Of a stretch of 64,000 nt of DNA, positions 1 to 64,000 are shown piece after piece. The position numbers were made by a program, and so were the translations under genes. Source of the DNA: Rhizobium sp. ASV20 (GTDB lineage: Bacteria; Pseudomonadota; Alphaproteobacteria; Rhizobiales; Rhizobiaceae); assembly GCF_016429015.1 (NCBI RefSeq), contig NZ_JAELTU010000017.1, positions 1-64,000 of the forward strand, read 5' to 3'. The notes beneath the pieces are model-generated. The model searched no databases, was not told where the DNA came from, and saw nothing but the letters and a program-made list of their open reading frames with translations. Every line of letters begins with the position of its first letter. The first letter of the stretch is position 1.

Positions 1-72
1 GAGCTGGTAATTAACCTTTGCTGCGCCTATCTTCTGGTCATCGAAGAAACGAAACAGAGATGAGAGAAGATA

Positions 73-222
73 ATGTTTAGCCCGATCAAGAAAATCGCCC
101 GCGCGCTGCGTGTCCCGAGTGTTGAAGAGCGCGAAATGGCTTACCTGAATGGTTCGCATGACCGCTTTGATCTTGAATATCGTCAGCGTCAGGTTGACCG
201 TGGTCTGTTCCGCCAGCGTTAA
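73..222 (+). CDS. DUF3563 family small protein
   Basis: A 49-residue frame starts at ATG 73 after a purine-rich stretch (gagagaagata) and ends in TAA. The product begins MFSPIKKIARALRV, an amphipathic basic segment, and continues with EEREMAYLNGSHDRFDLEYR, the pattern I associate with the DUF3563 family of very short alphaproteobacterial proteins. No function is established for that family. There is no signal peptide or membrane segment; the basic N-terminus could bind membrane or nucleic acid, which is inference. It stands alone: the next gene starts 220 bp downstream, and a hairpin at 249-273 follows its stop. Confidence 0.7.
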   Translation: MFSPIKKIARALRVPSVEEREMAYLNGSHDRFDLEYRQRQVDRGLFRQR

Positions 223-248
223 TCGCTAGCAATACTTCCAGGTCCAGG

Positions 249-273
249 AAGGGCGCGTCGATATTGCGCCCTT
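249..273 (+). terminator. hairpin after the DUF3563 gene
   Basis: An 8-bp perfect inverted repeat (AAGGGCGC at 249-256 and GCGCCCTT at 266-273) with a 9-nt loop lies 27 bp after the stop codon. The following bases are not a clear U tract, so it may be a weak terminator or an mRNA 3'-end stabiliser. Confidence 0.35.
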
Positions 274-442
274 GGAGCTTCCCGATATTGCGGGAATGCT
301 TGCCGGAAATGAGCGGGCGTCCTTGTTTCCGTGACTTGAGCAGACGACGTTCCAAAAAGAGCCGTACTTTCGGTTCTTAATCGGCTCGGGATGTGTTTGG
401 CCGGTCTTGTCATGACCGCCTCCAGTGCACTAGATAAGCCGC

Positions 443-1027
443 ATGCTATTTCGTCGCCGAAAACCACTGACACTGAAGGAAAAATTGCGGGAGCACATGT
501 GGCCCCGTAAAGGTTTCGTTCGCTCTTTTCAATATTTTGGCAAGCGCCTCGTTCGTCTGGCCGCTTCGCCGCATTCGGTCGCGGCTGGCTTTGCAGCGGG
601 TATCGTCGTGTCGTGGACGCCGTTCATCGGTGTGCATTTCGTGATGGCGATCATCATTGCCTATCTGATCGGCGGCAACGTCATTGCTTCCGCGCTCGGC
701 TGTCTGGCTGCCGGCAATCCCATTACCTACCCTTTCATCTGGGCTTTCACCTGGGAAATCGGTCATCTGATCCTGGCTCGCGACAGCGGCAGTCAGGGCG
801 GCGTTGATCTGCCGGCGCTTTGGCATAAGGGCGATCTACTGCAAATCTGGGATCCGGTCCTGAAGCCCATGCTGATCGGGGGCATTCCGCCCGCGATCAT
901 TTCCGGCGTGATCGTCTATGCGTTGACCTATTACGGCGTGAAAACCTTCAAGACACGCCGCAAGGAGCGCCTGATGGAGCGCGCCCGCGAGCGGCTGGCA
1001 CTCGCCGAAAACGCCTCGAGCGTCTGA
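443..1027 (+). CDS. DUF2062 domain membrane protein
   Basis: The 194-residue product has a basic N-terminus (residues 1-40), then a hydrophobic core with the DUF2062 hallmarks: TPFIGVH near residues 59-65 and NPITYPFIW near 92-100. A second membrane pair follows (about 135-165), and the tail is a basic, probably helical cytoplasmic segment ([19 protein letters not shown]). DUF2062 proteins are inner-membrane proteins of unknown activity. The gene lies 37 bp upstream of acpS on the same strand and is probably co-transcribed with the acpS-lepB-rnc-era run. The start at 443 gives a typical length but has only a weak ribosome-binding site. Confidence 0.75.
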
Positions 1028-1064
1028 GACTGACGTCGTCCGGGGCCATCGGGAGGGCCGCATC

Positions 1065-1469
1065 ATGATTATCGGTATAGGCAGCGATCTCATCGACATC
1101 CGTCGTGTTGAGAAGACGATAGAGCGCTTCGGCGTCAGGTTCACCGATCGTTGCTTTACGGATGTCGAGCGCGCCAAATCCGAGGGTCGCAAGAACAAGG
1201 CCGCATCCTACGCCAAGCGCTTTGCGGCCAAGGAAGCCTGCTCCAAGGCATTGGGCACCGGGCTGGCGCAGGGCGTCTTCTGGCGGGATATGGGTGTCGT
1301 CAATCTGCCGAGCGGCAAGCCGACCATGCAATTGACCGGCGGCGCGGCAGAACGGCTGAACGCCATGTTGCCGAAGAATCACCGGGCTGCCATTCATTTG
1401 ACGATAACGGATGATTTTCCTCTTGCTCAGGCCTTTGTGATCATCGAGGCTCTGCCGATTGAGGGCTGA
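1065..1469 (+). CDS. acpS: holo-[acyl-carrier-protein] synthase
   Basis: AcpS transfers the 4'-phosphopantetheine arm of CoA to the conserved serine of acyl carrier protein in the cytoplasm; a likely substrate, AcpP, is encoded at 53580 in this window. The 134-residue product has the family N-terminus [13 protein letters not shown] (Asp8 as a Mg2+ ligand) and the second signature [14 protein letters not shown] (Glu57 as the other ligand, residues 53-66). A GGGAGG ribosome-binding site precedes ATG 1065. It is followed by lepB, rnc and era, the usual alphaproteobacterial order. Confidence 0.95.
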
Positions 1470-1584
1470 ATCGCTGGTAGATGTGGCTTTTGGCGCCAGC
1501 GGCATTGCCGCGGTGATTTGAAGCGAGTAGAGAGAGCCTGAATGCAAGTTGCGCCGGTGGGGTGCGAAAAAGGAACAAGACTGC

Positions 1585-2331
1585 GTGTCCGAGAAAGCCG
1601 TTAAACAGCAGAATGCTCTGTGGGAAAACATCAAGGTCATCGTTCAGGCACTTGTCCTGGCCATGATCATCCGCACGGTTCTATTTCAGCCATTCACCAT
1701 TCCGTCAGGCTCGATGATGCCGACGCTTCTTGTCGGCGACTATATCTTCGTCAACAAGTTCGCCTATGGCTATTCCAAGTATTCGCTGCCGTTCTCGCCG
1801 AACCTGTTCAGCGGCCGCATCTTCGCAAGTGAGCCGAAGCGCGGTGACGTGGTCGTTTTCCGCTTCCCGCCCAATCCGGATGTTGATTACATCAAGCGCG
1901 TCATCGGCCTGCCTGGCGACCGCATCCAGATGAAGAACGATATCCTCTACATCAATGGTCAGGCCGTGCCGCGCGAACCGCATGGCACCTTCTCGTCGGA
2001 CTACAGCCAGGAGCCGGGCGATCATATCCCTGTCTACAGCGAGCGGTTGGCAGATAGCGGCAAGGTCTATGATACGCTGGATCTTTCGCCGAATTCGCGT
2101 GGCGACAACACCCAGGAGTACGTCGTTCCGGCCGGACATTATTTCATGATGGGCGATAACCGCGACAATTCCGACGATAGCCGCTTCGATGTGGGCTATG
2201 TACCGGCTGAGAACCTGATCGGTCGCGCCAGCGTCATCTTCTTCTCGCTCGGTCACGACACCTCGTTCCGCGAGATCTGGAAATGGCCGACCAACATGCG
2301 TTGGGATCGTCTCTTCAAGGTTGTCGAATGA
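1585..2331 (+). CDS. lepB: signal peptidase I
   Basis: Leader peptidase that removes signal peptides from exported proteins at the periplasmic face of the inner membrane. I chose GTG 1585 (248 residues, VSEKAVKQQNALWENIKVIV) because an AGGA box lies about 10 nt upstream and the family usually starts just before the WENIK membrane helix; an in-frame extension upstream to 1549 is possible but unlikely. The catalytic Ser43 is in IPSGSMMP, the general base Lys104 in DYIKRVIGLPGD, and the C-terminal GDNRDNSDDSR box is present. There is one N-terminal membrane helix (about 15-35). Its stop overlaps the rnc start (ATGA), indicating translational coupling. Confidence 0.95.
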   Translation: MSEKAVKQQNALWENIKVIVQALVLAMIIRTVLFQPFTIPSGSMMPTLLVGDYIFVNKFAYGYSKYSLPFSPNLFSGRIFASEPKRGDVVVFRFPPNPDVDYIKRVIGLPGDRIQMKNDILYINGQAVPREPHGTFSSDYSQEPGDHIPVYSERLADSGKVYDTLDLSPNSRGDNTQEYVVPAGHYFMMGDNRDNSDDSRFDVGYVPAENLIGRASVIFFSLGHDTSFREIWKWPTNMRWDRLFKVVE

Positions 2332-3047
2332 CGAAAGTGCAGGCGCTCTCGCAGGCGGATCGTGCCAAGCTTGAATCAGTAATAGGCTACGAGTTCGCCG
2401 AAAGGGATCGTCTCGATTGGGCGCTGACGCATGCCAGCGCCCGCACGCACAAATCCGGCAACTACGAGCGGCTGGAGTTCCTTGGCGACCGGGTTCTCGG
2501 CCTGTGCATTGCCGAGCTTCTGTTCCGCACGTTCGGGACTGCGACCGAAGGCGAGCTTTCGGTTCGCCTCAACCAGTTGGTCAGTGCCGAGACCTGCGCC
2601 GAAGTCGCCGATGAGATGCAGCTGCATCTCTATATCCGCACCGGTGCCGACGTGAAGAAACTGACCGGCAAGCGCATGCTCAACGTGCGCGCCGATGTCG
2701 TCGAAAGCCTGATCGCAGCGCTCTATCTGGACGGTGGCCTCGAAGTGGCCCGCACGTTCATTCTGCGTTATTGGCAGCGCCGCGCGGTTCGGCCCGATGG
2801 GGCAAGACGGGACGCCAAGACCGAGTTGCAGGAATGGGCGCATGCAAAATTCGGCGTGACGCCGGTTTACAGGGTTGATGATCGCAGCGGACCGGATCAT
2901 GATCCTCGCTTCACGGTGACCGTGGCAGTGGCGGGAACCGCGCCCGAGACAGGAATTGAACGCTCCAAGCGTGCGGCCGAACAAGTGGCGGCAACGCGGA
3001 TTTTGGAGCGCGAAGGTGTATGGCAGCCTCAGTCGACTGAGAAGTGA
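2328..3047 (+). CDS. rnc: ribonuclease III
   Basis: Double-strand-specific endoribonuclease that processes rRNA precursors and other structured RNAs. The 239-residue product has the RNase III signature ERLEFLGDRVLGL at residues 47-59, with Glu and Asp metal ligands, and a second acidic cluster in ADVVESLIAALYLDGG. The C-terminal third is a double-stranded-RNA-binding domain (KTELQEWAHAKFG onward). ATG 2328 overlaps the lepB stop by 4 bp; this fits coupling better than an upstream in-frame ATG at 2283 inside lepB. era follows after 22 bp. Confidence 0.95.
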   Translation: MTKVQALSQADRAKLESVIGYEFAERDRLDWALTHASARTHKSGNYERLEFLGDRVLGLCIAELLFRTFGTATEGELSVRLNQLVSAETCAEVADEMQLHLYIRTGADVKKLTGKRMLNVRADVVESLIAALYLDGGLEVARTFILRYWQRRAVRPDGARRDAKTELQEWAHAKFGVTPVYRVDDRSGPDHDPRFTVTVAVAGTAPETGIERSKRAAEQVAATRILEREGVWQPQSTEK

Positions 3048-3069
3048 CTGCCTGGAAACGACGGAAAAG

Positions 3070-4014
3070 ATGACCAATCAGCAAGATACGCCCGCCGAAG
3101 ATGGCGCGGTTGAACATAGCGGCCCGACCCATTCCGGCTTCGTGGCGCTCATCGGCCCGACAAACGCGGGAAAGTCGACGCTGCTCAACCGGCTCGTCGG
3201 CGCAAAGGTTTCGATCGTCAGCCATAAGGTGCAGACGACGCGCGCCGTCGTTCGCGGCATCGCTATCCACAACAATGCGCAGATCGTATTCATGGATACG
3301 CCCGGCATCTTCAAGCCGCGCCGTCGCCTCGACCGGGCAATGGTGACATCAGCCTGGGGCGGTGCCAAGGACGCCGATCTGATCATGCTGCTGATCGATA
3401 GCGAGCGCGGTTTGCGCGGCGATGCCGAAGCCATTCTGGAGGGACTGAAGGAAGTTCCCCAGCCCAAAATCCTGGTGCTCAACAAGATTGATCGCGTTCG
3501 CCGCGAGGACTTGCTGGCACTTGCCGCTGCCGCCAACGAAAAGATCGCCTTCGACCAGACTTTCATGATCTCGGCTGAAAACGGCTCCGGTTGCGACGAT
3601 GTGATGGACTATCTGGCGAAAACCTTGCCGGAGGGGCCTTGGTACTATCCCGAAGACCAGATCTCCGATTTGCCGATGCGGCAGCTCGCTGCCGAAATCA
3701 CCCGCGAAAAGCTGTTTCTGCGCCTGCATCAGGAGCTTCCCTACTCGTCGCATGTCGAAACGGAGAAGTGGGAAGAACGCAAGGATGGCTCCGTTCGCAT
3801 CGAACAGGTGATCTATGTCGAGCGGGAAAGCCAGAAGAAGATTGCCCTTGGAAAGGGTGGCGAGGCGATCAAATCGATCTCGACTGCGTCGCGCAAGGAG
3901 CTTGCGGAGATCCTGGAACAGCCGGTGCATCTCTTCCTCTTCGTCAAGGTTCGCGAGAATTGGGGTGATGATCCCGAGCGTTTCCGGGAAATGGGCCTCG
4001 ATTTCCCGCATTAA
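3070..4014 (+). CDS. era: GTPase Era
   Basis: Essential GTPase that binds 16S rRNA near its 3' end and helps mature the 30S subunit. The 314-residue product has G1 GPTNAGKST (29-37), G3 DTPG, G4 NKID and a G5-like SAENG, then the KH RNA-binding domain with the IALGKGGEAIKSI loop. ATG 3070 follows GGAAA and gives the expected length; the frame stays open upstream into rnc (to 2956), but that part is not Era-like. Last gene of the acpS-lepB-rnc-era cluster. recO, which often follows directly in related genomes, lies 1.7 kb away here. Confidence 0.96.
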   Translation: MTNQQDTPAEDGAVEHSGPTHSGFVALIGPTNAGKSTLLNRLVGAKVSIVSHKVQTTRAVVRGIAIHNNAQIVFMDTPGIFKPRRRLDRAMVTSAWGGAKDADLIMLLIDSERGLRGDAEAILEGLKEVPQPKILVLNKIDRVRREDLLALAAAANEKIAFDQTFMISAENGSGCDDVMDYLAKTLPEGPWYYPEDQISDLPMRQLAAEITREKLFLRLHQELPYSSHVETEKWEERKDGSVRIEQVIYVERESQKKIALGKGGEAIKSISTASRKELAEILEQPVHLFLFVKVRENWGDDPERFREMGLDFPH

Positions 4015-4099
4015 TGGAACTTTGCTCCGCTGAATGCTTTATATTGCAACAGTTTATCGGGCGCATCGCCTGAACTGATGCAACTCAGGGGAGCGTTCC

Positions 4100-4852
4100 A
4101 TGGCGAAAGCCGCGACGATGCATGGGCAACGGACACCATGTCAGCAATGTCCGTTGAGGGCTCTTCCACATTTTCGGGAATTCGAGCGCGAAGAACTGAC
4201 GTTCATCAGCGGCTTCAAGAAGGGCGAGTTGCTCGTCGATGCGGGTGCTACGATCTTTCTGGAAGGAGCTCACAGCGCCCACCTTTTTACCATCCTGTCC
4301 GGCTGGGGCTTTCGATACAAGACGCTGGAGGACGGGCGGCGACAGATTCTCAACTATGTCATGCCTGGCGACCTGATCGGATTGCAAGGTTCGATCATGG
4401 GAGAGATGCAGCATTCCACGGAAGCGCTGTCACCGATCTCGCTCTGCGTTTTCGAGCGCGCGGAGTTGATGACGCTTTATAATTCCCATCCGCCATTAGC
4501 CTTCGATCTGACCTGGATCGCGGCTCAGGAAGAGCGGATTCTGGACGAGCATCTGCTGAGTATCGGCCGTCGATCGGCAATCGAGCGAGCAGCCTATCTG
4601 ATCGCTTATCTGTATCAGCGCGCCAGCGCGCTTCACTTGTTCAACGGCAGCAAGGTCATTCCCATCACGCAGCAGCATGTTGCCGATACGCTCGGTCTCT
4701 CCGTGGTCCATACCAATAAGACATTGAAAAAGCTGGCTGAGCGCGGATTGATTCTCTGGCAGGATCGCGGCTGCAGCGTTCTGGATGCGAAGGGCCTCGC
4801 AGATGTAGCCGGTTGGCACAGTCCTGATTCGGGGAAGCGACCCTTCATTTGA
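4100..4852 (+). CDS. Crp/Fnr family transcriptional regulator
   Basis: A 250-residue one-component regulator with an N-terminal cyclic-nucleotide-binding fold (about 25-150) and a C-terminal winged helix (about 155-235; recognition helix near QQHVADTLGLSVVHTNKTLK). The N-terminus carries CQQC at residues 14-17, reminiscent of Fnr, but the next cysteine is only at 116 (SLCVF) and there is no third N-terminal cysteine, so a canonical [4Fe-4S] Fnr cluster is not fully supported. It starts after an AGGGGAG ribosome-binding site. Its ligand and targets cannot be told from sequence. It interrupts the usual era-recO neighbourhood. Confidence 0.9.
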   Translation: MAKAATMHGQRTPCQQCPLRALPHFREFEREELTFISGFKKGELLVDAGATIFLEGAHSAHLFTILSGWGFRYKTLEDGRRQILNYVMPGDLIGLQGSIMGEMQHSTEALSPISLCVFERAELMTLYNSHPPLAFDLTWIAAQEERILDEHLLSIGRRSAIERAAYLIAYLYQRASALHLFNGSKVIPITQQHVADTLGLSVVHTNKTLKKLAERGLILWQDRGCSVLDAKGLADVAGWHSPDSGKRPFI

Positions 4853-5182
4853 CGATATTTATTGTGATCAACGACATGTCTTTTTTAAATGTCGACCTCA
4901 GCTGTACCAGCTTAGATTAATGCGTCCGTCACTTTTCGACCAGTTTCATTCTTTACTAACCCCGGCGGCAAAAGCGATTGGAGCACATTGACGAGCCCAT
5001 AGTACCGCAATGCAAAAAGTGCGAAGCGGGTTGTAGGCGACGTCATGTAACAACAGACCTAGCCAGGAACGGATGGGAAACCTTCCATTCAATACGGGCC
5101 AATGATCGGCGCCGGAGGGATAGATGTGGAATTTCTTAACGGGCCGGATGGCTTGGCGCAGGCATGTGGGGACGATGTTGAG
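4853..5182. other. intergenic region before the response regulator, with a possible degenerate RIME half
   Basis: This 330-bp stretch has no convincing gene. Around 4990-5056 it contains a segment (aaaaagtgcgaagcgggtt ... gacgtcatgtaa) that resembles one palindromic half of the RIME1 repeat, but it is degenerate. The promoter for the response regulator should be here; I could not define clear -35/-10 boxes. Confidence 0.3.
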
Positions 5183-5557
5183 ATGAAGTTTCAACGAGTC
5201 CTTATTCTCGAAGATAATCTCATTATTGCGATGGAGGTGGAGGAGATACTGCGCCTTGTCGGGATTGGGCAGGTTGAGATTGCCTCGAATCTGGAACAGG
5301 CGGTCAACGCCGTTCACTCCGATAGCTATGACTTCGCGATGCTCGACGTCAATCTAGGAGAAACGACGAGCTTCGGCTTCGCACGGCTGCTGCTGGAGCG
5401 CGGCATCGTCTTTGGTTTCGTCAGCGGTTATTCCGATACGCTCGATTTTCCACCGGACCTGCGGCATGTGCCGCTGTTGAACAAGCCTTTCGATGAAGAA
5501 GCCATGCGCCTCTTCGTCCAGATGCTGTCGGCCGCCGGAAAATCCTCCGCCCTGTGA
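5183..5557 (+). CDS. single-domain response regulator (receiver only)
   Basis: The 124-residue product is a stand-alone receiver domain: acidic pair Glu10-Asp11 (LILEDN), phospho-acceptor Asp55 (AMLDVNLG), Ser81 in FVSGYSD in place of the conserved Thr/Ser, and Lys101 in LNKPFDEE. No output domain is attached, so it should act by protein-protein contact or as a phosphate sink, as CheY- or DivK-like proteins do. The frame is open upstream to 5102, but I start at ATG 5183, where receiver homology begins and GGGGAC lies upstream. No cognate kinase is encoded nearby. Confidence 0.85.
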   Translation: MKFQRVLILEDNLIIAMEVEEILRLVGIGQVEIASNLEQAVNAVHSDSYDFAMLDVNLGETTSFGFARLLLERGIVFGFVSGYSDTLDFPPDLRHVPLLNKPFDEEAMRLFVQMLSAAGKSSAL

Positions 5558-5575
5558 TGTCAGAGGCCTTTATCC

Positions 5576-5677
5576 AAAGCATTTCCGCCTTTCCTTGAAT
5601 CGCGGAAGCGCTTTATCTTTTTGTCTTCAGGCGCTCCGGACGGAAAACTGCTACGCACTTTTACCGGAAATGCTCTA
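5576..5677 (+). repeat. RIME1-like Rhizobiaceae intergenic mosaic element
   Basis: A 102-bp segment begins aaagcatttccgc and ends ggaaatgctcta, with an internal gcggaagcgctttatcttttt block; this matches the two-palindrome layout of the RIME1 element of rhizobia (from memory of the family consensus). It fills the gap between the response regulator and recO. A second copy in opposite orientation is at 20181-20280. Such elements are transcribed into stem-loops and are assumed to be non-autonomous; their function is unknown. Confidence 0.7.
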
Positions 5678-5714
5678 AACTCGAATCGAGACAAGTTTTA
5701 GGATAGGCCAGCCA

Positions 5715-6494
5715 ATGCAGTGGCAGGACCATGCGATCATCTTGGGCGTCAAACGCCACGGCGAGACCAGCGTCGTCGTCGAGGTGATGACGCGGTCGCG
5801 GGGCCGTCATATGGGAATGGTGCGAGGCGGCCGGTCCCGTTCGATGCAGCCGGTACTGCAGGCCGGCAATCTCGTTGAAGCGACCTGGCGGGCGAGGTTA
5901 CACGAGCATCTCGGTGAATTTCGCATGGAGCCGGTAACGCTGAGAGCGGCGCGGCTAATGGAAACCGCCACCGCCGTCTACGGCGTCCAGGCGATGGCGG
6001 CCTTGTTACGGTTGCTGCCGGAGCGCGATCCGCATCCGCATCTCTATGATGCGCTCGATGTCATCTTGGAGAACCTGCAGAACCCCGCCGATGCTGGCGA
6101 GCTTTTCGTGCGCTTCGAACTTGCTGTCTTGAACGACCTCGGTTTTGGTCTCGACTTGACCGAATGCGCAGCAACCGGCGGGCGTGAGGATCTGGCATTC
6201 GTGTCGCCGAAAAGCGGGCGTGCCGTTTGCCGGGCGGCTGGCTTGCCGTGGGCGGACAAGATGTTGGCGTTGCCGTCATTCCTGACGACTGGAGCCGTAG
6301 TCGCTGCGGATGGAGATAGTCTGTCTGCAGCCTTCCGTCTGACCGGATTCTTCCTGCATCGGCATGTCTATGAGCCTCGCGGTATACAAATCGCAGCTGC
6401 GCGCGAGGGTTTCATTCAGGCGGCGCTGAAGGCCGTCGCCGTGACCTCGCGCGGCAATGAAGCTTTGTTCCCTGATCGTGTTGCCGGTCGCTGA
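5715..6494 (+). CDS. recO: DNA repair protein RecO
   Basis: RecO works with RecR (and RecF) to load RecA onto SSB-coated single-stranded DNA in gap repair. The 259-residue product begins [19 protein letters not shown], the OB-fold start typical of alphaproteobacterial RecO, followed by the [23 protein letters not shown] stretch (split here only by position, residues about 41-63) and a C-terminal helical domain with [10 protein letters not shown]. The usual zinc cysteines of some RecO proteins are not a clear set here. The start at 5715 has AGGATAGG upstream. It follows a RIME1-like element and is separated from era. Confidence 0.93.
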
Positions 6495-6625
6495 AAAAAG
6501 TCGCGGTCTACATCAATGTTCGGCAGGAAATTTACGCTGCTGCCTTACGACAGCGCCATACCTGCAACCAGGGGCCCACCAAGGCGCGCGAAGCGAAAAT
6601 GAAGGGCTACGGTCGCGTCAGCCGA

Positions 6626-7474
6626 CTATCGTTGTTTGAGCGCCCAACCTTCCGGCCGTTCTTCGAGAACCGTCACCGTGTCGCCGATCTTTACGGAGCC
6701 ATCGCCGCGCGGTACAGCATTCCAGCCGAAGAGCGGGCCGGGGACGCGGCGGTCGGCCGACATGCGGATGCGGCCCATGGCGGGCATCGGGTTTGGTACA
6801 TCGCGTGAACCGGTCTTCTGGTCCTGGGTCGTCATGATGCAGCGCGAGCAAGGCTTGACGAGATCGAGCCGGATGCCACCGACCTCGATTGCTGCCCAGC
6901 GATCTTCCGGCCATTCCTCGTCGATATCGATGACGATGTTCGGGCGGAAGCGCTCCATGCCGACGGCGCCTTCGCCATGGGCAGCGAGATTGGCGTTGAG
7001 CGCCTTGAGCGAACCGGTGGTGGTGACGAGGATCTGATATCCGTCTGCAAAGGTGACAGGCGTATCATCACCCGCCCATTCCGGACTGGCTATGCGCTTT
7101 GCAAGCCTGTCGAAGAAGACCATCCTGACCTCACGCCCCATCCATGCCGACAGCGCCTTGTTGGTCTCGTCGTCGGCGACGGATGCATTGACGGTCGATT
7201 TCCAGACAACGACATCCATGCGGTTTTCGGGGTGAGGGGGCGGCACGATGATGTCAGGCTTGCCATCCATCTTGAGCCGCAAATAGGAGGGGCCCGGTTG
7301 AATGTCTATGCGGGCCAGGTCCTGCAATTCCCGCTGGGTAAAGAAATGGCCGGAAGGATCGACGAGCATTGCGCGGCGATCGCCTGCCAGACCGAAGGCG
7401 TCGACGGCGGCCGACGGAATGGCAATGCCGCGTGCGCTCTTGAGCGGGTAAATGAAAAGATCGCTGACGCGCAT
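6626..7474 (-). CDS. MOSC domain-containing protein (MOSC N-terminal beta-barrel plus MOSC)
   Basis: The 282-residue product begins MRVSDLFIYPLKSARGIA, the MOSC_N beta-barrel start, and continues into a MOSC domain with RFRPNIVID, and KPCSRCIMTTQDQKTG holding the conserved cysteine expected to bind the molybdenum cofactor sulfur. Family members include the mitochondrial amidoxime-reducing component and YcbX, which reduce N-hydroxylated compounds using Moco and partner reductases. There is no ferredoxin domain attached, so an external electron donor would be needed. It lies 9 bp downstream of the HD gene on the same strand, probably one operon. Confidence 0.88.
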   Translation of the reverse strand: MRVSDLFIYPLKSARGIAIPSAAVDAFGLAGDRRAMLVDPSGHFFTQRELQDLARIDIQPGPSYLRLKMDGKPDIIVPPPHPENRMDVVVWKSTVNASVADDETNKALSAWMGREVRMVFFDRLAKRIASPEWAGDDTPVTFADGYQILVTTTGSLKALNANLAAHGEGAVGMERFRPNIVIDIDEEWPEDRWAAIEVGGIRLDLVKPCSRCIMTTQDQKTGSRDVPNPMPAMGRIRMSADRRVPGPLFGWNAVPRGDGSVKIGDTVTVLEERPEGWALKQR

Positions 7475-7483
7475 GGATAGCCC

Positions 7484-8176
7484 TCAGATTTCGTCGATGA
7501 ACATTGCCAGCACGGTTTTCAGCCGGTCATGCCGCGCTTCGGCAAACTTGCGTCCGGTCTCGGTCTGAAAACCATCTGCCAGTTTGAACAGCTTTGTCTC
7601 GAAATGGTCAATGGCGAAGCGCTTATCGTCGAGCGGCCGTTCGGTGGCCAGCGGATCGAAAGGGTCATAGAGGCCGGAACCGAGGCGGCCTGCAATGTAG
7701 AAACAGCGTGCCGCGCCGACCATGCCGATTGCATCCAGCCGGTCGGCATCCTGCAGCATCTTCGCTTCCGGGGTTTCGGGCGGAAGATTGGCGGAGAAGC
7801 TGTGAGTGACAATCGCATGCGCCGTCGCAGCGATATCCTCATCCGCCCAGCCAAGCTCCTGCAGAATGCGCGCTGCTTTCTCTGCGGCTAGCCGGGAAGC
7901 CTGGGCGCGATGCGGCGAGTTCTTCTCCACGGCGACGCAGTCATGCAGGAGTACGGCCGCAGCCAGAATACGGGCATTGCCGCCTTCTTCAGCCTGAATC
8001 GCCATAGCATTGCGGAAGACCCGCAGGATATGAGCAATATCATGTGAGCCATCGTCGCTATCGGCAGCATGCGGAATGAGAGCTGCAGCCAGCGTTTCGA
8101 ACGGGGCAAAGGCCCGCGCCATCCTATCGGTGTCCATTGTGGCAAGCGCTCCGGAGTGATCTGTCGGCAGAGCCAT
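7484..8176 (-). CDS. HD-domain metal-dependent phosphohydrolase
   Basis: The 230-residue product carries an HD-domain pattern: SHDIAHILRVFRNA (first His-Asp-x-x-His), LLHDCVAVEKNSPHRAQ (HD pair) and DADRLDAIGMVG (late Asp). This arrangement is that of the small YedJ-like phosphohydrolases, whose physiological substrate is uncertain. No membrane segment or regulatory domain is seen. It sits between the DUF2339 gene (29 bp upstream) and the MOSC gene (9 bp downstream), all on the minus strand. An internal in-frame ATG could shorten the N-terminus by about 13 residues. Confidence 0.85.
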   Translation of the reverse strand: MALPTDHSGALATMDTDRMARAFAPFETLAAALIPHAADSDDGSHDIAHILRVFRNAMAIQAEEGGNARILAAAVLLHDCVAVEKNSPHRAQASRLAAEKAARILQELGWADEDIAATAHAIVTHSFSANLPPETPEAKMLQDADRLDAIGMVGAARCFYIAGRLGSGLYDPFDPLATERPLDDKRFAIDHFETKLFKLADGFQTETGRKFAEARHDRLKTVLAMFIDEI

Positions 8177-8205
8177 TTCCTAGCGGGCGAAGAGATTCGC
8201 CGCAA

Positions 8206-10986
8206 TCACTCCGTCGCTTTCTTCCGCGTGAGGATCTTCTGGTAGAACAGGCCGATGCCGATCAGGACGGCGCCGAGGCCGATGAAGGAGAGGGCGCGCA
8301 GGAAGCCTTCCAGGTTTGCCATATCGATGAGAAAGGCCTTGACGACGGCGATGAAGACCAGCACCGCGGAGGCGATGCGCAGGCTCCGCGCTTCGAACCG
8401 CGCACCAAGCCCAAGAAGGGCGATGCCGATCAGCAACCAGACAAAGGAGTAGGAATAAAGCTCGCCCTGGATGAAGTCGTTCCAGAAGGGAATGTATTCC
8501 CCCTGCCAGAAGCGGCGCACCGTCAGCGTTGCCCAGGCAAAGGCCATCACGGCTCCGGCAACGGCCAGCATGGCGACATAGGGCGGAGGCCGCCGGTTTC
8601 GTGCCAGAAGCGCCAACCCGCCATAGGCGATGGCAGGGAGAAGATAGCCGAGGAGCAGCAGGTTGAACAACGGGATCCGGCCGGTGCTCTCGCCCGTTAT
8701 AAACGGGTTCAGTCCCAGCAGATGCAGCGTCAGGATCATGATGACCGATAGCGTGCCGAGCGCCATGCTGCCGTAACGGAAGACAGGGCTTGCGGCGCTA
8801 AGGTCCAGGGCCATCAGCGTCGCGGAAGCGCCGATCGCGAGCAGCGTGTAGATCGACTGTTCGCCGAGTGTCGGAACGGCATCGTTCAGGACGCCACCGT
8901 TCATGGCATGACGCACCAGGATGGCGATCGTCAGCAAAACGAGGAACGACGCCAACGCCTGCAGCGCGCTGCGCAGACGGATGTTGGGATAGCGGCGGAC
9001 CATAAAGGCAGCCACGGCTGCAAGCGCCGCGGGAATGCCATAGCCAGCCAGCAGCATATTGAAGACCGGTGTGGTCCCAAGTTCGGACGGGTCGACGATG
9101 GTCGGCTGCCAGGCGATGCGCGCCATGGCGACGATCAAGGCTGCGACCATTGTCCAGGGCAAGACCGGCCAGTCGCGCGCCCGCCCGATGAGCAGGTAGG
9201 CGATGCCGAGAACCGGCAGCAGCATGGTCGGAACCGCGTGATGCGTAAGCATATGCAAGGCAAATACTGCGGCCGCGAAAGAGCCGGCCGCGAGAATGTT
9301 GGTCGGGAGGTTCCATCCGTCGTCTGAGCGGCGATATTGCCATTCGGCAAGCGCCAGCAGTGCGACAGCAAGCCCGATGCCGTAGAGACCATGCAGCCAG
9401 TCGAGCACCCAGTTGCCGAAATTGATAAAGCTGATCGTCGCAATCGCGAGCGGTACGATGACCATAATGCCACCCCACAGCGCTGCGAAGGGTTTTTCGC
9501 CTTCCGCAAAGCGCCGTAGAAAGAAGGTGCCGATCAGCACGAAGATTGCACCGAGGCCGAGCGATTCGTAGATCACCATGACTTGCATGCGCGCCAGCGC
9601 ATCGACGATGCTGGGATCGAGACCATAGATCCAGTTCGTCAGCAGGCCGGATATACCCAAGATACCGGTGATGGCGGAGAGGATCGCCGCCCAGGCCGCG
9701 TGCGACCGGCCGGCGCCAAAGGCGGCTACCGCTGCAATGATCGCCCCGAACATGAACACGGCATCGACGATGGGATAGCCGTAGAGAAGACTGTAACCCA
9801 GCAGGCTAAGCGAGACCGCAAGGGCGCCGATTGTCGCCGTCAATGTCAGGCCCAGTGGCGGTCGGGCGAGAAACGCGCCCCAGCCGTCAGAGCTGCGAAG
9901 TGGCGACGAGCTGGTTTCCGCTTCCGGTTCGATGGCTATTTCGTCTGGTTTCTCGGCTGTCTCGACAGCCCGATAGCGTCCCGGCCAGAGGAATATCGTC
10001 CCGCCGATCATGGCCAGCATCGAAAGCGTCACCGGCGTGAAATCCACAACCGGGCTGTTGGAGATATAGAGCAGGGGCCAGATGCTGAGTAAAGCGTTGG
10101 CAAGTGACGGCGCGACCAGCCAGCGGCGCAGCCGCGATGCAAGCAGCGTTGCGACCCATGTCAGGACGAGATAGCCGAAGAGGATCCAGGGCCGCGGCGC
10201 CGTCGATGCGATCAAGGCAGGGGTGACCATCGAAGCGAGCAGGCCAAGCCCCGCCAGCGCCTGTCCATGCAACAAGGACAGCGCCAGGGTGGCGAGGGAG
10301 ATCAGGGCGAGCAGAACGAAGGCTGTGGCCGGCCCTATAAAGCCGTAGATACCATGCGCCGCATAGGTCGAGCCGAACAGCGCGACGACACCTGCTGCCG
10401 TCAGCACCCCAGGCACCATCGCATTCTGGAAAGCATTGTCGAGAACCGGCTGGGAGCGGCGTCGAATGACCTCGCCCGCAGCAAGGAGGATCAGGCCGAA
10501 GATTGCCGCAAGCACAAGCCGGACGCCCGGGCTGAGCAGCCCGCTCTCGATCGAGTATTTGACCATGAATATGCCGCCGAAGGCGAGCGCGATACCACCG
10601 ACCCAGACGGCCCAGCGCGCGCCGATCGTGCTTTCCAGGCTTTCTCTCGGCTTCGTCGTTTCCGTCGTTGTGATCTCGGGACCGCCATCGGTGAACGTGT
10701 CGATGCTCTCGCGAGCCGCTAAGGCCGGTTCTTCGATGTCTTCCGTGGAGGAGGCTTCGATCACGGCTTCGCTTGCAGGGGTCTGCTCGGGTCCTGTCGG
10801 CAGCGGCGCAACATCATGTTGCGTTTCCACCGTCGCAATCGATTCGGATAGGTCTGCGGGGAGCACCTTGCCGGCAATGGCCTTTTGCAGCTCCTGCACG
10901 CGAATCTCTAGGCGCTTGATCCGTTGGTTGTATCCAAGCAGTATGAAAATGCCGGCGATTACGACGACAAGCGGCAGCAGTTCCAT
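8206..10986 (-). CDS. DUF2339 polytopic membrane protein
   Basis: A 926-residue protein. One helix near residues 4-19 is followed by a short coiled coil (QRIKRLEIRVQELQKAI), an acidic, low-complexity linker to about residue 115 and then an almost continuous series of hydrophobic helices to the C-terminus, probably more than twenty. This is the DUF2339 architecture; the family has no assigned activity and is found in the envelope of many Gram-negatives. The true start is ATG 10986 (a TTG precedes it). It leads the minus-strand cluster with the HD and MOSC genes. The strong GC bias leaves long empty frames on the opposite strand, which I do not regard as genes. Confidence 0.85.
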   Translation of the reverse strand: MELLPLVVVIAGIFILLGYNQRIKRLEIRVQELQKAIAGKVLPADLSESIATVETQHDVAPLPTGPEQTPASEAVIEASSTEDIEEPALAARESIDTFTDGGPEITTTETTKPRESLESTIGARWAVWVGGIALAFGGIFMVKYSIESGLLSPGVRLVLAAIFGLILLAAGEVIRRRSQPVLDNAFQNAMVPGVLTAAGVVALFGSTYAAHGIYGFIGPATAFVLLALISLATLALSLLHGQALAGLGLLASMVTPALIASTAPRPWILFGYLVLTWVATLLASRLRRWLVAPSLANALLSIWPLLYISNSPVVDFTPVTLSMLAMIGGTIFLWPGRYRAVETAEKPDEIAIEPEAETSSSPLRSSDGWGAFLARPPLGLTLTATIGALAVSLSLLGYSLLYGYPIVDAVFMFGAIIAAVAAFGAGRSHAAWAAILSAITGILGISGLLTNWIYGLDPSIVDALARMQVMVIYESLGLGAIFVLIGTFFLRRFAEGEKPFAALWGGIMVIVPLAIATISFINFGNWVLDWLHGLYGIGLAVALLALAEWQYRRSDDGWNLPTNILAAGSFAAAVFALHMLTHHAVPTMLLPVLGIAYLLIGRARDWPVLPWTMVAALIVAMARIAWQPTIVDPSELGTTPVFNMLLAGYGIPAALAAVAAFMVRRYPNIRLRSALQALASFLVLLTIAILVRHAMNGGVLNDAVPTLGEQSIYTLLAIGASATLMALDLSAASPVFRYGSMALGTLSVIMILTLHLLGLNPFITGESTGRIPLFNLLLLGYLLPAIAYGGLALLARNRRPPPYVAMLAVAGAVMAFAWATLTVRRFWQGEYIPFWNDFIQGELYSYSFVWLLIGIALLGLGARFEARSLRIASAVLVFIAVVKAFLIDMANLEGFLRALSFIGLGAVLIGIGLFYQKILTRKKATE

Positions 10987-11148
10987 CAAGGCCTCTCCGT
11001 GGGCAATCCCCCTTACAATATACCAATTGGCCTGAACGGTAAGGGTCGGCTGTCAAATTCACCCATGATTCCAGTGGATTATGTCGTGCGATCCGGTGGA
11101 GTGGTGCCGGGGAGATATTAGCTGGCCCGGATTTACCGTTTGAAAATT

Positions 11149-11167
11149 ATGGTTAATAGCCATTAAC
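11149..11167 (-). promoter_or_regulatory. CtrA-like box upstream of EF-hand gene 1
   Basis: Read on the minus strand the segment is gttaatggctattaaccat, which contains the CtrA half-site TTAACCAT and a second TTAA, but with a 6-bp instead of the canonical 7-bp gap. It sits 114 bp before the start codon at 11281. A matching box with the exact 7-bp gap is at the same relative place in front of the paralogous gene at 12507. Confidence 0.4.
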
Positions 11168-11280
11168 AATTCGTATTTACTGATAGAGCGAAGCAGCTTA
11201 TTAACGACCCATAGTTTCAACACGAATGTATTGCGTGCAAACGACGTCGCATGAGGCGGCTCCTTCCACAGGAGGTTTGT

Positions 11281-11619
11281 ATGTCCCATGTATCTTCCGT
11301 ATCCAACAGCTCCTACCCGTATCGCGGAACGCTTGCGCGTCTGGATGCCAACGGCGATGGCATGCTCAGCGGCGAAGAGCGCGAAGCTGGTCAGCGCCCC
11401 GGCATTCTGCAGGCGAACGCCAATAGCGGCACGTCGGATGGTTCCAACAACGCCCTGAGCAGCCTCATGGCCAAGCTCTTGCAAATGCCGAGTGCAGACA
11501 CGGCCTCTCAAGCCAAGCTGCCGGGGCATACTACGGCGTTCGATATGGATCTGATGTCGCCGATGGATGCCTATAGCAGTACCTATGGCCAATATGATGC
11601 CGATAGCATGGCGGCCTGA
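11281..11619 (+). CDS. small EF-hand protein 1
   Basis: A 112-residue protein starting at ATG 11281 after a perfect AGGAGG. It has one canonical EF-hand loop, LDANGDGMLSGEE (about residues 21-33), with D1, N3, D5 and E12 ligands. The rest is low-complexity and polar, ending in STYGQYDADSMAA. The N-terminus (MSHVSSV) and the C-terminal TYGQYDAD are shared with the larger EF-hand protein at 12507, so the two are paralogues. There is no N-terminal signal peptide. Rhizobial calsymin is a known signal-less secreted EF-hand protein, but homology to it is not shown here. Function unknown. Confidence 0.8.
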   Translation: MSHVSSVSNSSYPYRGTLARLDANGDGMLSGEEREAGQRPGILQANANSGTSDGSNNALSSLMAKLLQMPSADTASQAKLPGHTTAFDMDLMSPMDAYSSTYGQYDADSMAA

Positions 11620-11649
11620 TAATAGCCGCTTTCATCTGATTGTTTTGAG

Positions 11650-11684
11650 CGGCCTGCCGGATGACGGCAGGCCGTTTTATTTGT
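11650..11684 (+). terminator. intrinsic terminator after EF-hand gene 1
   Basis: A 10-bp perfect stem (cggcctgccg at 11650-11659 and cggcaggccg at 11665-11674) with a 5-nt loop is followed by ttttatttgttt. It ends transcription 31 bp after the stop codon and separates the EF-hand gene from sodC. Confidence 0.85.
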
Positions 11685-11710
11685 TTGATGCAATTCACTT
11701 TCTTGTCTGC

Positions 11711-11735
11711 GGAACACTCGTGTCCGCAATGCGTT
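11711..11735 (+). promoter_or_regulatory. sigma-EcfG (general stress response) promoter of sodC
   Basis: GGAAC at 11711-11715 and CGTT at 11732-11735 are separated by 16 bp, matching the alphaproteobacterial EcfG consensus GGAAC-N16/17-CGTT. The -10 element ends 31 bp before the sodC start codon, leaving a short leader with the GGGAG ribosome-binding site. It lies directly after the terminator of EF-hand gene 1, so sodC has its own promoter. Confidence 0.7.
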
Positions 11736-11766
11736 GGACAGCAACCACCAAAAGGGAGACCGTTCC

Positions 11767-12276
11767 ATGAGACGGACTATGATGATGGCTGCAATCTTGG
11801 CGATGGCTGCGGCCATGCCTGCTGCGGCCCAGAGCCAGCGAACGGCGACGGCCGATTTTGTCGGGCTTGACGGCAAACAGGCGGGGAGGGCAACCTTGAC
11901 CGAAGGCAGGTCGGGCGTGTTGATCGAGATGGAAGTCTCGGGGCTGCCGGCCAACCGCTGGGTCGCTTTTCACATCCACGAAAGCAGCAAGTGCGACCAT
12001 GCGCACGGCTTCGAATCCGCAGGCGGGCACTTCAATCCGACCAACGCGGAACACGGCTTCCTCGCTGCCAAGGGACCGCACGCCGGCGACATGCCAAACC
12101 AGTATGTCGATCAGGATGGCAAGCTGCGGGCGCAGGTCTACAACGGTATGGTATCGCTGAACGGCAAGAATGGCATCCGAGGTCGGACGCTGATGATCCA
12201 CGCGGAGTCGGACGATTACCGCAGCCAGCCAGTCGGCGGTGCCGGCAAGCGTCTGGCGTGCGCCGTCATCCAGTAG
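11767..12276 (+). CDS. sodC: periplasmic Cu/Zn superoxide dismutase
   Basis: Converts superoxide to peroxide and oxygen in the periplasm. The 169-residue precursor starts at ATG 11767 (GGGAG 9 nt upstream) with a signal peptide ending near AAAQS (about residues 1-23). Metal and disulfide residues are present: FHIHESSKC (Cu ligands and first Cys), GGHFNP, GPHAGDMPN (Zn ligands), IHAESDD, and LACAVI with the second Cys. Length and motif order are typical of the bacterial family. An EcfG-type promoter sits just upstream, suggesting stationary-phase or stress induction. It is sandwiched between two EF-hand paralogues. Confidence 0.95.
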   Translation: MRRTMMMAAILAMAAAMPAAAQSQRTATADFVGLDGKQAGRATLTEGRSGVLIEMEVSGLPANRWVAFHIHESSKCDHAHGFESAGGHFNPTNAEHGFLAAKGPHAGDMPNQYVDQDGKLRAQVYNGMVSLNGKNGIRGRTLMIHAESDDYRSQPVGGAGKRLACAVIQ

Positions 12277-12382
12277 CGGCACCTGTAGGCGCGATTCGAA
12301 ACCTTGCGCCAGGCTGTGCCAAGCGTCGGTTGTCTTCAGCCGGCGCGTGCCCACCGGCAATATGATTCGATGCCTGTCAATT

Positions 12383-12402
12383 ATGGTTAATGATGCATTA
12401 AC
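12383..12402 (-). promoter_or_regulatory. CtrA box upstream of EF-hand gene 2
   Basis: On the minus strand the segment reads gttaatgcatcattaaccat, an exact TTAA-N7-TTAACCAT, the full CtrA consensus. It lies 105 bp before ATG 12507. The nearly identical box in front of the first EF-hand gene supports a shared regulation rather than chance. Confidence 0.55.
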
Positions 12403-12506
12403 AGCCATCTGACCCGATGGACCAAATCCACCTATCCTATGTGCGGTTTACTAAGCGTGCCGGGGGGCAGTCGAACACGCCAATGGCGTTTGCTTAGGAG
12501 ATTTGG

Positions 12507-13172
12507 ATGAGTGGCGTTTCTTCAATTGGAAGCAGCATGACGGCTGCCTCGTATAGTCCGCTTGATAAGAACCAGGACGGCGTTGTGGATGCTCAGGAAT
12601 TGCAGGAGGCCGCTCAGTCGGGCCTGCTGTCGGCGAGCATTCTTAACGATGAGGACAGTGACAGCAGCAGCGATCCAAGCGCCACGGACATTTTCTCCGG
12701 CAATCTGGCGTCGATGCTGCTGCAGATGCAGCAGGCGGGAGCCGGACAGTCGGACTCCTCGGCCTCAAGCGACGGCTCCTCGGACCAGTCGCCGATGGAT
12801 CAACTCTTCGCCAGCCTCGATACTGATCAGGATGGCAAGATCTCGCAGAAGGAGTTCGTTGCCGGTCGTCCGAAGGACATGAGCGAAAGCGACGCCGAGA
12901 ACCTCTTCGCCAGCATCGATGCGCAGGGTTCCGGCTCGGTGACGAAGGATCAGTTTGCCGAAGGTCTCGATGCGCTCAAGTCTTCCGACTCATCCGCTGC
13001 CGACATGCTGTCGTTGGAGCCGGCGTCGGGTGGCGCCAAGCCAAGCTCGGCTAAGACAGCCGAAGATGCGGCGTTCAATGCCTTTCTGACCGAGATGCAA
13101 GATCCGTCGAGCCTTTATCAGAATACCTACGGTCAGTACGACGCCGATCAGACGAGCAATGTTACAGCCTGA
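12507..13172 (+). CDS. EF-hand protein 2
   Basis: A 221-residue acidic, serine-rich protein with an AGGAGA ribosome-binding site. EF-hand loops: DKNQDGVVDAQE (about 20-31), DTDQDGKISQKE (about 105-116) and a degenerate DAQGSGSVTKDQ (about 137-148) lacking D5. Long Ser/Asp linkers separate them. It shares MSxVSS at the N-terminus and NTYGQYDAD near the C-terminus with the 112-residue paralogue at 11281. No signal peptide or membrane helix. Likely a calcium-binding protein, perhaps exported by a signal-less route; this is inference. A CtrA-type box lies 105 bp upstream. Confidence 0.82.
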   Translation: MSGVSSIGSSMTAASYSPLDKNQDGVVDAQELQEAAQSGLLSASILNDEDSDSSSDPSATDIFSGNLASMLLQMQQAGAGQSDSSASSDGSSDQSPMDQLFASLDTDQDGKISQKEFVAGRPKDMSESDAENLFASIDAQGSGSVTKDQFAEGLDALKSSDSSAADMLSLEPASGGAKPSSAKTAEDAAFNAFLTEMQDPSSLYQNTYGQYDADQTSNVTA

Positions 13173-13190
13173 GCCGTAGTCATCTTGTCC

Positions 13191-13226
13191 GACGAATGGA
13201 GGCTGCGAAGGCGGCTTCCATTCGTC
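13191..13226. terminator. convergent hairpin between EF-hand gene 2 and the Tyr phosphatase gene
   Basis: A 10-bp inverted repeat (gacgaatgga at 13191-13200 and tccattcgtc at 13217-13226) overlaps the stop codon of the minus-strand phosphatase gene. There is no strong U tract on either side, so it may act weakly in both directions. Confidence 0.4.
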
Positions 13227-13758
13227 ATTCAATGTCGCTCGACCCAGAAAGAGGCAGCACGAATGGCGCATTGCCATCGGCATCCGCGCCGCGGCCGATT
13301 TCCTTGACTGCCGCGACCAGCCTTCCGCTTCGCCCGAGCATATCGTCGCCGATCGCGACCAGTCGCGCATTCGGTGTCGCGAACGGCGACGCTGTGCGCA
13401 GACGGCGGACGAGAGCCAGTTCATCTTGCTCGGGATGAACGGTGAGCGCGGCAATCAGCGCTGCGGCCGGCGAGCGGGAAACGCCCATCCAGCAGTGGAT
13501 AAGCAGCGGCGCTGAGCGATCCCATGCGCCGGCGAAATCGAGGATGGCGCGAACATGTGCCTCCTGCGGGGCGATGAGATCGCCGGTACCCGCAAAGCTG
13601 ATATCGTTCATGCTCAGCAACAGATGCCGGTCCGCCTTGATCACGGCCGGCCGATGGAAATTCTGTTCCTTTGCCATGAGGCTGATCATCTCGCGCGCAC
13701 CATGGCGAACGGCCATCTCAGCGATACGGGCAAGCGGCGACACGACAATCGTCGTCAC
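13225..13758 (-). CDS. dual-specificity/tyrosine protein phosphatase family protein
   Basis: The 177-residue product contains the Cys-x5-Arg signature HCWMGVSRSPAAAL (catalytic Cys and Arg in the P-loop) and an upstream acidic region with MNDISFAGTGD that may supply the general acid. There is no signal peptide. Alphaproteobacterial relatives are annotated as tyrosine phosphatase family proteins of unknown target. It starts with GTG 13758 overlapping the stop of the HD gene by 4 bp (GTGA), so it is coupled to the ygfZ-HD pair upstream. Confidence 0.85.
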   Translation of the reverse strand: MTTIVVSPLARIAEMAVRHGAREMISLMAKEQNFHRPAVIKADRHLLLSMNDISFAGTGDLIAPQEAHVRAILDFAGAWDRSAPLLIHCWMGVSRSPAAALIAALTVHPEQDELALVRRLRTASPFATPNARLVAIGDDMLGRSGRLVAAVKEIGRGADADGNAPFVLPLSGSSDIE

Positions 13759-14372
13759 GCGCCGATCCTCATGTCCACACGTTCGGCTTCGATCTCTTCG
13801 AAGCGCTGCAGGAACATCCGTTGGGCTTCGGTCGCCGGCATCGGTTCGATCGGCAGCATTTCCCGCGTGATATCGCGGGGCTGCCCGAAGAACTTGCGCG
13901 CTTCTGCCGGCGTGAAGCCAGCAAGCAATGTCGCCTCAAAATAGGCCGAGACCGTATCCGCCCTCTTGATTCTGTCCTTCAGCTGCGGCGCGCAATGCGG
14001 TGGCAGGGCAAAACGGCGATAGATCGCCGCTTCCAGCCGCTTCTCCACATCCTTATAGCCGCCGCCGACGACGGATTTGAACGGCGAGATCATGTCGCCG
14101 ATCACATATTCCGGTGCGTCGTGCAGCAGAGCGGCCAGCCACTCGTCGGGGCTTGCCGGATTGAGGTGACGGAAGATAGCCTCTACGACAAGGCTGTGCT
14201 GCGCGACCGAGAAGGCGTGGTCGCCAGAGGTCTGGCCGTTCCAGCGGGCGACACGGGCAAGCCCGTGCGCAATGTCGCTGATCTCCACGTCGAGCGGCGA
14301 GGGATCCAGCAAGTCGAGCCGCCGCCCCGATAGCATACGCTGCCAGGCTCGCGGAGTTTTGGCCGAGCTCAT
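13755..14372 (-). CDS. HD family hydrolase, YfbR-like
   Basis: A 205-residue HD-domain protein. Metal ligands are visible in AQHSLVV, LLHDAPEYVIGDMISPFK and DRIKRADTVSAYFEA. The HDAPEyvigDmisP pattern is that of the YfbR/HDDC2 nucleotidase-like group, which removes phosphate from deoxynucleoside monophosphates; assignment of that activity here is by family. The start ATG 14372 overlaps the ygfZ stop (ATGA), and its own stop overlaps the phosphatase start, so three genes form one tightly coupled operon. Confidence 0.85.
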   Translation of the reverse strand: MSSAKTPRAWQRMLSGRRLDLLDPSPLDVEISDIAHGLARVARWNGQTSGDHAFSVAQHSLVVEAIFRHLNPASPDEWLAALLHDAPEYVIGDMISPFKSVVGGGYKDVEKRLEAAIYRRFALPPHCAPQLKDRIKRADTVSAYFEATLLAGFTPAEARKFFGQPRDITREMLPIEPMPATEAQRMFLQRFEEIEAERVDMRIGA

Positions 14373-15208
14373 GCCGAAGCCTCGTCAGCGGGCGCCGGGA
14401 AGGTGAGCCCGGACCAAGCGGGGAGGGACACCGAGACTTCGATGTCTCCAGCCAGAATAGGCGTTCCTGCTGCCATCGCTTCGCCGGCGCGATCGATACG
14501 GATAATGGCAAGACCCTTGTTGCCGTCGACCGATCCCAGCGAACCCATGGGCTTGCCACCGGCGATCAATTCCGTTCCGGAAGCCGGCAGATCGGCACTA
14601 CCCGCGACGATGACGACGCGCCTGCGCGTCGTGCCGCGATGATGCATGCGCGAAACCACCTCTTGGCCGATATAGCAGCCTTTGCGGAAACCGAGCCCGC
14701 CGTTGAGATCCATCAATACATCGTGCGGAAACGCATCCTGCAGCGCGAAATCGCGCTCGGAAACAGCGATGCCATTGGCAATGCGCAAGTCGTCGTAAAG
14801 CGCTCTGTCATCGTGGCCATGCTCGCCGGGGGTGCGAGTGAGCACAATACCGGCCTTGAGGAAACGGCTGTCGCGCGGGCCTTCGCCGGCCGCATCGCCC
14901 CAGGCAACCGTGACGCCTTCCAATTCAAGAGGGGTAAAATCGATCTTGGCGCGCAGACGGTAAAGGGTTAGCCGCTTCAGCAGGCCCTCCCGCTGCTCGG
15001 CATCGGTTTCGATCAGAAAGTCTGGCCCGTCCCTTCGGATCATGAAGTCGAACAGGATCTTGCCCTGCGGCGTCAGCAATGCGCCAGGGCGCACCTCGTC
15101 CGCTGCTAGCGAGACAAGGTCGGTGGTGATGAGATTGTGCAGGAAGGTTTCTGCTTCCGCACCAGCAACGCGGATGAAGGAACGATCTTTCAGGAATACG
15201 GCCGGCAT
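14369..15208 (-). CDS. ygfZ: folate-binding protein YgfZ (IBA57-like)
   Basis: A 279-residue tetrahydrofolate-binding protein related to aminomethyltransferase GcvT; family members assist maturation or repair of certain [4Fe-4S] enzymes. The diagnostic KGCYIGQE motif, with the redox-active Cys, is followed by VVSRMHHRG. I start at ATG 15208 (MPAVFLKDRSFIRVAG); the in-frame extension to 15244 is unlike the family. It is the first gene of the overlap-coupled ygfZ-HD-phosphatase operon. Confidence 0.92.
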   Translation of the reverse strand: MPAVFLKDRSFIRVAGAEAETFLHNLITTDLVSLAADEVRPGALLTPQGKILFDFMIRRDGPDFLIETDAEQREGLLKRLTLYRLRAKIDFTPLELEGVTVAWGDAAGEGPRDSRFLKAGIVLTRTPGEHGHDDRALYDDLRIANGIAVSERDFALQDAFPHDVLMDLNGGLGFRKGCYIGQEVVSRMHHRGTTRRRVVIVAGSADLPASGTELIAGGKPMGSLGSVDGNKGLAIIRIDRAGEAMAAGTPILAGDIEVSVSLPAWSGLTFPAPADEASA

Positions 15209-15384
15209 GATGAATCCGCTGATTTGGCCTAAAGAGCGTCGCAATCTTCCAGATCCGCCACTTACTCTTCAAGCTATTGATTTTGCGCATGTCGCTGGCA
15301 CAAACCGCCAGGCGGTTTCGCGCGACATGATTCACCAGTCAGAGGTAGGGCCTTCGGCGGGGAACCGCAAGTTCCCCTGCAAGA

Positions 15385-16143
15385 TCATTCGCCCGAGGTG
15401 AAGAATTTCCAGCGTCCGTCCGGCGTGATGCCGACGCGATAGAAATTGTAACCGCCGAACTCGAGCATGTCGGCGTAGTCGCCGGCCGTAACGATACGCA
15501 TCAGGTCGACCTTCTCCGGTGTGGAGAGCGTCTTGATGTCTTTCTGCGCGAAATAAGGCCAGACATACATTTCGTCCGGCGTCCCTTGGCCGACATGGGC
15601 AAAGCCTGTCGACATGATATCGAGCAGGATGGACAGGATTTCGATGCCGTCAGGGTCGCCCGAGAGATCGTGCAGAGTCTTGATCGGATCTTCGCCGGGG
15701 TCATCGGCGGTAACCTGGGTTTGCTTGAGGCCGCCGCCGACATTCATCAGCGGTCGCAGACGCTCAAGATCGCCCGATGCCGCAGCCTCGACGATCGCCG
15801 CACGGAGCTTCTTTACCGGCTCCGGCGCCTTGTCGATGTCGAAGAGGAACTCGACCGACTTGTTGGCAGCAGGAGCGTCGTTATTGCTCTGGCCAGCCTG
15901 CTTGTTGATCAGCGGCTCGGGTGCCGGCAGTGCGTTGTTGGCTGGCGCTTCCAGTGCCTGCTCGACGGGTTTTCCTGTCTTTTGCGGGCCTGAGGTGCCG
16001 TTGGCGCCTGGCAACTGAGCGGGAGGATTGAGCTCGGAGAAGGCGAGCGCCGGTAGCGGTAAGGCCGCGCTGCTCAAAAGCAATGTCGCAGCTGCAATAG
16101 AGGCAATGGAACAGCGGAACTCATTGCCTGGGAAAATACGCAT
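15385..16143 (-). CDS. exported hypothetical protein
   Basis: A 252-residue protein starting at ATG 16143, with a signal peptide (IASIAAATLLLSSAALPLPALAF, cleavage near residues 34-35), a Pro/Ala/Asn-rich linker (about 40-90) and a compact domain (about 95-252) with DGIEILSILLDIMSTGFAHVG and YVWPYFAQKDIKTLS. I recall similar exported proteins across Rhizobiales but no function. The linker suggests a periplasmic or outer-membrane-tethered protein; there is no lipobox cysteine. It lies 16 bp downstream of the small gene at 16160 on the same strand and may be co-transcribed with it. Confidence 0.75.
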   Translation of the reverse strand: MRIFPGNEFRCSIASIAAATLLLSSAALPLPALAFSELNPPAQLPGANGTSGPQKTGKPVEQALEAPANNALPAPEPLINKQAGQSNNDAPAANKSVEFLFDIDKAPEPVKKLRAAIVEAAASGDLERLRPLMNVGGGLKQTQVTADDPGEDPIKTLHDLSGDPDGIEILSILLDIMSTGFAHVGQGTPDEMYVWPYFAQKDIKTLSTPEKVDLMRIVTAGDYADMLEFGGYNFYRVGITPDGRWKFFTSGE

Positions 16144-16159
16144 CAGCAATCTCTGATTG

Positions 16160-16417
16160 TTATTGCAGGGTACGGTTCGGAGAGAATTCGCCGGCAAGCA
16201 TGCGTTCGCGCAGTGATTCAAGCAAGGCTTCCGCGCCCTGTTCGCCCTGGATGCGAATCGTCTCGCGAATCGCATGCGCAATGGCTGCATCGGCAATGAT
16301 TTCGGGCTCGATACCGTCAGCCATGCCGTCGGCCCAAGCTTCATTCTGGTATTCCAGCGCTGCCTGCATTTTTTCATGGACGATCATGTCGTCGATTTCA
16401 TTCAGGCTGGTTTCCAT
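16160..16417 (-). CDS. small hypothetical protein, acidic and helical
   Basis: An 85-residue product starting METSLNEIDDMIVHEKMQ from ATG 16417, which has GAGGAAAG at the right distance; an in-frame ATG at 16441 would add eight residues. The sequence is predicted mostly helical, acidic in the middle (EIIADAAIAHAIRETIR) and ends FSPNRTLQ. No known motif. A TTAA-N7-TTAA box lies about 94 bp upstream at 16511-16525, suggesting CtrA control. The exported protein gene at 15385 follows directly. Confidence 0.65.
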   Translation of the reverse strand: METSLNEIDDMIVHEKMQAALEYQNEAWADGMADGIEPEIIADAAIAHAIRETIRIQGEQGAEALLESLRERMLAGEFSPNRTLQ

Positions 16418-16510
16418 TGTTTCTTTCCTCGAGACGTTCATGTCCTTACCACTTGCTTAATAACTTTATCAGCCTTTTCCTAAAACGACACGGCTCGGTA
16501 CGAAAAGGGG

Positions 16511-16525
16511 TTAATAAAACGTTAA
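16511..16525 (-). promoter_or_regulatory. possible CtrA box upstream of gene 16160-16417
   Basis: On the minus strand the segment reads TTAACGTTTTATTAACC, a TTAA-N7-TTAAC match to the CtrA consensus. It overlaps the stop codon of the TIGR02301 gene and is 94 bp upstream of ATG 16417. Confidence 0.4.
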
Positions 16526-16956
16526 TTTCCAAAGCGTGCGGTGATTTCTGTGGCTAGTGTTGCACCTTCGTTACGGTATCGCTCTTCGGCAACCAAGGCC
16601 TGCGGGGTGCAATTCGCGTAAACCGAGGCAAACGACCGATACCCACGGTTGAATGCGGCGGTCAGGCGTTCTTTTCGCTTCGGCTCGCCCTTGGTCTCGG
16701 TATCGAGCAGTTGCTGCATGTCGCCCCGCCATCCCTCCTGCTGTTTGGAGCTGCAGAGAGTGCGCAGATAGTCGATCGAGCCGAGAATCTCGGCAAGGCG
16801 GGAAAGCCGGTCGTCATAAGGCGTGGGTCGCTCGGCATCCCCACCATCAGGCGTTTGCACCGTCGGCGCCGTCGCAGCAGGCTGCGCCACGGCGGGGAAA
16901 CCGGTGGCCAGCGCTATGCAGATCAGGAGCGGTCGGCTGTAACAATGGTGAATCAT
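16522..16956 (-). CDS. TIGR02301 family exported protein
   Basis: A 144-residue protein with a signal peptide (MIHHCYSRPLLICIALATG, cleavage near AVAQP) and the conserved core RLSRLAEILGSIDYLRTLC ... GYRSFASVYANCTPQA, including two cysteines likely to form a disulfide. I recognise this as the alphaproteobacterial TIGR02301 family, of unknown function. The frame extends upstream to an ATG at 16980; I prefer 16956 because it places the signal peptide normally. It lies about 100 bp downstream of the NUDIX gene, the usual partner in related genomes. Confidence 0.75.
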   Translation of the reverse strand: MIHHCYSRPLLICIALATGFPAVAQPAATAPTVQTPDGGDAERPTPYDDRLSRLAEILGSIDYLRTLCSSKQQEGWRGDMQQLLDTETKGEPKRKERLTAAFNRGYRSFASVYANCTPQALVAEERYRNEGATLATEITARFGN

Positions 16957-17055
16957 GTGTTTACATGACCGAACAAGCATGACGGGAACAAGGCACCTTG
17001 CCTCCTTTTCACCCCGTTATTGTTCCTTATCGTTAATATGGCAGCCCGGCGCCGC

Positions 17056-17469
17056 TCAGGCGGCGGCAATTCGCTCCACGCATTCAAGCACGCTTGCCGG
17101 CACCGGCAGGGTGCGAATTTCCTCCAGAGAATACCAGCCGATCTCGGCAGCATCGTCGGCCGCCACCGCGACGGCATCATCGTCAGCATCGACAAGAAAT
17201 ACGGACAGCAGGAAATGGCTCGTGAGTGTTCCATCCGCTGCGTGCGAGCGCAGATCGTAGGTCTCGAACAGGCGCGGATTACGCGCTTTGATCCCTGTCT
17301 CTTCCTCGAATTCCCGCAGCGCCGCTTGCGCCGGCGTCTCGCCGGCTTCGGCCCTACCGCCCGGAAAGGCATACATGTCGGCGGATGGTGGGTTGCTGCG
17401 TAATACCAGCAGAAAACGGCCGTCACGTTCGAGAATCGCGGATGAGGCAGGGCGGGGAATAGAATTCAT
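17056..17469 (-). CDS. NUDIX hydrolase
   Basis: A 137-residue pyrophosphohydrolase acting on nucleoside-diphosphate-linked compounds. The Nudix box is complete: GGRAEAGETPAQAALREF followed by EEETG (residues about 37-60), with the REFEEETG metal-binding glutamates. The substrate cannot be told. ATG 17469 gives the normal start (MNSIPRPASSAILERDGRFLLV); the in-frame extension to 17508 is not family-like. Confidence 0.9.
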   Translation of the reverse strand: MNSIPRPASSAILERDGRFLLVLRSNPPSADMYAFPGGRAEAGETPAQAALREFEEETGIKARNPRLFETYDLRSHAADGTLTSHFLLSVFLVDADDDAVAVAADDAAEIGWYSLEEIRTLPVPASVLECVERIAAA

Positions 17470-17631
17470 CGGGTCTTTTCGCACTTGCATGAAGAGGCTT
17501 GGGAGCAATGGCGCGACGCCACTGGCTGACGATCTCTACAGGAAACGACCCTTGCTGTCCTGCAGGAAAGCCCCTTAACTCGCCATCGTTGGATCGGCGA
17601 TTCGTATTCGCCGAATATGCGGGCGTCCGAA

Positions 17632-17952
17632 ATGATCTTCACACTCTATGCTCTTGCGGCCCTGGCGGAGATCGCTGGCTGCTTCGCCTTCTGGGCCTGG
17701 TTGAGACTGGCAAAGCCGATCTGGTGGCTGGCACCCGGTCTGGTGTCGTTGGCGCTTTTTGCCTGGCTGCTGGCGCTGGTGCCGAGCGAGGCCGCCGGGC
17801 GCACGTTTGCGGCCTATGGCGGCGTCTATATCGTCGCTTCCATTCTCTGGCTCTGGTTGGTCGAGGGCCGGCTGCCGGACCGTTGGGACATATCCGGTGC
17901 TGCCATCTGCCTTGCAGGCGCAGGCCTCATCCTCTTCGGCCCGCGCGGCTGA
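17632..17952 (+). CDS. YnfA family small membrane protein (UPF0060)
   Basis: A 106-residue inner-membrane protein of four helices. YnfA hallmarks: [18 protein letters not shown] (helix 1 with the Glu and Cys) and [20 protein letters not shown] (helix 3 and loop), ending [18 protein letters not shown]. The family resembles small multidrug resistance exporters, but substrates are not firmly established. The start at 17632 (MIFTLYAL) is chosen over an ATG-less upstream extension. The SRAP gene follows after 43 bp. Confidence 0.92.
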
Positions 17953-17995
17953 GCTTGCGCTTGACCCGGCGCTTTGCGGGTGCAACACAAGCGTC

Positions 17996-18760
17996 ATGTG
18001 CGGACGTTTTGCTTTGACATCGGCGGCGGAATACGTGGGCGAAGCGCTCGGGGTCCTGCTGAATGAAGGTTTTCCGGCGCGTTACAATATCGCGCCGACC
18101 CAGCCTATCCTCGTCGTCATATCCGGCGACAGACAATTGCCAGGCAGCAATCTGCCGGATCGCCGCGCCCTTCTGGTGCGTTGGGGTTTCACGCCTTCCT
18201 GGGTGAAGGATCCGAAAGAGTTCCCGCTTCTCATCAATGCGCGCGCCGAAACCGCCATCGGCAAGGCATCGTTCCGTGCCGCCATGCGTCATCGCCGCAT
18301 CCTCATTCCGGCATCGGGCTTTTACGAATGGCATCGGCCGTCAAAGGAAAGCGGCGAGAAGTCGCAAGCCTATTGGATCCGCCCGCGAAGGGGAGGCGTC
18401 ATCGCCTTTGCCGGGCTGATGGAAACCTGGTCGTCGGCCGATGGTTCCGAGGTTGATACGGGTGCCATTCTGACGACTGCGGCAAATAGCGCCATGCGCC
18501 CCATCCACGATCGCATGCCCGTCGTCATCCAGCCGGAGGATTTTACGCGCTGGCTCGATTGCAAAACGCAGGAGCCGCGTGAGGTGCTCGATCTGATGGC
18601 TCCGGTACAGGAAGATTTTTTCGAGGCAATCCCGGTCTCGGACCGCGTCAACAAGGTCGCCAATATGGGGCCGGATTTACAGACGCCGGTAACGGTCGAA
18701 CCCGTCAAGAAACTGCCCAAGAAAACAGATCCCGATGACGGGCAATTGAGCCTTCTCTGA
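17996..18760 (+). CDS. SOS response-associated peptidase (SRAP/HMCES family)
   Basis: A 254-residue protein of the YedK/HMCES family, which covalently captures abasic sites in single-stranded DNA through Cys2 after removal of Met1. The catalytic set is visible: MCGRFALT (Cys2), YNIAPTQ (Asn), INARAET, SGFYEW (Glu) and IHDRMPV (His). The protein must start exactly at ATG 17996 for Cys2 to be N-terminal, so longer frames upstream are wrong. No LexA box was recognised in front; it may be transcribed from the ynfA promoter. Confidence 0.95.
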   Translation: MCGRFALTSAAEYVGEALGVLLNEGFPARYNIAPTQPILVVISGDRQLPGSNLPDRRALLVRWGFTPSWVKDPKEFPLLINARAETAIGKASFRAAMRHRRILIPASGFYEWHRPSKESGEKSQAYWIRPRRGGVIAFAGLMETWSSADGSEVDTGAILTTAANSAMRPIHDRMPVVIQPEDFTRWLDCKTQEPREVLDLMAPVQEDFFEAIPVSDRVNKVANMGPDLQTPVTVEPVKKLPKKTDPDDGQLSLL

Positions 18761-18854
18761 GCGGCCGCCAATTAGCGGCCGGCGTCGACATGGGTAGGTT
18801 GAGATGGGTTGCGATCGGTCCGCACTATTTGCGGCAGGCCCGCGACGTTCAGGC

Positions 18855-18995
18855 TTAAGCGATTTTCTTCTTCAGCGGCTTGGTTTTCAGCATCAGGTGC
18901 GCTGCAAGAACAGCTTTCAGGCCGAGCGGCCGGTAAAGCTTGCTGGGATCGATCTTTGCCTGCGGTTGTGCCGGTTCGTCTTTCTTCTGCGTCAT
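18855..18995 (-). CDS. 46-residue basic protein of unknown function
   Basis: On the minus strand an ATG at 18995 preceded by tgaggagtaaatc (strong GGAG box) opens a 46-residue frame ending in TAA. The product starts MTQKKDEPAQPQAKIDPSKL and ends LMLKTKPLKKKIA: a polar N-terminus followed by a hydrophobic amphipathic stretch (YRPLGLKAVLAAHLML) and a Lys-rich tail. This could be a membrane-associating or nucleoid-associated peptide. Codon use looks coding. I do not recognise the family. Confidence 0.55.
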   Translation of the reverse strand: MTQKKDEPAQPQAKIDPSKLYRPLGLKAVLAAHLMLKTKPLKKKIA

Positions 18996-19305
18996 GATTT
19001 ACTCCTCACCATGCTCCCCCGGGAGCACTTCGCGATTCACTGTCGTGCATCGCTATCTCGTCATAAATCATGACAAATCGAAGGCGTTTTCCAATCAGCT
19101 TTTGTAAACAACGACCATATTTCGAGAGATTAGCGCAGATTCTTCGTGTGGATTCCATACGTCAGATGACGTCTCGTCCTGCTAAATCGTTGAGCGGGGA
19201 GTGCATATGGGGCCTCGCCGCGGAAATCCGTGCCCTCCAAATTGCTAAGGGTGGCTTGCAGACTTGCGGTTGCGCCATGTCGTCGCAGGAAGGGATGAAT
19301 GCTTG
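18996..19305. other. intergenic, no gene seen
   Basis: These 310 bp hold the upstream region of the 46-residue gene and the 3' side of pssA. A frame of about 79 codons on the plus strand (from 19070) has atypical codon use and no ribosome-binding site; I do not call it. A short inverted repeat gctcccccgggagc lies at about 19013-19026. Confidence 0.4.
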
Positions 19306-20166
19306 CTAGATATGCCGGCCGATATCGTCGTCGGCGTCGTCGACATCAGGGTCGCCCGGTCCGTTGATGGTGTAGGTGCCGTATTTTTTTGCCCAGGAGC
19401 GGGCGCCGAGTGGCAGCGATAACAGGTAGACGACGACGGTCACCACCATCACATGCCACGTATAGCTCATCAGCAACGCGACATAGACCATGAGGCCGAG
19501 CATGATGGGCAACACGAAGTCGCGCCTGATTCCGTTGCCGCCCGTCTTGCCGGACCAGACCGGCAGGCGGCTGACCAGCAGGAAGCCGATCAATACGGTA
19601 TAGGCCGCGCTCCAATAGGCGAAGGTTCGATCCGGCGCCAGCCCGAGGAAGCCGAGATAGACCGGCAGCAGCACCAGCATGGCGCCGGCCGGCGCAGGCA
19701 CGCCGACGAAATACTCGGATTGCCACGAGGCTTTGTGCTCGCGTTCGGCCATCACGTTGAAGCGGGCCAGGCGAAGGCCGGCGGCGATCGTGTAGATGAG
19801 GGCGGCTATCCAGCCCAGCGAATGGGCCTGATCAAGCAGGAAGACATAGACGACGAGCGCCGGGGCGACACCGAAGTTGACGATATCGGCGAGCGAATCC
19901 ATTTGCGCGCCGAACTTCGAGGTCGCCTTCATCAGTCGGGCAACACGTCCGTCGATGCCGTCGAGGAAGGCGGCAACCAGCACCGCGGCGACTGCAAGCT
20001 CATATCGGTTTTCGAAAGCGAGACGAATGCCTGTCAGGCCGGCGCAGATCGCCAAGACGGTGATCATGTTCGGCACGATCAGCCGCAGAGGAATTTCCCG
20101 GAGGCGCGGTCCGCGCGCTTCGTCGTTAGGCCCATGCGGCTCGAAAGGCGGAAAAGGCGTTTTCAT
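19306..20166 (-). CDS. pssA: CDP-diacylglycerol--serine O-phosphatidyltransferase
   Basis: Makes phosphatidylserine from CDP-diacylglycerol and serine in the inner membrane, first step towards phosphatidylethanolamine. The 286-residue product has the CDP-alcohol phosphatidyltransferase signature DGIDGRVARLMKATSKFG followed by AQMDSLADIVNFG (D-G-x2-A-R-x8-G-x3-D-x3-D), about residues 69-98, and about seven membrane helices. ATG 20166 is the family-like start; the in-frame extension to 20238 lies in the RIME1-like repeat. It follows psd on the same strand, separated by that repeat, so PS is made and decarboxylated by adjacent genes. Confidence 0.94.
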   Translation of the reverse strand: MKTPFPPFEPHGPNDEARGPRLREIPLRLIVPNMITVLAICAGLTGIRLAFENRYELAVAAVLVAAFLDGIDGRVARLMKATSKFGAQMDSLADIVNFGVAPALVVYVFLLDQAHSLGWIAALIYTIAAGLRLARFNVMAEREHKASWQSEYFVGVPAPAGAMLVLLPVYLGFLGLAPDRTFAYWSAAYTVLIGFLLVSRLPVWSGKTGGNGIRRDFVLPIMLGLMVYVALLMSYTWHVMVVTVVVYLLSLPLGARSWAKKYGTYTINGPGDPDVDDADDDIGRHI

Positions 20167-20180
20167 CTTGCTCGTAGTCC

Positions 20181-20280
20181 TAGAGCAATTCCGGCAAAGG
20201 TGCGAAGCAGGCTTGCCCCCGGAATTGCGTGAAAACAATGATATGGAGCATTTCTGCGACTCCGCTCAAGCGGAAATGTT
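20181..20280 (-). repeat. RIME1-like element, second copy
   Basis: The segment begins tagagcaattccgg and ends gctcaagcggaaatgttcc, the reverse orientation of the copy at 5576-5677. It fills the whole gap between psd and pssA, so any psd-pssA transcript would carry its stem-loops. Confidence 0.6.
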
Positions 20281-20286
20281 CCAGGC

Positions 20287-20985
20287 TCAGCTGCGGCGGC
20301 TAACGGTCGGGCCCTTTGAGGAGCCGAATTCTGCGATCACGGTTTCGCCGGCAATCGCACGCTGGCCGATGGCGACGCGCGGCGATGCCCCCTCGGGCAG
20401 GAAGATGTCAAGGCGCGAACCGAAGCGGATCAGGCCGATGCGCTCCCCGGCGTCGAGCGGCTCATTGGGGTTGACGAAGCAAAGAATGCGGCGGGCAACG
20501 AGGCCGGCGATCTGTACTACGCCGATCTCGCCATGCTTCGTCTCGATAACGAGACCATTGCGTTCGTTCTGCTCGCTTGCCTTGTCCAGTTCGGCATTCA
20601 GGAAGCTGCCCTGGCGATAGGCGATGTTGGTGATGCGGCCGCGCATCGGCGAACGGTTCACATGGCAATCGAAGACATTCATGAAGACAGAGATGCGCAG
20701 CATCGGCTGGCTGCCGAGATTGAGCTCAGCCGGCGGCGTCACCATCTGGACGCCGGAAACCTTGCCGTCGGCGGGAGAGATCGCCAGATCGTCATCCTGC
20801 GGCGTCATGCGCTCGGGATCACGGAAGAAATAGGCACACCAGAGTGTCAGGATCAGGCCGATCCAGAAGAGCGGCTTGAAGATCCAGCCAAGGACCAGCG
20901 ATGCGACGAAGAACCCCGCGACGAAGGGATAGCCTTCCTTGTGCACCGGAACGATGACGTTGCGCACGCTGTTGAACAAGCTCAT
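20287..20985 (-). CDS. psd: phosphatidylserine decarboxylase
   Basis: Pyruvoyl enzyme that decarboxylates phosphatidylserine to phosphatidylethanolamine. The 232-residue product is of the short (archaeal-like) type common in Rhizobiales: N-terminal hydrophobic segments (about 10-45), [26 protein letters not shown], and the self-cleavage site at EFGSSKGP near the C-terminus, where the Ser becomes the pyruvoyl group. The start ATG 20985 gives typical length. It is upstream of pssA in the same orientation with a RIME1-like element between them. Confidence 0.94.
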
Positions 20986-21238
20986 CTACGGCCTACTCCG
21001 TTAGGGCATCCCCGCGAAAACCGAACCCCGGTTGCCGAGCGAGAATGTGCCAATCAAAAGACGAGAACAAGATAAGCGGTCTTGCTCTGATTACCAGTCG
21101 ACGGTGACTACAGCCAAACGTCGTCATGGGCAATGCTCTCGCATGTTCGCCCCCAGCGCAATGCGTATCGGCATGGCATATCGACGATCTCAGGCACTGG
21201 AACCCTGGTCCGGGTAACTCGCATAGCAAGCAACGAAA
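20986..21238. other. intergenic region upstream of psd
   Basis: No gene recognised. The part next to psd (about 21000-21050) looks like a decayed half of a RIME-type palindrome (agggcatccc ... gagaatgtgcc) but is too degenerate to call. The psd promoter should be here; I did not find confident boxes. Confidence 0.3.
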
Positions 21239-21266
21239 GAGGCCGCCGTTGGAAAGCGGCGGCCTC
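21230..21266 (-). terminator. intrinsic terminator of the PAP2 phosphatase gene
   Basis: A 10-bp perfect stem (gaggccgccg at 21239-21248 and cggcggcctc at 21257-21266), with an 8-nt loop, followed on the minus strand by tttcgttgctt. It lies 27 bp after the stop of the phosphatase gene. Confidence 0.75.
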
Positions 21267-21292
21267 GCAAATGCTGTGATGGTCCGAAGGGA

Positions 21293-21991
21293 TCAGAGGC
21301 CGAGAGCGGCGCGCAGCTCGGCCTTGGCGCCTTCGTACTCGCTTTTGTAGTCGTCATGCGTCGAGATCGTTTCGGCAATCACGGTGCCGGCGATGCGACC
21401 GGCTTCGATGTCGGAGGCATAATGGATGCCGCCGACGACGCGGTTGTGGCCGAACTCCCAGGCGCGAGCCATGATAACGGCACGCTTCTCCGGAACCATG
21501 TTGGACAGCACGATGCCCATCAGCGTGCCCACCGTCGTGTGACCCGACGGATAGGAGCCGGACTTGGAGAGCGGAACGATCGGCTTTACGAGATCGCTGT
21601 AGAGATGCGGACGCGGGCGCTTCCAGACATCCTTAGCCGGATCGACGACGGCGCCTTCGGTCTCGACGACGCGATCGAAGAAAGCCGAGAACTTCGGCAG
21701 GTTGTCCTTGGTGAACTTCGGGTTGTCGATGACGTCGGAGAAGCGCCAGACATTTTCTTCGGCGTCCGCTATGGCACGGGCCGCCATTTCCGGCGTACGG
21801 GTAACCTGGATCGTGAGGATTTCGCCAAGTTCAGCCTTCATCTGCGCCGAATCGTTGGCGGGCGGCGGCGGCAGGAGATTGAGGAGATTGATCTCCTTGG
21901 CATCTGCAAACGGCTTGGCATCGTCGGCGAAAACCGGCGAGGCGGCGCCGATGACGAGCAGCAACGTCAAGGCTTTGGCAAAAGTACGCAT
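21293..21991 (-). CDS. periplasmic class A-type acid phosphatase (PAP2 superfamily)
   Basis: A 232-residue exported protein: signal peptide with cleavage near VFAD (residues 1-22), then the three PAP2 motifs KRPRP, YPSGHTTVG and GHNRVVGGIHYASD, holding the phosphohistidine active site. Motif spacing and length match the non-specific acid phosphatase class A (PhoN-like) group, which releases phosphate from organic esters in the periplasm. It ends with a clear terminator and looks monocistronic. Confidence 0.9.
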   Translation of the reverse strand: MRTFAKALTLLLVIGAASPVFADDAKPFADAKEINLLNLLPPPPANDSAQMKAELGEILTIQVTRTPEMAARAIADAEENVWRFSDVIDNPKFTKDNLPKFSAFFDRVVETEGAVVDPAKDVWKRPRPHLYSDLVKPIVPLSKSGSYPSGHTTVGTLMGIVLSNMVPEKRAVIMARAWEFGHNRVVGGIHYASDIEAGRIAGTVIAETISTHDDYKSEYEGAKAELRAALGL

Positions 21992-22124
21992 TTGGGGCTC
22001 CCTATTAAGTGAAGCCCGTACCTAGCAAGCTGTCATCTCAGGTTCGTGACAGCTTGCGTGCACAAAGTCTTCTCGTATTGGCTGCCCGCAAGAGCGAAGC
22101 GCCGAGCCGAAGTGGCAAATAAGA

Positions 22125-24011
22125 TCAGCTTGCCGGCGCCAATCGGTTGACCACGCCCAGATCGTCGTTTTCGCGCACCTGCTTCAGATGCTCTTCCGCC
22201 TGCGTTGCTTCGCGCTGGCGGCTCCACATGGAGGCGTAAAGGCCGTTCTGTGCAAGCAGATCCGCATGCGTGCCGCGCTCCGCGATCACGCCGCTCTTCA
22301 GCACGATGATTTCGTCGGCGCCGATGACCGTGGAAAGGCGGTGTGCGATGACCAGCGTCGTGCGGTTCTCGGAAACCACGTCGAGGGCTGCCTGAATTTC
22401 GCGCTCTGTTGTCGTATCGAGCGCCGAAGTGGCTTCGTCGAGGATCAGGACGGGAGGTGCCTTCAGAACGGTGCGCGCGATCGCAACGCGCTGCTTCTCG
22501 CCACCGGACAGTTTGAGGCCACGTTCGCCGACTTTCGTCTCGAAGCCTTCGGGCAGGTGGCGGATGAAATCGCCGATCTGGGCGATCTCCGTTGCTGCCG
22601 ACACCTCGGCGTCGCTTGCGCCCGGCCGGCCGTAGCGAATATTGTAGGCAATGGTATCGTTGAAGAGCACGGTATCCTGCGGCACCATGCCGATCACCTT
22701 GCGCAGGCTCTTCTGGGTAACCGTGCGCAAATCCTGGTCGTCGATGGTAATGGTGCCGCTCTGTACGTCGTAGAAGCGGTAGAGCAGGCGGGACAGGGTC
22801 GATTTCCCTGCGCCGGACGGACCGACGACGGCCACCGTCTTGCCGGCGGGGACCTCGAAGGAAATGCCCTTCAGGATCGGCCGTGCCGGATCATAGGCGA
22901 AATGGACGTCCTTGAACGAGATGGCGCCGTTGCCGATGATCAGCTCCTTGGCGTCCGGCGCGTCGACAACCTCGGGCTGGACTTCGAGCAGATCGAACAT
23001 CTCCTCGATATCGGTCAATCCCTGGCGGATTTCGCGGTAGACGAAGCCGATGAAGTTGAGCGGCACGGAAAGCTGCAGCAGCATGGCATTGATGAAGACG
23101 AAGTCGCCGACTGTATGTTGGCCGTTGAGGACCGACCAGCCGGACATGACCATCATCACGGTCGTGCCAAGGCCAAAGATGACGCCCTGGCCGAAGTTCA
23201 GCCAGCCGAGCGACGTCCACACGCCGGTCGCAGCCTTTTCGTAGCGCGCCATCGATTGATCGAAGCGCTTGGCCTCCATCTCTTCGTTGCCGAAATATTT
23301 GACCGTCTCGAAGTTCAGGAGCGAGTCGATCGCCTTGGTGTTGGCGTCGGTGTCGCTGTTGTTCATCGTCCGGCGGATGGAGATGCGCCAATCGCTCGCC
23401 TTGACGGTGAACCAGATGTAGACAACGACCGTGACCGCCGTGACGGCGAGGTAGGAAAAGCCATAGCCGCGCCAGAAGATGATGGCGGTCAGCAGGAACT
23501 CGATGAAGGTCGGAAATGTGTTGAGGATCGTGAAGCGAACGATCGTCTCGATGCCTTTGGTGCCGCGCTCGATGACGCGCGAAAGGCCGCCAGTCTTGCG
23601 CTCGAGGTGAAAGCGCAGCGATAGCTCGTGCATATGCACGAAGGTCCGGTAGGCGAGCTGGCGAACGGCATACTGGCCGACGCTGGCAAACAGCGCATCG
23701 CGAAGCTGATTGAGGCCGAGCTGGATAAGGCGGGTAATATTCGTCGCCACGATCAGGGCGAGGGCACCGACCATGAAGGCGGGCAGGATGCCTTGCATGT
23801 CGAGCTTGCCGTTCAGCGCATCGACAGACCATTTGAAAAAATAGGGAACCAGCAGCAGGAAGAATTTGGAAACCAGCAGGAAGACGGTCGCCCAGACGAC
23901 GCGCATCTTCAGATCCATGCGACCTGCCGGCCACATATAGGGCCAGAGATTGACGATCGTACTCAGTGGATTGCTGGAATCCGCCGATATGGTCTTCTTG
24001 CGGTCTGCCAT
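22125..24011 (-). CDS. Atm1-type ABC exporter, permease and ATPase in one chain
   Basis: A 628-residue half-transporter that should homodimerise. Residues about 30-330 form the six-helix membrane domain; the ATPase domain follows with Walker [11 protein letters not shown]-loop, signature LSGGEKQRVAIARTVL, Walker B PVLILDEATSALD and H-loop VIAHRLST. The layout and the glutathione-pocket region (NSDTDANTKAIDSLLNFETVKYF) are those of the Atm1/ABCB7 family, which in alphaproteobacteria exports glutathione or persulfide derivatives and heavy-metal conjugates. Substrate is inferred from family only. Its gene stands alone, 213 bp from the PAP2 and LysM genes on either side. Confidence 0.92.
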   Translation of the reverse strand: MADRKKTISADSSNPLSTIVNLWPYMWPAGRMDLKMRVVWATVFLLVSKFFLLLVPYFFKWSVDALNGKLDMQGILPAFMVGALALIVATNITRLIQLGLNQLRDALFASVGQYAVRQLAYRTFVHMHELSLRFHLERKTGGLSRVIERGTKGIETIVRFTILNTFPTFIEFLLTAIIFWRGYGFSYLAVTAVTVVVYIWFTVKASDWRISIRRTMNNSDTDANTKAIDSLLNFETVKYFGNEEMEAKRFDQSMARYEKAATGVWTSLGWLNFGQGVIFGLGTTVMMVMSGWSVLNGQHTVGDFVFINAMLLQLSVPLNFIGFVYREIRQGLTDIEEMFDLLEVQPEVVDAPDAKELIIGNGAISFKDVHFAYDPARPILKGISFEVPAGKTVAVVGPSGAGKSTLSRLLYRFYDVQSGTITIDDQDLRTVTQKSLRKVIGMVPQDTVLFNDTIAYNIRYGRPGASDAEVSAATEIAQIGDFIRHLPEGFETKVGERGLKLSGGEKQRVAIARTVLKAPPVLILDEATSALDTTTEREIQAALDVVSENRTTLVIAHRLSTVIGADEIIVLKSGVIAERGTHADLLAQNGLYASMWSRQREATQAEEHLKQVRENDDLGVVNRLAPAS

Positions 24012-24155
24012 GTCCGTCTCCGGCGAGAATTACAACAGCCAGAGGCGGTCAACCATTGGGTCGGCCCGGCTGAAAAAGCCTTCACACGCAAGGATATGGC
24101 CGTTGCATGAAGGCGATGAGGGTTGCGCGACGCTTATACCATTTTGACGCCGCAT

Positions 24156-24193
24156 AAAAGCGTCGGCCAGGCGTTGATCGCGCCTGGCCGACG
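24156..24193 (-). terminator. intrinsic terminator of the LysM gene
   Basis: A 13-bp perfect stem (cgtcggccaggcg at 24161-24173 and cgcctggccgacg at 24181-24193), loop of 7 nt, followed on the minus strand by cttttatg. It lies 30 bp after the LysM gene's stop. Confidence 0.85.
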
Positions 24194-24222
24194 AATGTTC
24201 TTATCGAATGACGATGCTGAGC

Positions 24223-26274
24223 CTAGAGGTGTTCGCCCGAGAGCCGCTTGCGATGCAATTCCTCGGCATTCGGCAGCGCATCCTTCGGCAGGCCGAACAC
24301 CTGTCCGGGCAGAATCCGGTCCGGATTGTTGATCTTGTCCTCGTTGGCCAGGTAGATCGTCGTATAGCGTACGCCGGCGCCGTAGACGCGGCGTGAGATC
24401 TGCCAGAGCGTGTCGCCGCGGCGGATGATGACGGCGTTGGCGTCCTGAGACAGCGGTGCCTGCTCCAGCGTCTTCGGGCCGCTTTCGCTGGACGAGACAT
24501 CGGCGTTCGGCTTCGCCGGCGCGCTCTGTGCGGGCGCAGTGATCGACGCGATCAGCTGCTCGAGGCCGGGCAATGCGGCGCCAACGGATTTTGCGTCCTT
24601 CGGCAGAGCCTGCAATACGCCGAGAGCTTTGGCCGCAGCAGTGGCTGCCTCGGTCGCGGCCTTCTTCAGATCGGCGGTCGCGTTGATGGACGGACGGAAT
24701 TCCGAAAGTGATTTCAGAGCGATTTCCGTGCCCGAGCGGGCGGCCGCAAGCTGCTCCGCATCCGGCTGCTTGCCGTCCGTGAAGAGGCCCTTCAGGAGCG
24801 CGAAGGCCTTGCCGGCACCTTCCTTGAGCTTGATAAGCTCACCTTCGTCGAGAGGCACCATACTTGAGGCTGCGGGTTGCGTCTGCGCATTGGCGGCCGG
24901 TGTCTGGGCAGCGACCGTCACCTGATTGCCCTCTGGGCGGGTGAAGTTGACGCTGCCACGCACGACGACCTTGCCTTCAGCATCGAGCACATCGACGCGG
25001 ATCTTGTGATCACCCACGGCAAGAGGCATCACACCGTCGACGACAAAGTGACCGTCTGCGCCGGCCGTAATCTCGCCGATCAGCTTGTCGTCGGCATAGG
25101 CCCGCAGCTTGGCGTTCGGCTTAGTGGTGCCGGCGACGAAAATATGGTCGTTCTCGATTTCGACGGCGTTGACCATGACGTCGGGCTGCTCGTCCGTCTT
25201 GGCGGCCGGCGGATTGGCTGTGCCGGCCGCAGGGCTTGTGGATGCTGCGGCCGTGCCCTGCTGCTGTTGCGGCTTGGCATCGGAGGTTGCTGCAGCATTG
25301 CCCTGAACGTTTGTCGCCAGCGCATTCTCTTCCGCGGAGGTCACGCGACCCTGCTTGGCAGACGGCGCGGTGATGATGCGGCTTGCGGTGCCGGGCTTCG
25401 AGACCATGGCAAGAAGCTGTGTCGAATCGTCCTTGGGCACCGAGACCGTCGCCACCTCTTCCGAATTGACGGCTTTTCCGTCCTTGCCGGTGGCGCGCAG
25501 CACGAGTTCGTGGTCGCCGGGTGGCAGCGGATTGTCGAGCACTGCGGCAAAGTCGCCGCTGGGGCCAACCTTGGTCGTTGTTACAATCTTCCCGCCGTCG
25601 ACGATCTCGAGCTTCGCATTCGGCTCGGCCGAGCCCGCGATCACCGTGGAGCCATCCGGTTCCACACGCAGTACGTCGAAGGACGGGATCGAAGATTTTG
25701 CTTCGGTCTGCGGCGCCGGCTGGCCGGTCAGGGCTGCCAATGCCTTGTCGATGGCGCTGCCTGCTTCGGCAGCATTGTCAGGCAGAGACTGAATGATGGC
25801 AAGCGCCTTGCCTGCGCCATCCTGCGCCTTCTTCACAAGGTTGGTCGTCGTGGCATCGACCCCTTGTGGAAGCGCAAAGGCGACGATCGATTGCAGCGCG
25901 GTGGCCGCCTTGGTCTTCGCGGCTGCGAAAACATCCTGGCCCGGCGTGCTGCCGTCCTTGAAGAGGCCCTTGAGGTCGACAAGCGATGTTGCAGCAGTAC
26001 TTGTCAGATCGGTCAGCTTCTTGGCGAGGCCAGGGGTATCGACGGCGCTGGATACGGCATTCTGCGTTGCCTGGGCGGTATTCTGAGCGGTCTCGCCGGC
26101 CTTCTGCGCATTTTCCTCGATGGTATTTTTCACCGTATTGCCGGCTTGATTGACGACATCGCCGATTGGGTTCTTGTTGCCATTGATGCGTGGCATCACG
26201 AAAAAGACCATCAAGAGGGTCGCAATTACCAACACCAACAGAGCCAGCCAACCGGCACGGTTCTTCATCATCAT
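24223..26274 (-). CDS. LysM envelope protein with duplicated domains
   Basis: A 683-residue protein anchored by one N-terminal helix (about 8-27), with a large extracytoplasmic part. Visible architecture: helical domain A1 (about 99-186), beta-sandwich-like domain B1 (about 203-280), linker, B2 (about 369-447), helical A2 (about 489-580), and a C-terminal LysM (about 616-663, RRGDTLWQISRRVYG and NPDRILPGQVF). A1 and A2 share GLFxDGxxP and a LPxxA pattern; B1 and B2 share AGSAEPNAKL/AGTTKPNAKL and GDHELVLR/GDHKIRVD. LysM binds peptidoglycan. A cell-wall-associated scaffold is likely; I know no function for the whole architecture. GGAGATGA precedes the start; ATG 26274 is one of three tandem candidates. 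Confidence 0.85.
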   Translation of the reverse strand: MMMKNRAGWLALLVLVIATLLMVFFVMPRINGNKNPIGDVVNQAGNTVKNTIEENAQKAGETAQNTAQATQNAVSSAVDTPGLAKKLTDLTSTAATSLVDLKGLFKDGSTPGQDVFAAAKTKAATALQSIVAFALPQGVDATTTNLVKKAQDGAGKALAIIQSLPDNAAEAGSAIDKALAALTGQPAPQTEAKSSIPSFDVLRVEPDGSTVIAGSAEPNAKLEIVDGGKIVTTTKVGPSGDFAAVLDNPLPPGDHELVLRATGKDGKAVNSEEVATVSVPKDDSTQLLAMVSKPGTASRIITAPSAKQGRVTSAEENALATNVQGNAAATSDAKPQQQQGTAAASTSPAAGTANPPAAKTDEQPDVMVNAVEIENDHIFVAGTTKPNAKLRAYADDKLIGEITAGADGHFVVDGVMPLAVGDHKIRVDVLDAEGKVVVRGSVNFTRPEGNQVTVAAQTPAANAQTQPAASSMVPLDEGELIKLKEGAGKAFALLKGLFTDGKQPDAEQLAAARSGTEIALKSLSEFRPSINATADLKKAATEAATAAAKALGVLQALPKDAKSVGAALPGLEQLIASITAPAQSAPAKPNADVSSSESGPKTLEQAPLSQDANAVIIRRGDTLWQISRRVYGAGVRYTTIYLANEDKINNPDRILPGQVFGLPKDALPNAEELHRKRLSGEHL

Positions 26275-26426
26275 TCATCTCCACACGGCGCAGTCGTCGC
26301 AACTCCTGAAATTGCTAGCGATTTCGCCTGTTTTTACAAGCTTTCTCAGCCATTTTCGCATGTTCCGACACAAGTTTTCCGTCGAAAAATCTTGACTGAG
26401 CATTTGCAGCATAGTTGTTTGCAGTC

Positions 26427-27050
26427 ATGACCGACGATTCTGTGCCAATCCGATCCATTTGCGTCTATTGCGGCTCAAGGCCGGGACGTGATTCTTCCTA
26501 CATGACTGCCGGCCGCGAGCTGGGTAAAAGTATAGCCGAGAACGGCTTGCGCCTGGTCTATGGCGGCGGAACGAAGGGCATCATGGGCGCTGTCGCAGCC
26601 GGCGTGCTCTCGCATGGCGGGCAGGTCACCGGCATCATTCCGGAATTCCTCGTCGACATGGAAGCGACGCGCCATTCTCTCGGTCAGCTCGACGAGCTGA
26701 TCATAACCTCCGATATGCATGAGCGCAAACATGGCATGTTCGAGCGCGCCGACGCATTCGTGGCGTTGCCGGGCGGCATCGGCACGTTGGAGGAGATCGT
26801 CGAGATCATGACCTGGGGTCAGCTCGGTCGTCATGAAAAGCCGATGGTCTTTGCCAATATCAACGGTTTCTGGGACCCGATGATGGAACTGATCCGCCAT
26901 ATGACGGAAGAGGGTTTCGTTCACACGGCCCATCGCGTCCAGCCGCTCGTCATCGACAAGGTGGCCGATATCATCCCCGCCATCCGCAAGCATGCCGCCG
27001 AAGCCCGCGGCGACCGCGGTGGTGAAGAAGCGGTCATCTCCAAGCTATAA
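26427..27050 (+). CDS. LOG family nucleotide 5'-monophosphate phosphoribohydrolase
   Basis: A 207-residue protein with the LOG (formerly lysine decarboxylase-like) signature PGGIGTLEE and the preceding GGGTKGIMG. LOG enzymes cleave cytokinin riboside 5'-monophosphates to free cytokinin bases or act on purine nucleotides; bacterial members often accept AMP. In a plant-associated bacterium cytokinin activation is attractive but not shown by sequence alone. ATG 26427 is used; a TTG at 26415 in the same frame is weaker. It is divergent from the LysM gene, with a 150-bp shared upstream region. Confidence 0.9.
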   Translation: MTDDSVPIRSICVYCGSRPGRDSSYMTAGRELGKSIAENGLRLVYGGGTKGIMGAVAAGVLSHGGQVTGIIPEFLVDMEATRHSLGQLDELIITSDMHERKHGMFERADAFVALPGGIGTLEEIVEIMTWGQLGRHEKPMVFANINGFWDPMMELIRHMTEEGFVHTAHRVQPLVIDKVADIIPAIRKHAAEARGDRGGEEAVISKL

Positions 27051-27126
27051 CAGTATTCCGGCTGGCCGGATCTGAAAACGCAATCCGAAACCGTCGGATC
27101 AAATCCAATCAGGAGATAGTCCGGCC

Positions 27127-27786
27127 ATGCGTTTTCTGTTTCGCTGCGTCAGGTTGACGGTTCTGACCGTCGCGGGCTTGTGGGCATTGGCTGCCGTTTT
27201 CATCTGTGTCCTGGGCGTAACCATACCCCATGACAGGACGGACATGGCAGTCGTTTTCGGCAATGCCCTCGAGGCTGACGGCACACCCGGCCGCGTCCTG
27301 GCATCTCGTCTTGATGTTGCGTTGAATTGTCATCGCAACGGCCAATGTGCCACCTTCTTCGTCAGCGGCGGCATCGATGGCCCCGGGCTTGATGAGGCGG
27401 CAGCGATGCGGGACTATCTGATCGCTGGCGGTGTCCCGGCAGACAGAATCGTTGTCGACAACAAGGGGGACAACACTCTGGCGACCGCCCGCAATGCGGT
27501 TGCCTATATGCGCGATCACCAGATGTCCCGCGTGATGCTGATCAGCCAATATTATCATCTGGCCAGGGCGAAGCTGGCATTCGAGCGTGCCGGCGCTTCG
27601 GGTATATACGCGGCGTTTCCGCACTCATTTCAGTTGCGCGATATCTACTCCAGCTGGCGGGAAGTGCCGGCATACGCCGTCTATGGGATAAGGCTCGCGC
27701 TGGACCCGAATTCAAAGCCGGTTTCATTCAGACCACTGCTATATCTGCAGAGCCTCTTGTGGCACTCGGATGAACCGGGAACGTGA
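27127..27786 (+). CDS. YdcF family protein (DUF218)
   Basis: A 219-residue membrane-anchored protein: N-terminal helix (about 8-33), then the DUF218 fold with VVFGNALEADGTPGRVLASRLDVAL (split as VVFGNAL and RLDVAL), FVSGGIDG, EAAAMRDYLIAGGVPADRI and DNTLATARNAVAYM, and QYYHLARAKLAFERAG. The family includes SanA/ElyC-type envelope factors; the fold binds S-adenosylmethionine in YdcF, but the reaction is unknown. AGGAGA lies at a good distance before ATG 27127. It follows the LOG gene on the same strand (76 bp) and may be co-transcribed. Confidence 0.88.
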   Translation: MRFLFRCVRLTVLTVAGLWALAAVFICVLGVTIPHDRTDMAVVFGNALEADGTPGRVLASRLDVALNCHRNGQCATFFVSGGIDGPGLDEAAAMRDYLIAGGVPADRIVVDNKGDNTLATARNAVAYMRDHQMSRVMLISQYYHLARAKLAFERAGASGIYAAFPHSFQLRDIYSSWREVPAYAVYGIRLALDPNSKPVSFRPLLYLQSLLWHSDEPGT

Positions 27787-27800
27787 TACCGAGCAGTCGT

Positions 27801-28712
27801 TTATCGTTCTTTGCTCTGGCGCAGCATCGACCAGCTGTAGAGCACAAGCCCGGCCCAGATCAGCGAAAAGGCGATCATCTGCGTCGAGCCGAATGGCTCC
27901 TTGAACAGGAAGACGGCAATCAGGAAGACCATCGTCGGCACGATGTACTGCATGATGCCGATGGTGGACAGCCTGAGGAGTTTTGCGCCGTTTGCGAAGA
28001 TCATCAGCGGCAGCGCGGTTACCAGGCCACAGCCGAGCAGAAGAGCCGTATCCGACAGTCCGGTCTGATATAGATGGCCTTCGCCGCGCGCTTCGAGGTA
28101 GATGATGTAGAGCGTTGCCGGAATGCACAGCAACAGCACCTCGATGAAGAAGCCCTGGTTGGCGCCGACAGGCAGTGTCTTGCGGAAAAAGGCGTAGAAA
28201 CCCCAGGAGAAGGTCAGAGAGAGCGCGACCCAGGGAAGGGTGCCGGCCTTGATGGTCAGGATGACAACAGCGATAGCGGCAAGACAGATCGCGATGATCT
28301 GCACGGGTGCCAGCTTTTCTTTCAGGAGCAGCGCCCCAAGCGCGATACTGAACAGCGGGTTGATGAAATAGCCGAGCGCCGCATCCAGCGAATGGCCAGC
28401 GCCGATCGCCCACACATAGGTTCCCCAGTTGATCGTGACGAGCGTCGCGGTCAGCGACGCCATCGCGATCGTGCGAGGATTGCGAAATGCTGCCTTCACG
28501 TCACGCATACCGCCAAGCGCCAATAGCACGATGCCGGCGACCGGGACGGACCAGAAGATGCGGTGGGCGATGACTTCCATGGCCGGAATATGCGCCAGCG
28601 CCTTCATGTAGAGCGGCAGGATGCCCCAGAAGAGATAGGCTGTCATCGCATAGCCGAAGCCGCGCAGACCGTCATTGTTCTTGATTTCCGGTGTGACCGC
28701 ATCGGTGGCCAT
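27801..28712 (-). CDS. rarD: EamA-superfamily transporter RarD
   Basis: A 303-residue ten-helix permease of the drug/metabolite transporter superfamily. The RarD branch is recognised from GFGYAMTAYLFWGILPLYMK, HRIFWSVP, INWGTYVWAIGAG and the second EamA repeat GILPxxx-type helices with YFINPLFSIALGALLLKEKL. Chloramphenicol resistance is reported for the namesake, but the real substrate is unknown. It lies downstream of cimA on the same strand (gap 109 bp) and converges with the YdcF gene. Confidence 0.9.
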   Translation of the reverse strand: MATDAVTPEIKNNDGLRGFGYAMTAYLFWGILPLYMKALAHIPAMEVIAHRIFWSVPVAGIVLLALGGMRDVKAAFRNPRTIAMASLTATLVTINWGTYVWAIGAGHSLDAALGYFINPLFSIALGALLLKEKLAPVQIIAICLAAIAVVILTIKAGTLPWVALSLTFSWGFYAFFRKTLPVGANQGFFIEVLLLCIPATLYIIYLEARGEGHLYQTGLSDTALLLGCGLVTALPLMIFANGAKLLRLSTIGIMQYIVPTMVFLIAVFLFKEPFGSTQMIAFSLIWAGLVLYSWSMLRQSKER

Positions 28713-28821
28713 AGAATTTTCCCGTCATTCCTTGTTGTTTGGGACGGGATTACTCCAAGGCGCGCGGCGTGGCCAATTCATTTCCTTGACGGCATCGTCA
28801 AGCTTTTTGATAGTCGGCGGA

Positions 28822-30438
28822 TCACTCCGCCGCGATCTTGCCCGCCATGTGACGGTTCTTCATCAGTTTGTAGATGACTGAATCCATCAGCGCCTGGAAC
28901 GAAGCGTCGATGATGTTTTCCGAAACGCCGACCGTCCACCAGCGCACGCCGTCGCCATCGGTCGACTCGATCAGGACGCGGGTGATGGCCTCGGTGCCGC
29001 CGTTGAGGATACGAACCTTGAAGTCGGCCAGTTCCAGATCGTCGATCTCGTGCTGGTACTTGCCGAAGTTCTTGCGCAGCGCCAGGTCGAGCGCGTTGAC
29101 GGGGCCGTCGCCCTCGGCAACCGACATGATGGTCTCTCCATCGATGATGATCTTGACCACGGCTTCCGAGACGATCTTCACCCGGCCGTGGGAATCGAAG
29201 CGGCGCTCGACCATCACGCGAAAGCCGTCGATCGCGAAGAATTCCGGAATGGTGCCGAGCGTGCGGCGCGCGAGCAGCTCGAAGCTCGCATCGGCACCTT
29301 CGTAAGCGTAGCCTGTCGCTTCACGCTCCTTGACGATCTGGATCAGCTGGTCGAGCCTGGGATCGTCCTTGCCGACCTCGATGCCGCGCCGCTTGAGGGC
29401 ATTGATGAAATTCGACTTGCCGCCTTGGTCGGACACCATGACCTTGCGGAAATTGCCGACGCTTTCGGGCGTCACATGCTCATAGGTGCGCGGATCCTTC
29501 AGCAGCGCCGAGGCATGGATGCCGGCCTTGGTCGCAAAGGCGGATGCTCCGACATAGGGCGCCTGGTGATCGGGCGAGCGGTTCAGCAGTTCGTCGAAGG
29601 CATGCGAAAGGCCGGTCAGGCCCACGAGCCGCTCGGCATCGATCGTCGTTTCGAAACGCTCGCTATAGGCTCGTTTCAGCGCCAGCGTCGGGATCAGCGT
29701 CACCAGATTGGCATTGCCGCAGCGCTCGCCGATGCCGTTCAGCGTGCCCTGGATCTGCCGTACGCCGGCTTCCACGGCGGCGAGTGAATTGGCAACTGCC
29801 TGGCCGGTATCGTTGTGGGCATGAATGCCAAGACAGTGTCCGGGAACGCCGCAGGCGATGACGGCCTCGACGATGGCACGCACCTCCGGCGGCTGCGTGC
29901 CGCCATTGGTATCACAGAGCACAATCCAGCGCGCTCCCGCATCATAGGCCGTCTTGGCGCAGGCAAGCGCATAGGTCGGATTGGCCTTATAGCCGTCGAA
30001 GAAGTGCTCGCAGTCAACGAGCGCTTCCTTGCCGGCGCCCACGGCCGCCTGAACGCTTTCGGCAATGCTTTCGAGATTCTCTTCGTTGGAGCAGCCGAGA
30101 GCCACCTTGACGTGATAGTCCCAGCTCTTCGCCACGAAACAGATCGCGTCGGACTTTGCCTGCAGCAGGCTGGCAAGACCCGGATCGTTAGAGGCGGAGA
30201 TACCCACACGCTTGGTCATGCCGAAGGCAACGAAGGAGGCGGATTGCGTGCGTTTCTGTTCGAAGAAGGCCGTATCGGTCGGGTTGGCGCCGGGATAGCC
30301 ACCCTCGACATAATCGAGGCCGAATTCGTCCAGCATGGCAGCGATCGCAATCTTGTCCTCGACCGAGAAATCGATGCCGGGCGTCTGCTGGCCGTCGCGG
30401 AGCGTCGTGTCGAAGAGATAGATTTTTTCGCGTGTCAT
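28822..30438 (-). CDS. cimA: citramalate synthase
   Basis: Condenses pyruvate and acetyl-CoA to (R)-citramalate, the entry to threonine-independent isoleucine synthesis. The 538-residue product has the DRE-TIM N-terminal motif DTTLRDGQQTPG (about residues 9-20), the metal ligands in HAHNDTGQAVAN and GTLNGIGERCGN, and a C-terminal LeuA-type regulatory domain (YQHEIDDLELADFKVRILNG). Length matches the long CimA (TIGR00977) group rather than 2-isopropylmalate synthase. ATG 30438 is used; the longer frame to 30483 is unlike the family. End-product inhibition by isoleucine is expected from the regulatory domain. Confidence 0.92.
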   Translation of the reverse strand: MTREKIYLFDTTLRDGQQTPGIDFSVEDKIAIAAMLDEFGLDYVEGGYPGANPTDTAFFEQKRTQSASFVAFGMTKRVGISASNDPGLASLLQAKSDAICFVAKSWDYHVKVALGCSNEENLESIAESVQAAVGAGKEALVDCEHFFDGYKANPTYALACAKTAYDAGARWIVLCDTNGGTQPPEVRAIVEAVIACGVPGHCLGIHAHNDTGQAVANSLAAVEAGVRQIQGTLNGIGERCGNANLVTLIPTLALKRAYSERFETTIDAERLVGLTGLSHAFDELLNRSPDHQAPYVGASAFATKAGIHASALLKDPRTYEHVTPESVGNFRKVMVSDQGGKSNFINALKRRGIEVGKDDPRLDQLIQIVKEREATGYAYEGADASFELLARRTLGTIPEFFAIDGFRVMVERRFDSHGRVKIVSEAVVKIIIDGETIMSVAEGDGPVNALDLALRKNFGKYQHEIDDLELADFKVRILNGGTEAITRVLIESTDGDGVRWWTVGVSENIIDASFQALMDSVIYKLMKNRHMAGKIAAE

Positions 30439-30577
30439 ACTGTTTCCTCCGGCGAGCCGGTTTGGTGGTGGTATACCCCTCATTCGTCCACGTCCGAATC
30501 CGTCGAAGAGAAGGAGAGGGGCAGTCTGAGCAAGGCGCCTTACTTTGTTTTCGGCAAGGCTCTGCGCTGCGCCCCGA

Positions 30578-31054
30578 TCATATCTTCAGTCCGTCCGCCG
30601 GCCAGATCTCCGTATCGTGATCGGGATGCTGGAACGAGATGATCCGCTCCTGCTGGGCGTAGAAATCCTGGTCCTGAAGGACCGGCTTTTCGAAAATCGT
30701 TTCCACCCAGGGCAGCCGTGAGGCGTGATTCACTTGAATCTGCGGTGCGAGATCATCGCGCTCGTCGAAGGCGCCGATGGCGATTTCGAGCCCACCGGGA
30801 TGGCGATAGGTCATCGGCGTGCCGCAGTTCTTGCAAAAGCCGCGCTCGATGTTGATGGAGGATTGGAAATAGGTCGGTTCGCCGCGCGTCCATTCCAGCC
30901 CTTCATCCGGCGCCGTCACCAGTGCGGAGAAGAAACTGCCGAATTGCTTCTGGCACATGCGGCAATGGCAGATCGACGGCCGACCGAGTTGACCGCGAAT
31001 GCGAAACCGCACCGCGCCGCATTGGCATCCTCCGCTTCTGGTCGCTTCAGTCAT
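30578..31054 (-). CDS. GFA family protein (gene 3 of triplet)
   Basis: A 158-residue member of the GFA/CENP-V zinc-binding fold, related to glutathione-dependent formaldehyde-activating enzyme. Cysteine motifs: [23 protein letters not shown] and GFCKNCGTPMTY. The tail has FQHPDHDTEIWP. ATG 31054 overlaps the preceding GFA gene's end by 8 bp. The real substrate of these short GFA proteins is generally unknown; formaldehyde-glutathione chemistry was proposed for Gfa but is disputed. It is 140 bp from the cimA start. Confidence 0.88.
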   Translation of the reverse strand: MTEATRSGGCQCGAVRFRIRGQLGRPSICHCRMCQKQFGSFFSALVTAPDEGLEWTRGEPTYFQSSINIERGFCKNCGTPMTYRHPGGLEIAIGAFDERDDLAPQIQVNHASRLPWVETIFEKPVLQDQDFYAQQERIISFQHPDHDTEIWPADGLKI

Positions 31055-31538
31055 GGCGCTTCTCCTGTGGCCAGCTTTGGGTATCATGATCAGGGTGTTG
31101 GTGATTGGAGTGTGCGATCGACACTGCGCGATCGGAGTTATCCTCATCAGGTTCCGCCGGCAGCAGATCCAGCGCGCGGAACCACGGCATCTTGCTTGCG
31201 AGGTTTGATTGCGCGACCGGCTGCACGCTTGCCGGCTCATCCAATGAGCCAAGCGTCACGTTGATGGAATCCGTACCGGGAACATCATAGAACAAGGGTG
31301 TACCGCAGGTGCCGCAAAAGCCGCGCCGGACAAGATCGGATGAATGAAACCATGAAGGTTCGCCACGCGTCAGTTCGAAATCGGCGCGTTTGGCATTCCC
31401 CAGTGGCAGGGCATAATTGCCGGATGCTTTCTGACACATGCGACAATGGCACAGATGCGGATAGCCGAGCGCGCCGACGGTGCGATAGCGAACCGCGCCG
31501 CACTGGCACCCGCCTGTATGTTCCGCCGCCACTGTCAT
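31047..31538 (-). CDS. GFA family protein (gene 2 of triplet)
   Basis: A 163-residue GFA/CENP-V-fold protein: [26 protein letters not shown] and GFCGTCGTPLFY carry the zinc-binding cysteines. The central and C-terminal parts (VPGTDSINVTLGSLDEP, PWFRALDLLPAEPDEDN, HQHPDHDTQSWP) differ enough from its neighbours to suggest different substrates. ATG 31538 overlaps the stop of the upstream GFA gene by 4 bp (ATGA), so translation is coupled. Confidence 0.88.
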   Translation of the reverse strand: MTVAAEHTGGCQCGAVRYRTVGALGYPHLCHCRMCQKASGNYALPLGNAKRADFELTRGEPSWFHSSDLVRRGFCGTCGTPLFYDVPGTDSINVTLGSLDEPASVQPVAQSNLASKMPWFRALDLLPAEPDEDNSDRAVSIAHSNHQHPDHDTQSWPQEKRHD

Positions 31539-32014
31539 TTGCCAGCCTCCATTGGCCATGCCGCAGTATCGTGATCCGGATGTTGATATGATACGATGCC
31601 GAGCACAAAGGGAGCCTGTTCGGCATCGTCCTCCGTCCGGCATCCCGGCAGCAGATGCAGCCGGTCAACGAAGTCGACTTTGCCTTCTGTCCCATATTGA
31701 ATGACAGGCGGCAGCCGTGATGGGTCGTCGAAGGCGCCAGCAGCGACTGCGATGCCATCGGGTGCCTCATAGGTGAGTGGCGTACCGCAATCCCCGCAGA
31801 AGCCGCGCTTCACATAGTTGGAGGATTGAAACACCTTCCGCTCTCCCCGCGTCCATGCAAGTTCTGCGCCGAAGGTCGAGACCAACGGCGCATAATAGGC
31901 TCCAAAAGCCTTCTGACACATGCGGCAATGACAGATCGACGCATCCTTCAGCTCGCCCCGCACCCGGAAGCGAACCGCGCCGCATTGGCAGCCTCCGGTG
32001 TAGGTGATGCTCAC
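31535..32014 (-). CDS. GFA family protein (gene 1 of triplet)
   Basis: A 159-residue GFA/CENP-V-fold protein with [29 protein letters not shown] and [15 protein letters not shown] 32014 overlaps the cysS stop (GTGA), and its own stop overlaps the next gene, so cysS and three GFA genes form one coupled unit. The three GFA products are clearly paralogous, sharing both cysteine clusters and the HPDHDT tail, consistent with tandem duplication followed by divergence. Confidence 0.88.
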
Positions 32015-33402
32015 CTCTTAACCTCCCAGGTCGTGATGCGTTCACCGGTCGCCGCGTCCTTGCCGTCCTTGAGCTGAACACCTCTCGCCGTCAGTTCGTC
32101 GCGAAGCTTGTCGGCCTCGGCGAAGTTCTTGGCCTTCAGCAGCTCCAGGCGCTGACGCACCTTGGCGTCGATTTCCGCAACAACGGCGTCGTCGACCTCG
32201 GCCTTCTTCGGCAGCAGGCCGAGAAGATCGGCGCTGGCCGCGAAGACCGGCAGGAGGCTGCTGTCGGCGTTGGCGGCTTGCGCGAGCGCATGGAGTGCCT
32301 GGATGGCGGCGACGGTGTTTAGATCGTCACCGAGCGCGGCCAGCACCGTTTCATCCGGCGATGCCCCGCCGATATCAGCTGTCGGCCACTTGGCGATCAG
32401 CCGCTCCGCTTCTTCGAGGCGCTTCACGGAGAAGTCGATCGGCTCGCGGTAATGCGTCATCAGCATCGCAAGTCGCAGCACGTCACCGGGCCAAGTCCGG
32501 TCGCCGAGCTTTTCAGTCTGCAAAAGTTCATAGATCGTGACGAAATTGCCTTCCGATTTGGACATCTTGCGGCCTTCGACCTGCACGAAGCCGTTATGCA
32601 TCCAGACATTCGCCATCGTATGGGTGCCATGCGCGCAACGCGACTGGGCGATCTCGTTTTCATGGTGCGGGAAGATCAGGTCCAGGCCACCGCCGTGAAT
32701 GTCGAAGATATCGCCGAGATAGCGACCGCTCATGGCCGAGCATTCGATATGCCAGCCCGGGCGGCCGCGGCCCCAGGGGCTTTCCCAGCCGGGTTCGCTC
32801 TCGTCGGACAGCTTCCACAACACGAAATCGCCGGGGCTCTTCTTGTGCGCGTCGACGGCCACACGGGCACCGGCCTGCTGTTCGTCGAGATTGCGCTTCG
32901 AGAGCTGGCCGTAATCGGCCATCGATTTGGTATCGAACAGCACTTCGCCGGCCGCGCGGTAGGCGTGACCCTTGGCGATCAGCGTCTCGATGATCGCAAT
33001 CATCTCAGCGATGCTGTCGGTCGCTCGCGGCTGCACGGTCGGCTCCAGGCAGCCGAGGGCTGCGGTGTCCTCGCGATACTGCCGCTCGGTCTTTTCCGTC
33101 ACCAACCGGATCGCTTCGTTCAACGGCAGGCCAGGTTGGTCGCGTAGTGCACGCGCGTTGATCTTGTCGTCGAGATCGGTGATGTTGCGGACATAAGTGA
33201 CATGGCTGTCGCCATAGGTATGCCGCAGCAGCCGGAACAGTACATCGAAGACGATGGCCGGGCGGGCGTTGCCGATATGGGCGAAGTCATAGACCGTGGG
33301 GCCGCAGACATACATGCGAACGTTGTTGCGGTCGATCGGCTGGAAGTCGACTTTTTCGCGCGTCAGCGTGTTGTAGAATTTCAGTTGCGGCACGGCGGCC
33401 AT
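32011..33402 (-). CDS. cysS: cysteinyl-tRNA synthetase
   Basis: Charges tRNA-Cys. The 463-residue product has the class I HIGH-type motif in [15 protein letters not shown] (about residues 34-48), the zinc site Cys in the same region, WHIECSAMS and [18 protein letters not shown], and the KMSKS loop [10 protein letters not shown]. The C-terminal DALR-type anticodon region ends with [11 protein letters not shown]. Its stop is overlapped by the first GFA gene. A terminator-like hairpin at 33598-33622 separates it from the SDR gene upstream. Confidence 0.97.
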
Positions 33403-33597
33403 TTCACTCTCCCAAAGGCATAGATCCGAAAAAAATCGTCACCGGCCGGCCGGAACGTTTGTCATCTTGGATTTTGGGAGACGAAAACGGCCAGACCAGC
33501 GAAGCGCTAGCGAATAATTTTCCGGCAGATAATGCAGATAACCGTTTTCATGGCAGGCTTTATCGCGCGCCGGATGAATTTGGTCAAGTGGGCAGAA

Positions 33598-33628
33598 AGC
33601 CTCTCCCGTACGGGGAAAGGCTGTTTTT
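33598..33628 (-). terminator. hairpin after the SDR gene
   Basis: An imperfect stem (agcct at 33598-33602 and aggct at 33618-33622 around a cccgtacgggg core) lies just after the SDR stop codon. On the plus strand it is followed by gttttta, on the minus by only ttctg, so direction is ambiguous although the SDR gene (minus) is the only adjacent gene that ends here. Confidence 0.5.
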
Positions 33629-34367
33629 ATTCCGGCATCCGATAGTCGACGAGCTTGTTCTCGCGCACGACGAAGAGCTTGCCGGTTTCGGCGACATCGG
33701 CGCCCGTCAGCGGCAGGATTGCCTGGGCGACTTCGCGGGGATGCGGCAGCGTATCCGGATCCTCGCCGGGCATGGCCTGGGCGCGCATGGCGGTGCGGGT
33801 TGCGCCCGGATCGACGCTGGTGATGCGCAAGGGCGTGCTCTGAGTTTCGCCGGCCCACGTCCGCGCCAGCGCCTCGACGGCAGCCTTCGAGGCGGAATAG
33901 GCGCCCCAGAACGGCCGGCAGCGATGCGCAGCGGCCGAAGACAGGATTACGGCGCGCCCGGCGTCAGAGCGCATCAGCAGCGGCTCCACGGAGCGGATCA
34001 GCCGCCAGGTGGCGGTGACGTTGACCGTCATTACCTTCTCGAAGACTTTCGCCTCGATATGGCCGATCGGCGAAATCACGCCGAGCACACCGGCATTGGC
34101 GACGAGGATGTCGAGCTTGCCCCAGCGTTCGAAGATCGAGCCGCCAAGTGCGTCGATGGCATTCATGTCGGCGAGGTCGAAGGGAACGAGTGTCGCCGAA
34201 CCGCCGGCTGCCTTGATGGCATCGTCCAGCTCCTCAAGGCCGCCCACCGTGCGAGCGCAGGCGATGACGTGTGCACCGGCCTTGGCGAGTTCCAGAGCCG
34301 TGAAATAGCCGATACCGCGCGACGCGCCCGTGACGAGGGCGATCTTGTCCTTGAGATTGACGCTCAT
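33627..34367 (-). CDS. SDR family oxidoreductase
   Basis: A 246-residue short-chain dehydrogenase/reductase. Nucleotide-binding motif TGASRGIGYFTALELA (about 14-29), NAGVLG, and the catalytic triad Ser in ILSSAAAH with Tyr and Lys in YSASKAAVE. The C-terminal DPGATRTAMRAQAMPGEDPDTL is typical of classical SDRs. Substrate unknown. It follows purF on the same strand (64 bp gap) and may be transcribed with it. Confidence 0.9.
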   Translation of the reverse strand: MSVNLKDKIALVTGASRGIGYFTALELAKAGAHVIACARTVGGLEELDDAIKAAGGSATLVPFDLADMNAIDALGGSIFERWGKLDILVANAGVLGVISPIGHIEAKVFEKVMTVNVTATWRLIRSVEPLLMRSDAGRAVILSSAAAHRCRPFWGAYSASKAAVEALARTWAGETQSTPLRITSVDPGATRTAMRAQAMPGEDPDTLPHPREVAQAILPLTGADVAETGKLFVVRENKLVDYRMPE

Positions 34368-34431
34368 GCTGCCTTGATCCGATATAGGGGGAGAGGAAGG
34401 GGCGAGCCGCCCCTATCGACCGTGACTTGGC

Positions 34432-35916
34432 TCAGCCGTTGCTGGCGAGAACGGAAAGCTTGCGAACATTGCTGATGCTTTCGTTGTCGAGCAGGCGCGT
34501 CGGGTAATCGCCGGTGAAGTAATGGTCGGTGAATTGCGGCTGCGCATTGTTCCGCAGCTCGCCGCCGACGGCACGGTAAAGCCCGTCGATCGACAGGAAC
34601 TCCAGCGAATCGGCGCCGATGAAATCGCACATTGCCTTCAGGCTGGTATATTGATTGGCGAGCAGCTTTTCGGCGTCAGGCGTGTCGATGCCGTAGAAGT
34701 CCGGATAAAAGATCATCGGGCTGGCGACGCGGATATGCACTTCACGGGCGCCGGCTTCACGGATCATCTGCACGATCTTCACCGAGGTCGTGCCGCGCAC
34801 GATGGAATCATCCACGAGCACGACACGCTTGCCTTCGATGATGGCGCGATTGGCGGAGTGCTTGAGCTTGACACCGAAAGCACGGATCTGCTGCGTCGGC
34901 TCGATGAAGGTGCGGCCGACATAGTGGTTGCGGATGATGCCGAGCTCGAAGGGGATGCCGCTTTCCTGCGCATAGCCGATGGCGGCTGGCGTCCCGCCAT
35001 CCGGCACGGGCACGACGACATCGGCCTCGACAGGAGCTTCCTTGGCCAGATTGATGCCCATGCTTCTGCGCGCGACATAGACGTTACGGCCGCCGACGAC
35101 GGAATCGGGACGGGCAAAATAGACATATTCGAACAGGCAGAGCCGCTCCGGCTTGGCAACCTCGGGCTTGCGTGCATCGATGGTGATCGAGCCATCGGGC
35201 TGGATCTCGCAGATGACAACTTCGCCGTTCTCGACGTCGCGCACGTACTTCGCACCGATGATGTCGAGGGCGCAGGTTTCCGAACAGAAAATCGGTTTGC
35301 CATCGAGCTCACCCATTACAAGCGGCCGGATGCCGATAGGGTCGCGGGCGGCAATCAGTTTCGTGCGCGTCATGGCCAGCATCGAATAGCCGCCTTCCAT
35401 CTGACGGATGGCATCGATGAAACGATCGGAGGACGAGGCCTGTTTGGAGCGGGCAATGAGATGGAGAACGACTTCGGTATCCGAATTCGACTGACAGATG
35501 GCGCCGTCGGCGATCAATTGCCGGCGCATCGTCAGGCCGTTGGTGAAATTGCCGTTATGTGCGATCGCGATGCCACCAACTTCCAGTTCGGCAAATAGCG
35601 GCTGCACATTGCGAAGGACGGCGTCGCCCGTCGTCGAGTAGCGCACATGACCCATCGACCGGTCGCCGGGCAGGCGAGCGAGCGTTGCGGGATCGGTATA
35701 GTGATCGCCGACGAGACCCATGCGCCGCTCCGAATGGAAGCGCTGGCCGTCGAAGGAGACGATACCGGCCGCTTCCTGGCCACGATGTTGCAAGGCGTGC
35801 AGTCCGAGCGCCGTCAACGTCGCCGCATCCGGGTGCCCCAAAATGCCAAACACGCCGCATTCTTCATGCAGCGTGTCGCCGTCGATATCATTCTCGATGG
35901 AGAGGGAATGGTTCAT
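34432..35916 (-). CDS. purF: amidophosphoribosyltransferase
   Basis: First committed step of purine synthesis: PRPP plus glutamine to 5-phosphoribosylamine. The 494-residue product has a short propeptide before the catalytic Cys20 in HEECGVFGILG, which becomes the N-terminal nucleophile after processing, then the glutaminase domain (HNGNFTN, GDR/RYSTTGD) and the phosphoribosyltransferase domain with VVLVDDSIVRGTT. I see no four-cysteine Fe-S set in the C-terminal part. cvpA lies upstream on the same strand, the frequent cvpA-purF pair, but with about 160 bp between them. Confidence 0.96.
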   Translation of the reverse strand: MNHSLSIENDIDGDTLHEECGVFGILGHPDAATLTALGLHALQHRGQEAAGIVSFDGQRFHSERRMGLVGDHYTDPATLARLPGDRSMGHVRYSTTGDAVLRNVQPLFAELEVGGIAIAHNGNFTNGLTMRRQLIADGAICQSNSDTEVVLHLIARSKQASSSDRFIDAIRQMEGGYSMLAMTRTKLIAARDPIGIRPLVMGELDGKPIFCSETCALDIIGAKYVRDVENGEVVICEIQPDGSITIDARKPEVAKPERLCLFEYVYFARPDSVVGGRNVYVARRSMGINLAKEAPVEADVVVPVPDGGTPAAIGYAQESGIPFELGIIRNHYVGRTFIEPTQQIRAFGVKLKHSANRAIIEGKRVVLVDDSIVRGTTSVKIVQMIREAGAREVHIRVASPMIFYPDFYGIDTPDAEKLLANQYTSLKAMCDFIGADSLEFLSIDGLYRAVGGELRNNAQPQFTDHYFTGDYPTRLLDNESISNVRKLSVLASNG

Positions 35917-36079
35917 GGCTGCTGGCCTTTGCTCTCAACGTGGGCGGAACGGGCGGCGTCACGACTGACTACTACAATAGCTGAAAATCCGGCCGGAAAA
36001 TATATCGGGCCGGATTATCGTGTTTCATGCCGCTCACATGGCGATTATCGCGCGGCGGGTCAAGCCTGTAAACGCATTG

Positions 36080-36694
36080 TCAATTGTTTGTCTGCGGTGC
36101 CGGTGCGTCGTCCGGCGGGGCGGTATCGTTGTCACCACCTTGCTGAGGCTGCGACTGTTGCTGCTGCTGGTTCGGAGCGATCTTGTTGAGGATCTCCGGC
36201 GGCAGCATCGCCTGCACGTTTTCAGGTAGCGCCGATTTCAGCTTTTCTACCATCGAATCGAGGAAAGGCTTCGATTTGGCGTTGTTGACCCAGTCCGGCC
36301 GGGCGGCAGGGGCGACAAGCCAGTTCCAGAAGGCAACAACGACAACCATCAGCAGCAGGCCGCGAGCCGCGCCGAACAGGAAGCCGAGCGTTCGGTCGAG
36401 CGCGCCGATGCGGCTGTCGATGATGAAATCGGCGATCCGGATGGTGATGAAGGAGATGATGATCAGCGCCAGCAGGAAAATAACGCCGGCCGAAGCGATC
36501 GTCGCGATCTTGGTATCGGCCTTGTACTGAAGCGCATAGGGCAGAAGCAAGGGGTAGAGATAGTAAGCGGCGACGGCCGAACCGCCCCAGCTGACGATCG
36601 AGAGAATCTCGCGCGAAAAGCCGCGAACCATGGCCAGAACGGCGGAGAATAGAAGAACGCCGATAACAATACCGTCGAAAATCGTAATGGGCAT
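36080..36694 (-). CDS. cvpA: CvpA family membrane protein
   Basis: A 204-residue inner-membrane protein with four hydrophobic segments (ITIFDGIVIGVLLFSAVLAMVRG at the N-terminus, then helices near 31-55, 62-85 and 100-120) and a cytoplasmic or periplasmic tail rich in Gln, Asp and Pro (NQQQQQSQPQQGGDN). The MVRGFSREILSIVSWGG motif is diagnostic of CvpA, required for colicin V production in Escherichia coli and of unclear role. It lies upstream of purF and downstream of radA on the same strand. Confidence 0.92.
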   Translation of the reverse strand: MPITIFDGIVIGVLLFSAVLAMVRGFSREILSIVSWGGSAVAAYYLYPLLLPYALQYKADTKIATIASAGVIFLLALIIISFITIRIADFIIDSRIGALDRTLGFLFGAARGLLLMVVVVAFWNWLVAPAARPDWVNNAKSKPFLDSMVEKLKSALPENVQAMLPPEILNKIAPNQQQQQSQPQQGGDNDTAPPDDAPAPQTNN

Positions 36695-36784
36695 TTATAA
36701 TCCACTTCAAGACTTGCCGCACCAGGTGGCGGGCATCGGCCTCAGTACGAGCCTCTTCTACGTCAAGGACGGCTGAAGTATGGC

Positions 36785-38188
36785 TCAGTCTTCATCTTCC
36801 GCACGCTTGAGCGCGCCCTTCGACCCGGCAATGCGCGCCACCAAATCCGGCAGGCTTTCAATCTCGCTCCAGCGCCCGCCATTGACCTTCGGCAGGTCGG
36901 CGGAAGCGGCAGGCAGAAGGGCCGCGGAAAATCCCAGCTTCTCGGCTTCTTTGAGACGCTGGCCGGTGTGCGCAACCGGCCGAACGGCGCCCGACAGGCT
37001 GACTTCGCCGAAATAGACGCAATCGGCGGGCAGAGCAAGACCAGCCAGGGATGAAACCAGTGCAGAAGCAACCGCGAGATCGGCAGCCGGCTCGGAAATT
37101 CGATAACCACCCGCAACATTGAGGTAAACATCGTGCTGACCGAGGCGAACACCGCAATGAGCCTCCAGCACAGCGAGAATCATCGACAGACGTGCCGAAT
37201 CCCAGCCGATCACGGCGCGTCGGGGTGTGCCGAGCGATGTTGCCGCCACCAATGCCTGCACTTCGACCAGGATAGGCCGGGTGCCTTCCATGCCTGCAAA
37301 CACTGCAGCGCCTGGCGATTTCGAGTTGCGCTCGCCGAGGAAAAGCTCGGACGGATTGGCAACGTCGCGCAGGCCCATGTCGGACATTTCGAAGACGCCG
37401 ATTTCGTCGGTGGGGCCGAAGCGATTCTTGACGGTGCGCAGGATGCGATAGTGATGTCCGCGATCGCCCTCGAAATAGAGGACGGCATCGACCATATGCT
37501 CGACGACGCGCGGACCGGCGATCTGGCCATCCTTGGTGACGTGGCCGACCAGGACCATCGCGGCACCGGTCTGCTTGGCAAAGCGGATCATCGCCTGCAC
37601 GCCCGTGCGCACCTGCGTAACCGTGCCGGGTGCGGATTCGGCGAGCTCGCTCCACAAGGTCTGAATGGAATCGATGATCACAAGGTCGGGACGCTTGCCT
37701 TCGGCAAGCGTCGCCAGAATATCTTCGACATTGGTTTCCGCTGCCAGCATGACATCGGTATCGGCGGCCTGCAGGCGCTGCGCGCGCAGGCGAACCTGCG
37801 CCACGGCCTCTTCGCCTGATACATAGACGATCTTGTGTCCGCGACGTGCAAGCGCTGCCGCCGCCTGCATCAGTAGCGTCGACTTGCCGATGCCGGGATC
37901 GCCGCCGACCAGCACCGCCGAGCCGCGCACGAAGCCACCGCCTGTCGCGCGGTCGAGCTCGGATATGCCGGTGTGAATACGTGGCGCTTCCTCGATCTCG
38001 CCGGAAAGCGAGGTCAGTGTTACCGGCTTGCCCTTCTTCGGTGTCTTCGCCGGGCCGCCGCCGATCCCGCCCATGGGATCTTCCTCGACGATGGTGTTCC
38101 ACGCGCCGCAGCTGTCGCATTTGCCGGCCCAGCGGTTGTGAACCGTGCCGCAGTTCTGGCAGATGAATTGTGTCCGGGCTTTAGCCAT
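36785..38188 (-). CDS. radA: DNA repair protein RadA
   Basis: A 467-residue RecA-like ATPase that drives branch migration of recombination intermediates. Domain order: N-terminal zinc finger FICQNCGTVHNRWAGKCDSC (CxxC-CxxC, about residues 8-27), Walker A GGDPGIGKST (about 93-102), the RadA-specific KNRFGPTDEIGVFEM motif, and a C-terminal LonC-like domain (GYRISEPAADLAVASALVSSL, FGEVSLSGAVRPV). ATG 38188 is used. It is divergent from the LysE-type gene, and cvpA follows after about 90 bp. Confidence 0.96.
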   Translation of the reverse strand: MAKARTQFICQNCGTVHNRWAGKCDSCGAWNTIVEEDPMGGIGGGPAKTPKKGKPVTLTSLSGEIEEAPRIHTGISELDRATGGGFVRGSAVLVGGDPGIGKSTLLMQAAAALARRGHKIVYVSGEEAVAQVRLRAQRLQAADTDVMLAAETNVEDILATLAEGKRPDLVIIDSIQTLWSELAESAPGTVTQVRTGVQAMIRFAKQTGAAMVLVGHVTKDGQIAGPRVVEHMVDAVLYFEGDRGHHYRILRTVKNRFGPTDEIGVFEMSDMGLRDVANPSELFLGERNSKSPGAAVFAGMEGTRPILVEVQALVAATSLGTPRRAVIGWDSARLSMILAVLEAHCGVRLGQHDVYLNVAGGYRISEPAADLAVASALVSSLAGLALPADCVYFGEVSLSGAVRPVAHTGQRLKEAEKLGFSAALLPAASADLPKVNGGRWSEIESLPDLVARIAGSKGALKRAEDED

Positions 38189-38342
38189 AGAATGCTGTTC
38201 TCAAAGTTCAATTGCTCCGCTTTGCGCGGCGAATCGTTTGGGCTGTCAGATAATGTCTTTCGCTGCCCATCAAAACTAATGATTTCCGTATCAACGGTGA
38301 TCGTGCGAGCCATTATGCCAGCCTTTTTCGGGGATGTGGCCG

Positions 38343-38978
38343 ATGTTCGACTATTCGCTTGCCCACTGGATTGCTTTTCTGACCGCTGCAATCCTCCTCA
38401 ATCTATCGCCGGGACCGGATATCGCCTTCATTCTCGGTCATACGATGAGAAGCGGCACGCGCTCCGGTTTCGCCGCCTTGTTCGGGGTCTGGAGCGGCGC
38501 AGGATTGCATGTGCTCATGGCTGCAGCCGGCCTGTCGGCGATCCTCGCCGCCTCGGCGTTCGCCTTCTCGACGATCAAGTGGATCGGTGCCGCCTATCTG
38601 ATCTGGCTCGGCATACAGGCGCTCCGCTCGAAGGGCGAGGGCGCCTGGATCAAAGAGGCCGGCAAGGTACTGTCCTGGGGGCGCATTTATCGGCAGGGAA
38701 TCCTCGTCTCGCTGCTCAACCCCAAGGTCGCGATCTTCTTTCTCGCCTTCCTGCCGCAGTTCGTCATCGAGGGTGCGGGGCCGGTCTGGGCGCAACTGTT
38801 GCTGCATGGCAGCCTGATTATTGTCGTCGCGGCCTTCATCGAGCCGCCGCTCATCCTGCTCGGCGGTCGCCTGACGGAGGCTCTCAGGCGCAATCGCAGC
38901 TTCGGGCTCTGGCTGGACCGCGGCCTTGGCACTTTGCTCGTCGCGCTCGGTATCCGCCTGGCGATCAGCGCTCGTTAG
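38343..38978 (+). CDS. LysE/RhtB family amino-acid exporter
   Basis: A 211-residue inner-membrane protein of the LysE superfamily: N-terminal FLTAAILLNLSPGPDIAFILG (the conserved PGPD motif), GFAALFGVWSGAGLHVLMAAAG, and WIKEAGKVLSWGRIYRQGILVSLLNPKVAIFFLAFLPQF (NPK motif). About six helices. Exports of amino acids or derivatives are known for the family; substrate here is unknown. I use ATG 38343; ATG 38334 would add three residues. It is divergent from radA and convergent with alr. Confidence 0.9.
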   Translation: MFDYSLAHWIAFLTAAILLNLSPGPDIAFILGHTMRSGTRSGFAALFGVWSGAGLHVLMAAAGLSAILAASAFAFSTIKWIGAAYLIWLGIQALRSKGEGAWIKEAGKVLSWGRIYRQGILVSLLNPKVAIFFLAFLPQFVIEGAGPVWAQLLLHGSLIIVVAAFIEPPLILLGGRLTEALRRNRSFGLWLDRGLGTLLVALGIRLAISAR

Positions 38979-39037
38979 AGCGCCGACCGCAAAGTGAGTG
39001 GCAGTTTCCGTCGCCGCGGAGATGCTTCGATATCGGG

Positions 39038-40201
39038 CTATTCCTCGATCTCTTCCGAGATATACCGGCGCTCGTGTCTGAGCCCCATGCTCGTCAGCAT
39101 CTCGTAACCGATCGTGCCGGCAGATCGGGCTGCGTCGTCAACCAGGACATTACTGCCGAAAAGTTCGATATAGTCACCGGCACGGACAAGGTTTTCCGGC
39201 AGATCGGTCACGTCGAAGATGGTGAGGTCCATGGTGATGCGGCCGGCCACCGGCACCTTGTGTCCGGCAATGAAGCCGTGGCCGGCGGCGACGTCGGTCT
39301 GACGTAGCGGCACGCCGGCGCTCGACAGGCTGCGCATATAACCATCAGCATAGCCGGCAGAGACGATCGCCAACCGGCTATCGCGCGTCAACCGAAGCGC
39401 GCGGCCATAGCCCACCGTTTCCCCCGCCTTGACGGAGCGGGTCTGGATGATCCGGGCCTCCGCCGTTGCCACGGGACGCATCGGATTGGCGATGCCGGGT
39501 ATGGCCTCTCCGCCGTAGGTGGCGATACCGGGGCGGGTGAGATCGAAATGATATTCCGGCCCGAGAAAGATACCGGCTGAATTGGCGAGGCTCGCCTCAA
39601 TGCCCTCGAAGGCGGTGCTGACCTTGCGGAAAGCGTCGAGCTGCTGTCGGTTCATCGCATTGGACGGGTCGTCGCCGCAGGCAAGGTGGCTCATCACGAG
39701 CACCGGTGCAAAGCTTGCCGGGCGGGAAACGTCGCTGGCGAGCGCGATCGCGTCCTCCATCGGCAGACCGAGCCGGTTGAAACCCGTGTCGACCTGCAAT
39801 GCGCAGGGATAGTCGCCATATTCTGAAAGCACCGACATCCAGAACGTCAGCTGCTCTTCCGAGGCGATGACCGGAACGAGATCATTTTCGAAGAAGGTCC
39901 GCTCCATGCCCGGCCAGATGCCGCAGAGAACGAAGATGCGTGCCTCCGGCGCGTAGAGCCGCAAGGTCGCGCCTTCGTCGGCCGTCGCGACGAAGAAATC
40001 GCGGGCGCCGGCCGAATAAAGGGTTTCGCCGACATCTTCGATGCCGAGGCCATAAGCGTCGGCCTTGACGACGGCGGCGGTGCGGGCTCTCCCCGAACGA
40101 TGAGCCATTTCGCGCCAGTTTTCGACAAGAGCGCCGAGATCCACAGTCAACCGCAGGCCGGCGGAAGCGAAAGCGTCGTAGTCGTCGAAATTGTCTGTCA
40201 T
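39038..40201 (-). CDS. alr: alanine racemase
   Basis: PLP enzyme that supplies D-alanine for peptidoglycan. The 387-residue product has the PLP lysine Lys46 in AVVKADAYGLG, RPGIATYGGEA and the second catalytic Tyr in SAGYADGYMRSL. The C-terminal beta domain ends GYEMLTSMGLRHERRYI. Length is typical. A strong dnaB terminator lies only 15 bp upstream of its start codon, so alr needs a promoter in or near that hairpin, read-through, or antitermination. It is convergent with the LysE gene. Confidence 0.95.
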   Translation of the reverse strand: MTDNFDDYDAFASAGLRLTVDLGALVENWREMAHRSGRARTAAVVKADAYGLGIEDVGETLYSAGARDFFVATADEGATLRLYAPEARIFVLCGIWPGMERTFFENDLVPVIASEEQLTFWMSVLSEYGDYPCALQVDTGFNRLGLPMEDAIALASDVSRPASFAPVLVMSHLACGDDPSNAMNRQQLDAFRKVSTAFEGIEASLANSAGIFLGPEYHFDLTRPGIATYGGEAIPGIANPMRPVATAEARIIQTRSVKAGETVGYGRALRLTRDSRLAIVSAGYADGYMRSLSSAGVPLRQTDVAAGHGFIAGHKVPVAGRITMDLTIFDVTDLPENLVRAGDYIELFGSNVLVDDAARSAGTIGYEMLTSMGLRHERRYISEEIEE

Positions 40202-40216
40202 GGAGCCGCCTTAACG

Positions 40217-40249
40217 AAAAAATGGCCGGAGGTAGTGTTACTCCGGCCA
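40217..40249 (-). terminator. intrinsic terminator between dnaB and alr
   Basis: A 9-bp perfect stem (tggccggag at 40223-40231 and ctccggcca at 40241-40249) with a 9-nt loop is followed on the minus strand by TTTTTTCG. It lies about 66 bp after the dnaB stop and ends 15 nt before the alr start codon. Confidence 0.8.
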
Positions 40250-40314
40250 GGATAGTGGTCATCTATGAAAAGAAAAAGTGCTGCGCCGCACATATGCGCC
40301 GCCAAGCGCCTTCG

Positions 40315-41811
40315 TCAGTGTTCTTCGTATTGAATGAACGAGGAGTCGGCGAGATCCGCAAAGCGGGTGAATTCCGACTGGAATGCAAGCCTCACGGTAC
40401 CCGTAGGTCCATGGCGCTGTTTGGCGATGATCACGTCGGCCGTACCCTTCACGCGCTCGAACTGGGCTTCCCATTCGGCATATTTGGGATCGTTGATATC
40501 GCGCGGCTCGGCATTCTTTACGTAGTATTCCTCGCGGAACACGAAGAGCACGACGTCGGCGTCCTGCTCAATGGAGCCGGATTCACGAAGGTCGGAAAGC
40601 TGCGGCCGCTTGTCTTCGCGGCTTTCGACGGCACGCGAGAGCTGAGAGAGCGCGATGATCGGAACATTCAGCTCCTTGCCGAGTGCTTTCAGGCCGGTGG
40701 TGATTTGGGTGATTTCCTGGACGCGATTCTCGTTCGATTTTCCCGAGCCGGTCATCAGCTGAACGTAGTCGACCACCAGAACGTCGAGGCCGCGCTGTCG
40801 CTTCAGACGGCGCGCGCGCGCCGACAATTGTGCGATCGAGATACCGCCGGTCTGGTCGATATAAAGCGGCACCTTCTGCATCATCATCGAGCATGCCACC
40901 AGCTTCTCGAAATCGGCGTCGTTGATGTCGCCGCGGCGGATTTTCGACGAGGAGACTTCCGTCTGCTCGGAGATGATACGGGTGGCGAGCTGTTCCGACG
41001 ACATTTCGAGCGAATAGAAGCCGACGACGCCGCCGTTTTTGGCCTTGGTGGAGCCGTCCGCCTGTACTTCGCCCTCGAAGGAGGCGGCGATGTTATAGGC
41101 GATGTTGGTGGCGAGCGAGGTCTTGCCCATACCGGGACGACCGGCAAGGACGATCAAGTCGGAGCGCTGGAGGCCACCCATCTTGCTGTCCAGCGAGTGG
41201 ATGCCGGTGGAGATGCCTGAAAGACCACCGTCGCGCTCTTTGGCGACCGCCGCCATGTCGATTGCCAGCGCCACGGCGTCGTTGAATGCCTGGAAGCCGC
41301 CATCATAACGGCCGTTTTCGGCAAGTTCGAACAGCCGGCGTTCGGTATCTTCGATCTGCGTCTGCGGCGGCATGTCGAGCGGCGCATCAAAGGCGATGTT
41401 GACCATATCCTCGCCGATGGTGATCAGCGCCCGGCGAAGCGCCAGGTCGTAGATGGCGCGGCCATAGTCTTCCGCATTGATGATCGACACGGCTTCGACG
41501 GCGAGGCGAGCGAGATATTGCGCGACCGTCATGTCGCCGACCTTCTCGTCTGCCGGCACGAAGCTTTTGATAGTCACCGGATTGGCCGTCTTGCCCATGC
41601 GGATGATGTCGCCGGCGACTTCGAAGATCTTCCGGTGCAGCGGCTCGTAGAGGTGGATCGGCTTCAGGAAGTCGGAGACGCGATAATAGGCATCGTTATT
41701 GACGAGGATGGCGCCGAGCAGAGCCTGTTCCGCCTCGATATTGTTGGGCGCTTCGCGGTAGTGCTGTTCGGCGGGAGCAATGGCGGCGAGCTTGCGCGCA
41801 GCTTCGTTCAT
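40315..41811 (-). CDS. dnaB: replicative DNA helicase DnaB
   Basis: Hexameric helicase that moves 5' to 3' at the fork. The 498-residue product has the N-terminal dimerisation domain (NNIEAEQALLGAIL onward), linker, and RecA-like ATPase with Walker A VLAGRPGMGKTSLA (about residues 220-233), VVGFYSLEMSSEQLATR, the Walker B region LDVLVVDYVQLM and the arginine-finger region KRPQLSDLRESGSIEQDADV. No intein insertion is seen in the P-loop. ATG 41811. Followed by a terminator and then alr. Confidence 0.97.
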   Translation of the reverse strand: MNEAARKLAAIAPAEQHYREAPNNIEAEQALLGAILVNNDAYYRVSDFLKPIHLYEPLHRKIFEVAGDIIRMGKTANPVTIKSFVPADEKVGDMTVAQYLARLAVEAVSIINAEDYGRAIYDLALRRALITIGEDMVNIAFDAPLDMPPQTQIEDTERRLFELAENGRYDGGFQAFNDAVALAIDMAAVAKERDGGLSGISTGIHSLDSKMGGLQRSDLIVLAGRPGMGKTSLATNIAYNIAASFEGEVQADGSTKAKNGGVVGFYSLEMSSEQLATRIISEQTEVSSSKIRRGDINDADFEKLVACSMMMQKVPLYIDQTGGISIAQLSARARRLKRQRGLDVLVVDYVQLMTGSGKSNENRVQEITQITTGLKALGKELNVPIIALSQLSRAVESREDKRPQLSDLRESGSIEQDADVVLFVFREEYYVKNAEPRDINDPKYAEWEAQFERVKGTADVIIAKQRHGPTGTVRLAFQSEFTRFADLADSSFIQYEEH

Positions 41812-42161
41812 TTTCCATCTCTTCGTGCTTTAGGATATCGACTGGTTTGCGACGATCCGTTGTCACGGTCAACAGCGCAAACGCATGAGCATGTGGAGCG
41901 TTACAAATCGGTCCGGTCTATCAACGTTGTTCCACTCGTCCACAGGGACAGATTTCCGCCTCATAAAAAATTTCTTGTGGCCACTTTGCAACGCAAGGAT
42001 CGACACACGAATCACGTAGGCAGATTATTCGTGGGGAGCATTTTAGCGGGGTCTTTCAAAGTGTGCATTAGCTGTTGCGGCCATCACGCTTGAAAAATCG
42101 TGAAAATCTGTTTATTTCCTATGATTTAGGGTAGGGTGCTAATAATATAAAGTTGCAATAA
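41812..42161. promoter_or_regulatory. 350-bp divergent intergenic region (dnaB / MarR)
   Basis: No gene recognised. It must hold the promoters of dnaB (minus) and of the MarR-MFS-HlyD operon (plus). The last 100 bp is AT-rich and contains an inverted repeat TCACG-N10-CGTGA at 42084-42103, a possible operator for the MarR protein, 60 bp before its start. This is inference; MarR operators vary. Confidence 0.35.
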
Positions 42162-42605
42162 ATGTCCGGAACGCCATCAAGACAAGAACTTTTCGACGAT
42201 CTTTTTGCATTCAATCGCAAACTGAGGGCCGCGTTTGACGCGCTTGTTCGCGAACACGGCATGACGCTGTCTCGCGCCCGGGTTTTTCGCAAGCTCTCCC
42301 GCAGGGACGGGATCAACCAGAGGGAGCTTGCCGACGAGCTCGAACTCGAGACGCCGACGCTGGTCCGCATCCTCGACGCGATGGAGGCGCAGAACTTCAT
42401 CGAGCGCCGCGCCGCCGTGTCGGATAGGCGTGCCAAGCAGATCTTCATGACGGAATCCGGAAAAGTCGTTGCCGCCGAGGTCGAGGCTCTTGCCACCGGT
42501 GTGCGTGCGGATATCTTGGAGGGAATTTCGGACGAGGATATCGGCGTGGCGCTCAAGGTTATCCGCGCGATGACGGCCAACGTCCAGAACGTGGGTAAAT
42601 CATGA
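42162..42605 (+). CDS. MarR family transcriptional regulator
   Basis: A 147-residue winged-helix repressor. The DNA-binding domain shows GMTLSRARVFRKLSRRDGINQRELADELELETPTLVRILDAMEAQNFIERRAAVSDRRAKQIFMTESG, given here in position only (about residues 34-101): recognition helix near TPTLVRILDAM and the DRRAK wing. Together with the MFS and HlyD genes downstream (9 and 18 bp gaps) it makes a self-controlled EmrRAB-type efflux operon, where a toxic ligand would release repression. Confidence 0.9.
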   Translation: MSGTPSRQELFDDLFAFNRKLRAAFDALVREHGMTLSRARVFRKLSRRDGINQRELADELELETPTLVRILDAMEAQNFIERRAAVSDRRAKQIFMTESGKVVAAEVEALATGVRADILEGISDEDIGVALKVIRAMTANVQNVGKS

Positions 42606-42613
42606 GGTAGCGC

Positions 42614-44260
42614 ATGAGCGGTGATCCGGGTTCGGTCGCCAACACGGAAGTCAACGCCGTCCCCCCCGCTTCACCGCCTATGCCGGGCTGGAAAGTGCCG
42701 CTCTATATTGCGGCATCCGTAATGTTCTTTCTGACCCAGGGACTGGGTCTCAATCTCGCTTTTGCCAATCTCACCCAGATTCAGGGAACCATCGCGGCAA
42801 CGACAACCGAATCCGCATGGCTCTCGGCCGCCTACATGGCGCCCAATGTCAGTCTCGCCATCGCGTTGGTGAAAATCCGCCTGCAATATGGAGTGCGTAA
42901 TTTTGCCGAGGTCAGCATTCTCGGCTTCGTGCTCGCCTCGCTGCTCAATCTCTTTGTGTCGGATCTGCATTCGGCAATCGTCGTTCGCTTTCTGAGCGGT
43001 ATCGCGGGGGCACCGCTCTCGACGCTCGGCTTCCTCTACATGCTGGAAGCCTTCGAACCGGCGAAGAAAATGACCGTCGGCGTCAGTCTGGCGATGATGA
43101 ATACATTGCTCGCCGCACCCATCACCCGTCTCGTATCACCCTCGCTTCTCGATTATGGCGAGTGGCGCGGTCTCTATACGCTCGAGATGGCGCTGGCGCT
43201 GCTCGTGATGCCGATCATCTATCTCCTGCCGTTGACGCCGCCGCCACGCGTCAAGGTTATCGTTCTCGGGGATGTCTTCAGCTATCTGCTGGTCGCGATC
43301 GGGTTCGGCTGTCTGGCGATCGTTCTCTCGGTCGGCCGCCTTTATTGGTGGCTGGAGGTGCCTTGGCTCGGAATAGTGCTGGCGCTTGGCATTGCATCGC
43401 TCACCGCCGCTATTGTCGTCGATCTCCGACGCTCGACACCGCTCATTGACGTGCGTTGGCTCTTGCGGCCGGAAATCCTGCATCTGACCGCGATCCTGCT
43501 GATCTTTCGCCTGATTGCCGCCGAGCAGACTTATGTCGTGGTGACCTTCTATCAGAGCGGTGTGGGGTTGCTCTACGATCAGCTCTCCATGCTGTACTGG
43601 ATCATCCTGGCGTTTTCGATCATCGGCGGCCTCATCTGCACCGTCTTCATGAGCTATGGCTTCACCTGGCAGATCCAGTTCGTCGCGCTCATTTTGATGG
43701 GCGCTGGCTCGCTGATGGACTCGCAGATCACGAACCTCACGCGGCCCGAACAGATGTATCTCAGTCAGGCGCTTGTCGCAGCGGGCGCTGCGCTGTTCCT
43801 GCCGCCATCCATGTCCGAGGGCTTTAAGGCCGCGATATCCAAGGGGCCGCCTTATCTGGTGACCTTCTTCGTCGTTTTCACCTTCACGCAAAGTATCGGC
43901 GGCCTCATCGGCTCGGCCTTCTACGGCACGCTGATTATCATTCGCGAGAAATTCCATTCGGCAATCCTGACCGAGCGCGTTTTGCTGACCGACCCGCATG
44001 TCGCCGACCGCGTCAGCCAGCTTTCAGCCTCTTATGGCAAGGTGATCGGCGATAGCGCGCTTCTGAAAGGAGAGGGGCTGGCGCTACTGAGCGCACAGGT
44101 GAGCCGAGAGGCCAATATGCTTGCCTATGGCGACGCATTCTTCGTTGCCGCAGCGATCGCCTTCCTGTCGCTGATCGGGCTCACCATCCATGTCACTTAT
44201 CGCTTCGTCAGAACCAGGCTTGCGGACGATCGGTCGCAGGTCGTGACATCCAACCCATGA
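42614..44260 (+). CDS. DHA2-type MFS transporter (EmrB-like)
   Basis: A 548-residue permease with about 14 predicted helices. After a polar N-terminus (about 1-28) helix 1 is VPLYIAASVMFFLTQGLGL; the ESAWLSAAYMAPNVSLAIA stretch corresponds to the conserved W-x-x-x-A-Y region of DHA2 drug exporters. In family members it works with a membrane-fusion protein and TolC to expel drugs across both membranes. The HlyD-type gene follows immediately. Substrate unknown; the MarR partner suggests a small aromatic or hydrophobic inducer. Confidence 0.88.
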   Translation: MSGDPGSVANTEVNAVPPASPPMPGWKVPLYIAASVMFFLTQGLGLNLAFANLTQIQGTIAATTTESAWLSAAYMAPNVSLAIALVKIRLQYGVRNFAEVSILGFVLASLLNLFVSDLHSAIVVRFLSGIAGAPLSTLGFLYMLEAFEPAKKMTVGVSLAMMNTLLAAPITRLVSPSLLDYGEWRGLYTLEMALALLVMPIIYLLPLTPPPRVKVIVLGDVFSYLLVAIGFGCLAIVLSVGRLYWWLEVPWLGIVLALGIASLTAAIVVDLRRSTPLIDVRWLLRPEILHLTAILLIFRLIAAEQTYVVVTFYQSGVGLLYDQLSMLYWIILAFSIIGGLICTVFMSYGFTWQIQFVALILMGAGSLMDSQITNLTRPEQMYLSQALVAAGAALFLPPSMSEGFKAAISKGPPYLVTFFVVFTFTQSIGGLIGSAFYGTLIIIREKFHSAILTERVLLTDPHVADRVSQLSASYGKVIGDSALLKGEGLALLSAQVSREANMLAYGDAFFVAAAIAFLSLIGLTIHVTYRFVRTRLADDRSQVVTSNP

Positions 44261-44277
44261 GGATATGAAGTCGCTCC

Positions 44278-45345
44278 ATGTCGAGGCTCGTTCGCTCCCC
44301 AATCGAAGTCATCGCGGTTCTAGCCGGCATCGGCGGCGTCATGCTGGTGCTCTATGCCTGGCATCTGCCGCCATTCAAAACTTCCGTCGAGACCACTGAC
44401 GACGCCTATGTCAAAGGCTATGTCACCACGATCAGCCCGCAGGTCAGCGGTTATATCACCGATGTGCCGATCAAGGACTACAAGCTCGTCAAGGAAGGCG
44501 ACGTGCTCGCCCAGATCGACGACCGCATCTACAAGCAGAAAGTGGCGCAGGCGCGCGCGACGCTTGCGGGGCAGAAGGCGGCACTTGCGAATTCGCAGCA
44601 GCAGGAACAGGCGGCCAAGGCCGGCATCGCTTCCAGCCAGGCACAGATTGATAGCGCGAATGCTGCATTGAAACGAGCTCAGCTTGCCGCCGATCGCGTG
44701 ACGGCGTTGGTCACCAGAGGCGTTTCAACGACAAGCGATTCCGAGCAGGCGCAGGCGACGCTGCAGCAGGCGCAAGCCTCGGTCAACCAGGCCAAGGCAG
44801 CGCTCGACGTTTCGCAGCAGAACCTGACTACCATCATCGTCAACCGCGCTTCGCTTGAGGCCGGGGTCAGCGGCGCGGAGGCCGCGGTGCAGCTTGCCGA
44901 TATCGATCTGGACAATACGACGATCCGGGCGCCGCAGGACGGTCGCGTCGGCGAAGTCGGCGTTCGCCTGGGCCAGTATGTGACGCCGGGCACACAGCTC
45001 ATGGGTCTGGTGCCGAAGGACGTCTGGATCATCGCCAATTTCAAGGAAACGCAGCTTGATGGCATGAAGCTGGACCAGCCTGCCACCATCTCCGTCGATG
45101 CGCTCGGCCATCGCGAGATCAAGGGGCGTATCCAGCGCTTCTCGCCGGCGGCGGGCTCCGAATTTGCCGTCATCAAGCCCGACAACGCTACGGGGAATTT
45201 CACCAAGGTCGCCCAGCGCCTCGGCGTCAGGATCAAGATCGAGGATGGTCAGCCCCTGGCGGACGAGTTGGCACCCGGCATGTCGGTTCTCGTCTCGATC
45301 GACAAGGATTCGTCGCCGCTGCCGGAGGCCAAGACCTCCGACTGA
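44278..45345 (+). CDS. HlyD/EmrA family periplasmic adaptor
   Basis: A 355-residue membrane-fusion protein: N-terminal helix (IEVIAVLAGIGGVMLVLYAW), the first lipoyl half TTDDAYVKGYVTTISPQVSGYI, a long coiled-coil hairpin rich in Gln and Ala (about 85-205), and the second lipoyl half with TTIRAPQDGRVGEVGVRLGQYV. It should bridge the EmrB-like permease to an outer-membrane TolC; no outer-membrane factor gene is in the window. Last gene of the MarR operon; a terminator follows. Confidence 0.9.
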   Translation: MSRLVRSPIEVIAVLAGIGGVMLVLYAWHLPPFKTSVETTDDAYVKGYVTTISPQVSGYITDVPIKDYKLVKEGDVLAQIDDRIYKQKVAQARATLAGQKAALANSQQQEQAAKAGIASSQAQIDSANAALKRAQLAADRVTALVTRGVSTTSDSEQAQATLQQAQASVNQAKAALDVSQQNLTTIIVNRASLEAGVSGAEAAVQLADIDLDNTTIRAPQDGRVGEVGVRLGQYVTPGTQLMGLVPKDVWIIANFKETQLDGMKLDQPATISVDALGHREIKGRIQRFSPAAGSEFAVIKPDNATGNFTKVAQRLGVRIKIEDGQPLADELAPGMSVLVSIDKDSSPLPEAKTSD

Positions 45346-45381
45346 CCGAAGACAACGCTGCATTTTCCGTCGGCAATAAAA

Positions 45382-45407
45382 AAGCCTGGGTCGCTAGACC
45401 CAGGCTT
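45382..45407. terminator. bidirectional terminator between HlyD and rplI
   Basis: An 11-bp perfect stem (aagcctgggtc at 45382-45392 and gacccaggctt at 45397-45407), loop gcta. Plus-strand exit is cttcatt; minus-strand exit is ttttttattg, so it is strong for rplI and weaker for the efflux operon. Confidence 0.88.
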
Positions 45408-45438
45408 CTTCATTCGCAACTGTGCGAGGGCTTGAAAA

Positions 45439-46017
45439 TCAAGCTTCGTCTTCAGCGTTGCCGTCGGCTTCCGGATCGAAGAAGTCTTCCGGACGCAGAG
45501 CGTCTTCGTCGACGCCGTAGATGGCGTCGGCGGAGGTGAGGGTTTCACCCTTGGACTGACGCTCGGCTTCTTCAGCAGAACGGGCAACGTTCAGCTCGAC
45601 CTTGATTTCGACTTCAGCATGAAGAGCGATTGCAACGTCGTGCAGGCCGATAGCCTTGATCGGCGTGTTCAGGTGAACCTGGCTGCGGCCGATGTTGAAG
45701 CCTTCTGCAGCGAGGATCTCGACGACGTCACGAGCAGCGACCGAACCATAGAGTTGACCGGTTTCGCCAGCCGAACGAACGACGATGAAGGACTTGCCGG
45801 CGAGAACGTCGGCAATCTTCTGGGCTTCGCTCTTGCGCTCGAGGTTACGAGCTTCGAGCGTCGAGCGCTCAGCTTCGAAACGGGCCTTGTTGGCAGCGTT
45901 GGCGCGCAGCGCCTTGCCGAGCGGCAGCAGGTAGTTACGAGCAAAGCCGTCGCGAACCTTTACGGTTTCGCCCATCTGGCCGAGCTTGGAGATGCGTTCG
46001 AGAAGAATGACTTCCAT
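45439..46017 (-). CDS. rplI: 50S ribosomal protein bL9
   Basis: A 192-residue bL9. The N-terminal domain [36 protein letters not shown] (stated by position, about 1-36) is diagnostic. The C-terminal rRNA-binding domain follows and an acidic tail ([23 protein letters not shown]) extends beyond the usual 150-residue bL9, as in other Rhizobiales. ATG 46017 is used; the longer in-frame reading is not family-like. Last gene of rpsF-rpsR-DUF2232-rplI. Confidence 0.97.
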
Positions 46018-46036
46018 TTTCTTGTTCCTTTCGATT

Positions 46037-47017
46037 TCAGATTTTCGTGTCGGTTGGTTTGGATGTATCGGCATTCTTGTGCGGGGTCAGCGATATCGCT
46101 TTGCGTGTATCGTAGAGGCCGAGAACAAGGATGATGAAGAGCGGCAACGTCAGCAGGAAGGACGCGAGGTAGCAAAGCACCAGCACCGGAATGCGCCAGT
46201 CCTTGCCACGCGTGCGGTAATGCAGCGAAGCGAAGCCGGAAACGATGAAGCCCGCGCCAAATGCGCCGAGCACGGCGGCAGCAACGAGAGCCAGCACGCC
46301 ACCGAAGAAGATGACCACGATTGCCGCCAGGAAGACGAAGATCGCGTTGCGATTCATGCGCAGCGACGAGGGGATATCCTCGCGCGGACGAAGATTGTGT
46401 TTCGAAGCCGCAACGATGCGCGCCGCCACATAATAGGCTGCCAGCATCATCATGACCCAGATCATGCCCCAGGCGATCGGGATCGCATAAAGCATCAGCA
46501 TCTTGGTCTTTGCGATTGCCACCGGATCGAGATCGAGCGTCGGCTGCTGCTGGCTCATGACCTTGACGTAAACGTCTACCACTTGGCTGACAAGATCGGC
46601 GTTGTAGCCCATGACCGCGCCGGCGATGATGATAACGACGGCGGAAAGGCCGCACAGATGCAGCATGATGTCGGAGAGCGGATACCAGGCCATCAGGTGG
46701 TCCGGGCCGCCAAGTTCAGATGCAGGCCGTGCGAGATTGGCAAGATGGCTGAGCCATGCGGGAATCAGCGCCAGTACGACCGCAAACATCCCGAAATACA
46801 TTGACTGCACAACTGTGCCGACAACGCCGGCAGCCACCACGGCGGTGATGACGGCAACATTGCCCCAGCCGAGGCCGACGATCAGGATGGGAAGAGCGGA
46901 AAGCGCACCGAAAAGAATGAACATCAATGGCTGAAGCGTCGCGCCATACACGAGTAAGGCGGCGGTCAGACCGGCGAGTGCGCCGATGCCAAGCTCTTTT
47001 GCGTTCAACTTCTTCAC
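46037..47017 (-). CDS. DUF2232 membrane protein
   Basis: A 326-residue inner-membrane protein with about eight helices, recognised as DUF2232 from its conserved place between rpsR and rplI in alphaproteobacteria and its hydrophobic layout ([59 protein letters not shown]). Function unknown. It starts with GTG 47017. Its presence inside a ribosomal operon suggests a growth-linked envelope role, which is inference. rplI starts 19 bp after its stop. Confidence 0.85.
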
Positions 47018-47133
47018 GTCGCTGTCCTGCTTCGTATCGAGCAGTTAGAGGATGCTCTCGGCGCTCAGGCCAGAAAGCCGTCCCCAACATGGGGTTTCAA
47101 GGTTCCGATCCGCGCCCATCGCGAAAGGGAGAA

Positions 47134-47155
47134 GGGAAGGCATTGCTGCCTTCCC
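47134..47155 (-). terminator. hairpin between rpsR and DUF2232
   Basis: A 9-bp stem (gggaaggca at 47134-47142 and tgccttccc at 47147-47155) with loop ttgc. The minus-strand exit (ttctccctttcg) is a weak U tract, so it may reduce rather than end transcription into the membrane-protein gene. Confidence 0.45.
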
Positions 47156-47180
47156 CTTATTCATTCTGCGTCAGGCGCTA

Positions 47181-47429
47181 TTAAGCGACGACGTAGGGCA
47201 GCAGGCCGAGGAAACGGGCGCGCTTGATCGCCTGGGCGAGTTCGCGCTGCTTCTTCTGGGAAACGGCCGTGATGCGGGAAGGAACGATCTTGCCGCGCTC
47301 GGAAATGTAGCGCTGCAGGAGACGAACGTCCTTGTAGTCGATGCGCGGCGCATTGGCGCCCGAGAACGGGCAGGTCTTGCGGCGGCGATGGAACGGACGG
47401 CGGACCGGTGCGGAGGAAACTTCAGACAT
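47181..47429 (-). CDS. rpsR: 30S ribosomal protein bS18
   Basis: An 82-residue bS18: [21 protein letters not shown] then [20 protein letters not shown] and [30 protein letters not shown] precedes ATG 47429; an in-frame extension to 47435 adds only two residues. bS18 pairs with bS6 on the platform of the 30S subunit; rpsF lies 12 bp upstream. Confidence 0.98.
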
Positions 47430-47441
47430 TCTCAAATCTCC

Positions 47442-47888
47442 TTATACGCGGTCTTCGCGCGGACGGCGCGGACGATCTTCGCGGTCACCACGATCCGGGC
47501 GCGGACCACGATCGCCGAAGCTGCGCTCCGGACGGTCGCCGTCACGACGCGGACGGTCGTCACGGTCGCGCTTCTGCATCATGGCCGACGGGCCTTCTTC
47601 GTGCTTCTCGACAGCGATCGTCATGTAACGCAGGACGTCTTCGCTGATGCGCATCTGGCGTTCCATTTCCTGGATCGCAGCGGCCGGAGCATCGATATCC
47701 ATCAGGGCGTAGTGAGCCTTGCGGTTCTTCTTGATGCGGTAGGTGAGGGACTTGAGGCCCCAGTTCTCGATACGCCCGACTTTACCGCCGTTAGCTTCGA
47801 TAACACCCTTGTACTGTTCTACGAGGGCGTCGACCTGCTGAGCGGAAATATCCTGTCGGGCAAGGAATACATGTTCGTAAAGAGCCAT
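47442..47888 (-). CDS. rpsF: 30S ribosomal protein bS6
   Basis: A 148-residue bS6 starting [22 protein letters not shown], with the core up to about residue 100 and a C-terminal tail of Asp/Arg/Gly-rich low complexity ([20 protein letters not shown]). The tail is a feature of Rhizobiales bS6. First gene of the ribosomal unit. A leader of about 220 nt separates it from a candidate promoter; that leader may carry the bS6:bS18 feedback site. Confidence 0.97.
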
Positions 47889-48138
47889 GGATAGCTTTGC
47901 CTTTCTTGCGTTGGTCTGAACCCGGTATTCGGCGGCTAAGCCTCAACGACTGCTCCTGATAGGGTAAACCCAAGCAAGAAAAGCGTTTCCGAGACGGTCG
48001 AGAGCGGAGACACGGGAGGCTGGAACGCTTCCGTTCCGAACGATTCCCCTCTCGGAAAACCGGCCCTCCGTTCAGCCACCAGCCAGAAGACCGGGTTGCG
48101 AACAGGGCGGCTTATACGGATTTTTCTCGGAAAGGCAA
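47889..48138 (-). promoter_or_regulatory. rpsF promoter and leader
   Basis: On the minus strand TTGCCT (48138-48133), a 16-bp spacer and TATAAG (48116-48111) form a plausible housekeeping promoter. The leader before the start codon contains gccgccgaataccgggttc near 47913-47931, reminiscent of the ACCG-containing loop reported for bS6:bS18 autoregulatory leaders; I recall the motif only roughly. No other gene in this stretch. Confidence 0.4.
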
Positions 48139-48192
48139 GGGGAGCGACGAAATTCGAAGAAATCGACATGGAGCACTTATGGCAGATGTCGA

Positions 48193-49335
48193 TTACTTGT
48201 TCGACAGCAAATCGCCACAGCAGACTTCCCGGACATATGTATTGCCATAGGTCACAAACGCGGCCTTCGGAATGGCATTGCTGGCGCGCAGCATCTGATA
48301 CAGGGACTTTTGGGTGTCGTTGTTGCCTGTCGCTCTGAGCGCGACCGCGAACCTGCCATTCGTTGTGAGATGCACCGCCAAGGGAAGTGCAGAAGTCAGA
48401 ACGACAGACTTGGCCGTCTCCAGATCATCCGTGCTCTTGATCTGAATGTAGCTTTTCCCGAACGGTCCTTCGTCGAACTCGTGAACCCATACCCAGGTTT
48501 GCTGCATATATCCGTTATACCCGCCGATCGAGACCTCATACCATTCGCCCCTGCTGGCCTTGATCTCAAGCCCACTTCCGCTCGCAAAATCGGCTATTGT
48601 TTTTGAATTCTCCGTGGCGTCGGCCATCAAGGGGGCCGTGCCTTTCGGATGCTGGACTATCCCATTCGTCGCGACAGGAATTTCAAGATCGACAGCCGCG
48701 CTCGTGGGGACTTGCTGTTCGGCTGTTGCTGCCGGCTCATCGGCATCCGGTGTCGTGACACGGTAGAGCTTCATCTCACTTGCCGAAAGATAGCGCATGT
48801 CGTCGGAATCATATTGCAGGGAGAGTTTTAACAATGCGGGATCGGCGCCCATATCAGTCATGTAGGATATGACGTCGGCGGTGATCGTCTGGACCGCTGC
48901 GACGGCCTCTTCAACGCGCATACCCTTCGTGTCGTTGAACGAAGCCTTGTGGACACCGATCGATCCGGCATCCGCAACACGAACGACGCCGCCAAGGAAC
49001 GCCAGAGAGCATGCGGATGCGCATTCTTGTGCACGCACGGCGACCGTGTTCATTCCAAGCGACCGGATCAGTCTTCCAAGTTCGATCGCCTTCCGGATAT
49101 TTCCACCAGGGCTATCGAAGCTGACCGCATTCGCACGATAAGATTTCACTGCCTTGCGAAATTTGTTCAGATCGTCGTCCGCTTCGAACGAGCCGTCCAC
49201 GATGACATAGCGCAGCCCGTCATCAGTCGTCAGATGGCTGTAGCTGAGACGGGCAACCGCATCGCTTGCAACGAAGATCATACCCAAAACTAAAGCGCAG
49301 CCTATTTGAAATGGCCTCACCACGCTCACCCCCAC
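48193..49335 (-). CDS. periplasmic ClpP-like (COG3904) domain fused to an SH3 domain
   Basis: A 380-residue exported protein. After an N-terminal hydrophobic segment (about 8-28) a crotonase/ClpP-like fold shows SFDSPGGNIRKAIELGRLIR (about 72-91), CASACSLAFLGG with candidate nucleophile Ser107, and IGVHKASF with His129, the COG3904 pattern of predicted periplasmic proteins. Residues about 225-300 look like a bacterial SH3 domain (MADATENSKTIADFASGSG, EWYEVSIGGYNGYMQQTWV), followed by a unique C-terminal region. Protease activity is unproven. Starts with GTG 49335 or a nearby GTG; the region is GC-lower and codon use is a little less biased than neighbours. Confidence 0.75.
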   Translation of the reverse strand: MGVSVVRPFQIGCALVLGMIFVASDAVARLSYSHLTTDDGLRYVIVDGSFEADDDLNKFRKAVKSYRANAVSFDSPGGNIRKAIELGRLIRSLGMNTVAVRAQECASACSLAFLGGVVRVADAGSIGVHKASFNDTKGMRVEEAVAAVQTITADVISYMTDMGADPALLKLSLQYDSDDMRYLSASEMKLYRVTTPDADEPAATAEQQVPTSAAVDLEIPVATNGIVQHPKGTAPLMADATENSKTIADFASGSGLEIKASRGEWYEVSIGGYNGYMQQTWVWVHEFDEGPFGKSYIQIKSTDDLETAKSVVLTSALPLAVHLTTNGRFAVALRATGNNDTQKSLYQMLRASNAIPKAAFVTYGNTYVREVCCGDLLSNK

Positions 49336-49522
49336 CCATTGCGGACTATGATTTTCATAGGTTTTGATTTTCTACAAGGCCGACACTCGCCTTTGAATCT
49401 CGTTAGCATTGAAATTCTGGGGGGCGGCAACCCGTATGCCTGCCGATCTCGCCGGCTCATTGCGTGAGGCTGGTTCTTTGGTCATGATGCATTGATATCA
49501 ATAGCGGCAGCACGGTCTGTTC

Positions 49523-50269
49523 ATGCGCATCTTCCTCGTCCGGCACGGCGAATCCCTCGGCAATATCGATGACCGCGCGTACCGGCAGTTCGGTGATCAC
49601 AACGTTCCGCTGACCGAATGGGGACATCGGCAGGTGTTGCGGGCGGGTCAGGCAATCGCAACCTACCTCAAAGAGCTACAGAGTGCCGAACTGCGCAGGC
49701 TGAACGTCTGGTATTCGCCCTTCCTGCGCACGCGGCAGAGCAAGGATACTCTGCTGGAGGTCCTGCCGGCCGATCTGATCGAGGATGTCAGGGAGGACTA
49801 TCTGCTGCGAGAGCAGGATTTCGGCCTCTTCACCGAAATCTATGATCATGCCGAACAGAAGCGCAAATTCCCCGACGAATTCGAGAAATGGGCGAGGCTT
49901 CGCAACAACAATGGCAAGTTCTATGCGCGGCCGCCGGATGGAGAAAGCCGCGCCGATGTCGCCCAGCGCGTTCGCCTGTTCCTGCAGACTGTCATGCACG
50001 ATGCCGAAAACGGCAAGAATAATATCATCATCGTCGGCCATGGCGTGACCAACCGGGCCTTCGAGATGAACTTCCTGCATCATCCGGTCGACTGGTTCGA
50101 GCGCTCGGACAATCCGGGCAACGCGGATGTAACTTTGATCGAGGGGCGACATTCTGATGGCTATCGCTCGATCCTGCTTCATAAGTCCGTGGACAGGGCT
50201 CAGGGGCAGGACGAGTTGCGTGGAGCCTATGGTTCTGAGCCCGTCATTGTGTCCAATATTGAAAAATAA
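49523..50269 (+). CDS. histidine phosphatase superfamily protein
   Basis: A 248-residue phosphatase of the phosphoglycerate-mutase-like branch: LVRHGESLGNID (catalytic His8 and Arg7, about residues 5-16), PLTEWGHRQVLRAG, SPFLRTRQSKDTL and the second catalytic region IIIVGHGVTNRAFEM. Substrate unknown. It is monocistronic, convergent with the aldo/keto reductase gene, with a hairpin at 50315-50341 between them. Confidence 0.88.
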   Translation: MRIFLVRHGESLGNIDDRAYRQFGDHNVPLTEWGHRQVLRAGQAIATYLKELQSAELRRLNVWYSPFLRTRQSKDTLLEVLPADLIEDVREDYLLREQDFGLFTEIYDHAEQKRKFPDEFEKWARLRNNNGKFYARPPDGESRADVAQRVRLFLQTVMHDAENGKNNIIIVGHGVTNRAFEMNFLHHPVDWFERSDNPGNADVTLIEGRHSDGYRSILLHKSVDRAQGQDELRGAYGSEPVIVSNIEK

Positions 50270-50314
50270 GGCATCTGCGGAGTGCCTTCTGATTTCACTT
50301 GTTAGATAGGCTGC

Positions 50315-50341
50315 GGCGCCCCGCAACAAGTTGGGGGCGCC
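50315..50341. terminator. convergent hairpin (histidine phosphatase / aldo-keto reductase)
   Basis: An 8-bp perfect stem (ggcgcccc at 50315-50322 and ggggcgcc at 50334-50341) with an 11-nt loop, exit ttt on the plus strand. It lies between two convergent stop codons. Confidence 0.55.
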
Positions 50342-50350
50342 TTTCCAGCC

Positions 50351-51394
50351 TCACATCGGCATCGGATACGTCCGGTGAACCTGCTCGATCTCCGCCAGGG
50401 CTTCGGTCGGCAACGTCACATAAGCGGCGGCCACATCGGTCTCCAGCTGCGCCATCGTCGTCGCACCGATGATGACCGAGGTCATGAAGGGCTTTGTCAG
50501 GCAGTAGGCGAGCGCCTGCTTGGAGGGATCGATGCCGTATTTGACGGCGATTTCCAGATAGGCCTTGACCGGCGGTTCCTGCAGCGGCTGCAGGCGGCCG
50601 CCGATGTCCTGGTTGATCGAGCCGCGCGAGCCTGCCGGCCTTGCGCCGCCGACATATTTGCCGCTGAGGATGCCGCCGGCCAGCGGCGAATAGGCAAGCA
50701 GCCCGACATCTTCGTGATGCGACAGCTCGGCCAGATCGAGGTCGAAATGCCGGTAGAGCAGATTGTATTCGTTCTGCGTGGTGGCCACGCGTGGCAGGCT
50801 CTTCTGCTCGGCAATCGTCAGATATTTCTGGATGCCCCAGGTCGTCTCGTTCGACAGGCCGATGGCGCGGATCTTGCCGGCCTTCACCAATGCGCCCATC
50901 GTTTCGAGGATCTCGGTGATATCGGCAATTGCCTTATCGCGATCCTGGTTGAAGGGGTTGTAGCGCCAGTTCTGGCGGAAATGGAAATGGCCGCGGTTCG
51001 GCCAGTGGACCTGATAGAGGTCGATGTAATCGGTCTTCAGCCGCTTCAGGCTGGCGTCGATCGCTGCATTGATATTGGCTGCATCAGGCCCCTGTCCCCC
51101 TCGCAGATATTCACGGCCGGGACCGGCGACCTTGGTGGCGAGCACCACGTCCTTCCTCTTGCCGGTCTTCTCGAACCATGTACCGATGTATTCTTCCGTG
51201 CGCCCTTGCGTCTCCGGGCCAACGGGTGTGGTCGGGTACATTTCGGCGGTATCGAAGAAATTGATGCCTTTGCTGACGGCATAATCCATCTGCTCATGCG
51301 CCTCGGCTTCGCTATTCTGCGTGCCCCAGGTCATTGTACCCAGACAGATCTGCGAGACGGAAATATCAGCGCGGCCTAAATTGTTATATTTCAT
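50351..51394 (-). CDS. aldo/keto reductase
   Basis: A 347-residue NADPH-dependent oxidoreductase. Family elements: MKYNNLGRADISVSQICLGTM, FFDTAEMYPT (Asp and Tyr of the catalytic tetrad), LATKVAG (Lys), YIDLYQVHWPNR (His), LAYSPLAGGILSGKY and the NADPH-binding SVIIGATTMAQLETD. The sequence is close to the Tas/YhdN group. ATG 51394 is the true start; the much longer open frame upstream (to 52198) runs through the fabD gene on the other strand and is not real. Substrate unknown. Confidence 0.92.
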   Translation of the reverse strand: MKYNNLGRADISVSQICLGTMTWGTQNSEAEAHEQMDYAVSKGINFFDTAEMYPTTPVGPETQGRTEEYIGTWFEKTGKRKDVVLATKVAGPGREYLRGGQGPDAANINAAIDASLKRLKTDYIDLYQVHWPNRGHFHFRQNWRYNPFNQDRDKAIADITEILETMGALVKAGKIRAIGLSNETTWGIQKYLTIAEQKSLPRVATTQNEYNLLYRHFDLDLAELSHHEDVGLLAYSPLAGGILSGKYVGGARPAGSRGSINQDIGGRLQPLQEPPVKAYLEIAVKYGIDPSKQALAYCLTKPFMTSVIIGATTMAQLETDVAAAYVTLPTEALAEIEQVHRTYPMPM

Positions 51395-51589
51395 GGGAAA
51401 ACCTTGGAAAACGGACGAAAAACCTGAGGGAGGGGATCGGGGGAATTTAGGCTCGAATTGAGCAAGCGCAAGAAGAAAATCAAACTGTTTCGCAAGCGCA
51501 AAAGCTTGTGGCTCCGGGACTTGCGCTATTGACTCCACCGCAAACAATGTCATTGGGAAGCAAAACGACCCCCAAAAGGACGCTTTATA

Positions 51590-52534
51590 ATGACTGTTGC
51601 TTTCACATTTCCCGGTCAGGGCAGCCAAGCCGTTGGCATGGGCAAGGATCTCGCCGACAATTTCGCCGAGGCGCGTGCCGTCTTCGAAGAAGTCGATGAA
51701 GCGCTCGGTGAAAAGCTCTCCGACGTCATCTTCAACGGCCCGGAAGACAAGCTGACGCTGACGGCCAATGCGCAGCCGGCGCTGATGGCAGTCTCTATGG
51801 CTGTCATTCGTGTGCTGCAGGCGCGTGGCTTCGATCTGAAGAGCAAGGTCGCTTATGTGGCCGGTCATTCGCTCGGCGAATATTCCGCTCTCTGTGCCGC
51901 CGGCACCTTCTCGCTTGCCGACACTGCGTGCCTGCTGCGCATTCGCGGCAACGCCATGCAGGCGGCTGTTCCTGTCGGTGTCGGTGCGATGGCTGCGATT
52001 ATCGGCCTCGAACATGCTGATGTCGTCGCTGTCTGTGCGGAAGCTTCTGCGCTGGGCGCCTGCCAGATCGCCAACGACAATGGCGGCGGTCAGATCGTCA
52101 TCTCCGGCGAGAAAGCTCCGGTCGAGAAGGCTGCTGAGCTTGCGACTGCCAAGGGTGCCAAGCGCGCCATCCTGTTGCCGGTCTCCGCGCCTTTCCATTC
52201 GACGCTGATGGCGCCGGCCGCCGAAGCCATGCGCGAAGCGCTTGCCGGCGTCGCCAAGGCCAATCCTGTCGTGCCTGTTATTGCAAACGTCAAGGCTGCT
52301 CCGGTGACGGATGCTGATGAGATCGCCAGGCTGCTGGTCGAACAGGTCACCGGCCAGGTGCGCTGGCGCGAGACGGTGGAATGGTTTGCCGCCAACAATG
52401 TCACGACATTATACGAGATCGGCGCCGGCAAGGTGCTGACGGGCCTGGCCCGCCGCATCGACAAGTCGGTCAACGGCATTGCCGTCAACAATGCCGCCGA
52501 TATCGACACGGCGCTTGCCGCACTGCTCGGCTGA
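51590..52534 (+). CDS. fabD: malonyl-CoA-ACP transacylase
   Basis: Transfers malonyl from CoA to AcpP to start chain elongation. The 314-residue product begins MTVAFTFPGQGSQAVGMG, the FPGQGSQ motif; the nucleophile Ser94 is in AGHSLGEYSAL, and the catalytic His is in VSAPFHSTLM. Length is typical. fabG follows after 23 bp, then acpP and fabF: the standard fatty-acid cluster. Confidence 0.97.
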   Translation: MTVAFTFPGQGSQAVGMGKDLADNFAEARAVFEEVDEALGEKLSDVIFNGPEDKLTLTANAQPALMAVSMAVIRVLQARGFDLKSKVAYVAGHSLGEYSALCAAGTFSLADTACLLRIRGNAMQAAVPVGVGAMAAIIGLEHADVVAVCAEASALGACQIANDNGGGQIVISGEKAPVEKAAELATAKGAKRAILLPVSAPFHSTLMAPAAEAMREALAGVAKANPVVPVIANVKAAPVTDADEIARLLVEQVTGQVRWRETVEWFAANNVTTLYEIGAGKVLTGLARRIDKSVNGIAVNNAADIDTALAALLG

Positions 52535-52557
52535 AAATCTAGAAGCGAGGGAAACAC

Positions 52558-53295
52558 ATGCTTGATTTGACCGGCCGCAAGGCCCTGGTAACCGGCGCAT
52601 CCGGCGGCATCGGCGAGGAAATCGCCCGGCTGCTGCACAAGCAGGGCGCCATCGTCGGCCTGCATGGCACGCGTGTCGAAAAGCTGGAGACGCTGGCCTC
52701 AGAACTCGGCGATCGCGTCAAGATCTTCCCGGCCAACCTGTCGGATCGCGACGAGGTGAAGGCGCTTGGCGTCAAGGCGGAAGAGGAACTCGGCGGCGTC
52801 GATATCCTCGTCAATAATGCCGGCATCACCAAGGATGGCCTCTTCGTGCGCATGAGCGACGACGATTGGGACGCGGTTCTGGAAGTCAACCTCACGGCTG
52901 TCTTCCGTCTGACGCGCGAGCTGACCCATCCGATGATGCGTCGCCGTTACGGTCGCATCATCAACATCACCTCCGTCGTCGGTGTGACGGGCAATCCCGG
53001 CCAGGCCAACTACTGCGCCTCCAAGGCCGGCATGGTTGGCTTCACCAAGTCGCTGGCCCAGGAAATCGCCACCCGTAACGTCACGGTCAACTGTGTCGCT
53101 CCGGGCTTTATCGAAAGCGCGATGACGGGCAAGCTGAACGACAAGCAGAAGGAAGCCATCATGGGAGCCATTCCCATGAAGCGCATGGGCACGGGTGCGG
53201 AAGTCGCTTCCGCCGTCGCCTATCTCGCTTCCTCGGAAGCCAGCTACGTCACGGGTCAGACAATCCATGTCAACGGCGGCATGGCTATGATCTAA
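52558..53295 (+). CDS. fabG: 3-oxoacyl-[acyl-carrier-protein] reductase
   Basis: NADPH-dependent reduction of beta-ketoacyl-ACP. The 245-residue SDR has TGASGGIGEEIA (12-23), NNAGITKDGL, the triad Ser139 (NITSVVG), Tyr152 and Lys156 (NYCASKAG), and the ASYVTGQTIHVNGGMAMI tail typical of FabG. AAGCGAGGGAAAC precedes ATG 52558. A hairpin follows the stop; acpP starts 284 bp later. Confidence 0.97.
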   Translation: MLDLTGRKALVTGASGGIGEEIARLLHKQGAIVGLHGTRVEKLETLASELGDRVKIFPANLSDRDEVKALGVKAEEELGGVDILVNNAGITKDGLFVRMSDDDWDAVLEVNLTAVFRLTRELTHPMMRRRYGRIINITSVVGVTGNPGQANYCASKAGMVGFTKSLAQEIATRNVTVNCVAPGFIESAMTGKLNDKQKEAIMGAIPMKRMGTGAEVASAVAYLASSEASYVTGQTIHVNGGMAMI

Positions 53296-53302
53296 AGGAA
53301 TT

Positions 53303-53332
53303 GCTATTGGAGGGAACTTTCCCTCCAATAGC
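53303..53332 (+). terminator. hairpin after fabG
   Basis: A 13-bp perfect stem (gctattggaggga at 53303-53315 and tccctccaatagc at 53320-53332) with a 4-nt loop. There is no U tract after it, so it may be a processing or stability element rather than a strong terminator. The remaining gap to acpP has no gene I trust. Confidence 0.5.
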
Positions 53333-53579
53333 ATGTTGAGCAACCCGGAGCCGGCTATTTTCTGGCTTTGCGACGGACTTAAACCGTGTTAAGCGGGCCA
53401 TGACTGTGAACAGTCGTCCGGAAAATGCAGACGGACTGGGCCGCATTCAAGGCGCTGGACCGGATCTCAATGCCGGGTTGAACGGGTTTGCCAGCGGCGT
53501 CAGGACAGATGCTGCAGGTTTGAATAGGTAGGGATGTCACAGGGCATTCTGATCAGGATATAAGGTCGAGGAAACCGAC

Positions 53580-53816
53580 ATGAGCGATATCGCAGAACGC
53601 GTAAAGAAAATTGTTGTTGATCATCTTGGCGTTGACGCCGACAAGGTTGTTGAAAGCGCAAGCTTCATCGACGATCTGGGTGCGGACTCGCTCGACACGG
53701 TCGAACTGGTCATGGCTTTCGAAGAAGAATTCGGCGTTGAAATTCCGGACGACGCTGCTGACTCGATCCTGACGGTCGGCGACGCGGTAAAGTTCATTGA
53801 GAAGGCTCAGGCCTAA
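53580..53816 (+). CDS. acpP: acyl carrier protein
   Basis: A 78-residue acidic carrier of fatty-acyl chains. The phosphopantetheine attachment Ser37 is in [19 protein letters not shown], and the four-helix layout and length are exact for AcpP. It is the likely substrate of AcpS encoded at 1065. GAGGAAAC lies before ATG 53580. A terminator-like hairpin follows at 53836-53857, so acpP probably also makes a short abundant transcript. Confidence 0.98.
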
Positions 53817-53835
53817 TCCTCTGCGCTTTTTGAAG

Positions 53836-53866
53836 GGGCGGGCTGAAGAGTCCGCCCTATTTCGTC
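53836..53866 (+). terminator. terminator after acpP
   Basis: Stem gggcgg (53836-53841) with ccgccc (53852-53857), extended by an inner G-C pair, followed by tatttcg. It lies 20 bp after the acpP stop and before fabF. Confidence 0.55.
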
Positions 53867-53930
53867 CTGCGACGCCGGACGAAGCATATTTATACGCATA
53901 TCATCATAAAAAGACGGGGGTCTGCGGGCG

Positions 53931-55193
53931 ATGAGACGTGTCGTTATCACGGGTACCGGCATGGTATCACCTTTGGGCTGCGGCACGGAGGTGTCTTGGT
54001 CGCGTTTGATCGCCGGCCATAATGGTGCACGCCTCGTGACCGAATTCGAGGTCGAAGACCTCGCTGCAAAGATTGCTTGCCGCATTCCGGTTGGTGACGG
54101 CACCGACGGCACATTCAATGCCGACGACTGGATGGAGCCGAAAGAGCAGCGCAAGGTCGACCCTTTCATCATTTACGGCATGGCAGCCGCCGACATGGCG
54201 CTGGCCGATGCCGGCTGGCATCCGAAAACGGACGAGGATCAGATCGCTACGGGCGTCATGATCGGCTCCGGTATCGGCGGTCTCGAAGGTATCGTCGAAG
54301 CCGGCTATACGCTGCGCGACAAAGGTCCGCGCCGTATCTCGCCCTTCTTCATCCCGGGACGCCTCATTAATCTCGTTTCCGGTCAGGTCTCCATTCGCCA
54401 CAAGCTGCGCGGTCCGAACCATGCGGTCGTGACGGCCTGCTCCACAGGCGCCCATGCCATTGGCGATGCAGCCCGGCTGATCATACTCGGCGATGCTGAT
54501 GTCATGGTGGCAGGTGGCGCGGAGGCTCCAGTCTGCCGTATCTCGCTCGCCGGCTTTGCCGCCTGCAAAGCACTCTCGACCGACTTCAACGATACTCCGC
54601 AAAAGGCTTCGCGTCCTTATGACCGCGATCGTGACGGTTTCGTCATGGGTGAGGGCGCCGGTATCGTCGTGCTGGAAGAACTGGAGCATGCCAAGGCGCG
54701 CGGCGCCAAGATTTACGCTGAAGTCGTCGGCTACGGTCTTTCGGGCGACGCCCACCATATCACCGCTCCGTCGGAAGATGGCGAAGGCGCATTCCGCTGC
54801 ATGACGTCGGCCCTGAAGCGGGCCGGGCTGACGCCGGCTGATGTCGACTATATCAACGCTCACGGCACATCGACGATGGCGGACACGATCGAACTCGGCG
54901 CTGTCGAGCGATTGGTCGGTGACGCTGCATCGCGGATTTCGATGTCGTCTACCAAGTCTGCGACGGGCCATCTGCTCGGTGCTGCAGGCGCGATCGAGGC
55001 GATTTTCGCGACGCTTGCCATTCGCGACAACATCGTTCCACCGACGCTCAATCTGGACAATCCGGAACGCGAGACCGCTATCGATCTCGTTCCGCACAAG
55101 GCCCGCAAGCGGGACGTCAATGTAGCGCTGTCGAATTCCTTCGGCTTCGGCGGCACCAATGCGTCGCTTGTCCTGCGCCGTTATGAGGCATAA
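53931..55193 (+). CDS. fabF: beta-ketoacyl-ACP synthase II
   Basis: Condenses acyl-ACP with malonyl-ACP. The 420-residue product starts MRRVVITGTGMVSPLGCG; the active site Cys170 is in VVTACSTGAHAIGDA, and the two catalytic histidines are in INAHGTSTMADTIE (about 311) and KSATGHLLGAAGAIEA (about 348). The C-terminal NSFGFGGTNASLVLRR is diagnostic of FabF. It lies between acpP and mltG. Confidence 0.97.
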   Translation: MRRVVITGTGMVSPLGCGTEVSWSRLIAGHNGARLVTEFEVEDLAAKIACRIPVGDGTDGTFNADDWMEPKEQRKVDPFIIYGMAAADMALADAGWHPKTDEDQIATGVMIGSGIGGLEGIVEAGYTLRDKGPRRISPFFIPGRLINLVSGQVSIRHKLRGPNHAVVTACSTGAHAIGDAARLIILGDADVMVAGGAEAPVCRISLAGFAACKALSTDFNDTPQKASRPYDRDRDGFVMGEGAGIVVLEELEHAKARGAKIYAEVVGYGLSGDAHHITAPSEDGEGAFRCMTSALKRAGLTPADVDYINAHGTSTMADTIELGAVERLVGDAASRISMSSTKSATGHLLGAAGAIEAIFATLAIRDNIVPPTLNLDNPERETAIDLVPHKARKRDVNVALSNSFGFGGTNASLVLRRYEA

Positions 55194-55408
55194 TAACGGC
55201 TCGTAACTGCGAAAGCGGGAGTGTTCTTCGGCAAGCCTGCGCGCCGTTCCCGAACGTTACCGGACTTGCATGCATCGCAATGACGCATCGCGGTAATGTC
55301 TGATCGGTCTAAGTCGGAGCCTCTGCAGGCTCCGCCTTATCTTCTAAACCTGTTTTTTGCCGCATTGCTTGGCCAAAGAGCAGGCAACTAGAAAAGGAAG
55401 GATTGCCG

Positions 55409-56620
55409 GTGAGCGATACGAACCAGAGCAACGGAACTCCGAACGGACAGAAGGGGCCGATCATACCCAAATCGGCAAGTGAAGCCCTGCGTCCGGAGCG
55501 TGTTCCGGATCCGCCGAAGCGTTCCCGCAAAGCCCGCAGCCAGATGGTCATCTTCCTGAATTTTCTGATGACTCTTGTGGTTTTTGTCGTCGTCGCAGCG
55601 GTCGCAGGCACCTATTATGCCTTCTCGGTTTATCAGAGCCCGGGTCCGTTGACGACGAACACGAATTTCATCGTGCGCAATGGCGCCGGCCTGAACGAGA
55701 TCGCCAATCGTTTGGAATCAAACAACATCATCACCGATCAACGCATCTTCCGTTGGCTGACGACTACTTATCTGCATGATGAAAAGCTGCGGAACGGTGA
55801 GTACGAGATCAAGGCGGGCGCCTCCATGAAGGACATCATGGAGCTGCTAAAATCAGGCAAATCAATCCTTTATTCGGTGACCTTGCCTGAAGGGCTGACT
55901 GTCCGACAGATTTTCAACAAGCTGCAGGCCGATACCGTGCTGGAAGGCGATTTGCCGTCGGCGCTGCCGCCCGAGGGTAGCCTGAGACCCGATACCTACA
56001 AATTCACGCGCGGCACCAAGCGGACCGAAATCGTCGATCAGATGGCTGGCGCACAGAAGAAGCTGGTCGACCAGATCTGGGAGCGCCGCGATTCAAGCGT
56101 GCAATTGGCGAACAAGCAGGATTTCGTGACGCTTGCCTCTATCGTCGAAAAGGAAACCGGCCTTGCGGACGAGCGCGCTCACGTCGCCTCCGTCTTCCTC
56201 AACCGTCTCGGCAAGGGCATGCGCCTGCAGTCGGATCCGACGATCATCTATGGTCTCTTCGGCGGTGAGGGAAAGCCTTCCGATCGTCCGATCTTCCAGT
56301 CGGATCTGAAGAAGGAGACGCCTTATAATACTTACATCATCAAGGGTTTGCCGCCGACGCCGATCGCCAATCCGGGCAAGGATGCGCTCGAAGCCGTCGC
56401 CAATCCCTGGAAGACGCAGGATCTCTATTTCGTTGCCGACGGCACGGGCGGCCACGTGTTCGCAGCGACGCTGGAAGAGCACAATGCCAACGTCAAGCGC
56501 TGGCGCAAGCTTGTCGCCGAAAAGGGCGAAGATCCGAGCTCCATTGCCGTCGACGGTCAGCCTGATGATGGCACCACGGCTCCAGGCTCTGGCGCCCAGC
56601 AGAAGAAGAAGACCAACTGA
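55409..56620 (+). CDS. mltG: endolytic transglycosylase MltG
   Basis: Cleaves nascent glycan strands at the inner membrane and may set glycan length. The 403-residue product starts at GTG 55409, 8 nt after AAGGAAG; a TTG at 55403 is too close to the ribosome-binding site. It has a cytoplasmic Pro/Lys-rich N-terminus (about 1-45), one helix (about 48-72), a LysM-like subdomain and the YceG catalytic core with ASIVEKETGLADERAHVASVFLNRL, holding the catalytic Glu, and SDPTIIYGL. The C-terminal tail is polar (PDDGTTAPGSGAQQKKKTN). Confidence 0.95.
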   Translation: MSDTNQSNGTPNGQKGPIIPKSASEALRPERVPDPPKRSRKARSQMVIFLNFLMTLVVFVVVAAVAGTYYAFSVYQSPGPLTTNTNFIVRNGAGLNEIANRLESNNIITDQRIFRWLTTTYLHDEKLRNGEYEIKAGASMKDIMELLKSGKSILYSVTLPEGLTVRQIFNKLQADTVLEGDLPSALPPEGSLRPDTYKFTRGTKRTEIVDQMAGAQKKLVDQIWERRDSSVQLANKQDFVTLASIVEKETGLADERAHVASVFLNRLGKGMRLQSDPTIIYGLFGGEGKPSDRPIFQSDLKKETPYNTYIIKGLPPTPIANPGKDALEAVANPWKTQDLYFVADGTGGHVFAATLEEHNANVKRWRKLVAEKGEDPSSIAVDGQPDDGTTAPGSGAQQKKKTN

Positions 56621-56730
56621 TCCTTGTTGCGCCATGGCTTCGGCGAAGATCATGGCGCGGTTTCACTTTACATTGATCCGTAATCCGATGATTTTCGACG
56701 GATAGGGGATAGGAATTTTCGGAGGCTTGC

Positions 56731-57618
56731 ATGGCATTGCAGTCCATGACCGGTTTTGCCCGGCGTGAGGGAACGAGCGGGCGCGGTCGCTGGGCGTGGG
56801 AGTTGCGGTCGGTAAACGGCAAGGGGCTGGATGTCCGGCTGCGTCTGCCGCAGGGACTGGAGCGGCTGGAGACGGATGTCCGCAAGTTAATCTCCGATCG
56901 GTTCTCCCGTGGCAATCTCCAGGTCGGTCTGTCCTTGTCGGTCGAGGATAGTCGGGTCGAGGTCGTCGTAAACCAGGATGCACTTGCAGCCGTGCTCGCC
57001 TTGCGGGATCAGCTTGCCGGTATCATCGATCCCGCGCCGTTGCGCCTGGATAGCCTCATGGCGGTTCGTGGCCTGGTGGAATTCAAGGAAGCCGAGGAAA
57101 GCGAAGAGACGCTTGCCGCGCGCGATGCCGATATCATGGCCGGCCTGGCAGCAGCCCTTGCAGATCTTCGCGACATGCGGGGCCGGGAAGGGCAGGCACT
57201 GGGGCAGGTCTTGCTCGGCCAGGTCGCGACGATTGAGACCCTGACGAACACAGTCGAGCGCGATCCCTCGCGCTCGCCGCAGGAGATCGCAACGCGGCTG
57301 GCTGCACAGGTCGCGATGCTCCTTGAAGGGTCGTCTGGCCTTGACCGCGACAGGCTTCATGCAGAAGCCGCCCTCCTTGCCACCAAGGCCGATCTTCGCG
57401 AAGAGGTTGATCGCCTCAAGGCTCATGTAGCGGCAGCGCGCGATCTTATTTCGAAGGGCGGGCCAGTTGGCCGCAAGCTCGATTTTCTTGCACAGGAATT
57501 TAACCGGGAATCGAATACCATCTGCTCCAAGTCGAATGCCGCCGCTGTCACCGCTGCCGGCATCGAGTTGAAGGTGGTCATCGACCAGTTCCGCGAACAG
57601 GTCCAGAATTTGGAGTAG
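56731..57618 (+). CDS. YicC family endoribonuclease
   Basis: A 295-residue protein of the YicC/YloC family. Signatures: MALQSMTGFARREG, WELRSVNGKGLDVRLRLP and the C-terminal GRKLDFLAQEFNRESNTICSKS, with the conserved acidic and Asn residues. Family members are metal-dependent endoribonucleases affecting small-RNA turnover; activity here is by family. The stop is followed after 3 bp by gmk, a conserved pair. Confidence 0.93.
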   Translation: MALQSMTGFARREGTSGRGRWAWELRSVNGKGLDVRLRLPQGLERLETDVRKLISDRFSRGNLQVGLSLSVEDSRVEVVVNQDALAAVLALRDQLAGIIDPAPLRLDSLMAVRGLVEFKEAEESEETLAARDADIMAGLAAALADLRDMRGREGQALGQVLLGQVATIETLTNTVERDPSRSPQEIATRLAAQVAMLLEGSSGLDRDRLHAEAALLATKADLREEVDRLKAHVAAARDLISKGGPVGRKLDFLAQEFNRESNTICSKSNAAAVTAAGIELKVVIDQFREQVQNLE

Positions 57619-57621
57619 GCC

Positions 57622-58284
<663 letters not shown>

Positions 58285-58294
58285 AGACGGCGAA

Positions 58295-58316
58295 GCCTCT
58301 GATTTTGATCAGAGGC
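58295..58316. terminator. convergent hairpin (gmk / rsmA)
   Basis: A 9-bp perfect stem (gcctctgat at 58295-58303 and atcagaggc at 58308-58316), loop tttg. It overlaps the rsmA stop codon, so both genes use it; U tracts on both sides are short. Confidence 0.5.
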
Positions 58317-59136
58317 AGTTTGCCAACCGGCAGAACTCTTCCACGGAAAGTGTCTCCGCACGGCGCTGAGGGTCGATATCTGCCCTGAGCAGCAGTGCTT
58401 CTCCGCCGATCGGCTTCAGGCTCTGCCGCAGCATCTTACGACGCTGGCCGAAAGCGGCCTGCGTCACGATCTCAAGCTTCTCGACGGCGCAAGGAATGGG
58501 ATTTTCCTTCGGTGTCAGATGCACCACGCTCGACGTTACTTTCGGTGGCGGCGTGAAGGCCTGGGGCGAGATGTCGAAAGCCATCTGCGCTTGCGTGCGC
58601 CAGCCACAGAGCACGCCAAGGCGCCCGTAGTGATTGTCGTCTTCCTGTGCGACGATCCGCTGGCCGACTTCCTTCTGGAACATCAGAGTGAGCGACTGCC
58701 AGAAAGGCGGCCATTGCGCCGGCAGGAGCCAGTTCACAAGAAGCTGCGTACCGACATTATAGGGCAGATTGGCGATAATCTTGACCGGTCCTTGCGGAGC
58801 AAGAGCCGCAAAATCCGTCTTCAACGCATCACCCTCGATAACGTCGAGCCGGCCCGGATAATGGTCGGCGATCTCGGCCAATGCAGGCAGGCAGCGAGCA
58901 TCGCGCTCGACGGCAATGACTTTGGCCGCGCCGAGCGCCAGGATCGCGCGCGTCAGACCGCCGGGTCCGGGGCCGACCTCGAAAACGGTGACACCGTCCA
59001 GAGAGCCTGCTGTGCGGGCAACCTTCTGGGTCAGGTTGAGATCGAGCAGGAAGTTCTGGCCGAGCGCCTTGCGTGCGTCCAGGCCATGGCGCTGGATCAC
59101 GTCGCGAAGGGGCGGCAGACCATCGAGAGCAGCCAT
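58309..59136 (-). CDS. rsmA: 16S rRNA dimethyladenosine transferase (KsgA)
   Basis: Dimethylates two adjacent adenosines in helix 45 of 16S rRNA late in 30S assembly. The 275-residue product shows [10 protein letters not shown], the SAM-binding [16 protein letters not shown], the acidic ligand in [11 protein letters not shown], and the catalytic [11 protein letters not shown]. The start ATG 59136 overlaps the pdxA stop by 1 bp. Order lptD-surA-pdxA-rsmA is the same as in Escherichia coli. Confidence 0.97.
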
Positions 59137-60161
59137 CAGTGGTTGTTTCCAGTCTTGCTGCTGATGTCCCGCGCCAGCTTGAGGGCGGCAACCAGGCTAG
59201 TCTCTTTGGCAATGCCCTTCCCGGCAATGCCAAAGGCCGTGCCGTGATCCGGCGAGGTGCGGACGAATGGCAGCCCGAGCGTTACGTTGACGGAATCATC
59301 GAAGCCGAGCGCCTTGGCCGGGATCAGTGCCTGATCGTGATACATGCATATGGCGACATCGTATCGGCGGCGAGCATCGTCATGGAACATTGTATCGGCG
59401 GGCAGGGGGCCAAAGGCATCGATCCCTTCAGTGCGGAGGATATCGATCGCCGGCCTGACGATTTCGTCGTCTTCCTTGCCGAGCGCACCATTCTCTCCGG
59501 CATGCGGATTGAGGCCGGCGACCGCGAGACGCGGCTTGGCAATGCCGAAACGGGTGCGCAGATCGTGGTCGGTGATCCTGCAGGTCTCGGCAATAAGATC
59601 GGAGGTCAGCGCCTGCGGCACATCCTTCAGGGGAATATGGATGGTAACCGGGATGGCGCGGAGCTTCGGGCCGGCGAGAAGCATCACCGGCATCACCGGC
59701 TTGCCTGTCGCACGCATTGCAAGATCCGCCAGAAACTCGGTGTGACCAGGAAAGCCGAAGCCTGCGTCATAGAGGACAGACTTGGCGATCGGATTGGTGA
59801 CGATTGCCGATGTCTTGCCGCCCATGCTGAGCGAAACGCCCATCTCAATAGCGGCAATAGTCGCTTGTGCCGTTTTGACGTGCGGCTCTCCTGCGACGAC
59901 GGTCGTTCCTGCATCGATCGAGAGAACCGGCAGGGCATCTTGAAAGATATCGCAGGCGTCGGCCGGATCGGCCTGCTTTAACGGCACGTTCAGACCCAGC
60001 TGTGAAGCCCGTGCGGCGAGAACGGCCGGGTCGCCAAGAAACAGGAAGGGAGGCAGCTCAAGCTCGCCGCGGCGCAGCCAGGCGGCGAGCGTGATGTCCG
60101 GGCCTATGCCTGCCGGATCCCCTTGCGTGAGCGCCAGGGGAATGGATGGGCGCGGGGGCAT
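59136..60161 (-). CDS. pdxA: 4-hydroxythreonine-4-phosphate dehydrogenase
   Basis: Oxidises 4-phosphohydroxy-L-threonine in the DXP-dependent pathway to vitamin B6. The 341-residue product has [16 protein letters not shown] near the N-terminus, [43 protein letters not shown] (metal-binding His) and [19 protein letters not shown] with the last metal His and substrate region. Length is typical. The surA-like gene ends 6 bp upstream; both are likely in one transcript. Confidence 0.96.
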
Positions 60162-60167
60162 TGGCGA

Positions 60168-61112
60168 TCAGCGATAGACGATCTGCGCCTTGGAGCGCAG
60201 CTCGTCCATGTACTTCTTGTCGTTTGCACTGACGCCTTGTGCGTTGTTCTTGCCGATGTCTTCAGCGCGGAACACAGCCGCTGCGGCGACGTCATCGTTG
60301 ACCTGACGCTGCGAACATATGGCAATGTATTCGACGCCACGGTCGGTAACGACAGTTGCCGTCGTATTGCCGGATGCCTTTTCGAGCAACGGCTTCCAGA
60401 TTTCCGGAACATCAGGTGCGAGCACGCGGCCAAGATCCTGTACGGAAACATCTCGCATGGTTGCGGCAAAGACCTTTGCCTGATCGCAGCCTGGGAATTT
60501 GGCGCGCGATGCATCAGCTTCGGCCTTGCGCGACTTCAGAATGGCGTTCCGCTTTGCTGCCGGGACAACGAAAACCATCTGCTTCAGGAAATATTCCGTC
60601 GTGACCGGCTTCGTCTTGTTCTCCGTCATGCGGGTGACGAGAGCGTCGTTCGAGAGGCGGCTGCTTGAGCCGAAGCGGGCGTTGACCACGCGTGGCCAGC
60701 TCATGGAAATGGCGATATAGGATTTGAAGTGATCGACCGTCACGCCCATTTTGTCGAGGATCTGGCTGAGCTGCTGGGTTGACATCTTGTTGCTGGCAGC
60801 AAAGCGACCGAAGGCAGCGTCGACTTCCGTCGTCGATACCGACATACGAAGGCGGGAGATTTCCGACCGCTTCAGAGTCTCATCGACAAGCTGTTCTTTC
60901 GCCAGTTTGTTGAGGTCACCCTTCTGGCGTTGCAACTTCAGGAAGTTGACACGCTTGGCGATATCGCCCGATGTGATGACCTGGCTGTTGACAAGGACTT
61001 TTACCTCACTTGCCGCGAAAGCGACATCGCTGCTCGGCACGGCGAAGCTTGCCATGACCAGGGCTGCGGCTCCTAACATCAGAGCGCGAATCGGTGTCTT
61101 TCCAGAAAACAT
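60168..61112 (-). CDS. SurA-like periplasmic chaperone with degenerate parvulin region
   Basis: A 314-residue exported protein in the surA position of the lptD operon. Signal peptide ends near AFAAS (about 1-35); the SurA N-terminal chaperone domain follows (VLVNSQVITSGDIAKRVNFLKLQ, about 40-62, to about 155). The later part (EYFLKQMVFVVPA, AATMRDVSVQDLGRVLA, VVTDRGVEYIAICSQR) is laid out like a parvulin domain but looks degenerate, so prolyl isomerase activity is uncertain. It should escort outer-membrane proteins such as LptD. ATG 61112, with GGAAGGGG upstream. Confidence 0.85.
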   Translation of the reverse strand: MFSGKTPIRALMLGAAALVMASFAVPSSDVAFAASEVKVLVNSQVITSGDIAKRVNFLKLQRQKGDLNKLAKEQLVDETLKRSEISRLRMSVSTTEVDAAFGRFAASNKMSTQQLSQILDKMGVTVDHFKSYIAISMSWPRVVNARFGSSSRLSNDALVTRMTENKTKPVTTEYFLKQMVFVVPAAKRNAILKSRKAEADASRAKFPGCDQAKVFAATMRDVSVQDLGRVLAPDVPEIWKPLLEKASGNTTATVVTDRGVEYIAICSQRQVNDDVAAAAVFRAEDIGKNNAQGVSANDKKYMDELRSKAQIVYR

Positions 61113-61271
61113 CAACTACCCCTTCCCAAAGGTATTTCTAGCGGCATGCGCCATATCGGCACGCCTTAGGCGCAATACGGCAAGTTTGGGCCATATGTCT
61201 ACCTCAGGCGCGATGAATTGCAAAATCCTTGCGGCGAAACAATGACGCAAAGGGAATGGCGGTCCGCGTTG

Positions 61272-61302
61272 CAATAATAAAGCCGGCTGCGAAGCCGGCT
61301 TT
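61272..61302 (-). terminator. intrinsic terminator after lptD
   Basis: A 9-bp perfect stem (aaagccggc at 61279-61287 and gccggcttt at 61294-61302), loop of 6 nt, minus-strand exit attattgc. It lies 20 bp after the lptD stop, between lptD and the surA-like gene, so part of the transcripts should end before surA. Confidence 0.75.
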
Positions 61303-61322
61303 ATCCAATGTTTTTCTATATA

Positions 61323-63707
61323 TCAGAATGTTGCGTTCTGCACATTGCCGAGGTTGACGTCGCCAAGCGTGCGGAAGGTGATGCGGGCACCGACAGACCA
61401 ATCGCTGGCAGCCTGCGCGGTCGAATCCTTCTTGTCGAGGAATGAGATCGTGAAGATCGTGCATTCGTCTTCATACGAGAGGCCTACGCCCTGACGCGTG
61501 AACTGACCGTTATTGATGTCGTAGCTGACCGTTCCGAAAACCGACCAGTATTCCTTGAACTTGATCTGAGCGCGGGACTGGATTTCATCCTGATTGCTCG
61601 TGAAGCCATATTGCGGTTGGGCAGCGATATGGGTGTAGATCAAGGAGGTCTGGAATATGTCGTTTGCGAAGCCGACCGAAGTGTCGCCGCGGCGGAAGGC
61701 GAAATCCTTCTCATCGAAGCGATAGGAGGTGGACAGCGAGATACCCTGCGGCGTGGTCAAGCCGAACATCGTGACATAGTCGGATCGGGTCGTTTCAAGT
61801 CCCGAATCTGAGCCAACGCCGGCGAGGTCTGTGGTCGCAAACGAATTGCGGCCGGCGAGCTGGTAGGACTGGCCGAAGATATGCTGCAACCGGTAGCCGC
61901 TGTCGAAGCTGCCGGTATAGCGCCAACCCAGATTGGCTCGTGTGCCGCCCTCTACCCGGTCGAAGCCGGAGAACTTGTCACGATCGAACAGGTTGGTCGC
62001 GTCGAATACGAAGCTCTGTGCATCCTCATTCGGCAACCGGCCGCCAAGCTGTTCGTCCGGACGCACGTAGACCTGCGCGATCGGTTCGAACACATGTGTG
62101 CTGTTGTTGGTCGTGATGAGGAACGGATACTTGGCTTCAAGGCCGGCGGTGACCATGCCACGTGTCGCATAGTCGCTGTTGTCATAGTTGCCGGAGTAAG
62201 TGCCGACGCCCGGGGCATTCATGTCGAGGCCGTAGACATCGCCTCGAGCCGCAGCCAGCGGCGTCAACACCAGTCCCTCATCGGTGGTGAAGGTGCGCTG
62301 CCACTGCAGTTCAGTACTCAGGCGCGTATAGTCGCCCTTAAGGCCGAGGTAACGGTCGTTGAGGCTCGAATCGCCGAGAGCGCTGGTTGCATCAAGCACA
62401 GACGTCTTGTCACGCGAAAGGTGCGTGAAATTCGTCGTCGCCGACAGTTCTCCGCCATAAACCGATTTCGGATCGACATAATGGTAGTCGATACTCGGAT
62501 AGACGTAGGCCTGCTGCTTTTGCGCTGTGTTGCTGTTATCTGCGTTCTGCACGTTATAGTAGAAAGCGTGCATATCGAAATAGTTGCGCTTTCCGATGCC
62601 GGTCAAATAAGCCTGGTTTGTATGTGTGCTCTGGCTAATACCATCCAGACCATAAGTACGCGAGAAGTTATTGTCGCTCTGCAACATAACATCCCAACCG
62701 AAGGTCCAGCGCGGGTTGATCCTGAAGTCCCCCTTGGAGGCGATCATGCCACGTGTCTTGTGCTCGGCGTCGCTGGTGCCTGCGGTAAACGTTCCGGGAT
62801 CCATCTGACTGATGCCAGCAACGCGCAAAGTATGCGTGCCGTTTTCAAGTCGTTGACGGAATTCGCCTTCAAGCAGCAGCCCTTGGTTGGTATAGCCGGT
62901 GGCCGTGACCGTGGCATCCATGCTGGGCGAGATGACGTAGTAGTAAGGAACCTTCAAGCCAAAGCCGAGGCGCTGCGAGATGCTAGCTGACGGAAACAGG
63001 AAGCCCGACTTGCGCTTTACCGTGTTATCCGGAACCTCGATCCACGGGACATAGGCGATCGGATGACCGAACAACTCGAAGCGAGCATGCTCAAGACGAA
63101 TGGTATGGGTGACGCCATTCTGGATGACGCGCTGTGCCTTGACTTGCCACAGCGGCGCGCGACCTTGCTCGGAGCAGGCCATACAGGCCGTATAGACACC
63201 CTTCGTTAGAATCATCTGCGTGCCGCCCACACGCTCGCCCTTCTCGGCGACCATGCGGGTATTGTCGGGCATTTCGACGCGCAATGCGTTCACGAAGCCA
63301 TCGGAAAAACTGTCGGTGACATCCATCTTGTCACCGTACATGCGGTTGCCGTCCGGAGCGATCAGCTCGACATTGCCGAGAGCCATCATCCGCCCGGTTT
63401 TCTGATTATATTCAACCTTTTGGGCGACCATCTTATAGCCGCCATAGTTGATTTGAACGGCACCGATAGCGGTGACGATCTGTGCATCCTTGTTATAGGT
63501 CAGTTCATTGGACGAGAGGACAAGTTTCGAGCCCTCCGGCACGTTGACCTTTACGGGAGAGGTCACAGCACCAGTGCCGCCATTGTTGTTGTCATTATTA
63601 GACTGGGCGTACGCGACGACCGGACTCATAACATATGCGCATGCGGCCGTGCCCGTGATGAGGGCAGCCACAATATTTCTGATACTCTCGCGGTTGCCTG
63701 CCGCCAC
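61323..63707 (-). CDS. lptD: LPS-assembly protein LptD
   Basis: Outer-membrane barrel that, with LptE, inserts LPS into the outer leaflet. The 794-residue product starts with GTG 63707 directly after the lptG stop (TAAGTG), with GGAGGA at the right distance. Signal peptide to about residue 35; OstA/LptA-like jellyroll (SSNELTYNKDAQIVTAIGAV onward, about 60-200) with Cys175 and Cys178 (TACMACSEQ); then a long beta-barrel domain to the C-terminus, ending LGNVQNATF. The C-terminal cysteine (YEDECTIF) may pair with the CMAC cysteines, as in other LptD. Confidence 0.95.
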   Translation of the reverse strand: MAAGNRESIRNIVAALITGTAACAYVMSPVVAYAQSNNDNNNGGTGAVTSPVKVNVPEGSKLVLSSNELTYNKDAQIVTAIGAVQINYGGYKMVAQKVEYNQKTGRMMALGNVELIAPDGNRMYGDKMDVTDSFSDGFVNALRVEMPDNTRMVAEKGERVGGTQMILTKGVYTACMACSEQGRAPLWQVKAQRVIQNGVTHTIRLEHARFELFGHPIAYVPWIEVPDNTVKRKSGFLFPSASISQRLGFGLKVPYYYVISPSMDATVTATGYTNQGLLLEGEFRQRLENGTHTLRVAGISQMDPGTFTAGTSDAEHKTRGMIASKGDFRINPRWTFGWDVMLQSDNNFSRTYGLDGISQSTHTNQAYLTGIGKRNYFDMHAFYYNVQNADNSNTAQKQQAYVYPSIDYHYVDPKSVYGGELSATTNFTHLSRDKTSVLDATSALGDSSLNDRYLGLKGDYTRLSTELQWQRTFTTDEGLVLTPLAAARGDVYGLDMNAPGVGTYSGNYDNSDYATRGMVTAGLEAKYPFLITTNNSTHVFEPIAQVYVRPDEQLGGRLPNEDAQSFVFDATNLFDRDKFSGFDRVEGGTRANLGWRYTGSFDSGYRLQHIFGQSYQLAGRNSFATTDLAGVGSDSGLETTRSDYVTMFGLTTPQGISLSTSYRFDEKDFAFRRGDTSVGFANDIFQTSLIYTHIAAQPQYGFTSNQDEIQSRAQIKFKEYWSVFGTVSYDINNGQFTRQGVGLSYEDECTIFTISFLDKKDSTAQAASDWSVGARITFRTLGDVNLGNVQNATF

Positions 63708-64000
63708 TTAGCCGTCCTCCTGATGAAGCAGGATCGTTGCTCCGAATGCCAATGCGACGATCACGGGTACCCATGTCGCCACGAAGGGAGGAACCACTCC
63801 GCTGCTCCCGAATGCCTTTACAAGCACGGTGACAACATAAAGCACGAAGCCTGAGAGGATTCCACCCAGAATCACGGAACGCGATTGGTTGAATCTGCTG
63901 AATTTTAGGGACACAGTTGCTGCGATCAGCGTCATCGCCACTAGAAGGAGTGGCTGCGATGCGAGCGAATAAAACTGTGTTTCAAGTGCATTGGTCGAGA
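63708..64000 (-). CDS. lptG: LPS export permease LptG, C-terminal part (cut by window)
   Basis: The frame is open from the window edge to TAA 63708-63710 and encodes the last 96 residues or so of a membrane protein: FYSLASQPLLLVAMTLIAATVSLKFSR, SVILGGILSGFVLYVVTVLVKAFG, VATWVPVIVALAFGATILLHQEDG. This is the C-terminal helix pattern of the LptF/LptG (YjgP/YjgQ) family, and lptD directly downstream makes LptG the best call. It spans the inner membrane and moves LPS with LptB2F. The 5' part lies outside the window. Confidence 0.88.
   Translation of the reverse strand, partial: STNALETQFYSLASQPLLLVAMTLIAATVSLKFSRFNQSRSVILGGILSGFVLYVVTVLVKAFGSSGVVPPFVATWVPVIVALAFGATILLHQEDG

What the first reader, a model, noticed from the sequence alone, without database searches (positions are those of the whole stretch)
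11149..13172. EF-hand / sodC / EF-hand locus with paired regulatory boxes
Two paralogous EF-hand genes flank a periplasmic Cu/Zn superoxide dismutase. Seen in sequence: both EF-hand products share MSxVSS at the N-terminus and [NS]TYGQYDAD near the C-terminus, lack signal peptides, and have CtrA-like boxes 105-114 bp before their starts. Known: rhizobial calsymin is a signal-less secreted EF-hand protein. Inference: a calcium-binding, cell-cycle-timed pair, possibly exported through the conserved C-terminal tail, acting alongside oxidative-stress defence. I know of no described system with this layout.
Basis: partly seen in the sequence, partly recalled or inferred. Interest (0 to 1): 0.65.

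Follow-up and report, generated by a model that had tools for sequence, protein, structure and literature searches.

The report
Rhizobium calcium-binding protein gene pair
Two genes for calcium-binding proteins sit either side of a superoxide dismutase gene in a Rhizobium; the smaller one was found in nearly every Rhizobium genome examined, looks timed by the cell-cycle regulator CtrA, and has a folded RNA leader that may hide its start codon.

Summary
Two EF-hand genes without signal peptides (EF1 112 aa, EF2 221 aa) flank sodC, and both have TTAA-N6/7-TTAA boxes 105-114 bp before their starts. EF1 was found in 147 of 148 genomes of the genus. All 145 distinct copies keep the calcium loop, a Y.[YF]..TL.RLD segment and a Y..TYG[QE][YF] tail. 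No full-length copy appeared in the other genera sampled. The box lies 123-130 bp before EF1 in 145 of 148 loci, and boxes of the same pattern precede two flagellin genes, ftsK and minC in this genome, pointing to CtrA. EF1's leader is a conserved structured RNA predicted to pair with the start codon, without an Rfam match. The sodC link is weak: a terminator-like hairpin follows EF1, and five loci have EF1 without sodC nearby. Tail-driven export is not supported: a calsymin-like protein of the same genome lacks the TYGQ tail. Most likely these are short calsymin-type Ca2+-binding proteins made under CtrA, with extra translational control on EF1. Location, calcium binding and function are untested. 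New variant of a known kind.

The parts
11152..11167 (+). CtrA-type box of EF1, GTTAAT-AGCC-ATTAAC (TTAA-N6-TTAAC), 114 bp before the start codon
   Evidence: a box lies 123-130 bp (from its first T) before EF1 in 145 of 148 loci; in 673 kb of loci such boxes lie only before EF1 or at the EF2 promoter
11228..11284 (+). structured 5' leader of EF1: helix P1 (11233-11242 with 11275-11284, covers ATG 11281-11283), hairpin 11245-11258, hairpin 11260-11274 that holds the Shine-Dalgarno AGGAG
   Evidence: no Rfam match to this stretch at E<=5
11281..11619 (+). EF1, 112 aa, single canonical EF-hand loop, tail STYGQYDADSMAA, no signal peptide
11647..11677 (+). terminator-like hairpin (13 pairs, 9 GC) and T-rich tail after EF1
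   Evidence: 5 terminator-like sites found in the stretch scanned, 2.0 expected in shuffles; similar hairpins by a simple rule in 121 of 148 loci
11767..12276 (+). sodC, Cu/Zn superoxide dismutase with a hydrophobic N-terminal segment
   Evidence: downstream of EF1 in 143 of 148 loci
12386..12402 (+). CtrA-type box of EF2, GTTAAT-GATGC-ATTAAC (TTAA-N7-TTAAC), 105 bp before the start codon
   Evidence: a box within 220 bp before EF2 in 28 of 32 loci
12507..13172 (+). EF2, 221 aa, one N-terminal EF loop plus an EF pair (second member degenerate), tail NTYGQYDADQTSNVTA, no signal peptide

Best explanation
EF1 and EF2 are short members of the calsymin-type family of rhizobial EF-hand proteins. Each has its own promoter region with a CtrA box, so expression should follow CtrA together with flagellins (shown: conserved boxes of a pattern also found before flagellin, ftsK and minC genes; inferred: binding and timing). 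EF1 is the core member of the genus. Its mRNA leader folds so that the start codon, and in the window's lineage also the Shine-Dalgarno, are paired, so translation is probably gated by an unknown signal or RNA (structure predicted and conserved; the gating is inferred). EF1 has a constant N-terminus with one Ca2+ loop, a variable linker and a constant TYGQ tail; it most likely binds Ca2+ and a partner through these constant ends (inferred). By analogy with calsymin it probably acts outside the cytoplasm or at the cell surface of motile, free-living cells (inferred, about 45%; cytoplasmic about 35%). sodC is an independently controlled neighbour.
For: Presence in 147 of 148 genus genomes. Loop, N-motif and tail in 145 of 145 distinct sequences. 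Conserved box, and the same pattern 41-227 bp before the longest-ORF starts of flagellin x2, ftsK and minC, identities by Pfam. flaA/B/C and minC are direct CtrA targets in S. meliloti (PMC4433202, passages); TTAA-N7-TTAA is the CtrA full motif, with an N6 case at podJ (PMC4287350, passages). Leader: 98.1% of cells paired against 26.7-41.0% for slid partners; RNAalifold finds the same 15 pairs; T-type leaders 95.5% against 35.2-50.0%; a model made only from L-type leaders finds the window's T-type leader as its one hit in the genome, 150 of 3210 candidates being scored. Family link: EF2 to a three-EF-pair relative, 51-65% identity; EF1 profile to a 177-aa relative, E=5.5e-8 (read).
Against: CtrA binding, timing, calcium binding and location are all unmeasured. 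The box pattern is not enriched genome-wide (10 places against 9 for the reversed control). EF1 boxes in the window's lineage have N6 spacing; the S. meliloti TSS study says spacings other than 7 bind weakly in Caulobacter, though one of five verified S. meliloti ctrA sites has N6 (PMC3616915 passage). Helix P1 is nearly invariant, so two-sided changes are few: for L-type, 30 of 500 shuffles reach the number of such pairs; for T-type the covariation score is no better than shuffles (201 of 500), though the two-sided changes are (1 of 500), and one slid version (-3) has more such pairs. The window leader folds only moderately better than shuffles (z -1.98, 7 of 200 as good). EF1 has a single EF hand and no confident fold (pLDDT 57). 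The nine calsymin-like relatives checked lack the box within 300 bp, so shared function is not assured.
Confidence: 0.5

Rival explanations
1. EF1/EF2 are cytoplasmic calcium buffers or sensors used inside the cell at a given cell-cycle stage; they are never exported, and the tail and N-terminus bind an intracellular partner.
For: No signal peptide-like stretch; CtrA-type box also before ftsK and minC; the tail profile hits only this locus, so it is not a general export signal.
Against: Calsymin, of the same family type, is reported as secreted (PMC9860679 passage; that no signal is cleaved is recalled). The long Ser-rich stretches with poor fold confidence are unusual for a cytosolic sensor (weak).
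Confidence: 0.35
2. The EF proteins are substrates of an envelope-spanning exporter: a type I system (PrsDE or the orphan ToaDE/TobDE) using the C-terminus, or the flagellar export apparatus using the Ser-rich N-terminus.
For: R. leguminosarum 3841 has two predicted type I systems for which no substrate was found (PMC2275737 passages). CtrA-type box also before flagellin genes. The N-terminal M[ST]x[VI]SS..Y.Y kind of start is common to the calsymin-like relatives read.
Against: The C-terminal two residues of EF1 are AA, VA or AS in 137 of 145, not the [FLI][VAI] reported for RTX substrates (PMC8861453 abstract). No EF-hand protein is named in the passages of the 3841 supernatant study that I read, but I could not map its gene tags to EF1. 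No export test was possible.
Confidence: 0.25
3. The EF1-sodC arrangement is a functional unit in which calcium binding and superoxide removal act together at the envelope.
For: sodC lies downstream of EF1 on the same strand in 143 of 148 loci, one of them 1.5 kb away. By the stricter rule 27 of 148 loci, 26 of them of the window's lineage, have no terminator-like hairpin after EF1.
Against: Terminator-like hairpin in the window and in 121 of 148 loci; of the other 27, 25 still have a strong GC hairpin with at least 4 T in the next 8 bases under a looser rule without a shuffle control. EF1 is kept without sodC nearby in 5 loci, and the DSP-HD block downstream is also kept, so synteny is general.
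Confidence: 0.1
4. The conserved leader is not a switch: it is only an mRNA-stabilising hairpin plus a conserved ribosome-binding context, or a DNA operator.
For: Primary sequence GTATTGCGTACAAAC and GGAGGTTTGTATG is nearly invariant, so covariation is low.
Against: The inner hairpins differ between the two lineages while the 9-bp start-codon helix is kept. 136 of 148 leaders hold a full 9/9 complement (G-U allowed) to their own spacer+ATG against 3.6% of shuffles (homologues are not independent). Two P1 pairs of the T-type set show a two-sided change, one sequence each.
Confidence: 0.35
5. EF1 is the unidentified 14-kDa calcium-binding adhesin rhicadhesin.
For: Small (10.8-12.4 kDa), acidic (pI 4.05-5.1), Cys-free, one Ca2+ loop, nearly genus-wide. 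Rhicadhesin is a soluble 14-kDa calcium-dependent protein without a known gene (PMC4018554 and PMC11406972 passages).
Against: EF1 was found only in the genus Rhizobium, while rhicadhesin activity was reported also for Agrobacterium. The term EF-hand does not occur in the main text of the 2024 study, which found no single rhicadhesin gene.
Confidence: 0.03

Closest known systems
Calsymin (CasA) of Rhizobium etli
   Same: Signal-less rhizobial EF-hand protein (signal-less recalled); EF2's EF pair is 51-65% identical to the pairs of a calsymin-like three-pair protein; the N-terminal S..Y.Y kind of start is shared by the relatives read.
   Different: EF1 has one and EF2 three EF loops instead of paired repeats; TYGQ tail; CtrA box absent from the nine calsymin-like genes examined; EF1 is nearly genus-wide, whereas casA is reported as expressed only during colonisation and infection. 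The calsymin sequence itself was not fetched.
NCBIfam NF041410, XopAW family calcium-binding type III effector
   Same: EF2 matches at E=1.4e-14 (54.5 bits), and a calsymin-like relative passes the cut-off (155.9 against 120 bits).
   Different: EF2 and EF1 are below the cut-off (54.5 and 14.7 against 120 bits). No type III effector function is implied.
CtrA regulon of alphaproteobacteria
   Same: TTAA-N7-TTAA (N6 variants) motif; the pattern also precedes flagellin, ftsK and minC genes in this genome.
   Different: The word calcium does not occur in the main text of the S. meliloti CtrA study (PMC4433202); binding at this locus is unshown.
Start-codon or Shine-Dalgarno sequestering leaders (RNA thermometers, ROSE-like elements; recalled)
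   Same: Predicted pairing of AUG, and of the Shine-Dalgarno in one lineage.
   Different: No Rfam family matches the leader at E<=5; the signal is unknown.

Membership tests
EF-hand proteins | 12-residue loop Dx[DN]x[DN]Gx[ILV]x..E | tested here: met
   EF1 145 of 145 distinct sequences; EF2 Pfam EF-hand_1 2.9e-14. EF1's Pfam score is below cut-off.
EF-hand proteins | calcium binding | not testable with these tools
   needs purified protein
Calsymin-type rhizobial EF-hand proteins | EF pair of the type EFVAxRPxDxSxxxAxxLFxSxDxxGSGSLTxxQF | tested here: met
   EF2: 51-65% identity to three pairs of a relative. EF1 has no pair; it is linked through its N-terminal part (E=5.5e-8 to a 177-aa relative, read).
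Calsymin-type rhizobial EF-hand proteins | secretion without cleaved signal | not testable with these tools
   no signal peptide-like segment, but secretion is unknown
Calsymin itself (CasA orthologue) | repeated two-EF-hand domains and adjacent TetR-type regulator (recalled) | tested here: not met
   EF1/EF2 lack repeated pairs; a better casA candidate is on contig C622 (L157), next to a divergent TetR-family gene
XopAW family (NF041410) | score above 120 bits | tested here: not met
   EF1 14.7, EF2 54.5 bits
CtrA regulon | TTAA-N7-TTAA box in promoter | tested here: met
   EF2 N7; EF1 N6 in the window, and N7 in 101, N6 in 44 of the 145 loci with a box
CtrA regulon | CtrA binding and CtrA-dependent expression | not testable with these tools
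   needs ChIP or depletion
Rhicadhesin | present in Rhizobium and Agrobacterium | tested here: inconclusive
Known Rfam cis-regulatory RNAs | match above gathering score | tested here: not met
   none over the leader

The most novel reading that the evidence does not exclude
A genus-defining, signal-less, single-EF-hand protein of Rhizobium is under two-layer control: CtrA sets the cell-cycle window of its transcription, and a previously undescribed leader RNA that pairs with its start codon decides whether it is translated, so a calcium-binding surface factor is released only in a given cell type and condition.
Probability: 0.35. Interest if true: 0.68.

Novelty: new variant of a known kind. 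Interest (0 to 1): 0.5.

Why it matters
A calcium-binding protein found in 147 of 148 Rhizobium genomes examined, and not at full length in the other genera sampled, is a good candidate for a trait that sets the genus apart. Calcium is central to root attachment and nodulation, yet few rhizobial calcium-binding proteins have a known role. If CtrA times it and a start-codon-pairing leader gates it, it would tie calcium handling to the cell cycle of the free-living motile cell and add a new cis-regulatory RNA. The predictions are cheap to test in ordinary laboratory Rhizobium strains.

Tried and rejected
Rejected: (a) general tail-export signal: the tail profile hits only these two genes in the genome. 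(b) EF1-sodC operon: a terminator-like hairpin separates them in the window. (c) In-frame stops in some EF2 hits looked odd, but reading four of them shows the normal end of a GTG-started relative of about 165-175 aa, with the alignment probably running past its stop. (d) Rhicadhesin: distribution does not fit. I also looked at RL1165 and RL1339, listed as 12- and 15-kDa candidates in PMC11406972, but could not map them to this gene. (e) AlphaFold models of EF1 (pLDDT 57) and EF2 (52.6; only about residues 96-159, the EF pair, moderately confident) were too poor for a fold search, so none was run. (f) PADLOC: nothing. (g) RTX proteins of this genome, for a C-terminus comparison, are cut off in the loci held. 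(h) A start-codon helix in the EF2 leader (CCAAAUC/GAUUUGG) is no better than shuffles (z -0.06) and was not pursued. (i) Three of the four sub-threshold Rfam matches fall at 11576-11685, on the terminator region; the fourth lies inside EF1. (j) The sequences of solved structures only show EF2's EF pair to be calmodulin-like.
Full report
What is there. The window lies in one 70-kb contig (G000:C234) of an 8.29 Mb genome. The best public match to its EF1 is in Rhizobium sp. ASV8 (94% over residues 12-112). EF1 (11281-11619, 112 aa), sodC (11767-12276) and EF2 (12507-13172, 221 aa) lie on the + strand between a divergent DUF2339 membrane-protein gene and a convergent block of a weakly matched phosphatase-like (DSP) gene, an HD gene and a CAF17-type gene. 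EF1 carries one canonical EF loop. EF2 carries an N-terminal loop and an EF pair whose second member is degenerate. Neither EF protein has a hydrophobic N-terminal stretch; SodC has one.

EF1 is a core gene of the genus. A profile of three EF1 proteins finds it in 147 of 148 genus genomes; the one miss is 82% complete. I hold the locus from all 147 genomes (148 loci, because L008 and L013 are the same genome). In 145 distinct EF1 sequences every one has D.N.DG.[LIV][ST]..E, Y.[YF]..TL.RLD and Y..TYG[QE][YF]. The linker between is variable in length and sequence. Masses are 10.8-12.4 kDa, pI 4.05-5.1, no cysteine. The ORF picker used looked for the tail or the loop, so these motif counts rest on the profile search, not on a motif-free sample. 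Outside the genus, 247 genomes of the family gave 10 with any match at E<=1e-3. Four of these are the genus itself. The other six are partial matches (4.1e-6 to 6.7e-4) inside open frames of 151-619 aa; I read two, both longer EF-hand proteins with a similar N-terminus. In 249 genomes of the order only three genus members and one weak partial match were found. These searches score at most about 18-20 candidates per genome. In the public species genomes the 80 loci listed (of 105 that passed) are labelled Rhizobium or Rhizobiales bacterium.

EF2 is accessory. It is detected in 32 of 148 loci, downstream of sodC in each (and the window). Of the 80 named loci, 24 hold an open frame with its N-terminal motif, among them strains of R. 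tropici, rhizogenes, lusitanum, multihospitium, hainanense, miluonense, calliandrae and mayense. It is shortened in a few (R. freirei 99 aa, R. leucaenae 96 aa, strain SEMIA4064 149 aa). So the two genes are not conserved as a pair across the genus.

Relation to sodC. sodC follows EF1 on the same strand in 143 of 148 loci, in one of them 1.5 kb away. L099, L144 and L152-L154 have EF1 and no sodC in the 2.5 kb fetched on each side. The downstream phosphatase-like and HD genes are also kept (115 and 102 of 148, undercounted because many loci have short flanks), so the synteny is that of the whole neighbourhood. A 13-pair terminator-like hairpin at 11647-11677 follows EF1 (the scan found 5 such sites in the stretch, 2.0 expected from shuffles). 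A simple rule finds terminator-like hairpins after EF1 in 121 of 148 loci. The 27 that fail are, but for one, of the window's own lineage. With a looser rule 25 of these 27 show a strong GC hairpin (-19.8 kcal/mol or stronger) followed by at least 4 T in 8 bases; L152 has a weak one and L032 none (no shuffle control). I conclude that sodC is probably an independent transcript.

Promoter boxes. In the window TTAA-N6-TTAA and TTAA-N7-TTAA have two matches each (expected 0.07 and 0.05), and the palindrome GTTAAT-N4/5-ATTAAC occurs only before EF1 and EF2. A box lies 123-130 bp before EF1 in 145 of 148 loci; L097 has a second one at 80 bp. L119 and L124 carry a TTAC variant and L067 has too little flank. 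N7 spacing was counted in 101 and N6 in 44. Before EF2 a box is found in 28 of 32 loci; L055, L067, L070 and L137 lack an exact one. Of 174 TTAA-N6/7-TTAA matches in 673,221 bases of loci, 171 lie 70-160 bp before EF1 or EF2. The other three lie 1.09-1.11 kb after the EF1 start, at the place of the EF2 promoter. In the whole genome the pattern GTTAA-N6/7-TTAAC occurs at 10 places, against 9 for the reversed control, so it is not enriched as such. But of the 8 other places four precede two flagellin genes, ftsK and minC (identities by Pfam). The remaining four precede a TonB-dependent receptor gene, an outer-membrane protein gene, an unnamed small open frame near sdhC, and no clear gene. In S. 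meliloti flagellin genes and minC are direct CtrA targets (PMC4433202, passages), and ftsK, minC and flagellin genes carry predicted CtrA motifs (PMC3616915, passages). Caulobacter has TTAA-N7-TTAA with an N6 case at podJ (PMC4287350, passages). CtrA is therefore the likely regulator; binding is inferred. The nine calsymin-like relatives that I checked have no such box within 300 bp.

A structured leader. Upstream of EF1's start codon lies a strongly conserved element: GTATTGCGTACAAAC, an inner hairpin region, then GGAGGTTTGTATG. In one lineage (L-type) the inner part is one hairpin TCACCG..CGGTGA; in the window's lineage (T-type) it is two hairpins, the second pairing the Shine-Dalgarno. In both, CGUACAAAC can pair with GUUUGUAUG, covering the AUG. 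On 42 L-type leaders, chosen from the 76 distinct ones for diversity, the 15-pair structure is formed in 98.1% of cells against 26.7-41.0% when partners are slid. Two pairs show two-sided changes; shuffling the 3' letters reaches that number in 30 of 500, the percentage paired in 7 and the covariation score in 6. RNAalifold predicts the same structure. On 29 T-type leaders (28 distinct) it is 95.5% against 35.2-50.0%, with two pairs showing a two-sided change (1 of 500 shuffles; the version slid by -3 has three), but the covariation score is no better than shuffles (201 of 500). The most diverged T leaders (L043, L051, L068, L152, L153) break P1 pairs. 136 of 148 leaders have a full 9/9 complement (G-U allowed) to their own spacer plus ATG against 3.6% of mononucleotide shuffles, but these are homologues, not independent cases. 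A covariance model from the 42 L-type leaders only gives one hit in the own genome, the T-type EF1 leader (E 0.0013; 150 of 3210 candidates scored), and one hit in each of 7 further genomes, again with 150 candidates scored each and some of them sources of the model. Rfam has no match to it at E<=5. The window leader folds at -20.5 kcal/mol (z -1.98; 7 of 200 shuffles as good). I take this as good evidence for a conserved structured leader and moderate evidence for start-codon sequestration. A role as a switch is inference.

Family and function. EF2's EF pair is 51-65% identical to the three pairs of a 334-aa relative from another genome of the genus. That relative passes NCBI's XopAW cut-off (155.9 against 120), while EF2 does not (54.5) and EF1 does not (14.7). 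The own genome has a 273-aa relative on contig C622 with the same kind of N-terminus and EF pairs, next to a divergent TetR-family gene. A further GTG-started paralogue in four genomes of the genus (L159-L162) ends in LQAYRNTYGA plus a short variable end, so part of the tail is shared with it; L176, found by the EF1 profile, is the same type. Calsymin is reported as secreted, and casA mutation as affecting bacteroid development and nitrogen fixation (PMC9860679 and PMC6421345, passages). The family resemblance makes surface or extracellular action plausible for EF1/EF2, but nothing here shows it. Structure prediction gives no confident fold for EF1 (pLDDT 57) and only the EF pair, moderately, for EF2.

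Literature. A search for papers holding Rhizobium, sodC and EF-hand returned none. Searches on calsymin/EF-hand, secreted proteins and CtrA with EF-hand listed none whose listing or read passages describe this locus. The library holds only openly licensed papers, so absence is weak evidence.

Verdict.

Noticed in passing
L157 (G000:C622), EF gene 10279-11097 +, TetR-family gene 9135-9773 -: A 273-aa calsymin-like EF-hand gene of the own genome next to a divergent TetR-family regulator gene, resembling casA-casR as recalled.
   Followed up: partly
L159-L162, L176: A further EF-hand paralogue (GTG start, about 165-175 aa, [YH]RNTYGA near the C-terminus) in other genomes of the genus; by eye its core promoter resembles EF1's (TTGACGC..GCGCAAATCAG) but it has no CtrA box.
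   Followed up: partly
window 12415-12513: The EF2 leader could pair CCAAAUC with GAUUUGG before its start codon; not better than shuffles alone.
   Followed up: partly
L200, L213, L230: EF2 is shortened in these named species or strains, suggesting it is dispensable.
   Followed up: no
between sodC and the phosphatase-like gene in L071-L156: The distance varies widely between genomes and the stretch holds EF2 only in one group; other contents were not examined.
   Followed up: no
window 16511-16525 and 53379-53392: Two further TTAA-N6/7-TTAA matches in the window, targets not examined.
   Followed up: no
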